Shown here piece after piece: positions 1 to 43,094 of a stretch of 43,094 nt of DNA (position 1 is the first letter of the stretch; the number at the start of each line of letters is the position of its first letter). The notes below the pieces were generated by a model. That model was not told the origin of the DNA. It did no database searches and was given only the letters and a program-made list of their open reading frames with translations. Made by a program: the position numbers and the translations under genes. Source of the DNA: Candidatus Eiseniibacteriota bacterium (GTDB lineage: Bacteria > Joyebacterota > Joyebacteria > Joyebacterales > Joyebacteraceae); contig JAUVLG010000015.1 in the NCBI GenBank assembly GCA_030595835.1, positions 1 to 43,094 of the forward strand. The letters run 5' to 3'.

Positions 1-791
1 AGGTCGCGCTCTTCCCTGAGCTCGCGGCGGCCCATCTGGGCGGGTTCGTCATGGAGGGGAGGGAACTCGACCGGCCTGCGCTCGAAGCTGCTGAACGTCT
101 CGCGGATCTTCTCGTAGGCCTCCGCCGTGTCGAAGTCACCGGCGGCAACGAAGACCATGTTGTTCGGGACGTAGAAGTTGCTGTGGTACTTGATGACGTC
201 ATCGCGGGTCAGCCGCTCGAAGTTCTCAACGTAGCCGATGACCGGGTACTTGTGAGGCTGCTCGCGGAACATCACTTCGCCGAACATGTTGTAGATGCGA
301 CGTCCCGGCTCGTCGTACCCCATGTTGATCTCGCGCACGATGATGCCGTGCTGAGTGTCCACCTCTTCCTGGGTGATGTCGATGTTCATCGCCCTGTCGG
401 ACAGCAGATCGAGGGCACGATCGAAGTGCTCGCTCGAGGTCTCGATGAAGTAGCAGGTGTGATCCTTGGTCGTGTAGGCGTTCGAGCCGCCGCCTATGTT
501 CTCGAGCTCCAGCTCATACTGCTCAGACGTTCTGTTCGCCGTCGGGCCGTTGGCGACCAGGTGCTCGAGGTAGTGCGAGATGCCGCAGCCCAGGTACTCG
601 CCCTCGTGGATGCTGCCGGCCTTGACGTAGACTCGAAGGTTGACGACGGGGGAGCTGTGGTTCTCCTCGAGAATGACGGTCATCCCGTTCTCGGGGAGGA
701 CCACTCTGAACGGCTCCCTGGCCTGCGCGGCGCCGGCGAGCACGAGCGTCGCGAGCGATGCCAATAGCATCCTGCGCATGGTCGGTCTCAT
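1..791 (-). CDS. M16 family (insulinase-like) zinc metalloprotease, N-terminal part; truncated by window edge
   Basis: Minus-strand translation from ATG at 791: MRPTMRRMLLASLATLVLAGAAQAREPFRVVLPENGMTVILEENHSSPVVNLRVYVKAGSIHEGEYLGCGISHYLEHLVANG...; signal peptide and HXXEH motif (HYLEH); AAGGAGAAG SD upstream. Missing from the supplied ORF track because it is open to the left edge. Confidence 0.88.
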   Translation of the reverse strand, partial: MRPTMRRMLLASLATLVLAGAAQAREPFRVVLPENGMTVILEENHSSPVVNLRVYVKAGSIHEGEYLGCGISHYLEHLVANGPTANRTSEQYELELENIGGGSNAYTTKDHTCYFIETSSEHFDRALDLLSDRAMNIDITQEEVDTQHGIIVREINMGYDEPGRRIYNMFGEVMFREQPHKYPVIGYVENFERLTRDDVIKYHSNFYVPNNMVFVAAGDFDTAEAYEKIRETFSSFERRPVEFPPLHDEPAQMGRRELREERD

Positions 792-899
792 GTCTTCTCC
801 TTATGAGTGTCGCCCCGGCAGGGGCGCAGTGCACGGCCGGCGGGCTCAGTGCTTGCGGCCCGCCCGCTCGTTCTTCTTCTGCTCGTGAACTTGGACTCA

Positions 900-928
900 A
901 CTATAGGGCGGGAGGTTGCACGGGTCAA
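900..928 (-). promoter_or_regulatory. sigma70-type promoter for the M16 protease gene
   Basis: Minus strand TTGACC-N17-TATAGT (revcomp of ggtcaa 923-928 and actata 900-905), ~100 nt upstream of ATG 791. Confidence 0.65.
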
Positions 929-1021
929 GGAGGCCGACCAATTCCCGGACACAGCGGCTCACGGGGGAGCGGGCGCTGCCGGACCGGCCCCGTTCGAGCG
1001 GCCCGCCGGGGCTCAACGGCA

Positions 1022-1050
1022 TTGATTAGGCGGCCCCGAGCCGATAGGAT
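1022..1050 (+). promoter_or_regulatory. sigma70-type promoter for the inositol monophosphatase family gene
   Basis: TTGATT-N17-TAGGAT ~100 nt upstream of GTG 1151. Confidence 0.5.
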
Positions 1051-1150
1051 ACCAGCAGATCGTAGCTGGGGCGCCGGAAAGGCCTGCCGACCGGAGGCCG
1101 CGGCAGACCCCTCGTTGCCGGCATCTTCCACACCAACCCTGGACTTCCAC

Positions 1151-1918
1151 GTGAACGAACTGACGAGACTCGCAACAGAGGCAGCAAGAAGCGCCGGGGC
1201 CGTCATTCTGGACGGCTTCGAGAAACCCCACAATACGTCCATGAAGGGGAGGCGCGAGCTTGTCACTGACGTCGATCGAGCGTCCGAGGAAATCATTCTC
1301 CGCGCGATATCGGCCGAGTGCCCTGACGACCTGATCATCGCCGAGGAGACCGCGCCCGAACTCGCGGAATCGTCGAGGGTTTGGATAGTCGACCCGCTCG
1401 ACGGCACGAACAACTACGCCCACGGATACCCGTTCTTCTGCGTTGCCATCGCGCTGGAGGAAGAAGGGAAGCTCATTGCGGGTGTTGTCTACGATCCTCT
1501 GAGGGACGAGATGTTCGTCGCGGAGCGCGGGCGGGGCGCTTCCGTCAACGGCCAGCCGATGCGGGTCTCGGCCAGCGCTCTTCTGCTCGAGTCGCTCGTG
1601 GCTACGGGGTTCCCGTACGACCGCACCGATGATGCCGGCAACAACCTCGACAATCTCAACCGCTTCATAGTCGCCGTCCGGGGGATTAGGCGCGGCGGGT
1701 CGGCCGAGCTGGACCTTGTCTACGTCGCCCGCGGCAGGCTCGACGGCTTCTGGGAGCAGGGGCTCAAGACCTGGGACGTCTCAGCGGGAGGACTCATCGT
1801 GCTTGAGGCGGGCGGCGTCGTCACGAACTTCGGCGGCGACGCGTGGGACCACCGCAGGGGGGACGTCATCGCCTCGAACGGTCTCATTCACGGGCAGATG
1901 CAGCAACTGGTCAGGTAG
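1151..1918 (+). CDS. Inositol monophosphatase family protein
   Basis: VNELTRLATEAARSAGAVIL...IAEET...WIVDPLDGTNNYAHGYPFFCVAIAL...WDVSAGGLIVLEAGG; hallmark DPLDGTNN and WD motifs. ORF-track start (758) is over-extended; GTG 1151 fits the family N-terminus. Confidence 0.9.
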   Translation: MNELTRLATEAARSAGAVILDGFEKPHNTSMKGRRELVTDVDRASEEIILRAISAECPDDLIIAEETAPELAESSRVWIVDPLDGTNNYAHGYPFFCVAIALEEEGKLIAGVVYDPLRDEMFVAERGRGASVNGQPMRVSASALLLESLVATGFPYDRTDDAGNNLDNLNRFIVAVRGIRRGGSAELDLVYVARGRLDGFWEQGLKTWDVSAGGLIVLEAGGVVTNFGGDAWDHRRGDVIASNGLIHGQMQQLVR

Positions 1919-1970
1919 ACACTCCTCGCTGGATCTGCCGCGGTCGCGGGCGGCCGTGTCGCATCCTGAC

Positions 1971-2000
1971 TTGATTCCCGTCCGTTCGAGGCAATATACT
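1971..2000 (+). promoter_or_regulatory. sigma70-type promoter for the efflux operon
   Basis: TTGATT-N18-TATACT ~48 nt upstream of ATG 2048. Confidence 0.5.
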
Positions 2001-2047
2001 CACTACATTGTACGTCTGACGCCAAGATGCGTTTTCGGGAGACACCG

Positions 2048-3445
2048 ATGAATCCAGGAACCGTCTGCGCCGTTGCGGCGCTGGCCGCTCTGCTTGTCCT
2101 GCCACTGGCAGGTGATGAATCCTCTGCGCACGAGCTCAGTGTCGACGAGGCCGTCGAGCTGGCTCTTGGGCGTAACCTCTCGCTGGATGCGGCCCGACTG
2201 GACTACGAGTCCGCCAAATGGGGGCTGCGCAGCGCGCGCGCATCGCTTCTTCCGTCGGTCGGTCTCTCGTCGACTGCGCGCCGCGTCGACCCGGACACCT
2301 ACGAGCGAGCGAACGCCTCACTGGGGTTCGCTGAGGAGATGGGCATGGACGTAGAGCCATTCCTCTACGAGACCACCTACGAGACCGGATTCCGCGTGAG
2401 CGCGCCCATCTGGAACGGGCAGCTCTGGGGAGCGGTCGGCGTTGCCGGAGGTGCGCGTGCCGCGGCGGGCCACGCCTACGAGGCGAGGAGACGCTCGGTC
2501 ATTGCGGAGGCAAAGGCCGCCTACTTCGGTGCTCTGAGGGCCGAGGCTCTCCTTTCGGTCTCGCTCGATGCAGTGGACGCGGCGGGGGAGAACGCCGAGG
2601 TCGCGCGGCGGAGGCATGAGGTCGGGCTGGCCCCGTTGGCGGAGGTGCTGCGGTGGCAGGTGATGGTGGCGGAGGACGAGAAGGCGCTGGCGGACGCGGA
2701 GACCGCGGTCACGATGGCCCGCACGCAGCTGGCGAGTGTCCTCGGGCTACCGCTGGATGCGACCTTCGAACTCCCGGAGGTCGACCGTGCGGTACTTGAC
2801 GCCCGCTACGAAGAGCTTGCGTGGCTCACGAACTCCGGCTACCTGACCGAATCCCGGGCCCGCGACCTTCTTGCGGACAACCCGGACTACAGGGGCCTCG
2901 CCGATGTCACTCGCATGAGTCGCTCAGGAGTCAGTGTGGCCCGCGGAGCGTTCATGCCGTCGCTCAATGCGTCGGGCAGCTACGGTTGGAAGGCGGACGA
3001 CGATATCGAGCCGGACGATGAGGCCGCGTGGTCAGTGACACTCGCGCTCGACTTCCCGATCTTCACGAGCTTCAAGAACACGTCGGACTATCAGCAGAGC
3101 AAGAAGAGCTACCTGGCGGCGTGCAAGCGGCAGGAAGAGCTCGAGCGACTCATGATCGCCCAGCTCAGAGGCGCCGTGTCGACTCTCGTGTCCAGTTCGA
3201 AGGCGTTGGTTGCGGCGGAGAAGATCGTCGACCAGTCCGCCGACCACCTGAAGAGCGTGACCAACAGGCACAACGAGGGGCTGGCGCCCTACACCGAATT
3301 CACCGATGCGCGGGTTCTGTTCGACAGGAGCCGCGCCGGCTACGTCAACGCCGTCTATGATCGTGTCGTGGCGGTTGCTGAGATCGAGCGTCTGCTGGGG
3401 GACGCGCCTGCTGAGGACGCGCCTGCAGAGGAAACGGGAGAGTGA
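2048..3445 (+). CDS. TolC-family outer membrane efflux protein
   Basis: Signal peptide, 'LSVDEAVELALGRNLSLDAARLDYESAKWGLRSARASLLPSVGLS' plus a second similar repeat half; coupled to adaptor and RND genes. Confidence 0.85.
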   Translation: MNPGTVCAVAALAALLVLPLAGDESSAHELSVDEAVELALGRNLSLDAARLDYESAKWGLRSARASLLPSVGLSSTARRVDPDTYERANASLGFAEEMGMDVEPFLYETTYETGFRVSAPIWNGQLWGAVGVAGGARAAAGHAYEARRRSVIAEAKAAYFGALRAEALLSVSLDAVDAAGENAEVARRRHEVGLAPLAEVLRWQVMVAEDEKALADAETAVTMARTQLASVLGLPLDATFELPEVDRAVLDARYEELAWLTNSGYLTESRARDLLADNPDYRGLADVTRMSRSGVSVARGAFMPSLNASGSYGWKADDDIEPDDEAAWSVTLALDFPIFTSFKNTSDYQQSKKSYLAACKRQEELERLMIAQLRGAVSTLVSSSKALVAAEKIVDQSADHLKSVTNRHNEGLAPYTEFTDARVLFDRSRAGYVNAVYDRVVAVAEIERLLGDAPAEDAPAEETGE

Positions 3446-4578
3446 CGATGAAGATGCCGCTGATGATCGCCGGGTCCATCCTTACCGCCGCCGTTCTTGT
3501 GGCCGGCGGGTGTGGGCCGCGTAGAGGTCCCGAGGAGGGACAGACAGTCGAGCGTGTTCCCGTTCGCGTCGTTGAGATTACGGCGGGGCCGGCCACGTCG
3601 ACCGTGGCCGCGACGGGGACGATCAAGGCGAGAGGCGACGTTCCCATCAGCGCCGAGGCGGGTGGGCGTGTTCTTGAGGTGGTGGCGCAGGTGGGGGACG
3701 GAGTGTCCGAGGGTGATGTCCTGGTGCGATTGGACAGCGAACTCGCCGAACTCTCGCTACGTCAGGCTGACGCTCAGGTTCTTCTTGCCGAAGCCGAGCT
3801 GGACGACGCCGAGGCCGGCCTCGCGCGAGCGCAGAGCCTCTGGGAGAGCGGCGACATAGCGGACGTCGAGCGGGAGGCCGCGGAGCGCCGGGCCAAGTCC
3901 GCGCGCGCGTCGTTCTCGGCAGCGTCTGCGGGCTCAGGCAGCGCCGAACGGCAGCTCAGGAACACCGAGATCAAGAGTCCCATCACCGGCACCGTGGCGT
4001 TCGTCTTCGCGGAGGAGGGCCACCTGATAGCAGTGGGCACGCCGGTCGCCCACGTCATCAACGACGACATCGTCGAGATCGAACTCGGACTGAATGAGAA
4101 CCAGGTGTCCGATGTCCGTCCACGACGAACCGTCACCGTCCGCGTGCGCGCACTTCCTGGAGAGCTCTTCAGTGGGAAGGTCGAGTACGTCGGCAGGCGC
4201 GCTGACGACATGACGAAGACGTATCCAGTCCGGGTCGTCCTGCAGAACTCCGCTCATCGTCTGCGCGCGGGAATGGTCGCCGAGGTGATGATCGCCGTGA
4301 AGGAGTTCAGTGACGTCGTGGTCATCGAGCGTGACTGGGTCGTCGATCGCTACGGCGAGCCGGCTGTCTATGTCGCCTCTGATTCGCTGGCTGTTCTGAA
4401 GCGCCTGGTGCTGGGGAAGGTCATCGGGAACCGCGTGGTTGTTGCATCCGGCCTCGAGGAAGGCGACCTGATGGTCACCTTCGGCCACGACCGGCTCACG
4501 GAGGGCGCCGCGCTCGACATCAAGAGCGCGCCGGGTGACTCGACGGAGCAGACCACCTCGGGGAGCGATGACAGATGA
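3442..4578 (+). CDS. RND efflux periplasmic adaptor subunit (HlyD/MFP family), lipoprotein
   Basis: Lipobox-like 'AAVLVAGGC'; 'VAATGTIKARGDVPISAEAGGRVLEVVAQVGDGVSEGDVLVRLD'; barrel-sandwich hybrid; GTGA overlap with tolC-like gene. Confidence 0.9.
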   Translation: MTMKMPLMIAGSILTAAVLVAGGCGPRRGPEEGQTVERVPVRVVEITAGPATSTVAATGTIKARGDVPISAEAGGRVLEVVAQVGDGVSEGDVLVRLDSELAELSLRQADAQVLLAEAELDDAEAGLARAQSLWESGDIADVEREAAERRAKSARASFSAASAGSGSAERQLRNTEIKSPITGTVAFVFAEEGHLIAVGTPVAHVINDDIVEIELGLNENQVSDVRPRRTVTVRVRALPGELFSGKVEYVGRRADDMTKTYPVRVVLQNSAHRLRAGMVAEVMIAVKEFSDVVVIERDWVVDRYGEPAVYVASDSLAVLKRLVLGKVIGNRVVVASGLEEGDLMVTFGHDRLTEGAALDIKSAPGDSTEQTTSGSDDR

Positions 4579-7500
4579 CGATAGGGGAGTTCTCCGTCCG
4601 ACAGCGTGTCCTCGTGAACCTCGTCTTTATCGCGGTGGTTGTGGTCGGTCTGTACACCTTCTTCACCATGCCCGCCGAGCTTCTCCCGAATGTCAACCTG
4701 GGTGAGGCCGTCGTTGTTGTTGTCTACCCTGGCGTCTCCCCGGAGGAGATGGAGACCCTCGTCACGAAGCCTCTCGAGGAAGAGATCGAGAGCGTCGACG
4801 ACGTGGACTACATCTCGTCGACGTCGGGCGAGAGCCGGACGATCGTGGACGTCCGCTTCAGACCCGGTCTTTCCGACGACGAGTTCGACCGCAGGTTGCT
4901 GGATCTCAGGGCCGCAGTCGACAACGCGCGTTCGAAGATCCCCGACGAAGCTCAGGACCCCGAGGTTATCCCGATCAAGCTCGGGGAGGTCATTCCCATC
5001 ATGGCCGTCAGCCTCGGCGGCGAGGTGAGCGACACAGTTCTTCGTGAGATCGGGGAAGACCTGCGGGAGCGTGTTCTGGACGTCCGGGGAGTCAGGGATG
5101 TCGAGGTCGTCGGCACCAGAGAACAGGAGATCTGGGTCGAGCTCGACGCCGACAGACTGGCATCGTACGGTATACCAGTGAGCCGCGTTGTCGGGTCTCT
5201 GGCCGCGCGGAACGTCAACGTGCCCGGTGGAACGATCGATGTCGGAGCGTCCGAGTACATCGTGCGCACGCTCGGTGAGTTCGAGAGCCTTCAGGACATC
5301 GAGAGTCATGTCATCGCGTCAGACCCGTACGGCAGACAGATTCGCATCCGTGACGTGGGCGCCGTCCGTGACACTCTGGCCGAGAGGCTCACGCTTGCTC
5401 GACTGAACGGTGAGCGAAGCGTGAGCCTGTGGGTCTACAAGGACCTCAAGGCGAGCGTGGTCACGGTTGCTGCGGCCGTCCGCGCGGCGGTCGACGAGTT
5501 TGACGCCGAGCTGACAGAGGACATCAGCTTTGAGGTGAGGCACGACACATCGATCGAGGTGAACGACGTCCTGACCATCCTCAAGCGCAACGCCGTCTAC
5601 GGCATCATCCTCGTGGCCTTGACGCTCTTTGTGTTCATCGGCTACAGGAACGCGCTCCTCGCCGTGATCGGGATCCCGTTCAGCTTCTTCTGCGCGTTCA
5701 TTCTGATGAACGCCGCCGGCGTCACCATCAACACGATCTCGCTCTTCTCGCTCGTCCTCGTGCTTGGCATGCTCGTGGACGACGCCATCATCGTCATCGA
5801 GAACATCTACCGTCACATGGAGTACGGGATGCCCCCAAGGAGGGCGGCCATCCTCGGGACGAAGGAGGTCTTCGCTCCGGTCACGGCGGCCGTTCTCACG
5901 ACAGTGGCGGCCTTCCTGCCGCTTCTTCTCATGAGCGGCATCTGGGGCAAGTTCATCAGCGTCATTCCGAAGGCTGTCACGTTCGCCCTCCTGGCATCGC
6001 TGATAGAGGCGTTCCTCATCCTGCCGTCGCACATGTCCGACTTCGGAAGGGTCGCACGGAAGCAGAACACACACCACCCGACGTTCGTGGCTCTGACGCG
6101 CCGCTACGAGCGTGCGCTCAGGAAGGTGCTCAGGAGACGCTATCTGTCGATGCTCGCCGTCGTGCTTCTCGCTATCGTTGCCATCGGGCTCGTCTTCACG
6201 CTCGACGTCACCATCTTCGAGGAAGAAGACATGGGGCAGATCGAGGTCCGGGCGCAGCTGCCGGTGGGAACGAGGCTGGAGGTCACGAACCAGATCGCTC
6301 TTGAACTCGAGACGATCATCGCGGCACTTCCCGAGGACGAGTTCGAGGCGGTCGTCACCCGCGTTGGCTTCATGATCCAGAACCATCGCGGGAAGCTCGC
6401 GTCGCACAACATGCAGCTCAACATCGACCTCGCCGACAATTCTGAGAGGACCCGATCCGACCTTGAGATCATGGACGCTCTCAGAAGCGAGATGTCCGAG
6501 GTGGCGGGGTTGTCCTCTCTGTGGCTGTCCCGGCCGACACAGGGGCCGCCGTCGGGCCGTCCCGTCGAGGTACGGGTAAAGGGTGATGATCCCAAGATGC
6601 TCGAGCTCCTGGCGGAGAGGATCAAGACAACGCTCGCGGGATACGAGGGCGTTGTCGAGATCGACGATGATCTGACGCCGGGCAAGTCCGAAATGCGCGT
6701 GTCGGTCATCCAGGACCAGGCGTCGCTCTACGCGCTCACGGTGAGCGACATATCTACCGCGGTTCGGATTGGGTTCGAGGGGGTCGAGGCGACGAAGTAC
6801 CGTGGCGGGGCAGACGACGAGATAGACGTCATCGTCAGACTGGAGGAGGACGACCGTCTCGACCTGAGTGATCTCGAGAATCTTCGTGTCGCCATTCCGG
6901 CCGGCGGGACGATACCGCTCGTGAACGTGGCGGAAGTAAGCGTGGGGACGGCGCCCGCTGACCTGCACAGACGTGACGGCGAGCGCGTCATAACCGTGAC
7001 GGCCGATGTCGAGGAGGGGACGACGTCGACGGAAGTCAATGGGCTTCTCCGACGGGACATGGCCGACGTTTCCAGGATGTACCCCGGCTACGAGATCGAA
7101 TTCGGAGGCGAATACGAGGAGACACAGGAATCGTTCGTGTCGCTCTTCATGTCTTTCCTGGTCGCGATCCTGCTCATCTACCTGATACTCGGCACCGAGT
7201 TCCAGTCGTTCATCCAGCCGCTCATCGTCATGTTCACTGTCCCGTTTGCGTTCATCGGCGTTGTCATCGGTCTCGTCGTGATGCGCTATCCGTTTACGTT
7301 GAATGCAGGCATCGCCATCGTCGCTCTGGCGGGCGTTGTCGTCAACGACTCCATCGTTCTGGTCGACTTCGTCAAGCGTGCGAGGGTGCGCGGCGCCACC
7401 CGGTGGGAGTCGATCGTCGAGGCCGGTTGCATGAGGCTCCGCCCTATCCTGCTAACCTCCATCACGACCATTCTGGGAGTCCTTCCCCTCGCGATGGGGT

Positions 7501-7799
7501 GGGGCGGCGTTTCGGCGTCGTGGGGCCCGATGGCCGCCGCGCTGGCCTGGGGGCTGGCCTTCGCCACCGTGCTCACGCTCTTTGTTATCCCTTCGCTCTT
7601 CTCGATCGTCGATGACATCCGCGCGAGAGCCGGCAAGCTCGACGTGGAAGGCGAAGGACAGCCCAGTCAGGAGTGCTCGTTCACGAACGGGCTTGCCCGG
7701 CCGGAGAACGGACTTGCTCGATCCGAGGATGCGGAGATCCGACCACCGCGGTGGACGGACGAACCGGGCGCCGGGGAACCGCACGGGGAGGATTCCTAG
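4575..7799 (+). CDS. Efflux RND transporter permease subunit (AcrB/MMPL-like), 1074 aa
   Basis: 'FSVRQRVLVNLVFIAVVVVGLYTFFTMPAELLPNVNLGEAVVVVVYPGVSPEEMETLVTKPLEEEI', 'LVLVLGMLVDDAIIVIENIYRHME', 'GIAIVALAGVVVNDSIVLVDF'; ATGA overlap with adaptor gene. Confidence 0.95.
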   Translation: MTIGEFSVRQRVLVNLVFIAVVVVGLYTFFTMPAELLPNVNLGEAVVVVVYPGVSPEEMETLVTKPLEEEIESVDDVDYISSTSGESRTIVDVRFRPGLSDDEFDRRLLDLRAAVDNARSKIPDEAQDPEVIPIKLGEVIPIMAVSLGGEVSDTVLREIGEDLRERVLDVRGVRDVEVVGTREQEIWVELDADRLASYGIPVSRVVGSLAARNVNVPGGTIDVGASEYIVRTLGEFESLQDIESHVIASDPYGRQIRIRDVGAVRDTLAERLTLARLNGERSVSLWVYKDLKASVVTVAAAVRAAVDEFDAELTEDISFEVRHDTSIEVNDVLTILKRNAVYGIILVALTLFVFIGYRNALLAVIGIPFSFFCAFILMNAAGVTINTISLFSLVLVLGMLVDDAIIVIENIYRHMEYGMPPRRAAILGTKEVFAPVTAAVLTTVAAFLPLLLMSGIWGKFISVIPKAVTFALLASLIEAFLILPSHMSDFGRVARKQNTHHPTFVALTRRYERALRKVLRRRYLSMLAVVLLAIVAIGLVFTLDVTIFEEEDMGQIEVRAQLPVGTRLEVTNQIALELETIIAALPEDEFEAVVTRVGFMIQNHRGKLASHNMQLNIDLADNSERTRSDLEIMDALRSEMSEVAGLSSLWLSRPTQGPPSGRPVEVRVKGDDPKMLELLAERIKTTLAGYEGVVEIDDDLTPGKSEMRVSVIQDQASLYALTVSDISTAVRIGFEGVEATKYRGGADDEIDVIVRLEEDDRLDLSDLENLRVAIPAGGTIPLVNVAEVSVGTAPADLHRRDGERVITVTADVEEGTTSTEVNGLLRRDMADVSRMYPGYEIEFGGEYEETQESFVSLFMSFLVAILLIYLILGTEFQSFIQPLIVMFTVPFAFIGVVIGLVVMRYPFTLNAGIAIVALAGVVVNDSIVLVDFVKRARVRGATRWESIVEAGCMRLRPILLTSITTILGVLPLAMGWGGVSASWGPMAAALAWGLAFATVLTLFVIPSLFSIVDDIRARAGKLDVEGEGQPSQECSFTNGLARPENGLARSEDAEIRPPRWTDEPGAGEPHGEDS

Positions 7800-7801
7800 G
7801 A

Positions 7802-8728
7802 ATGGATTCCGGGAAGCCGGTGAACGGATCTGTTCTTGCTTGTTACCATGATGAGTGGAAGGTGGCGCTCGACTCCGGCGAGGTGCTCCGGTGTTCGGTG
7901 CGGGCCCGGCACTTCGCGGGCATGGGCAGCGAGGAGAAGCTGCTGGTCCCTGGTGACCGCGTGGAGGTCGCGCTGTTCGAAGACGGCTCTCGCGTCATAG
8001 AGCGACGGCTCCCGAGGGAGACGGTACTGTCCAGGCTGAGACCGCGGATGAAGAGAGACGTCGAGCAGGTCATCGTGGCCAACGCTGAGCAGCTGGTCGC
8101 GGTGGCGTCCGTCGCGAGCCCGAAGCTGAACAGACGCTTCCTCGACAGGTATCTGGTCGTCGCGGAAGACGCGGAGCTCAAGTCCGTTATCGTTTTCAAT
8201 AAGATCGACTTGGCCCCGGAGGAGGATTGGCGGCCGCACGCCGCGGCCTATGAGAAGGCGGGTTACGTTGTTGTCCCCACGTGTGCGCTGGACGGACGCG
8301 GAGTGGACGAACTCAGAACACACATCGACGGCACCTTCTCCATCTTCACCGGGCAGAGCGGGGCGGGCAAGAGCTCGCTTCTGAATGTCATCGAGCCCGG
8401 TTTGGGGATCAAGGTTCGCGAGGTCAGCGAGGCGACGAACAAGGGCAGGCACACGACGTCAAACGTCACGGTGTTCCGGCTCGCCGAGAATACGCTTGTG
8501 GCGGACACTCCTGGATTCCGCGAGCTGGGATTCTGGCGGATCCACCCCGACGACCTCGACCAGCTCTTCCCCGAGTTTGCCGAGTACATACCGAGGTGCA
8601 AGTTCACCATTGGGTGCAGCCATTTGCCGGAGCCGGGCTGCGCCGTCAAGGCCGCCGTGGAGGCGGGGGAGCTGGACGCGGAGCGCTACGACAGCTACGT
8701 CAGGCTCATGCGCGACCTCCGGCGCTGA
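7802..8728 (+). CDS. rsgA: Ribosome small subunit-dependent GTPase A (circularly permuted GTPase)
   Basis: OB-fold N-term, NKID (G4) preceding TGQSGAGKSSLLN (G1) and DTPGFRELGF (G3); C-terminal Zn motif CKFTIGCSHLPEPGC. Start ATG 7802. Confidence 0.95.
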   Translation: MDSGKPVNGSVLACYHDEWKVALDSGEVLRCSVRARHFAGMGSEEKLLVPGDRVEVALFEDGSRVIERRLPRETVLSRLRPRMKRDVEQVIVANAEQLVAVASVASPKLNRRFLDRYLVVAEDAELKSVIVFNKIDLAPEEDWRPHAAAYEKAGYVVVPTCALDGRGVDELRTHIDGTFSIFTGQSGAGKSSLLNVIEPGLGIKVREVSEATNKGRHTTSNVTVFRLAENTLVADTPGFRELGFWRIHPDDLDQLFPEFAEYIPRCKFTIGCSHLPEPGCAVKAAVEAGELDAERYDSYVRLMRDLRR

Positions 8729-8833
8729 CGTTTCGGCTACCGAGGTCACGAGCCGCCGCCGGAAGATGAAAACCCGGTCTTCTCAGTGCCGGGCGGTCCC
8801 GCGACAGATGTGAGCGGAAGGAGTAACCGACAG

Positions 8834-10054
8834 ATGCAGATGGTTCTTCTCGAAGATCTGAAACACGCCAGGTTCGGCCCACTGACATTTCTCCGCCCGG
8901 AGTTCGACCTTCGCTGCGGTGTCCTCGAGCTGCATGAGAAGCTAGAGGGTAGGCGCCCCGACTGGAACGTGGCGCTCTGTCCCAGGCCCGCACTTGCGGC
9001 CCTGGTTTCCGAGCGACATCCCGCACGAGGCATCGATACGTTGGGCGACGGACCGACTCTGCTGCTCTACGGACGCGTGATCGCGGACGAGCCGCTTCTC
9101 CGGGCCCTACAGGAGCTCGAAGGCGAAGCGCTCCTGACGTCCGCCTCGGAGGTGGTCGGAGCTCTGCTTCAGAGCGGCGCGCGCCAGCGGCTCGAGGAGG
9201 CTTCGGTGGCGACCGAGGGCGTCGGCGCACTGGGAATCGAAGCAACTATTGAGATCCCGGCGCGAGCGGTTCGCTATCCGTGGGACCTGGTGGGCGCGAC
9301 CGCCGAAGAGATAGCGGCGGACGCGCAGCTGGTGGCGGAGCTCGGTGAGGTCAAGGGTGAGTTCCATTCCTCCGCGTGTTTGCTCGGTCGTGAGAACATC
9401 TCCGTGGGGGAGGGTAGCGAGACAGGACCGAATGTCGTGCTCGATGCCAGGGAGGGTCCGATCGTCATCGGCCGTGACGTCAAGATCATGGCCAACGCCG
9501 TTGTCGCAGGTCCGGCCTTCATCGGTGACGGGAGCCTGGTGCGAGCGTGCTCCGCGATCTATGGGGGAACGTCGATAGGGCCCGTGTGCAAGGTGGGGGG
9601 GGAGATCTCCGCTTCCGTCCTGCAGTCGTTCTCGAACAAGCAGCACGGTGGGTTCCTCGGACACTCGTTCGTGGGCAGCTGGGTCAATCTGGGCGCCGCG
9701 ACCAACAACAGCGATCTGAAGAACAACTACGGAAGCGTGCGCGTCGAGATCGCAGGTGAGGTCGTGGACACCGGGTCGGTCTCGGTCGGCGCGATCATCG
9801 GTGATCACTCCAAGACCGCGATTGGGACGAGGCTCAACACGGGGACGGTCATCGGCATCTTCTGCAGTGTCTTCGCGGATGGATTCTCCCCGAAGCTGGT
9901 CCCGTCGTTCTCGTGGGGGACGTCCGACGGCTTCGTCCGCTACGATCTCAAGGAAGCGATCGATACGGCGTCGCGCGTGATGACCAGACGGGGAATGACG
10001 ATGACGCCGGCGTTCACGAAGCGCGTCACCGAGCTCTTCGGCGCAACGGCCTGA
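8834..10054 (+). CDS. GlmU-like protein: putative sugar nucleotidyltransferase N-terminal domain + left-handed beta-helix acyltransferase domain
   Basis: N-term 'MQMVLLEDLKHARFGPLTFLRPEFDLRCGVLELHEKLE'; C-term hexapeptide repeats 'VGEGSETGPNVVLDAREGPIVIGRDVKIMANAVVAGPAFIGDGSLVRACSAIYGGTSIGPVCKVGGEISASV...HSFVGSWVNLGAATNNSDLKNNYG'. Confidence 0.82.
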   Translation: MQMVLLEDLKHARFGPLTFLRPEFDLRCGVLELHEKLEGRRPDWNVALCPRPALAALVSERHPARGIDTLGDGPTLLLYGRVIADEPLLRALQELEGEALLTSASEVVGALLQSGARQRLEEASVATEGVGALGIEATIEIPARAVRYPWDLVGATAEEIAADAQLVAELGEVKGEFHSSACLLGRENISVGEGSETGPNVVLDAREGPIVIGRDVKIMANAVVAGPAFIGDGSLVRACSAIYGGTSIGPVCKVGGEISASVLQSFSNKQHGGFLGHSFVGSWVNLGAATNNSDLKNNYGSVRVEIAGEVVDTGSVSVGAIIGDHSKTAIGTRLNTGTVIGIFCSVFADGFSPKLVPSFSWGTSDGFVRYDLKEAIDTASRVMTRRGMTMTPAFTKRVTELFGATA

Positions 10055-10098
10055 GAGACAACCACACCAGAGACAACCGCACCAGAGACAACCGCACC
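10054..10098. repeat. Three tandem 15-bp direct repeats (AGAGACAACCRCACC)x3
   Basis: 10054-10068 agagacaaccacacc; 10069-10083 and 10084-10098 agagacaaccgcacc; begins in the stop codon of the GlmU-like gene. Confidence 0.9.
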
Positions 10099-10114
10099 GT
10101 TCAGCGATTACCTG

Positions 10115-10138
10115 GCCGCCGCGATTCGTCGCGGCGGC
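10115..10138. terminator. GC-rich hairpin, 10-bp stem with TTCG loop
   Basis: G-CCGCCGCGA-TTCG-TCGCGGCGG-C, perfect complement, between convergent genes. Confidence 0.6.
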
Positions 10139-10152
10139 TCCGTACAAGGGGA

Positions 10153-10184
10153 AGCCCCCCACCTGAACTGGGCAGTGGGGGGCT
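10153..10184. terminator. Bidirectional-type hairpin, 10-bp perfect stem (AGCCCCCCAC / GTGGGGGGCT)
   Basis: Inverted repeat between the convergent GlmU-like (+) and PDZ (-) genes; 12-nt loop. Confidence 0.6.
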
Positions 10185-10219
10185 CGGGGGCGACTGACGG
10201 ATTGACCCTCTTGGCAAGA

Positions 10220-11257
10220 TCAGTCCTTGTCGGTCGCAAGTTCCTTCAGCTCCGCTCTGAGTTCTTTGAGATCCTCCTGCAGTTCAGCAAGGTCTGCCTT
10301 GAGCTCGGCGAGTTCCTCTTCAGAGAGTTCGCTGCTTCCGAATGCCCTGACGAAGAGGTCGCTGTCGCCCAGATCACCGACCTGGATCTTGTAGGATTGC
10401 ATGGCCTTGTCGTACTTCGACTCCGCGACGACGGCCTCGACCGTCACCTCCTTGCCCTTCCGGATAAGGACGATCGGCGTCTCCTCGTCGGTCTCCATCT
10501 TGGCGATGGCATCGACGAGTTCCTCGGTGCAGCAGACCGCCTTGCCGTCCACCTTGTATATGATGTCCCCGGCCTTGATCCCGGCGGTCTCCGCCGGACT
10601 GTCCTCGACGATCCCCTCGACCAGTACTCCTTCTCCTCCCGGGATCTCGAAGTACTCGGCCAGGTCTCCGCTGACATCATCGATGTAGACACCGAGCCTG
10701 CCGCGTCTGCCCCAGGTCGACATGCCGATGTCTATCTCGGGGATCACGATGTGCTCGAGCGCTTTGAGAGCCTCGAGACTCTCCAGGGCCTCAAGACCCT
10801 TGAGTCCCTCCAGGCCCTTCCAGATGAACGTGTCGTGCTCCCTCTCGCCGAGGGTGGCTTCCACTGTCCTCATCTTCCCGTCACGGTAGATCTCGAGCTC
10901 CACCTCCGTGCCCGGGTCCTTCGACTTCAGCAGCTTAACGAAGTGGGACAGGTCCTTGCCCTTCTTGCCGTTGATGGAAACAAGGACGTCGTGCTCCCGG
11001 AGATCGGCCTCCTCGGCCGGAGAGTCGTCGTAGATCTCTATTATGAGAATCCCCTCGATGTCGCTGTCGAGGTCGAGCTTCCCTCGGATCTTGCTGTCGA
11101 GTTCCTGGATGCCTATGCCGAGCCATCCGCCTCCGTCATCGTTGGTCTCGATGACGACCTTGATCTCCTTCTCGCCTGCCAGCGCCGGCGCCGGCACAAC
11201 AACGCACGCTGCGACCAGAGCGACGAGGACCGCCGCCGCTGCAATCCTCTCAAACAT
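10220..11257 (-). CDS. Secreted/periplasmic protein with two PDZ domains and C-terminal coiled coil
   Basis: MFERIAAAAVLVALVAACVVVPAPALAGEKEIKVVIE signal peptide; PDZ-like 'GILIIEIYDDSPAEEADLREHDVLVSINGKKGKDLSHFVKLL' and 'GVLVEGIVEDSPAETAGIKAGDIIYKVDGKAVCCTEELVDAI'; C-term SEEELAELKADLAELQEDLKELRAELKEL. Start ATG 11257 with GGAGACGGGAG SD. Confidence 0.85.
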   Translation of the reverse strand: MFERIAAAAVLVALVAACVVVPAPALAGEKEIKVVIETNDDGGGWLGIGIQELDSKIRGKLDLDSDIEGILIIEIYDDSPAEEADLREHDVLVSINGKKGKDLSHFVKLLKSKDPGTEVELEIYRDGKMRTVEATLGEREHDTFIWKGLEGLKGLEALESLEALKALEHIVIPEIDIGMSTWGRRGRLGVYIDDVSGDLAEYFEIPGGEGVLVEGIVEDSPAETAGIKAGDIIYKVDGKAVCCTEELVDAIAKMETDEETPIVLIRKGKEVTVEAVVAESKYDKAMQSYKIQVGDLGDSDLFVRAFGSSELSEEELAELKADLAELQEDLKELRAELKELATDKD

Positions 11258-11279
11258 CTCCCGTCTCCTTTGCCTGTGA

Positions 11280-11301
11280 CCTCTCCCTCCAAGAGGAGAG
11301 G
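11280..11301 (-). promoter_or_regulatory. Hairpin in the 5' leader just upstream of the PDZ gene SD
   Basis: CCTCTCC-8 nt-GGAGAGG perfect 7-bp inverted repeat ~20 nt upstream of start codon 11257. Confidence 0.35.
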
Positions 11302-11456
11302 GGGTCTTCTCCCCGGGGTCTCCCGCTGTCTTCAGCTTCACCCCGGGTTCTGACCCGCCAGTAAGCTTCCTGCTCTCACTCGTTTCGACACCCACGCCGC
11401 TGGATGGTTGAAAGGCACGGGAGGCGCCGGGATGGCACGTTCAGGCGCATCAAACG

Positions 11457-11489
11457 TGACGGGAGGCGTGCGCCGCACGCCTCCCGTCA
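11457..11489. terminator. Long perfect hairpin (15-bp stem, 3-nt loop) after the Yip1-like gene
   Basis: TGACGGGAGGCGTGC-GCC-GCACGCCTCCCGTCA; lies 3' of the minus-strand gene ending at 11515. Confidence 0.65.
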
Positions 11490-11514
11490 TCCGTCAGGCT
11501 GGTATGGTCACCCC

Positions 11515-12042
11515 TCAGCTATGGAGTGCGCCCGTCGCCGCCATGAGCCCCACACCCATCAGAACCATCATCATTCCGATAACGAGGAAGAGCACTACCG
11601 GGATGGCGACCACGGCGATGGCCTTGCCGCGGTCGATACCGTAGACGACCTCGACGGCCACGACCGCCACGACGAGCATCCAGAGGCCCGCGAGGCCCGC
11701 GAGGAACGTGGGCCCGAGGATCGGGACGATGGCCACCCATGTGATCAGTGACGCGCAGAACAACGGGACGGCCAGGCTGGTGAGCTTTCCCTTGCCGTCG
11801 AAGAACGTCGTGGCCAGGAAGTGCGTGATCGCTACGAGGATGAACCCGCCGATGATGCGCACGAAGGGTAACACGAAGAAGCCGACTACGTTGAAGGACC
11901 CGATACCCGCGCAGACGCCGCTGATGGCCAAGATTCCGATGGCCGGTTTGATGGCCTCGCCGTCGTCCGCGAGCTGTCGGATGGAGTCGGTCTTGAGTTG
12001 GGCGGTTTCCCAGCCCTGCTTGATGTAGTCAACGAAGGTCAT
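11515..12042 (-). CDS. Yip1-domain-like integral membrane protein
   Basis: MTFVDYIKQGWETAQLKTDSIRQLADDGEAIKPAIGILAISGVCAGIGSFNVVGFFVLPFVRIIGGFILVAITHFLATTFFDGKGKLTSLAVPLFCASLITWVAIVPILG; 5-TM hydrophobic pattern. Start ATG 12042 (ORF-track start is over-extended). Confidence 0.7.
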   Translation of the reverse strand: MTFVDYIKQGWETAQLKTDSIRQLADDGEAIKPAIGILAISGVCAGIGSFNVVGFFVLPFVRIIGGFILVAITHFLATTFFDGKGKLTSLAVPLFCASLITWVAIVPILGPTFLAGLAGLWMLVVAVVAVEVVYGIDRGKAIAVVAIPVVLFLVIGMMMVLMGVGLMAATGALHS

Positions 12043-12091
12043 GTGTCTCTCCTGCTCGGTGGGGATACTGCCGTTACCGCATTCCAGCGTG

Positions 12092-12120
12092 ACTATATGG
12101 CAGCGTCTTGCAGCCCGCAA
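12092..12120 (-). promoter_or_regulatory. sigma70-type promoter for the Yip1-like gene
   Basis: Minus strand TTGCGG-N17-TATAGT, ~50 nt upstream of ATG 12042. Confidence 0.5.
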
Positions 12121-12259
12121 GAGGAAACCCCGATCCCGCCCCGGGTGCCCGTCCCCCCGCGCATCTCGGACGGTGGCTCCCTGTGTCGGCTCACTCGGCC
12201 TCCAGGGGCCCCGTTTTCGAGCCTTCTGAGGCGCGATTCAGCATTATTGCGGCTCGGGC

Positions 12260-12275
12260 TGGCATACTCTTTGCA
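12260..12275 (+). promoter_or_regulatory. Putative sigma54 (-24/-12) promoter element
   Basis: TGGCATACTCTTTGCA matches TGGCAYRN4-5TTGCA with GG/GC spacing of 12; ~150 nt upstream of the lipoprotein start. Confidence 0.45.
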
Positions 12276-12427
12276 GTTAGGCATGCAGTCGCACACAGAG
12301 AGAGTTTGGGTGTAGGCAGTGCTGCAGGCGCCATCGCAGCCGGAGGACGAGTACCCTGGAATACTGGCGTTGAGGCAGCTGGACTATGCGACGGGCCTTC
12401 GGGCACTCGCGAGGGGAGGATGGCAGT

Positions 12428-12892
12428 ATGCGGAGCAAGCGTGAGATTCTGCATCGTGTGATGTGCGCGGTCGTGATTCTGGGGGCCGTGGCGGCCTTCA
12501 GCGGCTGCAGCTCGGTCGAGCCCACGGATCCGTGGAGTGAGCTGACGGGCAGGGTAGCCGGCACGGTGCGCTCGGACGACGAGGACCTCCTGCCGGAGAT
12601 CGAGGTTTGGTTATGGGTCGAGCCTGGAGAGGAAGGTCTCGAGCTGTGCTACCAGACGGAGACCGACGAGTACGGTGCATTCGAGTTCGACGCCGTTGAG
12701 ATGGTGACTGAGCAGTCATCCGAGACGACGTACTGGATCGCGGCCAACCGGACCGCAGTGAGATCGAGCGCGATCGACACGGACTACTACGCGTGCCGCT
12801 ACGCGATCAGCGTGCCCCAGGACGAGACGTGCACGTGGGACATGGTGCTGGAGTGCAATCCAGGAGATCCAGAGGACTACATGGACGACTAG
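12428..12892 (+). CDS. Small lipoprotein with carboxypeptidase-regulatory-like/beta-sandwich domain
   Basis: MRSKREILHRVMCAVVILGAVAAFSGCSSVEPTDPWSELTGRVAGTVRSDDEDLLPEIEVWLWVEPGEEGLELCYQTETDEYGAFEFDAVE; lipobox FSGC; GAGGGGAGG SD. Start ATG 12428. Confidence 0.7.
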   Translation: MRSKREILHRVMCAVVILGAVAAFSGCSSVEPTDPWSELTGRVAGTVRSDDEDLLPEIEVWLWVEPGEEGLELCYQTETDEYGAFEFDAVEMVTEQSSETTYWIAANRTAVRSSAIDTDYYACRYAISVPQDETCTWDMVLECNPGDPEDYMDD

Positions 12893-12969
12893 GACCGGTG
12901 CCGGTGGGTGGCTGCCGCGCTGATGCCGCGGCACGGGAAGCCGCCCGGGAACGGGTCTCCAGATACCAG

Positions 12970-13000
12970 AAGGGAGCTGCCGCGTGTCGGTAGCTCCCTT
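12970..13000. terminator. Bidirectional terminator hairpin between lipoprotein gene (+) and tRNA-Leu (-)
   Basis: AAGGGAGCT(g)CCG-CGTGT-CGG(t)AGCTCCCTT, ~13-bp stem. Confidence 0.75.
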
Positions 13001-13008
13001 CTCGTCTT

Positions 13009-13097
13009 TGGTGCCGGAGGCCGGGATCGAACCGGCACGAGCCTGACGGCCCGCGGGATTTTGAGTCCCGTGCGTCTACCAGTTTCACCACTCCGGC
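13009..13097 (-). tRNA. tRNA-Leu (anticodon CAA), CCA encoded
   Basis: Minus strand GCCGGAGTGGTGAAACTGGTAGACGCACGGGACTCAAAATCCCG...GCCGGTTCGATCCCGGCCTCCGGCACCA; acceptor GCCGGAG/CTCCGGC; loop CTCAAAA; long variable arm. Confidence 0.93.
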
Positions 13098-13116
13098 CAT
13101 TCGCTTTCGCGAGGAC

Positions 13117-13145
13117 ACTCTAGCACCGTCACCCCGGGGGGTCAA
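13117..13145 (-). promoter_or_regulatory. sigma70-type promoter for tRNA-Leu
   Basis: Minus strand TTGACC-N17-TAGAGT ~20 nt upstream of the tRNA. Confidence 0.65.
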
Positions 13146-13203
13146 GTGAGGGGAGGGGGCCGATCGTGTACAGAAGAGGGGGCCCAGCGGTTCCAGATTC
13201 GAC

Positions 13204-13231
13204 TTGACGCGCGTCGGGATGATGCTAGACT
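13204..13231 (+). promoter_or_regulatory. sigma70-type promoter for tRNA-Ala
   Basis: TTGACG-N16-TAGACT ~28 nt upstream of the tRNA. Confidence 0.6.
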
Positions 13232-13259
13232 ACTCATCAGTAGAGAGACTGAACAGAGT

Positions 13260-13336
13260 GGGGCCATAGCTCAGTTGGGATGAGCGCCTGACTGGCAGTC
13301 AGGAGGTCGGGGGTTCGATCCCCCCTGGCTCCACCA
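13260..13336 (+). tRNA. tRNA-Ala (anticodon GGC), CCA encoded
   Basis: GGGGCCATAGCTCAGTTGGGATGAGCGCCTGACTGGCAGTCAGGAGGTCGGGGGTTCGATCCCCCCTGGCTCCACCA; loop CTGGCAG; G3:U70 alanine identity pair present. Confidence 0.95.
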
Positions 13337-13351
13337 GATATCGTAGGACCT

Positions 13352-13385
13352 ATGTCCCGGGCGGAGAAGCGACCGCCCGGGACAT
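13352..13385 (+). terminator. Intrinsic-type terminator of tRNA-Ala
   Basis: ATGTCCCGGGCGG-agaagcga-CCGCCCGGGACAT 13-bp perfect stem followed by tcgttt. Confidence 0.75.
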
Positions 13386-13424
13386 TCGTTTCCGGGGTGC
13401 TGACATATGAGTGCCAATAGGCTC

Positions 13425-13453
13425 TTGACACTACGCCGAACCTGTGATAGAAT
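13425..13453 (+). promoter_or_regulatory. Near-consensus sigma70 promoter for the first C25 peptidase gene
   Basis: TTGACA-N17-TAGAAT; start codon is ~190 nt downstream of expected TSS. Confidence 0.7.
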
Positions 13454-13650
13454 TAAGGTGAGTTGCAGGAATACGCCGTTTTAGCTCCTTACTCACCACT
13501 GCACCGGGAGTCTGCCTTTCAGGAACTGCTAACGCTCTCAAGCCTTGGACAGCATAGTAGCGTCGACATAGTCAGGGTGTAGCAGAGAGATTAGTGACTG
13601 CCTGGAAGTGAAGAGACTCCTGTTTTTGTGTGGTCCGGGAAGAGGCTAGG

Positions 13651-16600
13651 ATGAGAAAAAGGGTGCTTGCTTCGGCGTTGGTCTGCTGCGTTCTGGGCAA
13701 CGCGGTCTACTCCAGCGCGGCTCTGACAACAGCCACTGCCAGCTTCGAGCGGAGCGACATCTCGTTCGAGGCCAATCGCTCCTTCCACAATGTTCTCATC
13801 GACGACTGCGTGACGCTGTCCAACGTGGGTGAACCTGACCTTCCGGTCAGGATTCTCCGTTTCGTGATCCCGGCCGAGATGCGTGTTGAGGACATCATCT
13901 TCTCGTCCGGCGACGTCATTGAACTGCCGGGAACACACAGGGTTGCGCCAGCGCAGCCGGGAACTCCCACCGGTGTAGAACCCCAGTGGGCCGACGCGAA
14001 CCCGGATGTCTACTCCATCGATGAGCTGTTCCCCGCTGAGCGAGTCGAGTACCTGGGCGACGGCTATCTCGGCGGACACCGGATCGCGAGCGTCGCGGTC
14101 CATCCGCTGCAGTACGCGCCCTTGAGCGGGCGGCTCTTCCTGGCGACGGATGTGTCGGTCGAGCTTTTGCTCGCGCCGGGGGCGGACAGATCCCAACCGC
14201 GCGGGCGGCTCTCGGCTCGTTCGGACGAGACGTACCGCAGGATGGTGCGGAGCATCGTCGTGAACCCGGAGGACATGTCTGACGGGCGCGCGTCACACGC
14301 GGCGACGGACTCCGATGCCAAGGGCTTCCTGCCCCGTTACACTCCTTCTCTCGAAGGCAGCGGCGTGGAGTACGTCATTATTACCAGCGAGGAGTTCGAG
14401 CCGCAGTTCCAGGACTTCGCCGACTGGAAGACGAGACTCGGTGCTCCGGCGGTGGTGCGCACGCTGTCCTGGATCGATCAGAACTACACCGGCGGTGTGG
14501 ATCTTCCTGAGCGCATGCGGCTGTTCATCAAGGACGCCTACTCGTCCTGGGGGACCACCCACGTGCTGCTCGGCGGCGACACGGGCGTCGTTCCCAAGAG
14601 GCTCATCAAGTCCCTCTATCAGGGTGGGGAGATGATCCCGGCCGACATCTACTTCTCGTCGCTCGAGGGCGACTGGAACGACGACGGTGACGAACTGTTC
14701 GGTGAGGGCTGGGGCGGCGTGACGGTGCCGGGAGACAGCATAGACCTCTATCCCGATGTGTTCGTCGGCCGCGCTCCCGTCAGCGATCTCGTAGAGCTTG
14801 AGACCTTCATCTCCAAGTGCCGGGCCTACGTCGAGGAGCCCCAGGTTCATTTCACGGACAGGAATCTCTTCCTGGCCGAAGTGCTTTTTCCCTACGACTG
14901 GGAGAGCGGTGGCTTCAGCCTGGACGGTGCCACGCACATCATGGAGCCCGTCCTGGACGTGTTTCCGGAGGATCTGCATCTCACGAAGCTCTACGCCAAC
15001 TACCTGGATTTTCCCGAGTCATCCGCTCTGAACTCCTCCGTGTCCATCGATTCCCTGGAGGCCGGCTACAACATCACGATTCACGCCGGCCACGGGAGCA
15101 AGGACATCCTACGTGTTAGCACGAACAACTACATCACGATGAGCGATGTGTCATCGCTGGCCAACAGCCTGACGAAGTCGTCATTCCTGTGGTTGCTGAA
15201 CTGCTCGACGGTCGCGATCGACTTCGATTGCATTGCGGAGAGGGCTCTCAACAACCCTAACGGCGGGGCGGTTGGAGCGTTCGGCGGGACACGGCTCCAG
15301 TTTCCGGGTACTTCGAAGGATTACCTCTGGCAGTGGCTCGACCTCCTGTATGCGTACGACATCTGCGACGTTGGAGAGACCTGCGCGCTTGCCAAGGCCG
15401 CGTTCGCCGCTCCCGAGATCTCCGGGACCGAGAACACCCACAGGTGGACGCAGCTCACTCTGCTTCTTCTCGGTGATCCGGGGCTCCCGCTATGGACATC
15501 CCGAGCCAGCGGCCTGAGCGTGTCGCACGCCTCGTCGGTCACCATTGGCCAGACCGCGTTGTCGGTCACGGTCACGGATGGAACCCCCGTCGAGGGCGCG
15601 CTCGTCTGCGTCATGAAGGACGACGAGGTCTACGAGCGGGCGCTCACGGGCGCGGACGGCGTGGCCGACTTGAGCATCACACCCGACACAGAGGGGACGC
15701 TCACCATCTCCGTGACGGCTCAGAACCACGTTCCGAGCGAGTCGAGCGTGAGCGTCACGGTGGCTCCAGGCGCCCATCTCTACGTGGCTGCGTTCGGCGT
15801 GGACGACGACGGGTTCGGCGAGAGCTGCGGCAACAACAATGGCAAGGTCGAGGTGGGCGAGTCAGTGGAATTCGGAGTGGAGATACAGAACAGTGGGGCG
15901 GTGGAGGCGACCTCAGTGACGGCGTTCCTGACCACCTCTGACGTCAACGTTACGATCAGCGACAGCACGGAGGTCATCGGCTCTCTCATGCCGGGGGAAA
16001 GCGCGGTCATCGGCGCGGCGTTCAGTTTCACCGCGTCTGACGTGTGTCCGCCCGAGCACGACGCTGTATTCTCGGTGGAGTTGGTCGATGGCGCCAGTGG
16101 GATGTGGACCGAGGAGATCACCGTCCGCATCCACCGACCCGATCTCGGCGGGCTCTTCCTCGAGATCGACGATTCGGCCGGGGACGGTGACGGCACGCCG
16201 GAGGCAGGGGAGACGGTAGTCCTGACGCTCGAGATCATCAATGACGGGACCGGCGACGCGGACGCGGTCTCCGGAATGCTGTCCGCGCCCTCGGGTGGCA
16301 TGACGGTAGTGGATGGGATCGACGTGTGGGGAGACGTGCCCGGAGGAGCGACGCGAACTGGTTCCACGGGCTTCCAACTCGTTGTCGGCGCTGACCCGGA
16401 CGAGCTCCTTCTTCTGGAGCTTACTGACGGCTACGGGAAGGTCTGGTCGTCCCCTCTGGATCTCGTTGCTCCCGCGGCCCCGGACAGTGTCTGGGCTCGG
16501 GTGCAGGGGACGACGATCGAGCTCTACTGGACGTCCGTCGCCGACCCTGATCTTCGCGGCTACACGGTCCAGCGATCCGAGAACCTCGCCGGTTCCTACG

Positions 16601-18384
16601 AGCGCGTGACCGACGGTGTGCTCGGCAGCGCCGCTCTCTGCGCTGATAGCGGACTGTCCGAGAATACCCTGTATTATTACTACATCACCGCCGTCGATTC
16701 GTCCGGCAACCAGAGTGATGCGACGGAGGTCATTTCCATCAGTACCAATCCGCCCAGCTTGAGCGGATGGCCGCTCTCGACAGGAGGCGGCATGTACGCA
16801 AGTCCCGCGATAGCGGATCTGGACGGCGACGGCACACCTGAGGTCATCGTCGCGTCCGAGCATCTCTACGCCTGGCACGCGGACGGTGTTGAGTTGATCG
16901 ACGGTGACGGAGACGCGCGGACCTGCGGCATCTTCGAGACGGACGGTATCGGCGGCTATCGCGGCTCACCGGCCGTGGGCGAGATCGACGGCGATCCGGG
17001 AGTGGAGATCGTCGCCGCGGCGTGGGCCGACGTCGGCTTGACGGATGCCGGTGTGTACCACATCTATGCTTGGAACGCCGAGGATGGCTCGGTGGTTCCG
17101 GGCTGGCCTGCAACGACGAGGAAAGTATGCTGGGGGAGCCCGTCACTCGCAGACCTGGATGGCGACGGGTGCTCCGAGGTCGTCATCGCCTCCGCCGACG
17201 GCTTCCTCTACTGCTGGAACGGCGACGGTTCGGAGTTCATCGACGGCGACGAGAACCCCGCGACCGACGGTGTGTTCGCGAACCTGCACAGTTCATGGGT
17301 CTTCGCTTCCACGGCGGTCGCCGACCTGGATGGCGACAACGTTCTCGATCTGATCCAGCCCTCGACGAACGACAGCGTCTACGCGTTCCGCGCCGATGGC
17401 TCAAGGGTCGAGGGGTGGCCCGTGTACGTGGAGGCGCGTTCGATGTGCTCGCCGGCCGTCGGTGACGTCGACGGCGATGGTGATCTGGAGGTTCTGGTCG
17501 GCTCCAACTCCTCGGATTTCTGGCTTCTCGAGGCCGACGGCACGGTGATGGATGGGTGGCCGAGGAGCACGACCAACGTGGGTGATTTCTCGCCATCGCC
17601 GGTTCTGGCCGACATCGTTGGTGACGACTGCCTCGAGATCATTCTTGTCGGGTCGACCGGGCGGGTACTCGCCATCGACTACCTGGGCAACACGCTGCCC
17701 GGATGGCCGCAGGATCTCGGTGCCGACACGTACGCGAGCCCCGCGGTGGCCGACGTCGATGACGATCCGGAGATGGAGATAGTCGTCGGCTGTGAGAGCG
17801 GGGAGATCTACGCGTTTGACGTCGACGGCAAGATCCTCGATGGCTGGCCCATCCGGACGGACGGTCCTGTCCGCGCGTCCGCTTCCGTGTGTGACATGGA
17901 CGGCGACGGGGACAACGAAGTGATCGTTGGAGGAATGGACGGGGATGTGTACGTGTGGGATTGTGCCGGTCTCTACGAGGACGGCGCCGGTGTGGAGTGG
18001 GGCGCGTTCCTGCACGATTCCTGGAGAACGCAGCTGTACGATTTCACGGTCCCGACGGGGGTCGACGACGGAGACGATGCATCGCATGGTCTGCCGCTGA
18101 CGGTGTTGGAGCAGAATTTCCCGAACCCCTTCAATCCGGTGACAACGATCGGCTTCACGGTTCCGGGGGGAGAGGGTGCTGACGCGCATGTATCTCTCGC
18201 AATCTACGCGGTCGATGGATCACTCGTGAGAACACTGGTGAGTGAACGAAAGACACGCGGACATCATAGCGTGGTGTGGAATGGATGCGACGCTCTCGGC
18301 AACCGGGTTGCATCGGGCATCTACTTCTACCGCCTGGCTCACGAGGAGGGAGTTGAGTCGCGCAGCATGGTGCTCATGAAGTAA
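13651..18384 (+). CDS. Secreted multidomain gingipain-like cysteine peptidase (family C25) with FG-GAP-type beta-propeller repeats and FlgD-like C-terminal sorting domain
   Basis: Signal peptide; C25 core ~14362-15497 with HAGHG and LLNCST (candidate catalytic His/Cys) and GDPGLPLW; repeats 'SPAVADVDDDPEMEIVVG' type 16765-17980; C-term QNFPNPFNPVTTIGFTVP...GIYFYRL...SRSMVLMK. Confidence 0.88.
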   Translation: MRKRVLASALVCCVLGNAVYSSAALTTATASFERSDISFEANRSFHNVLIDDCVTLSNVGEPDLPVRILRFVIPAEMRVEDIIFSSGDVIELPGTHRVAPAQPGTPTGVEPQWADANPDVYSIDELFPAERVEYLGDGYLGGHRIASVAVHPLQYAPLSGRLFLATDVSVELLLAPGADRSQPRGRLSARSDETYRRMVRSIVVNPEDMSDGRASHAATDSDAKGFLPRYTPSLEGSGVEYVIITSEEFEPQFQDFADWKTRLGAPAVVRTLSWIDQNYTGGVDLPERMRLFIKDAYSSWGTTHVLLGGDTGVVPKRLIKSLYQGGEMIPADIYFSSLEGDWNDDGDELFGEGWGGVTVPGDSIDLYPDVFVGRAPVSDLVELETFISKCRAYVEEPQVHFTDRNLFLAEVLFPYDWESGGFSLDGATHIMEPVLDVFPEDLHLTKLYANYLDFPESSALNSSVSIDSLEAGYNITIHAGHGSKDILRVSTNNYITMSDVSSLANSLTKSSFLWLLNCSTVAIDFDCIAERALNNPNGGAVGAFGGTRLQFPGTSKDYLWQWLDLLYAYDICDVGETCALAKAAFAAPEISGTENTHRWTQLTLLLLGDPGLPLWTSRASGLSVSHASSVTIGQTALSVTVTDGTPVEGALVCVMKDDEVYERALTGADGVADLSITPDTEGTLTISVTAQNHVPSESSVSVTVAPGAHLYVAAFGVDDDGFGESCGNNNGKVEVGESVEFGVEIQNSGAVEATSVTAFLTTSDVNVTISDSTEVIGSLMPGESAVIGAAFSFTASDVCPPEHDAVFSVELVDGASGMWTEEITVRIHRPDLGGLFLEIDDSAGDGDGTPEAGETVVLTLEIINDGTGDADAVSGMLSAPSGGMTVVDGIDVWGDVPGGATRTGSTGFQLVVGADPDELLLLELTDGYGKVWSSPLDLVAPAAPDSVWARVQGTTIELYWTSVADPDLRGYTVQRSENLAGSYERVTDGVLGSAALCADSGLSENTLYYYYITAVDSSGNQSDATEVISISTNPPSLSGWPLSTGGGMYASPAIADLDGDGTPEVIVASEHLYAWHADGVELIDGDGDARTCGIFETDGIGGYRGSPAVGEIDGDPGVEIVAAAWADVGLTDAGVYHIYAWNAEDGSVVPGWPATTRKVCWGSPSLADLDGDGCSEVVIASADGFLYCWNGDGSEFIDGDENPATDGVFANLHSSWVFASTAVADLDGDNVLDLIQPSTNDSVYAFRADGSRVEGWPVYVEARSMCSPAVGDVDGDGDLEVLVGSNSSDFWLLEADGTVMDGWPRSTTNVGDFSPSPVLADIVGDDCLEIILVGSTGRVLAIDYLGNTLPGWPQDLGADTYASPAVADVDDDPEMEIVVGCESGEIYAFDVDGKILDGWPIRTDGPVRASASVCDMDGDGDNEVIVGGMDGDVYVWDCAGLYEDGAGVEWGAFLHDSWRTQLYDFTVPTGVDDGDDASHGLPLTVLEQNFPNPFNPVTTIGFTVPGGEGADAHVSLAIYAVDGSLVRTLVSERKTRGHHSVVWNGCDALGNRVASGIYFYRLAHEEGVESRSMVLMK
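16765..17980 (+). repeat. Eight intragenic FG-GAP/VCBS-like beta-propeller repeats
   Basis: GWPxxxxxxxxxSPAVADLDGDGxxEVVVGSxDGxVYAW...DG repeated about eight times in the translation. Confidence 0.8.
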
Positions 18385-18508
18385 ATGACGCGGCGCCGCC
18401 GGCACGCAGCAGCGGCGGGCACGCGGCTGCTGCCGGGGCGCGGCAGCGGCGGGCAGATGGCCACAGAGGACGGCGAGAGAAGATCGGCATCGGATAGTGG
18501 CGATGCGG

Positions 18509-18548
18509 GAGAAGAGGGGAGGGGTCCTAAGGGGCTCCTCCCTCTCTC
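18509..18548 (+). terminator. Candidate terminator hairpin (purine/pyrimidine stem with small bulges) after the C25 gene
   Basis: GAGAAGAGGGGAGGGG-tcctaagg-GGCTCCTCCCTCTCTC imperfect inverted repeat. Confidence 0.4.
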
Positions 18549-18621
18549 GTGCGCTGCACCCTGTCGACCACTGCGCACGGCCGGTCTCGTCCCACCGCGG
18601 TCATTTCCATCCCACCTTGGT

Positions 18622-18697
18622 CCCCCACACGGCCTGACGGCCCCCACATGGCCTGACAGCCCACACATGGCCCGATAGCTCCCACATCCCCTGGCAG
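18622..18697. repeat. Four imperfect 19-bp tandem direct repeats upstream of the dcw promoter
   Basis: CCCCCACACGGCCTGACGG / CCCCCACATGGCCTGACAG / CCCACACATGGCCCGATAG / CTCCCACATCCCCTGGCAG. Confidence 0.75.
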
Positions 18698-18798
18698 CTC
18701 CCGTCACCCTCGGTAAAGCTCTGCTTGCCGGGTAAAGGTACGTTCGTGCGGTCGCCGCTTGCAACCCACGAAATCGGCCTTTCTCCGCGCATTTCTGC

Positions 18799-18827
18799 TT
18801 GACAGGACCGAGCCTTGCACATACTCT
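18799..18827 (+). promoter_or_regulatory. sigma70-type promoter of the dcw cluster (PmraZ)
   Basis: TTGACA-N17-TACTCT, expected TSS ~18834. Confidence 0.72.
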
Positions 18828-18830
18828 CTG

Positions 18831-18860
18831 CCGAAGTGGGCCGAAGTGGGATGAAGTGGG
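18831..18860 (+). promoter_or_regulatory. MraZ-box-like operator: three 10-bp direct repeats (CCGAAGTGGG x2, ATGAAGTGGG)
   Basis: GAAGTGGG at 18833, 18843, 18853; lies at the predicted TSS just upstream of mraZ. Confidence 0.75.
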
Positions 18861-18896
18861 TTGACTCGGCCAGCTCGCGGATGGGGAGGGGCACTC

Positions 18897-19358
18897 TTGG
18901 CTTCGTACTACGGTTCGTATCTTCACACGGTCGACACGAAGGGGCGCGTCTCGATTCCTTCCGAAATGCGGAAGGCGAGTGGCGATGTCTTCGTGCTGAC
19001 GCGTGGCTTCGAAGAGTGCCTCAACCTCTACCCTGCCGACGAGTGGGAGCTTGTGGAGCGTGAGCTCAAGTCCCTCCGCACGACGTCGAGGGAAGCGCGC
19101 TACTACGTGAGACAGATGATGTCGACTGTCAGGAGAGTCGTTGTCGACGGACACGGGCGCATCACGATCCCACAATGGCACCGCGAGTTCGCGGGCCTCG
19201 GTGGGGAGGCGCTCGTCAACGGAGTGCTCGAGCACATCGAGATCTGGAATGCCGAGAGATACGAGAACTACTCGGAAGGCTACGACGAATCCTACGAGGA
19301 CGTGGCCGAGACCGTCTGGAAGCACGCTAAGGGCAAGGCCGACGCGGCCGGGGAGTAG
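18897..19358 (+). CDS. mraZ: Division/cell wall cluster transcriptional regulator MraZ
   Basis: (TTG start) ASYYGSYLHTVDTKGRVSIPSEMRKASGDVFVLTRGFEECLNLYPADEWE...VVVDGHGRITIPQWHREFAGLGGEALVNGVLEHIEIWNAERYE; two SpoVT/AbrB-like repeats; GGGGAGGGG SD. Confidence 0.95.
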   Translation: MASYYGSYLHTVDTKGRVSIPSEMRKASGDVFVLTRGFEECLNLYPADEWELVERELKSLRTTSREARYYVRQMMSTVRRVVVDGHGRITIPQWHREFAGLGGEALVNGVLEHIEIWNAERYENYSEGYDESYEDVAETVWKHAKGKADAAGE

Positions 19359-19435
19359 GTTGGCGTCGCGCGAGCAGGCGACGATCTGGTCAGTTTGGGT
19401 GTGCCCTTGAAGAGTAGGCGAGGAGAGTCCCCCCT

Positions 19436-19786
19436 GTGACGATACGATCGACACTGACAGAGCATGTCGCGGTGGTCGAGATGGCAGGTAACATGGCCGC
19501 CATCGACCTTTCCAGGCTCCACAGTCACCTCATCGATCTGCTGAGTGCCCGGCGGAAGCGAATCGTCCTGGACTTCCAGGACGTCGAGCACGTCAGCTAT
19601 CAGGACGCGTCACACCTTGCGGGGGAGTTTGAGCTCGTCCGCTCTCACAACGGAAACATGAAGGTCGCCGGCTTGAGTCCGTACGTCAGGAACATCCTGG
19701 TGTTCGCGGGTCTCTCCGACTTCCTTGATGCGAATACATACGGATTCGGAACGCTGGGACCCGCCCGCACGCCGCAGGCGAGCTGA
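19436..19786 (+). CDS. STAS-domain protein (anti-sigma factor antagonist-like)
   Basis: MTIRSTLTEHVAVVEMAGNMAAIDLSRLHSHLIDLLSARRKRIVLDFQDVEHVSYQDASHLAGEFELVRSHNGNMKVAGLSPYVRNILVFAGLSDFLDAN; STAS pattern with DASHL aligned to the DSSGL phosphoacceptor motif. Confidence 0.75.
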   Translation: MTIRSTLTEHVAVVEMAGNMAAIDLSRLHSHLIDLLSARRKRIVLDFQDVEHVSYQDASHLAGEFELVRSHNGNMKVAGLSPYVRNILVFAGLSDFLDANTYGFGTLGPARTPQAS

Positions 19787-19857
19787 CCATTGCCAGCGCC
19801 GAACCCGAGTTCGAAGTAATCGTCGTACCGCGTACCGCCACTAACAACGAGAAACAG

Positions 19858-20787
19858 ATGAGTGAGCACCTGCCGGTCATGGCCGCCGAGGTGGTCGAGT
19901 TCTTGGTAACTCGGACCAACGGGGGCTACATCGATTGCACCGTCGGCGCGGGCGGGCATGCGCGTTTCATTCTGAGCAGCGCGACGGAGGGCAGGCTCCT
20001 TGGACTCGACCTCGACAGTGAAGCCTTAGCTTCGGCCGGTGCCGGGCTCGCGGCCTTCGGCGGAAGGGCGGAGCTGGTGAGAGGCAATTTCTCAGACCTG
20101 GCCGCCATCGCTGACGAGTACGATTTCCGTGACGTCGACGGCGTTCTCTTCGACCTCGGGTTCTCGTCGATGCAGCTCGACGACCCCACGCGGGGCTTCA
20201 GCTACCTGAACGATGGGCCCATCGACATGAGACTGGACACCGAGGGTGCGACGACCGCCGGTGCGCTGCTCGCGAAAGTGAACGAACGGGATCTTGCGCA
20301 GATCTTCTTCGACTTCGGAGAGGAGAGACGTGCCCGCCCGATCGCTCGCTCGATCGTCAGGGCCAGAGAGAAAGGGAAGCTGACGACCACGTTCCACCTC
20401 GCGGCCGCGGTGATGGCTACGAAGCCGAAGAACAAGAACAAGACCCTGTCGCGGGTATTCCAGGCGCTTCGGATAGCCGTGAACGGAGAGCTCGACAATC
20501 TCAAGTCGGGCCTCGCGGCTGCCGTGGACATCCTCAGGCCTGGAGGGAGAGTCGTCGTCATTTCGTATCACTCGCTCGAGGACAGGATCGTCAAGCGGCA
20601 TTTCGTCGGCTGCGAGAACCCCTGCACGTGTCCGAGGGACATCCCGGAATGTGTGTGCGGGAAGAAGCCGACGCTCAAAATAGTCACGCGGAAGATCATC
20701 CGGCCGCGCTACGCGGAGATCGTATCGAACCCCAGGGCGCGCTCGGGCAAGATGCGTGTCGCCGAGAAGCTGGAGACGGAGAACTGA
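19858..20787 (+). CDS. rsmH: 16S rRNA (cytosine1402-N4)-methyltransferase RsmH
   Basis: MSEHLPVMAAEVVEFL...YIDCTVGAGGHARFIL...DLGFSSMQLDDPTRGFSYLNDGPIDMRLD...SYHSLEDRIVKRHF. Confidence 0.97.
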   Translation: MSEHLPVMAAEVVEFLVTRTNGGYIDCTVGAGGHARFILSSATEGRLLGLDLDSEALASAGAGLAAFGGRAELVRGNFSDLAAIADEYDFRDVDGVLFDLGFSSMQLDDPTRGFSYLNDGPIDMRLDTEGATTAGALLAKVNERDLAQIFFDFGEERRARPIARSIVRAREKGKLTTTFHLAAAVMATKPKNKNKTLSRVFQALRIAVNGELDNLKSGLAAAVDILRPGGRVVVISYHSLEDRIVKRHFVGCENPCTCPRDIPECVCGKKPTLKIVTRKIIRPRYAEIVSNPRARSGKMRVAEKLETEN

Positions 20788-21263
20788 TGTCGAAGTGCCC
20801 CAGGATCCTCAGAAGGAAGCCGGGGAGCGCAGGTGCCCTGCGAGGCACGCTGCTGCGTCCTGCCGCCCTGCGAGCGATGCTGAAGCGAGTGGGGGTCCCG
20901 AGGCGACTAACGACCGGGCTCCTTGGGTCGCTTCACACCAGGGGATTCGTGCTCTGGACCGCGACTCTCATCACCGGGATTCTGTGTGTTTCACAGCACG
21001 TCTATTCGGCGAAGCTGGCCGAGCAGATCGTGGACCTGAGAGGGGACCGCGAGGTCCTGGAGGCCGAGATCGGGTTCCTGATGATGGAGTGCGCCCGGCT
21101 CTCGGGCCGGGAGAGGATAGAGGAATACGCCGCGGAGCGGCTCGGGATGCGATACCCGGAAGCGCACGAGGTCGTGCGGCTCGGGGACGGGATCGAGAAT
21201 CCATGGGACCGCTGGGGTGACGACCTCGTGGAGGGAAGCACGGTTGCTGTCAACGACGGGTAG
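20787..21263 (+). CDS. ftsL: Cell division protein FtsL-like (single TM + coiled coil)
   Basis: Position between rsmH and ftsI; TM 'FVLWTATLITGILCVSQHVYSAKLAEQIVDLRGDREVLEAEIGFL'; ATGA overlap with rsmH stop. Confidence 0.75.
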   Translation: MSKCPRILRRKPGSAGALRGTLLRPAALRAMLKRVGVPRRLTTGLLGSLHTRGFVLWTATLITGILCVSQHVYSAKLAEQIVDLRGDREVLEAEIGFLMMECARLSGRERIEEYAAERLGMRYPEAHEVVRLGDGIENPWDRWGDDLVEGSTVAVNDG

Positions 21264-23364
21264 GCACAGCGGGATACAGACCGGGCGCCTGAGGACCGCG
21301 CTCGTCACAGGCCTGGCGGTCTGGGCGATAGTGATCCTGAGGCTTGTGATGATCCAGCTCGTCCGCGCGCCGGGACTCGCCGAGTACGCGAAGCATCAGC
21401 ACATCGAGCCCGTGAGCCTCTCAGCCGATCGCGGGACGATCTACGATCGGAACATGATCCCGCTTACGGACAACCTGACCGTGCAGTCCGCATGCGCCTA
21501 CCCCAAGAAGATAGAATCGCCGTCGGCGGTGGCGCGTCAACTGGCCCGGACGCTTGGTGGCAGCTACGACGGTTACCTGAGGCAGCTTCGGAAGGACAAG
21601 AGCTTCGTGTGGATCGAGCGCCAGCTCTCACCGTCGAGGTCGGCCGCGCTCCGGGAGCTGGACCTGCCCGGCATAGGTTTCCATACCGAGAGCAAAAGGG
21701 TGCACCTGCTTGGCGAGACGGGATGTCACGTCGTCGGCATGACCGACATCGACGGGTGCGGGCTCGAAGGCATGGAGAAGGAGCTGGATGAACTCCTGAC
21801 CGGCGCCAAGGCGACCGTCTACTACTGTCTGGACAGCGCCAATCGCAGGACGCCGGTGCCCGCGTGCACGAAGGTCGTGCCGAAGGACGGCATGTCGGTC
21901 GTGCTCACCCTGGACAGCCACCTGCAGAGCATCGTTGAGGTCGAACTCGAGCGCGGGATCCGCGAACACAACGCCGCGCGGGGAATCGCGATAGTCCAGG
22001 ATCCGTGGACAGGCGAGATCCTGGCGATGGCCAACTGGCCGAGGTTCGATCCGGACCGTCCGGAGCTCTACTCGGTCGAAAGCAGGAAGAACAGGGCCGT
22101 CACCGATCAGTTCGAGCCCGGTTCGACGTTCAAGCTCATCACGGCCGCCGCCGCCCTCTCAACCGGCAGCGCCGACACAAACTCGGTCTACTACGCGTGC
22201 CGGGGTTCGAAGGACTACGGCAGGTTCACGATCCACGACGTGAAAGAGATGGGGTGGCTGGACTTCGAGCACGCGTTCGCCAAGTCAAGCAACGTCTGCT
22301 TCGCCGAGATCGCCTACGGAGTCGGTGCCATACCGCTCTACTCGTTTGCGAGGGACTTCGGGTTCGGTTGTAGAACGGGCATTTCTCTGCCCGGCGAGGT
22401 CCGCGGCCTTTTGCACGAGCCGAACGAATGGTCTCCGAGGTCGGTTCCGACCATCGGTATCGGGCAGGAGGTGGCCGTCACGGCTCTGCAGCTGGTCGGG
22501 GCGTACAGCGCGATCGCGAACGGCGGGTATCTGATGGAACCCAAGATCATCAAGTCGATCCTCTCGGATGACGGTCGGATCGTTGAGGACGCGCGGTGGA
22601 GCGTCGTGCGCCAGGTGGTCAAGCCTGAGGCGGCCGCGACTCTTAAGGAGCTCCTGGCGTACGTCACCGAGTACGGTACCGGCAAGAACGCGCGGGTTGC
22701 CGAGCTCGCCGTGTCGGGCAAGACGGGCACGGCCCAGAAGGCGGCATCGGGCTCGCGACGCTACGACCCCGGGAAGTGGGTCGCCTCGTTCGTTGGAATG
22801 GCCCCGGCCGACGATCCCCAGTTGGTCTGTCTTGTAGTGATCGACGAGCCGGATGGTCGCGGGCTTGGCGGCGAGGTCGCGGCGCCGGTCTTCGCCAGGA
22901 TCATGGAGCGGATCATCAGAGGGTCCGGCCACGAGTACCTGCTTCACGGTCGCGGCGACTACGTGGAGTCCCAGCGGGAGCCGGGGCGCCTCGACAGGAC
23001 GGTGTGGGCACGTGCGGGACACGCGTCGGGCTCGGGTAGGGGGGAGCAGTGGGATGTGGTACCGGCCTCGTACGATCCCTCTGAGGAGCGCACCGCGGCC
23101 TCGGCAGCTGATTACCTGGACTCCGCCCGCGGTGGTCTGGTTCGAACCGGGCGCGGGGGCATTGTGGTAGTCCCGACCGTTGAGTCGGAAGAAGTTGAGA
23201 TCCCGGACTTCCGGGGCATGAGCGTGAGGCTGGCCAGGCAGACGGCCGCCTCGCTCGGACTCACGCTCACGTTCCGTGGGAACGGCAGGGTGATAGAGCA
23301 GTCCCCCAGGCCCGGACACATCGTCCGGTCGGGACACGGCATTGACGTGCGGTGTTGCCCGTAG
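21217..23364 (+). CDS. ftsI: Peptidoglycan transpeptidase FtsI/PBP2-3 with one C-terminal PASTA domain (true start may be slightly downstream, e.g. TTG 21247)
   Basis: ADRGTIYDRN; FEPGSTFKLIT (SxxK), KSSNVCF (SxN), SGKTGTAQK (KTG); C-term VEIPDFRGMSVRLARQTAASLGLTLTFRGNGRVIEQSPRPGHIV. Confidence 0.93.
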   Translation: MTTSWREARLLSTTGRHSGIQTGRLRTALVTGLAVWAIVILRLVMIQLVRAPGLAEYAKHQHIEPVSLSADRGTIYDRNMIPLTDNLTVQSACAYPKKIESPSAVARQLARTLGGSYDGYLRQLRKDKSFVWIERQLSPSRSAALRELDLPGIGFHTESKRVHLLGETGCHVVGMTDIDGCGLEGMEKELDELLTGAKATVYYCLDSANRRTPVPACTKVVPKDGMSVVLTLDSHLQSIVEVELERGIREHNAARGIAIVQDPWTGEILAMANWPRFDPDRPELYSVESRKNRAVTDQFEPGSTFKLITAAAALSTGSADTNSVYYACRGSKDYGRFTIHDVKEMGWLDFEHAFAKSSNVCFAEIAYGVGAIPLYSFARDFGFGCRTGISLPGEVRGLLHEPNEWSPRSVPTIGIGQEVAVTALQLVGAYSAIANGGYLMEPKIIKSILSDDGRIVEDARWSVVRQVVKPEAAATLKELLAYVTEYGTGKNARVAELAVSGKTGTAQKAASGSRRYDPGKWVASFVGMAPADDPQLVCLVVIDEPDGRGLGGEVAAPVFARIMERIIRGSGHEYLLHGRGDYVESQREPGRLDRTVWARAGHASGSGRGEQWDVVPASYDPSEERTAASAADYLDSARGGLVRTGRGGIVVVPTVESEEVEIPDFRGMSVRLARQTAASLGLTLTFRGNGRVIEQSPRPGHIVRSGHGIDVRCCP

Positions 23365-23387
23365 GGCGGTCTGGAGATGCAGCAGCG

Positions 23388-24998
23388 ATGATGACGGGAA
23401 GGCATATGTCCAGAGCTGACGAGAGACTGAGTGCCGGCGCTTCCAGCGTCTCCGGCGTGTCCCGTGGTGCGGGAGCCGCGAGACCGCTCGGTGAGCTTCT
23501 GGCGCCGCTCGGTCTGCGTTTGAGCGGCGACGAAGCCGCTCTCGCCATCAGCTCCGTTGAGTACGACTCGCGCAGGGTGGAGGACGGTTCGCTCTTCGTA
23601 GCGGTTCGCGGTCTCACGACGGACGGACATCTCCATGTCGCCGAGGCGGCCCGTCGCGGAGCCGTCGCCGCGCTTGTCGAGGAGTTGACCGGCGCCGGGG
23701 AGATCACGGAGATCACCACGCGCGACACGCGGTCCGCACTCGGAGCCGTCGCGCACGAGTTCTACGGCCGTCCCTCTGAGAAGCTCCAGACGCACGCCAT
23801 CACCGGCACCAACGGCAAGACCACGACGTCGTATCTCCTCGATTCCATCCTGAGGGAGACGGGTCTTGCGACCGGTGTCGTCGGGACTCTGGGCTACAGG
23901 GTGGGTGACCGCGTCATAGAGGGCGGCATGACCAGCCCGGAGTCTCTCGATCTCGCGAGGCTTCTGTCCCTGATGGTGGACGAGGGCGTGGGGGCGGTGA
24001 CTATGGAGGTCAGCTCGCACGCACTGACGCTCAAGCGAACCGCCGGCGCGCGGTTCGACACCGCGGCCTTCACGAACCTCTCCAGAGACCACCTCGACTT
24101 CCACGGAACCCTCGCCGAGTATGCGGCGGCCAAGAAACTTCTCTTCGGGCAGCTCGCGGGCGCCGGGGGGAAGCAGGGGGCCACCGCGGTCATCAACACG
24201 GATGACGAGTACGGGAAGGAGCTTGCAGCCTACGTGAAGTCCACCGGTAGTCTCCGGCTCGTCACCTACGGCCGCTCCGGCGCCGATGTCACCGTGCGTG
24301 ACGCTTCCAGCACACCGGCCGGAACGAGGGCCACGTTCGATACACCGTCCGGGAGCTTCAGCACCGACCTGAAACTGATCTCCGAGTTCAACGTGATGAA
24401 CGCGCTCGCGGCCACCGCGATCGCATGCTCACAGGGCGTCCCGCTCGAGACGATAGGTGCGGGGCTCGCGCGTGTGGAGTGCGTCGAGGGCAGGCTTGAG
24501 ACCGTCGATGCAGGCCAGGACTTCACGATCGTCGTTGACTACGCGCACACGCCCGATGCGCTCGAAAAGACGATAGCCGCCGTCGGACAGCTGGTGACGG
24601 GCAGGATCATCACCGTCTTCGGGTGCGGAGGCGACCGCGACAGGGGAAAGCGTCCGATCATGGGCGAGATCGCCACGATGGGTTCCGACAGCGTCGTTGT
24701 GACGTCGGACAACCCGCGGACGGAGGACCCGGCGGCCATCATCGCTGAGATAGTAGCGGGGATCGAGTCGGGACGCGGGACCGCCGGGCTGGCGGTCATC
24801 GAGGACCGGGGCGAGGCCATCGCCCACGCTATCGGGACTGCCGGAACCGGAGACCTTGTTCTGATAGCGGGCAAGGGGCACGAGGACTACCAGATAGTGG
24901 GAACAACCAAGTCCCATTTCGATGACCGCGAGGCGGCCCGAGCGGCCGTCGTCGGGGAATCAGACAGAGGAACCGATGGAGAGGGTGCGATTGACTGA
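23388..24998 (+). CDS. murE: UDP-N-acetylmuramoyl-L-alanyl-D-glutamate ligase MurE (meso-DAP type motif)
   Basis: TGTNGKTTTSYLLDSILRETG; GCGGDRDRGKRPIM; DNPRTEDP; GKGHEDYQ. Confidence 0.95.
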   Translation: MMTGRHMSRADERLSAGASSVSGVSRGAGAARPLGELLAPLGLRLSGDEAALAISSVEYDSRRVEDGSLFVAVRGLTTDGHLHVAEAARRGAVAALVEELTGAGEITEITTRDTRSALGAVAHEFYGRPSEKLQTHAITGTNGKTTTSYLLDSILRETGLATGVVGTLGYRVGDRVIEGGMTSPESLDLARLLSLMVDEGVGAVTMEVSSHALTLKRTAGARFDTAAFTNLSRDHLDFHGTLAEYAAAKKLLFGQLAGAGGKQGATAVINTDDEYGKELAAYVKSTGSLRLVTYGRSGADVTVRDASSTPAGTRATFDTPSGSFSTDLKLISEFNVMNALAATAIACSQGVPLETIGAGLARVECVEGRLETVDAGQDFTIVVDYAHTPDALEKTIAAVGQLVTGRIITVFGCGGDRDRGKRPIMGEIATMGSDSVVVTSDNPRTEDPAAIIAEIVAGIESGRGTAGLAVIEDRGEAIAHAIGTAGTGDLVLIAGKGHEDYQIVGTTKSHFDDREAARAAVVGESDRGTDGEGAID

Positions 24999-26373
24999 CA
25001 TGGCGCAGGCGTTGAACATCCAGGCGGATGGAGCGGCCGGGGTCGAGGTGGTCGGCGTTTCGACCGACTCGAGAACGGTGCGACCCGGCGACCTCTTCTT
25101 CGCGATACGCGGTGACAACTTCGACGGACATGAGTACGTGGAAGACGCGTTCGCGAAGGGCGCCTGCGCGGCGGTGGTGTCGGAAGCGCGCGTGTCGAAG
25201 GGCGGTTCGGGCGACGGGCCGCGTCTGTTCGTTGCCGACACGGTGGACGCGCTGCTCCGGCTGTCCGGTTGGTACCGGGAGCGGTTCGAGGTGCCAGTCG
25301 TGGCCATAACGGGCAGCAATGGCAAGACGACGACGAAGGACATGGCCGCGTCTGTTCTCTCGAGGCATTACCGGACCGCGAAGACGCGGGGCAACTACAA
25401 CAATCACATCGGCGTGCCGATGACTCTCTTCGAGCTCACGAGCGAGCACGAGGCCGCCGTCGTCGAGATGGGTATGAACCACGTGGGCGAGATCGCGAGA
25501 CTCGCGGAGGCAGCCAGGCCCTCGGTTGGCGTCATCACGAACGTCGCCGAGGCTCACATGGAGACGATGCGCGACATCGATACGATCGCGTCTGCCAAGG
25601 CGGAACTTCTGGAAGCGCTTCCACCGGAGGGAACGGCGATTCTCAACTGGGACGACGAGCGGGTCAAGGCGCTCCGGGTACGCTGTCCCTCCAGCGTCAT
25701 CACGTTCGGGCTCTCACCGGACGCGGACGTCCGTGGCACGGACGTCGAGGCCTGCGCATCCGGCGTGAGTTTCGAGTTGGCCGACGGGGGCCGCGTCGAG
25801 CTGCCGGTCCCGGGCCGCCACAACGTAATGAACGCCCTGGCGGCGATAGCCGTGGGCAGGGCGATGGGAGTGTCCGACGAGGACGCAATCGCGGGCCTCG
25901 TGGAGTTCGAGATGAGCCCGATGCGGATGAGCACAGCAAGGGTCGGGACGTGGACCGTCATCAACGACGCCTACAACTGCAATCCGGGGTCGCTGGCGGT
26001 GGCGCTCGAGGTTCTCGTGGATGTGGCGGGAGAGGGAACGTCCGCTGCCGCGATAGGGGACATGCTCGAACTAGGGTCGATCAGTACACGAGCTCACCGT
26101 GAGGCCGGCGCGCGCGCCTCCGAACTGGGAGTCGACTGGCTGTACCTCTTCGGAACCGAGGTGGCGGCGCTCAAGGTCGGCGCGCTCGATGCGGGCATGC
26201 CGGCTTCACGGGTCAGGATCTTCGAAAGCAAAACCGCGCTCGTTGACACACTGAGAAAGGAACTCGACGAGTCTGCGGTTCTATTGGTGAAGGGGTCGCG
26301 CGGAATGCGTATGGAGGAAGTGATTGAGTTGCTGGCAGCGGAGGCGCCCGCCTCCAAGCCGGCCGGAGCTTAG
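24976..26373 (+). CDS. murF: UDP-N-acetylmuramoyl-tripeptide--D-alanyl-D-alanine ligase MurF
   Basis: VEVVGVSTDSRTVRPGDLFFAIRGDNFDGHEYVEDAFAKGA; GSNGKTTTKDM; INDAYNCNPGSL; GDMLELG. Start ATG 24976. Confidence 0.95.
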   Translation: MERVRLTDMAQALNIQADGAAGVEVVGVSTDSRTVRPGDLFFAIRGDNFDGHEYVEDAFAKGACAAVVSEARVSKGGSGDGPRLFVADTVDALLRLSGWYRERFEVPVVAITGSNGKTTTKDMAASVLSRHYRTAKTRGNYNNHIGVPMTLFELTSEHEAAVVEMGMNHVGEIARLAEAARPSVGVITNVAEAHMETMRDIDTIASAKAELLEALPPEGTAILNWDDERVKALRVRCPSSVITFGLSPDADVRGTDVEACASGVSFELADGGRVELPVPGRHNVMNALAAIAVGRAMGVSDEDAIAGLVEFEMSPMRMSTARVGTWTVINDAYNCNPGSLAVALEVLVDVAGEGTSAAAIGDMLELGSISTRAHREAGARASELGVDWLYLFGTEVAALKVGALDAGMPASRVRIFESKTALVDTLRKELDESAVLLVKGSRGMRMEEVIELLAAEAPASKPAGA

Positions 26374-26395
26374 GCTCCCCATCGGAAGGGCTGTC

Positions 26396-27478
26396 ATGTT
26401 TTACCATCTCCTATACCCCCTAAGGGACCTCGTTTCTGCCTTCAATATCTTCCGGTATATTACCTTCCGATCGGCGTACGCGGCGGTGACAGCCCTGCTC
26501 ATAAGCTTCCTCCTCGGCCCCCTCTTCATTCGCATGCTCAAGAGGCGCCAGCTCACGGAAGGCGTCAGAGAATACACGCCGGAGTCACACGCGGCCAAGG
26601 CCGGGACCCCGACGATGGGCGGCCTGCTCATCCTCGTGGCGACACTGGTCCCGACGCTTCTCTGGGCACGTCTCGACAACGATTTCGTCTGGCTGATGGT
26701 CTTCGCAACCCTCTGGCTCGGCGCCGTTGGGTTCGCCGACGATTACCTCAAGGTTGTCAAGAAGCGAAGGAAGGGCCTCGTGGCCCGCTACAAGCTGGCC
26801 GGACAACTGGGTCTTGGGCTCATCATAGGGCTCTACGTCTACCATACGCACCTGAACGGCCTCTCCACGGACATCGAGGTGCCCTTCTTCAAGGACGCCG
26901 TCATCTCGCTCGGCGCCGCCTATGTGCTCTTCGTGATGGTGGTCATCACCGCGAGCTCGAATGCGGTCAACCTCACCGACGGTCTCGACGGGCTCGCGAT
27001 AGGGTTGATCATCTTCTGCGCGCTGGCCTTCGCGGCCATGAGCTACGTGACCGGACACGTCAGGTTCAGCGACTACCTCAATATCCCGTACATCGCGGGC
27101 ACGGGTGAGCTGACGGTCTTCTGCTCCGCTCTGATCGGGGCGGGGTTGGGGTTCCTCTGGTTCAACTCGCACCCGGCGGATGTCTTCATGGGCGACACGG
27201 GGTCGCTCGCGGTCGGGGGCGCACTGGGGACGCTCGCGATCCTCATCAGGAAAGAGATATGGCTGATCATCGTCGGTGGCGTCTTTGTGCTCATCGCCGC
27301 CTCCGTGATCATCCAGATAGCGTCGTTCAAACTCCGGGGCAAGCGCGTGTTCCTAATGGCGCCGCTTCACCATCACTTCCAGAAGAAGGGGTGGCCGGAG
27401 AGCAAGGTGGTCATCCGCTTCTGGATCGTCGGAGCGCTCTTCACACTGGTCGCGCTCTCGACGCTCAAACTTCAGTGA
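26396..27478 (+). CDS. mraY: Phospho-N-acetylmuramoyl-pentapeptide-transferase MraY
   Basis: MFYHLLYPLRDLVSAFNIFRYITFRSAYAAVTALL; KAGTPTMGGLLIL; NAVNLTDGLDGLA; HPADVFMGDTGSLAVGG; APLHHHFQKKGWPESKVVIRFWI. Confidence 0.97.
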   Translation: MFYHLLYPLRDLVSAFNIFRYITFRSAYAAVTALLISFLLGPLFIRMLKRRQLTEGVREYTPESHAAKAGTPTMGGLLILVATLVPTLLWARLDNDFVWLMVFATLWLGAVGFADDYLKVVKKRRKGLVARYKLAGQLGLGLIIGLYVYHTHLNGLSTDIEVPFFKDAVISLGAAYVLFVMVVITASSNAVNLTDGLDGLAIGLIIFCALAFAAMSYVTGHVRFSDYLNIPYIAGTGELTVFCSALIGAGLGFLWFNSHPADVFMGDTGSLAVGGALGTLAILIRKEIWLIIVGGVFVLIAASVIIQIASFKLRGKRVFLMAPLHHHFQKKGWPESKVVIRFWIVGALFTLVALSTLKLQ

Positions 27479-27548
27479 CAGGTGGGTCTCATGAAGACCG
27501 GATGGGCGGACGAGAAGCAGCGGAAACCGAACACGAAGGGAAGGGCAC

Positions 27549-28952
27549 TTGGGCGGTCCAGCATCACAGGAACTGCGCTCGCAGAGAGTTCTGGTGGTCG
27601 GACTGGCGCGGAGCGGAGTGGCGGCCGTGGAACTTCTGCTGCGCTCAGGCGCGTCGGTCGTGGCGACAGACCTGCGCAGCGCGGACGAGCTAGGAGTCGA
27701 TTCGCTCGGCTGGTGCGACAGAGGAGTGGAGCTTAGGCTCGGCGACCAGACGGCGGACATGCTTACCGGCATAGATCTGGTCGTCCTCAGTCCCGGCGTT
27801 CCGTTGGATTCGCCGCTTCCGAGGGCTGCGCGGGATCGCAACGTTCGAACAATAGGAGAGCTCGAGCTCGCATACGGGGCATCGAGTGGAAGGTGGCTGG
27901 CGGTGACCGGAACGAACGGCAAGACGACGACAACGGCCCTTCTCGGGGAGCTTGTGAAGACGACGGGCAGGACCGTTGCCGTTGCCGGGAACATAGGGGT
28001 CGCCCTCTCGGGTGAGGTGGAGGCCGTGCCGGCGGACGGGTTTGTCGTGGCCGAGGTCTCGAGCTTCCAACTGGACACGATCGAGAGTTTCGAGCCCTAC
28101 GTAGGAGTTCTTCTGAACATAACCGAGGACCACCTCGACAGGTATGAGTCGTTCAGCGCCTACGGGAGATCGAAGGCGCGCGTGTTCGAGAATCAGAGCG
28201 CTTCGGATTTCGCCGTACTCAACTTCGACGATCCGCGCGTGGCGGCGCTCGAGGCCGACCTGGCTGCCACGGTCATCCCCGTGAGTGCCGAACGCGAGGT
28301 CAGACACGGCGTCTTCCTGCGTGGCGACACGATCGTCTCACAGGTGGGTGGCAAAGAGCGGGAGATCGTCGCTGCCGGCGACGTGGGAATTCCTGGGCCT
28401 CACAATCTCTCCAACGCGCTGGCGGCAACGGCCGCCGCCGTCGCGGTCGGCGTAGCACCTGCAGACGTGGCGCGCGTACTCACAGGTTTCAGGTCTCTTG
28501 AGCATCGGCTCGAGGAAGTGGGCGAGATCGACGGTGCGCTTTACGTCAACGACTCGAAGGCCACGAATGTCGACTCCGTGAGCTTCGCGCTCCGGAGCTT
28601 CGACGCCCCGATCGTTCTCATAGCCGGCGGGAAGGACAAGGGCACGGACTATTCGTCGCTCCGCGGGCTCCTGGTCGAGCGGGTCAGGCGCCTCGTTCTG
28701 ATAGGAGAGGCGGCCGAGAAGATGGAGCGGACCTTCGAGGGCGCGGTGCCCGTCGAACGCGCCGCGTCGCTTGGCGAGGCCGTGCGGGCCGCGCACAGAG
28801 CGGCGGCGCCGGGCGACGTGGTACTTCTGTCGCCGGCATGCGCGAGCTTCGACATGTTCGACGATTTCGAGGACCGGGGACGGCAATTCAAGGATCTTGT
28901 CGCGGCGCTGGATCGGCGGGAGCGCGGGTCCGCCGGGGGAGGTGGGCAGTGA
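27549..28952 (+). CDS. murD: UDP-N-acetylmuramoylalanine--D-glutamate ligase MurD
   Basis: VLVVGLARSGVAAVELLLRSGASVVATDLR; TGTNGKTTTTALLGELV; LNITEDHLDRY; YVNDSKATNVDSV; LLSPACASFDMFDDFEDRG. Confidence 0.96.
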   Translation: MGGPASQELRSQRVLVVGLARSGVAAVELLLRSGASVVATDLRSADELGVDSLGWCDRGVELRLGDQTADMLTGIDLVVLSPGVPLDSPLPRAARDRNVRTIGELELAYGASSGRWLAVTGTNGKTTTTALLGELVKTTGRTVAVAGNIGVALSGEVEAVPADGFVVAEVSSFQLDTIESFEPYVGVLLNITEDHLDRYESFSAYGRSKARVFENQSASDFAVLNFDDPRVAALEADLAATVIPVSAEREVRHGVFLRGDTIVSQVGGKEREIVAAGDVGIPGPHNLSNALAATAAAVAVGVAPADVARVLTGFRSLEHRLEEVGEIDGALYVNDSKATNVDSVSFALRSFDAPIVLIAGGKDKGTDYSSLRGLLVERVRRLVLIGEAAEKMERTFEGAVPVERAASLGEAVRAAHRAAAPGDVVLLSPACASFDMFDDFEDRGRQFKDLVAALDRRERGSAGGGGQ

Positions 28953-30121
28953 GAGGGAACCTACGCTGCGATTGGGCGCTGGTCTGGACGACGCTGCTTC
29001 TGATCCTCGTCGGGATGCTCACGGTCTACACGGCGAGCGTCCATGTCGCCGAGCACAGCTTCGGCGGCAGCTACGTCTTCCTGAAGAAGAACGCGGTCCG
29101 CGCCCTGTTTGGATTGGCCGCAATGGCGTTCGCGTACGCCTTCGACTACAGGTCCTACCGCAAGCATGCGAAGAAGGCGATTCTGCTGGTCATAGTGCTT
29201 CTGGTGGCGACGCTGCTCTTCGGGCGGACCGTGCGCGGCATGCGCGGTTTCCTCCTGATGTTCCAGCCCAGCGAGGTGGCGAAGCTCGTTCTCGTCATCT
29301 ATCTGGCCGATGTGCTCGCGCGCAGGAAGGACGAACTCGGGAGCTTCGTCCACGGGCTTCTTCCCAGGCTGGGGCTCGTGGGAGGCGTGGTCGGGCTGAT
29401 ACTACTTCAGCCCGACTTCGGGAGCGCGATCGCGGTCGTGATCCTCTCTCTCGTGTTGTTGTTTCTCGGGGGCGCCAAGCTGTCGCACATCGGCGCTCTG
29501 GGCGCGGCCGCAGTCCCGGGTGTTGTCCTCGCGGTGAAGTACGTGCCTCACATCGCGAAGAGATGGTCCGTCTGGTGCTCTACCTACGACCTTTCGCTTA
29601 CGGGAGTCGACACCCAGGGCGCCGGATACCAGATCTTCCAGTCGCTCGTGGCGCTCGGGTCCGGCGGTCTGTGGGGGAGGGGAATAGGGGGAAGCTATCA
29701 GCGCGCGTTCATCCCGGATCCTTACACCGATTTCGCCTTCTCCATCTGGGGTGAGGAGGTCGGGTTCTTAGGTACGTTCGGGCTCGTGTGCGTGCTCGCC
29801 TTCTTCCTGTTGCGTGGGCTTCGGATAGCGAAGCGGGCGCCGGACCGCTACGGCCAGATCCTCGCGGCCGGACTGACGGCGATGGTGACCGTCTACGCCG
29901 CCATCAACATCGGGGTGGCGACCGCGCTCATCCCGACGACGGGGTTGCCGCTTCCGTTCATCAGTTACGGTGGTTCGTCGCTCATCATCAACATGGTCGC
30001 GGTGGGCATTCTCTTGAATCTGTCCAGGCGCCCCGCGCCGATGAGAGCCACGCGGGTAATGCCTTCAGAGTTGGCCGGACGATGGGAAACTGTGAAAGCC
30101 TGCAAAGGGAAGAGGTCGTGA
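28949..30121 (+). CDS. ftsW: Lipid II-linked glycan polymerase/division protein FtsW (SEDS family)
   Basis: MFQPSEVAKLVLVIYLADVL; LLQPDFGSAIAVV; YQIFQSLVALGSGGLWGRGIGGS; LPLPFISYGGSSLI; GTGA overlap with murD. Confidence 0.95.
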   Translation: MRGNLRCDWALVWTTLLLILVGMLTVYTASVHVAEHSFGGSYVFLKKNAVRALFGLAAMAFAYAFDYRSYRKHAKKAILLVIVLLVATLLFGRTVRGMRGFLLMFQPSEVAKLVLVIYLADVLARRKDELGSFVHGLLPRLGLVGGVVGLILLQPDFGSAIAVVILSLVLLFLGGAKLSHIGALGAAAVPGVVLAVKYVPHIAKRWSVWCSTYDLSLTGVDTQGAGYQIFQSLVALGSGGLWGRGIGGSYQRAFIPDPYTDFAFSIWGEEVGFLGTFGLVCVLAFFLLRGLRIAKRAPDRYGQILAAGLTAMVTVYAAINIGVATALIPTTGLPLPFISYGGSSLIINMVAVGILLNLSRRPAPMRATRVMPSELAGRWETVKACKGKRS

Positions 30122-31293
30122 GAGTGATGATAGCCGGAGGCGGCACGGGGGGGCACATCAGCCCAGGCATAGCCATCGCCGATGCGCTGGAGCGCTCGGC
30201 CCCGGGTATTGAGGTGTTCTTCATGGGGCGGAGAAACTCCATAGAGGAGCGGCTCGTCGGCCGCACGGGGCGTGAGTTCGTGGCCGTACCGTCCATGGGA
30301 CTCAGGCGTAGTATCGACATCAGAAACGTCGCGATGCCGTTCGTGGTGGTCGCCGGATTCGCTCGCGCGTTGGGTGTTCTCGCGGCGAGGCGTCCCGCGG
30401 CGGCGGTCGGCACCGGTGGTTTCGTCAGCATGCCGCCCGTCCTCGCGGCTCGGGCTCTACGGATACCCGTGGTTCTCCAGGAGCAGAACTCCTATCCAGG
30501 GCTCGCGACGCGCGTGCTCTCGCGGTCGGCCTCTTCTGTTCACACGAGCTTCGAGGAGACGGCGGCGCACCTGCCGTGCGCGAGAGAGGTGGTGCTGTCC
30601 GGCAACCCCGTGAGGAGCGAGTTCGAGGTCACTGACCGCGCGGAGTCAAGGATCAGACTCGGCCTCGATCCGGAGGGTGCCGTGGTTCTGCTCGTCGGCG
30701 GCAGCGGAGGCGCGCGGCGGATCAACGACGCCGTGGCGAGCGCGGCCGGAAGAATCGCAGGGATGGGTGTCCAGCTCGTGGTTCAGACGGGCACCGCTGA
30801 CGTTGACAAGGTGAGAGCGGCCGTGGCCGAGGCTGGTGTGAGGGCGATCGTGGAGCCCTTCTTCGACGATATGGCCACCGCCTACGCGGCGAGCGACCTG
30901 GTCGTATCGCGGTCGGGCGCGACGGCCATTGCTGAGATCGAGATAGTAGGAAGGCCCTCGCTTCTCGTCCCGTACCCGTACGCGACCGAGGGTCACCAGA
31001 TGAAGAACGCGCGCGCCGTGGAGAAGGAAGGCGCCGCGGTGGTCGTACCCGATGACGAACTGAGCGGCGAGAGACTCGCCGATGAGATCTCGGAGTTGTT
31101 GAAAGATTCGGCGCGGTTGGCACTCATGGCCCAGAGGGCCAGGGCGCTCGCGCGGCCCGACGCGGCTGAGCGGGTTGCAGAGACTGTCCTGGCCCTCACT
31201 CGACGGGGGAGCGCCACGGAAGCGCCCGGTCGTGGCAGTGACGTCGGCGGCGGCGCCGGTGAGGACGCGACAGACGAGGGAGACGAGCGGTGA
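30118..31293 (+). CDS. murG: UDP-GlcNAc:undecaprenyl-PP-MurNAc-pentapeptide GlcNAc transferase MurG
   Basis: VRVMIAGGGTGGHISPGIAIADAL; VLQEQNSYPGLATRVLSRSA; SRSGATAIAEIEIVGRPSLLVPYPYATEGHQMKNARAVEKEGAA; GTGA overlap. Start GTG 30118. Confidence 0.96.
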   Translation: MRVMIAGGGTGGHISPGIAIADALERSAPGIEVFFMGRRNSIEERLVGRTGREFVAVPSMGLRRSIDIRNVAMPFVVVAGFARALGVLAARRPAAAVGTGGFVSMPPVLAARALRIPVVLQEQNSYPGLATRVLSRSASSVHTSFEETAAHLPCAREVVLSGNPVRSEFEVTDRAESRIRLGLDPEGAVVLLVGGSGGARRINDAVASAAGRIAGMGVQLVVQTGTADVDKVRAAVAEAGVRAIVEPFFDDMATAYAASDLVVSRSGATAIAEIEIVGRPSLLVPYPYATEGHQMKNARAVEKEGAAVVVPDDELSGERLADEISELLKDSARLALMAQRARALARPDAAERVAETVLALTRRGSATEAPGRGSDVGGGAGEDATDEGDER

Positions 31294-32687
31294 CGATGTT
31301 TGGACGTGTGAAGCACGCGCACTTCATTGGGATAGGTGGAGCCGGGATGAGCGGCATCGCCGAGGTCCTCCTCAACTTGCACTACGTCGTGTCGGGTTCC
31401 GACCTCAAGCGCAGCGAAACGACCGACCGGCTGATCTCGCTTGGCGCCCGCGTCAGCTACGGCCACGACGCCGCCAACATCAAGGGCGCGGACGTTGTCG
31501 TCGTGTCGACGGCGGTGTTGCAGGACAACCCGGAGATACTGGCGGCGCGCGAACAACTCGTTCCGGTCATTCCCAGGGTGGAGATGCTGGCCGAACTCAT
31601 GCGGATGAAGTTCTCGGTCGCCGTCGGAGGGACGCACGGCAAGACGACGACGACGTCGCTCATCTCCGCCGTGCTGTCGACTGGAGGGCTCGACCCGACG
31701 GTCGTCGTCGGCGGGAAGATAAGCTCGCTGGGGACGGGGGGCCGGCTGGGCGCCAGCGAGTACATGGTCGCCGAGGCGGACGAGAGCGACGGGTCGTTCC
31801 TGAAGCTCTCGCCGACACTGGCGGTCGTCACCACGGTTGATGAGGAGCACCTCGACTACTACGAGGGGTTGGATGAGATAAAGAGCGCGTTCATTCGATT
31901 CGCCAACAGTGTGCCGTTCTACGGCTGCTCGATAGTCTGTCTCGACGAGCACAACATCCAGTCGATCATGGGTGACATCGAGCGGCGGGTCATCACCTAC
32001 GGGCTGGCGAGCCAGGCGGACGTGCAGGCGGTTGGCATCGAGGCGTCCGGCGAGCGGACGGCCTTCAGCATTGTCGCGGGAGGTGAGGATCTCGGCCGGC
32101 TGGAGATAACCATGCCGGGGTTGCACAACGTCTACAACTCGGTCGCCGCTGTGGCGGTCGGTCTGGAACTCGGCGTGTCCTTCGAAGACATCGCCGAGGC
32201 CCTCGGGAGCTTCGAGGGGATATCACGGAGGTTCGATGTAAGGGGGGAGGCCAGCAATGTGCTTGTTCTGGATGACTACGGACACCACCCGGTCGAGGTC
32301 AGAACGACGCTCTCAGCAGCAGCGTCCCGCTGGAATCGCAGACTCGTCGTCCTGTTCCAGCCCCACAGATATACGCGCACGCAGAAGCTGCTTGAGGAGT
32401 TCGGACGGAGCTTCTACGACGCAACCGTCCTCCTCGTAGCCGGCATCTACGCCGCGAGCGAGGAGCCGATTCCCGGAGTGAGTGGCGCCAGTATCGTCGA
32501 GGCGGTCCGCAGGTACGGCCACCACGACGCGGACTACGTGGAGGAGCTTGACGCGCTCTACGAGCGTGCGATGACCGTGATCCGCCCGGGCGACGTGGTC
32601 GTGACGCTCGGCGCGGGCGACATCTACAAGGTTGGCGAGCGAATCCTTGCAAGCCTCCGCGAGAGGGAATCCCTGGAGGACGCTTGA
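31290..32687 (+). CDS. murC: UDP-N-acetylmuramate--L-alanine ligase MurC
   Basis: HFIGIGGAGMSGIAEVLLNLHYVVSGSDLKRSETTDRL; GGTHGKTTTTSL; EADESDGSFLKL; DDYGHHPVEVRTTL. Confidence 0.97.
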   Translation: MTMFGRVKHAHFIGIGGAGMSGIAEVLLNLHYVVSGSDLKRSETTDRLISLGARVSYGHDAANIKGADVVVVSTAVLQDNPEILAAREQLVPVIPRVEMLAELMRMKFSVAVGGTHGKTTTTSLISAVLSTGGLDPTVVVGGKISSLGTGGRLGASEYMVAEADESDGSFLKLSPTLAVVTTVDEEHLDYYEGLDEIKSAFIRFANSVPFYGCSIVCLDEHNIQSIMGDIERRVITYGLASQADVQAVGIEASGERTAFSIVAGGEDLGRLEITMPGLHNVYNSVAAVAVGLELGVSFEDIAEALGSFEGISRRFDVRGEASNVLVLDDYGHHPVEVRTTLSAAASRWNRRLVVLFQPHRYTRTQKLLEEFGRSFYDATVLLVAGIYAASEEPIPGVSGASIVEAVRRYGHHDADYVEELDALYERAMTVIRPGDVVVTLGAGDIYKVGERILASLRERESLEDA

Positions 32688-33661
32688 AGGCGCTCGGAGT
32701 CGTGGCACTGGGTTCCCGCATGGGGCGGGGAGCCCGAACGGAGATGGCGGTGGAGACAGACCCGAAGCTACTAGCTGAGCTTGCGAGGATGGTGCCCGGG
32801 CAGGCGCTCGTCGCTGAGCCAATGGCCAGGCACACGTCCTTCGGGTTGGGTGGTCCGGCGGATCTCTTCATTGAGCCGACGGACCCGTCGATGTTCCGTG
32901 AGTGCACCGACTACCTGATCGAGGCAGGCATCCCGGTCACTCTGCTGGGCCGGGGAACGAACGTCCTCGTCAGAAGCGGGGGGATCGACGGAGCCGTGAT
33001 GACGGGGGCCAGGGCCTTCACGGAGCTCATATGCACCGACGCCGGAGTGCGGGCAGGCGGTGGCGTGAGCCTGCCCAGGCTGCTCTCGTTCTGCGCGGAG
33101 AACGGTCTCTCGGGTCTGGAGGGGCTCTCCGGAATCCCGGGCAGCGTGGGAGGTGCGGTGGTCACGAATGCGGGGAGCTTCGGGGTGTCCATCGGTGATT
33201 CGCTGACAGGTGTCACCGTATCGGAGCCGGGTGGGACGGCCTCGTTCATCCCACGCGACGAGATGCGGATCGCCTATCGCAGGATTGGGCTCCCATCCAA
33301 AACTCTCATTGAGGGCGTTGAGCTGGCTCTTGACCCCGGGGAGCCCGCGGACATCAGGGCCGCACAGCAGGAGACGTTCGAGAAGAAGTGGAAGACGCAG
33401 CCAAGCGGGATGAGGTGCGCGGGGTGCGTGTTCATGAACCCCGCGGGTGGCGCCGCGGGGCGGCTCATCGACGAGGCCGGACTCAAGGGTCTGCGCGTAG
33501 GTGGTGCGGTGGTCTCCGACCTGCACGCCAACTTCATTCTGAACGACAGAGGCGCCACCTCGGAAGACGTTGAGGAACTGATCGAGGTTGTGCGTGAGCG
33601 CGTCGCCGATTCGGCGGGGGTCACGCTTGAGCTCGAGATCGAGATAGTCGGCAGGCGGTAG
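32684..33661 (+). CDS. murB: UDP-N-acetylenolpyruvoylglucosamine reductase MurB
   Basis: MARHTSFGLGGPADLFIEP; LLGRGTNVLVRSGGIDGAVM; SGIPGSVGGAVVTNAGSFG; CAGCVFMNPAGGAAGRLIDEAGLKGLRVGGAVVSDLHANFILN. TTG 32684 or ATG 32744 start. Confidence 0.93.
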   Translation: MKALGVVALGSRMGRGARTEMAVETDPKLLAELARMVPGQALVAEPMARHTSFGLGGPADLFIEPTDPSMFRECTDYLIEAGIPVTLLGRGTNVLVRSGGIDGAVMTGARAFTELICTDAGVRAGGGVSLPRLLSFCAENGLSGLEGLSGIPGSVGGAVVTNAGSFGVSIGDSLTGVTVSEPGGTASFIPRDEMRIAYRRIGLPSKTLIEGVELALDPGEPADIRAAQQETFEKKWKTQPSGMRCAGCVFMNPAGGAAGRLIDEAGLKGLRVGGAVVSDLHANFILNDRGATSEDVEELIEVVRERVADSAGVTLELEIEIVGRR

Positions 33662-33718
33662 GGACGATTCCTGCGGGCTCTGGAAGACCGGACATCCACC
33701 GGGATACGAGGATCTGCT

Positions 33719-34594
33719 GTGTCGGGACTTAGCCTGAAGAACAAGAGCCGTAGAGGAAAGAGCAGCCGAACTCGCACGGCCGCGCGCAAGGGCACGCGGC
33801 GCCGCCGCGGGAAGACCAGGAACCGCACGTTCCGTCTTCCTCGTGTCGAGTGGAGTGCCAGCCGCGTCGCCATCGTCGCGTCGTCGCTGATCCTTGTCGC
33901 CGGCATGACGATTGTCATATCGCGAGCCCCTGGTTGGGGACGAGGTGAGGAGCGGTTCCTCCTGTCGCGGTTCGAGGTCCGGGGAAATCGTGTTCTGTCC
34001 GAGGAGGAGGTCCTTGAGCTCTCGGGTGTTGTGATGGGTTGCAGCCTCCTCGACGTCAGGATCTCACTCCTCGAGGAGGCCGTGGCGGCATCCCCTCGCG
34101 TCGACAGGGCGCGGGCGCGGAGGGTTCTCCCGGACCGCGTGGTAGTGACGGTGGAGGAGAAGTGCCCGGCGGCCCTCGTGGCCGTGGGTGCCGACGGTAT
34201 TCTTGAGGTGACGGATGACGGGGCGGTTCTGCCGGCGGCGGCACAGACCGCGTCGGTCGATCTGCCGGTCATCACCGGGGTGGTGGGGGATGTAGAGCCA
34301 GGTGTAGCCGAGCTTTCTCCGGAACTCACCGAGGCGCTCGCGCTCCTGCGACGCGCGCGGGAGGTTTCGGAGGGGCTTTGGATGGACATATCGGAAATCA
34401 GGATTGCGCCGGAGTCGGGTCTGGTCATTTATACGGTAGCCGACGGGGCAGAGATCAGAGTTGGCTCCGGCGCTCTAGGTTCGCGAGACCTCGAACGCCT
34501 GTGGCGGGTGCTCACGGATATCCGCGACAGGGGGAGAGAGGCCAAGACGGTAGATCTCAGGTTCAGAAATCAGGTCGTGGTGAAGCTTTCGTAG
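33719..34594 (+). CDS. ftsQ: Cell division protein FtsQ/DivIB (POTRA domain)
   Basis: Basic N-term, single TM, 'LSRFEVRGNRVLSEEEVLELSGVVMGCSLLDVRISLLEEAVAASPRVDRARARRVLPDRVVVTVEEKCPAALV'; location between murB and ftsA. Confidence 0.9.
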   Translation: MSGLSLKNKSRRGKSSRTRTAARKGTRRRRGKTRNRTFRLPRVEWSASRVAIVASSLILVAGMTIVISRAPGWGRGEERFLLSRFEVRGNRVLSEEEVLELSGVVMGCSLLDVRISLLEEAVAASPRVDRARARRVLPDRVVVTVEEKCPAALVAVGADGILEVTDDGAVLPAAAQTASVDLPVITGVVGDVEPGVAELSPELTEALALLRRAREVSEGLWMDISEIRIAPESGLVIYTVADGAEIRVGSGALGSRDLERLWRVLTDIRDRGREAKTVDLRFRNQVVVKLS

Positions 34595-34632
34595 GCGCGC
34601 CCGCCGGGTGCGCGTGGGAGGGAGGCTCTCTT

Positions 34633-35853
34633 GTGAGAAGAGGTGAGATCCTTGTCGGACTGGATCTCGGATCGAGCAGGATCAAGGTCGTTGTCGCTGA
34701 CACCGCCGATCGCGAGCTGCCGGAGATTCTTGGAGTTGGGGAGGCGGATTCCCTGGGAATCGAGGCAGGAGTCATCGTGAACATGGAGCGGGCTGCGCTC
34801 TCCATTCGTTCCGCCGTCGAGGACGCGGAGGAGAGCACTGACATCGACATCGGTCGGGTTCTGGTAACGCTTGACGGCGAGCACATCAAGGGCATAGACA
34901 GCCGCGGGGTCGTGGCCGTTTCACGCAGCGGGGGTGAGATCGGCAGGCCCGAGGTCAACGCGGTCCTGGATGCGGCGAAGACGCTGGCACTCCCTGTCGG
35001 CAGGACGATCCTTGATACGAAGGCCCAGGAGTTCTTCGTCGACGGGCAGCGCGGCATCCGCGATCCAATCGGAATGTCGGGCGTGCGTCTCGGTTCGAAA
35101 GTCCACATAGTCACGGCGTCTCAGCAGGCCGTCGACAACGTGGTCAGGGCGGTGCGGCGGGCCGGGTTGAGGCTCTCCGGCATGTCCTTCAAGTCGCTCG
35201 CGTCGGGAACGGCCGTGCTGTCTGAGGACGAGAGGGAACTGGGGGTGCTTCTCGTCAACCTCGGAGCCGGGACCACCGGGCTTGCCCTCTATCACGACGG
35301 GACGGTCAGGCACACGGGCGCCATAGGATGGGGAGCGGCCAGCATCACAAGCGACATCGCCGTGGGTCTCAGGATGCCGATCGCCAAGGCCGAGCAGATC
35401 AAGCGCGAGAGTGGATCGGCCAGCGCCTCGAGGGCCGAGGACGACGTGGTCGAGATCCCGACGGTAGGCGGGCACCCGCCGCGCGAGAGCTCGGGTCAGA
35501 TACTGGCCACCATAATAGAGCCGAGGATCCGCGAGATATTCGAGATGGTCATGAACGAGGTGCGGAGCACCGACTACTGGGGGAGGATCCCGGCGGGAGT
35601 CGTGCTGACCGGAGGTGGTGCGAAGCTCAACGACGTGACCGCCCTGGCGGAGGACGTGTTCGGCGTGGGGGCCCGCATAGGTCTACCGGACAGGGTTTCG
35701 GGGCGCTTCGACGCCATCGTCGATCCGGCCTACTCGGCCGCTGTTGGCATCGTGATGTCGGCAACCGACCCGGCCGAAAGAAGGCCGCGCCCGGACAAGC
35801 CGTTTGCTGAAAAGGTACATAAGGTACGTGAATGGGTGGACAGCCTGCTATAG
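34633..35853 (+). CDS. ftsA: Cell division protein FtsA
   Basis: ILVGLDLGSSRIKVVVAD; LVNLGAGTTGLALYHDG; GAASITSDIAVGLRMPIAKAEQIKRESG; PAGVVLTGGGAKLNDV; amphipathic C-term KVREWVDSLL. Start GTG 34633. Confidence 0.96.
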   Translation: MRRGEILVGLDLGSSRIKVVVADTADRELPEILGVGEADSLGIEAGVIVNMERAALSIRSAVEDAEESTDIDIGRVLVTLDGEHIKGIDSRGVVAVSRSGGEIGRPEVNAVLDAAKTLALPVGRTILDTKAQEFFVDGQRGIRDPIGMSGVRLGSKVHIVTASQQAVDNVVRAVRRAGLRLSGMSFKSLASGTAVLSEDERELGVLLVNLGAGTTGLALYHDGTVRHTGAIGWGAASITSDIAVGLRMPIAKAEQIKRESGSASASRAEDDVVEIPTVGGHPPRESSGQILATIIEPRIREIFEMVMNEVRSTDYWGRIPAGVVLTGGGAKLNDVTALAEDVFGVGARIGLPDRVSGRFDAIVDPAYSAAVGIVMSATDPAERRPRPDKPFAEKVHKVREWVDSLL

Positions 35854-35867
35854 GAGAGGGCGGACGA

Positions 35868-37115
35868 ATGACAAAGAAGAAGGGAAGCGCCACGAAGAAG
35901 TCCGCGGCGCGGAAGAAGAGCAGGAACTCGGTGGAAGCGGGCGGGATGAAGCTCCAGTTCGACTTCGAGCCGGACATGAGTGCGAGGATCAAAGTGGTGG
36001 GTGTCGGAGGCGCCGGTGGAAACGCCATCAACCGGATGATAGAGTCCGGGTTCACGGGCGTTGACTTCATAGCGATCAACACCGACGCGCAGTCGCTCGG
36101 GTGTTCGCTCGCGCAGAACCAGATTCAGATCGGCAAGAAACTCACGCACGGGCTCGGCTCCGGCGGCAATCCGGAAGTCGGGCGGAAGGCGGCCGAGGAG
36201 GACGGGGAGAACGTAGCGGCGGTTCTCAAGGGCGCCGACATGGTGTTCATCGCCGCCGGAATGGGTGGCGGAACGGGCACGGGAGGGGGGCCGGCCGTCG
36301 CGAAGATGGCGAAGCAGATGGGCGCGCTCGTGGTCGCCGTGGTGACGAAGCCCTTCATGTTTGAGGGGCAGTACCGCATGCGCCAGGCCGTCGAGGGGCT
36401 CCGCCTGCTCAAGCAGGAAGTCGACACCGCCATCGTCATTCCCAACCAGCGTCTCCTGGCGGTTGCCAGCAAGAACACGCCGATCCGCGAGGCGTTCCGT
36501 ATCGCCGACGACGTGCTCCTGAGAGCGACGCGCGGGGTGTCCGACCTCATCACGGTTCCCGGACTCGTCAATCTGGACTTCGCCGACGTGAAGTCCGTGA
36601 TGACCGAGATGGGTGATGCGGTGATGGGTACCGGCATGTCCAGCGGGAAGAACAGAGCGGTCGAGGCGGCGCAGCAGGCCATTTCGAGCCCGCTGCTTGA
36701 GGATGCCAGCATCGCGGGGGCGGGCGGCGTGCTCGTCAATGTTACCGGCGGTGCGGATCTCACGCTCCACGAGATCAACGAGGCGGCAATGATCATCAAC
36801 GAGGCCATCGGGGTCGAGACGAACATGATCTTCGGCGCAGTCGTCGACGACGCCATGAAGGACCAGGCCATGGTCACTGTGATCGCGACCGGTATCCACG
36901 GGACGAGGAAGAAGGTGGAACGCGAGGCTCCCAGGGTGAGGAAGCCCGTGCCGGCAAGGCTGACACCGCGTCAGCCCGCGCCCAAGACGCAGGAGCGTCC
37001 ACGCGCCGAGCCCCCACAGCCCTCGGGGGGCGGAGCGATGTACGCGAAGGAACCGCGGAGGAACTCGCGGCGCGAACTCGAGATACCGACATTCTTGCGC
37101 AGGCAGATGGACTAG
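35868..37115 (+). CDS. ftsZ: Cell division protein FtsZ
   Basis: IKVVGVGGAGGNAINRMIESGFTGVDFIAINTDAQSL; GMGGGTGTGGGPAVAKMAK; C-terminal conserved peptide ELEIPTFLRRQ. Start ATG 35868. Confidence 0.98.
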   Translation: MTKKKGSATKKSAARKKSRNSVEAGGMKLQFDFEPDMSARIKVVGVGGAGGNAINRMIESGFTGVDFIAINTDAQSLGCSLAQNQIQIGKKLTHGLGSGGNPEVGRKAAEEDGENVAAVLKGADMVFIAAGMGGGTGTGGGPAVAKMAKQMGALVVAVVTKPFMFEGQYRMRQAVEGLRLLKQEVDTAIVIPNQRLLAVASKNTPIREAFRIADDVLLRATRGVSDLITVPGLVNLDFADVKSVMTEMGDAVMGTGMSSGKNRAVEAAQQAISSPLLEDASIAGAGGVLVNVTGGADLTLHEINEAAMIINEAIGVETNMIFGAVVDDAMKDQAMVTVIATGIHGTRKKVEREAPRVRKPVPARLTPRQPAPKTQERPRAEPPQPSGGGAMYAKEPRRNSRRELEIPTFLRRQMD

Positions 37116-37163
37116 CGTCCGGGGGTCGGCTTCAGAGGCCGGTCCGAGCGGAAGGAGGTAACC

Positions 37164-38825
37164 ATGTCCCTGTTCACCAAGCTCTTTGGACTGGGCGAAA
37201 ACGACCAGTACAACGAGGGGATAGAGCACTACAACCGCGGCGAATATGACAAGGCCGTCGTGAAGTTCGAGGCCGTCATCTCGACGATCCAGGACACGTC
37301 CGATCCGTACTACCAACTCGGGCTGTTCTACGCCGCGGAGACGCACGCCCACCTTGGGTTCGCGTTCTATAAGCAGAGTGATCTCGACAGTGCGGAGGAG
37401 CAGTTCGTGAGGGCGGTGGAAGAGAACACTCGCTATCCCGACTTGCACTACCATCTAGGTGTCATCTACGAGAAGAAGGGTCTCCACGACAGGGCGATCG
37501 AGAGCCTGAGCAAGGCCATCGAGATCAACCCTGAGTACATGGAGGCGTACTGCCAGCTCGCGATAGCTCTGTCGGAGGCGGGACGTACCGACGAGGCAGC
37601 GAGTGCGTTTGAGAAGGCGACGCGGTTCGGTCTGTCTCTTCCCATGCCCGACACGTTGCACCTCTCGGAGATCTGCGAGAAGGTCCTGCGGCCGCCGTAC
37701 GAAGAGTTGATGGGCGCCACGATCGCCAGGGAGGAGTTCCGAACCCTCATAAACGACTCGATCACCGCCCACAACGACGGACGAATGGAGGAGGCGATCA
37801 AAGGGTTCGAGGAGGCAGTGAGACTCAAGCCCCAGTACCCTGATATCCGGTGCCGGCTGGCCATCTCATACGGAGAGGCGGACCGGTTCGAGGACGCGGT
37901 GGAGCAGCTGCAGGAGGCGTTGGATATCAACCCGAGCTACATAGATGCGCTCTTCTACCACGGCATCTACAGCCTGAAGCTCGGGAAGTACAGGGACACG
38001 TGCGATAGCCTCAAGCGCGGCGTCGAGCTCAAGCCTGACTACTGGGACCTCAGATGCTATCTCGGTATCGCGTACTTCAAGCGTGGGATGTTCGACGAGT
38101 CCAGCGCGCAACTTTCTCAGGTGACTAAGTCCTGCCCCAGCTACGCGCTCGCCCATTACTACCTGGGCATGACGGACCTGTCGCGCGGGCGTACCGACGA
38201 GGCGGTCCGTGCGTTCAAGGTGGCGCTGGATGACCCGAGATTCTGGGCCGACATGCCGGGTGAGTCGGCGGACCTCATGCTGCAGAGCGGCGAGTACGAT
38301 GCAGCGATCGAGCGTTACACCGCGGCCATCACGCTGAACCCGTCGTACGCGGATCTTCATTGCGGTCTCGGTGTGGCATACCTCGCTCGCTCGAAGTTCC
38401 CGGAGGCCGAACTGGAGCTCGAGGAGGCCGTGCGGATCAACCCGGAGTACACGGAAGCCCACGCGCAGCTCGGCAGGGTCAAGGCCTGGCTTGAGAAGGA
38501 AGACGAGGCCATCGAGCACCTGGAGAAGGCGCTCAGCCTCAAGCCCGGCTACGCCGATCTTCACCGCGCTCTGGCCGATAGATACATCGCCAGCGAGCGC
38601 TACAACGAGGCCATCTCAGAGCTGGAGAAGGCCGTGGAGATAAACGCGAACTACATGGAGGCGCGTTTGACGCTGGGGCTCACGTATCGGCGTGTGGACA
38701 GAAGCGAGGAGGCGGACTCGCAGTTCCGCGAGATCCTCAGCCTCGATCCGCGCAATGCGATTGCCAAGGCTCAACTCTCAGATTGGACTCCCAGTCATCG
38801 GGAGCTCAGGAAGATGCACGCGTGA
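37164..38825 (+). CDS. Large tetratricopeptide-repeat protein (no signal peptide)
   Basis: Repeated 34-aa TPR units, e.g. YPDLHYHLGVIYEKKGLHDRAIESLSKAIEINPEYMEAYCQLAIALSEAG; GGAAGGAGGTAACC SD before ATG 37164. Confidence 0.88.
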   Translation: MSLFTKLFGLGENDQYNEGIEHYNRGEYDKAVVKFEAVISTIQDTSDPYYQLGLFYAAETHAHLGFAFYKQSDLDSAEEQFVRAVEENTRYPDLHYHLGVIYEKKGLHDRAIESLSKAIEINPEYMEAYCQLAIALSEAGRTDEAASAFEKATRFGLSLPMPDTLHLSEICEKVLRPPYEELMGATIAREEFRTLINDSITAHNDGRMEEAIKGFEEAVRLKPQYPDIRCRLAISYGEADRFEDAVEQLQEALDINPSYIDALFYHGIYSLKLGKYRDTCDSLKRGVELKPDYWDLRCYLGIAYFKRGMFDESSAQLSQVTKSCPSYALAHYYLGMTDLSRGRTDEAVRAFKVALDDPRFWADMPGESADLMLQSGEYDAAIERYTAAITLNPSYADLHCGLGVAYLARSKFPEAELELEEAVRINPEYTEAHAQLGRVKAWLEKEDEAIEHLEKALSLKPGYADLHRALADRYIASERYNEAISELEKAVEINANYMEARLTLGLTYRRVDRSEEADSQFREILSLDPRNAIAKAQLSDWTPSHRELRKMHA

Positions 38826-40498
38826 CAAGGCGGCGCGGTCGCCCACCCTCTGCCGGCCACCCGGTCTCCGAGCACAGGGAGACGTGGCTGTCCGGCAATC
38901 CCCGTGGACCGCGCTGGCACCCCGACGCCATCAGCGTCGTCCTCTGCTATCCGTCGTCCTATTCCCTCGGCATGAGCAACCTCGGCTTCCAGGCCGTTCT
39001 TGGCCTGCTGCGCGCGGAGCCCGATGTGGTCTGCGAGAGGGCCTTCCGGGAACCCGGTTCTTCCGCGGCAGGCAGGTCTCTGGAGACCGGCACGCCGCTC
39101 TCCGAGTTCGACGTCATTGCCTTCTCCGTCTCGTTCGAGGACGATTTCCTCAATCTCGTCGCCGTGCTCGATGCCGCGGGCGTTCCACTCGCGGCGTCCG
39201 ACAGGTCCGACGACGACCCCCTGGTCGTCATGGGCGGCGTGTGCGCCTACCTCAACGCCGAGCCCGTCGCGCCCTTCATGGACGCGGTGCTGGTGGGCGA
39301 GGGGCAGGTTCTGGTGGCTCCATTCATCGAGAAGGTGAGGGGCTCGCGATCGCTTCCCCGGGCAGAGCGTGTGCGGTCACTCGCTTCCCTCGAAGGAGCG
39401 TATGTGCCGTCGCTCTACGCCGTCGAGCGGGACGTCGACGGCGGCATCGCCGGATTCCGCGCGGACGCGGATGCCCCATCACTGGTGCGGGCAGCGACCG
39501 GTCCGTCACGGATGGCAGCGAGCGTGGTGTTGTCGGACGGGGCCTTCTTCAGCGACATGTTGCTGCTGGAGACGTCGCGGGGGTGCGCCCGCGGGTGTCG
39601 CTTCTGCGCGGCAGGCAGCGTACTGACGCCGCGGGTATGGCGGCCGGCGAAAGAGGTGCTCGATGCGATGGAGGCCGCGGGCTCGCGGACCTCAAGGGTC
39701 GGACTTGTCACGGCGGCACTCCTGGACCACCCTGAAGCGACGGAGATCTTGCAGGGAGCGCTGCGTCTGGGCGTGGAGCTCAACATCTCCTCGCTCCGGG
39801 CGGACGCTGTCACCGCGGAGATCGCGAAGCTGCTGAGCGCCTGTGGTGTCAGGACCGTCACCGTGGCGCCCGAGACGGGAACCGAGGATCTGCGACGGGC
39901 CATCGGCAAGCCTATGAGCGACGCCACACTGCTGTCGGCCGCGCGCACGATGGCTGACGGGGACTTAAGGACGCTCAAGCTCTACTTCATGATCGGTCTC
40001 CCCGGGGAGCGTGACGAGGACATCGAAGCCATTCCGGAGCTTGCCAGAGCGGTGCGCTCCTGCTTCGTCGAGGGGCGCACGGGTGCGAGGGTCAGTGTCA
40101 GCGTCTCCGCCTTCGTTCCGAAACCGCGAACGCCGTTCCAGTGGTTGCCCATGGCCGATGAGAGCTACATCCGGAGGCGCATGTCGTATCTCCGGAAGGC
40201 GTTCGTCGGCAGACCCAGGATGGAGTTCTCGTGCGCGGGCGCCAGAGAAGCGAGGAGAGAAGGCGTCCTCACGCGTGGGGGACGTGAGCTGTCGGAGGCC
40301 ATCAGGCTCGCTGCCGTCGAGCGGGTTCCATGGAAGGCCGCCCTCAAGCGGAGCGGCGTAGATGCGGACGCCATCCTCGGTCGTGAGCGGGCGGACAGCG
40401 AGGTCTTCCCGTGGGAGGTGACGGAGGTCGGTCCGCCCAGGGAGAGGCTTCTGTCGTCGCTCGTGGTGGCCAGACGGCTGCTGAGCGAGCGTGCGTGA
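38822..40498 (+). CDS. Radical SAM protein with N-terminal cobalamin-binding-like domain
   Basis: CARGCRFC (CxxxCxxC) plus 'VVLCYPSSYSLGMSNLGFQAVLGLL' and 'VVMGGVCAYLNAEPVAPFMDAVLVGEG'; GTGA overlap with TPR gene. Start GTG 38822. Confidence 0.87.
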   Translation: MTRRRGRPPSAGHPVSEHRETWLSGNPRGPRWHPDAISVVLCYPSSYSLGMSNLGFQAVLGLLRAEPDVVCERAFREPGSSAAGRSLETGTPLSEFDVIAFSVSFEDDFLNLVAVLDAAGVPLAASDRSDDDPLVVMGGVCAYLNAEPVAPFMDAVLVGEGQVLVAPFIEKVRGSRSLPRAERVRSLASLEGAYVPSLYAVERDVDGGIAGFRADADAPSLVRAATGPSRMAASVVLSDGAFFSDMLLLETSRGCARGCRFCAAGSVLTPRVWRPAKEVLDAMEAAGSRTSRVGLVTAALLDHPEATEILQGALRLGVELNISSLRADAVTAEIAKLLSACGVRTVTVAPETGTEDLRRAIGKPMSDATLLSAARTMADGDLRTLKLYFMIGLPGERDEDIEAIPELARAVRSCFVEGRTGARVSVSVSAFVPKPRTPFQWLPMADESYIRRRMSYLRKAFVGRPRMEFSCAGAREARREGVLTRGGRELSEAIRLAAVERVPWKAALKRSGVDADAILGRERADSEVFPWEVTEVGPPRERLLSSLVVARRLLSERA

Positions 40499-40564
40499 CG
40501 TTGGGCTCGATCTGACGGGACCACATGGATGCCGCCGGCCAAGCTCCAGAGCGCCGACGGCTTA

Positions 40565-40593
40565 TTGACATATTGCTGCAAATATGATACTAT
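40565..40593 (+). promoter_or_regulatory. Near-consensus sigma70 promoter for the second C25 peptidase gene
   Basis: TTGACA-N17-TACTAT in an unusually AT-rich patch, ~72 nt upstream of ATG 40665. Confidence 0.72.
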
Positions 40594-40664
40594 AGAGGAA
40601 TATGGGTAATTCTCATGCCATTCACGCAGAGCCGTTCACACACAAACCAGAGAGGACAGGGACC

Positions 40665-43094
40665 ATGAGACTGGTGCGCTCGCTGGCCGTGGTAGTTGTG
40701 GTACTGATAATGGCGCAGGCCGCCCTCGCGGCGGAGGGTTGGATCTCGTTCGATGGTTTAGCTTCCGAGGCCGCCACTGTGTCCGTCGTCGAGTCAGACA
40801 TGAGCCGGCTCGTTCTGAGTATCAACGTACCCGGCGTCTTCGTCGAGGAGGTCACGACGAGCGGCGGCACCTTCGCGCGGCTCACGCTGGATGGCGCGGG
40901 CCCGACGGCGGTCGTGGGGGAGGCGCTCCTGCCCGTCGTCCGCGAACTGATCGAGATACCGTACGGGGCGGACCCGGTTCTCACTGTCAGCTACTCCGAC
41001 TATCGCAGGGTGGTGCTGCCCGACCTGGGTATCCGGCACGCGCTGATCCCGGTGCAGGCTCCGGTCGTGAAGATGCCGGGGGCGCTGGAATCGGCCTCGT
41101 TCGAGTTCTCGGCCGACTACTACGAACGTAACAGCTTTGGGCAGGCCCAGCCCGCGAGTCTCAGCGAGATCCAGACGATGCGCGGCCACCGGTTCGTCCA
41201 ACTGGAAGTGAACCCCGTGCGTTACAACCCGGTCCGCGGCGAGCTGGAGTACGCGACGACCATCGAGGTCAGGGTTGACTTCCCTGGCGCCGATCTGACC
41301 GAGACTCGGCGCGTTCTGGACCGGTACTCCAACGGCCGCTTTGCACGGGTCGCCGCCGACATGTTCATCAACCACGCGGCCTTCGTTTCCCGCTACGACA
41401 TACCTCTGCCCATAGGCTACCTCATTGTGTGCTACGACACCTTCACCGACGAGATAGCGTCTCTGGCGGCCTGGAAGGAGCAGAAGGGGTACCATACGAC
41501 CGTCGTCAGCACGTCGGATATCCCCGGCGGCAACACCAAGGAGAACATCAAGGCCTACATCCAGGACGCCTACGATACCTGGGACGTCCCTCCGACGTTC
41601 GTGCTCCTGGTCGGCGACACGCCCCAGATCAGTCACTGGGTGGGGACGCAGACGAACAGCCCGTCGACGGACCTGTACTACGTGACGATGGACGGGTCCA
41701 GCGACTGGCTGCCCGACATCTGGATCGGGCGGTTCTCGTGCACGACCGGTACGCAGGTGACCAACCTGGTTGACAAGACCGTCGACTACGAGACGTGGAA
41801 CTTGACCAGCAGCACCGACTGGATCAAGAAAGCCGTCTTCATGGCCTCGAATGACAACTACACGGTGTCCGAGGGGACGCACAACTACGTTATCAGGGAG
41901 TACCTCGATCCCGCGGGCTACTACTCGGAGAGACTCTACTGCCACAGCGGCGCCACGACCGCTCAGGTCAGCGCCGCGTTCAACAACGGGCGCTCGCTGG
42001 GCATCTTCTCGGGCCACGGGGACGTCACCTACTGGGCGGACGGTCCGCAGTTCACCGCCGCGAACGTCAACAATCTGACCAACACCGACATGCTGCCGCT
42101 CGTGCACAGCTACTCGTGCCTGACGGGTCAGTTCAGCTCGTCGTGCTTCGGGGAGACGTGGACGAACGCGACGGACAAGGGCGCGGTCGTGTTCTGGGGC
42201 TCGTCTGTCTACTCGTACTGGGACCAGGACGATGTACTCGAGAAGGGCGCGTTCAAGGCCTGCTTCAACGAGGGCTACACGTGGGCGTGCGGCATCAGCC
42301 ACAGGGCGCTCTACTGGCTCTACGACCACTACAGCGGCGGCGGCTCGACTCGTCGTTACTACGAGCAGTACAACATCCTGGGCGACCCGTCGCTTGACAT
42401 CTGGACCGATGTCCCGAGCACGATCAGCGCGAGCTACGCCGGGACCGTGCCGGTCGGTTCCACCTCGTTCGACATCACCGTGACGAGCGATGGCAGTCCG
42501 GTCGAGACGGCGCTTGTCTGTGTCGTGAAGGACGACGACGGCGTCTACGAGGCCGCCTACACCAATGCCTTGGGCCAGGCCACCATCACCCTGAGTCCTG
42601 CGCCAACGACACCCGGCAACATGGCGGTGACGGTCACGAAGCACGACCACTACCCGCACGAGGGTTCGACCGCCGTGTCGCTCTCCGACAGCCCCTACGT
42701 CGTCTACGAGAGCCACATCATCGACGATGACACATCCGGCGGCAGCATCGGCGACGGCGACGGCGTGGCGGACGCGGGTGAGTACATCGAGCTTGTGATG
42801 ACGCTCGAGAACATCGGCAACCAGCCCGGAACCAGTATCTCCGCTCTGATCTCGGAGGGTGAACCGGACGTTCTGGTGTCGGACAGCTACGAGGAGTACG
42901 GCGACATCGCGGTGGGGGCCACGGCGCAGTGCTACGAGGACTACGACATCTACATCACCGGCGACTGCCCCGACGGGTACGTCGTTCAGCTTCAGGTGGA
43001 GGCGACCGACGGGGACAGCACGTGGGTGAGCATCTGTTCCATCCCGGTGTCTGCGCCGGTGGTCAGCATCTACGACTACGACGTGGACGACTCT
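40665..43094 (+). CDS. Secreted gingipain-like cysteine peptidase (family C25), truncated by window edge
   Basis: Manual translation MRLVRSLAVVVVVLIMAQAALAAEGWISFDG...GYLIVCYDTFTDEIASLAAWKEQKGYHTTVVSTSDIPGG...FVLLVGD...LGIFSGHGDVTYWADG...LPLVHSYSCLTGQF...YNILGDPSLDIWT; His in SGHGD and Cys in SYSCLTG. Absent from ORF track because it is open at the right edge. Confidence 0.88.
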   Translation, partial: MRLVRSLAVVVVVLIMAQAALAAEGWISFDGLASEAATVSVVESDMSRLVLSINVPGVFVEEVTTSGGTFARLTLDGAGPTAVVGEALLPVVRELIEIPYGADPVLTVSYSDYRRVVLPDLGIRHALIPVQAPVVKMPGALESASFEFSADYYERNSFGQAQPASLSEIQTMRGHRFVQLEVNPVRYNPVRGELEYATTIEVRVDFPGADLTETRRVLDRYSNGRFARVAADMFINHAAFVSRYDIPLPIGYLIVCYDTFTDEIASLAAWKEQKGYHTTVVSTSDIPGGNTKENIKAYIQDAYDTWDVPPTFVLLVGDTPQISHWVGTQTNSPSTDLYYVTMDGSSDWLPDIWIGRFSCTTGTQVTNLVDKTVDYETWNLTSSTDWIKKAVFMASNDNYTVSEGTHNYVIREYLDPAGYYSERLYCHSGATTAQVSAAFNNGRSLGIFSGHGDVTYWADGPQFTAANVNNLTNTDMLPLVHSYSCLTGQFSSSCFGETWTNATDKGAVVFWGSSVYSYWDQDDVLEKGAFKACFNEGYTWACGISHRALYWLYDHYSGGGSTRRYYEQYNILGDPSLDIWTDVPSTISASYAGTVPVGSTSFDITVTSDGSPVETALVCVVKDDDGVYEAAYTNALGQATITLSPAPTTPGNMAVTVTKHDHYPHEGSTAVSLSDSPYVVYESHIIDDDTSGGSIGDGDGVADAGEYIELVMTLENIGNQPGTSISALISEGEPDVLVSDSYEEYGDIAVGATAQCYEDYDIYITGDCPDGYVVQLQVEATDGDSTWVSICSIPVSAPVVSIYDYDVDDS

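Follow-up and report, generated by a model that had tools for sequence, protein, structure and literature searches.

A predicted MraZ-box operator over the expected transcription start of the dcw cluster in Candidatus Eiseniibacteriota

Introduction

The intergenic region before mraZ in the 43,094-nt stretch of DNA analysed here (the window) holds a promoter followed closely by three short direct repeats, and raises the question of whether these repeats form the operator through which MraZ would control the dcw cluster, and with which regulatory sign. The MraZ proteins of Escherichia coli and Mycoplasma genitalium act as repressors of their own operon (PMC8475190), and the single MraZ site of the M. 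genitalium genome is located at dcw (PMC8475190). A mycoplasma MraZ is described as an activator in one study, as cited in PMC7761207. MraZ boxes at the E. coli promoter Pmra (mraZ1p) were reported by Eraso et al. (2014, J Bacteriol), as cited in PMC8475190 and PMC7761207. The Burkholderia cenocepacia protein shifts a fragment containing four 7-nt repeats with 3-nt spacers in electrophoretic mobility shift assays (EMSA), and its site is downstream of the -10 and overlaps the dcw transcription start that was mapped by 5′ RACE (PMC7761207).

The promoter and the box array

The sequence-only reading had described a TTGACA-N17-TACTCT promoter followed by three boxes beginning at 18833, 18843 and 18853, just before mraZ. 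Direct reading reproduces this arrangement to the base (Table 1), and the gene downstream is mraZ by its match to Pfam PF02381 (E=6e-27). The array consists of three direct repeats of GAAGTGGG with a 10-bp period and a GTGGG / AAGTGG core, and is also called by TRF as a short tandem repeat. Box 1 begins 6 nt past the -10 hexamer and its GTGG core 8 nt past, while 36 bp separate box 3 from the TTG start codon of mraZ. Transcription is expected to start at approximately 18833-18835, a position placed from the -10 hexamer alone. A simple promoter scan made no call for this promoter because TACTCT matches TATAAT at only three of six positions; despite this, both hexamers are invariant across the genus.

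Table 1. Features of the mraZ promoter region and candidate inverted boxes in related genomes
Feature	Coordinates	Strand	Basis and remarks
-35 hexamer TTGACA	18799..18804	+	direct reading; invariant in six genus members
-10 hexamer TACTCT	18822..18827	+	direct reading; invariant in the genus; 17-nt spacer 18805-18821
MraZ box 1, GAAGTGGG	18833..18840	+	direct reading; overlaps expected transcription start; invariant in the genus
MraZ box 2, GAAGTGGG	18843..18850	+	direct reading; invariant in the genus
MraZ box 3, GAAGTGGG	18853..18860	+	direct reading; invariant in the genus
Ribosome-binding site, GGGGAGGGG-type (GGGGAGG-type, purine-rich)	18882..18890	+	sequence
mraZ, TTG start, 153 aa, presumed box-binding regulator	18897..19358	+	Pfam MraZ, 6e-27
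STAS-domain gene, second in cluster	19436..19786	+	Pfam STAS (PF01740), 3.4e-10
rsmH (mraW), third in cluster	19858..20787	+	Pfam Methyltransf_5, 1.7e-101
Candidate inverted pair GTGGGATG-N9/10-CATCCCAC	L008 G009:C18:20622-20647; L011 G018:C198:536-560; L012 G019:C348:11500-11524		

The window has a single mismatch-free occurrence of three TGGG cores in 10-bp steps, and when one mismatch was allowed the mean for shuffled sequence was 0.23. The longer pattern GTGGN6GTGGN6GTGG has a single occurrence in the 2.85-Mb genome, which is the array at 18833-18860. A two-box search of the same genome (G000) with up to two mismatches found only two places beyond the array, each with two mismatches, versus four matches for a reversed control pattern. 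The less demanding GTGGGN5GTGGG has 16 matches, two of them within the mraZ array, and almost none of the others, as judged by eye, has AA before the second core. At the stringency of the two-box search the operator seems to be confined to the dcw promoter, in line with what is reported for M. genitalium.

The mraZ gene and its product

Translation of mraZ is assigned to TTG 18897 because the proteins of relatives begin at the same residue; a longer frame from TTG 18861 was considered and is unlikely for the same reason. The match to PF02381 scores 93.9 bits against a cut-off of 23 and falls in two stretches, corresponding to the presence of two MraZ (AbrB-like) domains with D-x-x-GR motifs. 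Both DxKGR and DGHGR are kept, and residues D13, K15, G16 and R17, together with D84, G87 and R88, are identical throughout an alignment that includes E. coli and relatives. The closest solved chains in a PDB search are MraZ proteins (1n0e and others, best 1.4e-16); a literature search for the recent MraZ structures 9qlg, 9qlr and 9sx6 yielded no publication. As judged from its sequence the protein is an intact, normal MraZ, and by homology to the solved structures and from the literature (PMC7761207) it would assemble as an octameric ring.

Conservation and geometry of the array

The phylum was sampled with 20 genomes, all of one family and all draft metagenome-type assemblies, 18 of which, from seven genera, hold the locus; outside the phylum, 30 mraZ loci were compared, from 29 genomes of other families and from E. 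coli. Among the six genomes of the window's genus the array is identical letter for letter (28 of 28 positions invariant), and elsewhere in the alignment 61 of 99 positions of the upstream flank and 2 of the 5 positions between the -10 and box 1 are invariant. This conservation, as read from the aligned sequences, is a stronger argument for the array being real than are the counts in the window and the genome.

Conservation of the repeats upstream of mraZ in relatives had been set beforehand as a test of the sequence-only reading, and it was found. Each of the 18 phylum genomes with the locus has at least two [AG]TGG boxes with a period of 10 ahead of mraZ, and 17 have at least three, against 0.3 and 0.0, respectively, in shuffles; other periods (6-9 and 11-14) occur in 0-2. 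Outside the phylum, 26 of the 30 loci have at least two boxes with this period (shuffles, 0.5) and 17 have at least three. The letters between the boxes vary among the other genera of the phylum, whereas the cores and the 10-bp period are kept.

In the promoter, TTGACA stands at the corresponding place in 18 of 18 phylum genomes, with a TAnnnT hexamer 17-18 nt from it in the other genera. The locus L008 fits the common geometry if its -10 is taken, by eye, to be TATTCT at a spacing of 18 nt. The first GTGG core stands 7-8 nt after the -10 in nearly all phylum genomes, with the next cores at 17/18 and 27/28 nt. The phylum has no fixed number of boxes, since the locus L007 has no recognisable first box. 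The gap between the array and the start codon is variable, at 20-48 nt in the phylum, 19 nt in E. coli and 36 nt in the window's genus (the script's value of 11 for this genus counts an ATGGGG beside the ribosome-binding site as a box). Because the distance to the -10 is fixed and that to the start codon is variable, the array is set relative to the polymerase and not to the ribosome.

Comparison with known MraZ systems

The closest likeness is to E. coli Pmra, where a TTGACA promoter is likewise followed by three GTGGG boxes in 10-bp steps and then immediately by mraZ, the first gene of dcw. The phasing expected from E. coli is borne out, in that the boxes of strain K-12 stand 7, 17 and 27 nt after the -10. 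The two loci differ in details: the first GTGG core is 7 nt from the -10 in E. coli versus 8 nt here, the promoter spacer is 18 versus 17 nt, the E. coli boxes read CAGTGGG, TTGTGGG and AAGTGGG in place of GAAGTGGG three times over, and mraZ is followed here, unlike in E. coli, by a STAS gene. The B. cenocepacia site shares the direct 7-nt repeats, the 3-nt spacers and the location downstream of the -10 and over the transcription start (predicted here), but has four repeats versus three and was characterised by EMSA and 5′ RACE, whereas the present site is read from sequence alone. In Mollicutes, AAAGTG[T/G] direct repeats before mraZ (Fisunov et al. 2016, as described in PMC8475190) have nearly the same core, and the regulatory sign differs by report, with MraZ an activator in the one mycoplasma study cited and a repressor in M. 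genitalium.

Operator function and rival explanations

Since the promoter hexamers, the boxes, their conservation, the lock to the -10 and the single genomic occurrence are all observed and MraZ is intact, the element is very probably the usual MraZ operator found at dcw clusters. Both the conserved period-10 arrays before mraZ and the E. coli geometry support the earlier assignment to a MraZ-box-like operator. That assignment had also noted that the boxes here overlap +1; their position at the expected start stands, but the arrangement is no speciality, as E. coli and B. cenocepacia are alike in this respect, and by this comparison overlap with +1 is the normal arrangement and not one peculiar to the lineage. 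In the proposed mechanism the MraZ ring would contact successive boxes, one helical turn apart, and MraZ bound over +1 would sterically block RNA polymerase, resulting in autorepression of mraZ and dcw. Position and family both make this kind of autorepression, by steric interference at +1, the likeliest mode of action.

The regulatory sign is uncertain from the family alone, because a mycoplasma MraZ was described as an activator in one study (as cited in PMC7761207), and MraZ might bind the same boxes here and activate transcription of the cluster. This is very unlikely: a ring bound to boxes that cover +1 and extend downstream of it would be expected to obstruct the polymerase, and MraZ is reported as a repressor both at the E. 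coli promoter, which has the same geometry, and in M. genitalium. The position over +1 argues for repression.

Another reading is that the repeats, which fall inside the predicted 5′ untranslated leader, work in the RNA or in translation and not as a DNA operator. The array is however locked to the -10 while its distance to the start codon differs between genera, as expected of an operator in the DNA over +1 and not of an element in the leader RNA; a strict 10-bp period near one turn of the DNA helix, and the use of the same core letters beside mraZ in distant phyla, make a leader element extremely improbable. An origin by chance or slippage, with no function, might be suggested by the TRF call and by the presence of other repeats in the same intergenic region (19 bp x 4.3, 18622-18702), but it is refuted by conservation and has next to no probability, as the array is kept in every phylum genome with the locus and, at the same place, in most of the other phyla sampled, with shuffles near zero, and the intervening letters change from genus to genus while the cores do not.

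The MraZ operator is a known, well-described element, and what is new is its instance in this phylum. The finding leaves the understanding of the MraZ switch itself unchanged; it adds a phylum, sampled here through draft metagenome-type assemblies only, to those with the MraZ-box architecture and its fixed spacing from the -10, and supports the view of an ancient, nearly unchanged autoregulatory switch heading the division gene cluster. The constant 7-8 nt from the -10, set against the variable distance to the start codon, provides a comparative argument for direct interference with RNA polymerase.

Candidate inverted boxes upstream of the promoter

A CCCACC motif (mostly TCCCACC), in the opposite orientation to the array, is found approximately 46-63 bp upstream of the -35 in five of the seven genera with the locus. 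In two of these (g3 and g5) it is paired with a forward GTGGGATG at -83/-84, and in three further genera it stands alone at a similar place. Three of the 20 genomes carry the exact inverted pair (Table 1), in each case a short way upstream of mraZ, and none of the 20 has a copy at any other place. As the pattern was derived from these very places, it is the lack of further copies alone that carries information. Within the 110 bp upstream of the -35, CCCACC occurs in five of seven genera versus at most one of seven in 2000 random window sets drawn from DNA further upstream, a comparison in which the motif was chosen after being seen and in which most random sets have some hexamer common to at least five genera. 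No excess of CCCACC was found in other phyla (3 observed versus 8.4 expected), and in the window's own genus the element is not kept at that position. A bipartite operator, in which a MraZ ring would bridge boxes about 45-85 bp upstream of the -35 and the array to form a promoter loop, is accordingly a doubtful proposition, and the motifs hint only weakly at DNA looping between upstream boxes and the array at +1.

Neighbouring genes and other features of the window

The array heads a dcw cluster that, by frame content, also includes ftsI and murE downstream. Every one of the 18 phylum genomes with the locus has a STAS homologue adjoining mraZ; outside the phylum, three of the genomes sampled (L019, L024 and L028) have a STAS gene between mraZ and rsmH, and no paper discussing a STAS gene within dcw turned up in a literature search. 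Genus g8, from which mraZ, the STAS gene and rsmH are seemingly missing, was considered as a natural mraZ knock-out and rejected as uninformative because the contig concerned (G012:C183, L127) ends 285 bp beyond murE; the seeming loss of mraZ and rsmH probably reflects a gap in the assembly.

The 19-bp tandem repeat in the intergenic region before the promoter has 4.3 copies of CCCCCACATGGCCTGACAG, and was absent by eye from the genus-mates that were read. A GC-rich tandem repeat with a period of 17/34 (18388-18455) lies directly past the stop codon of the upstream gene, which occupies 13630-18384 and encodes a C25 (gingipain-type) peptidase of 1584 aa that also contains FG-GAP repeats and, at its C-terminus, a FlgD-like Ig domain.
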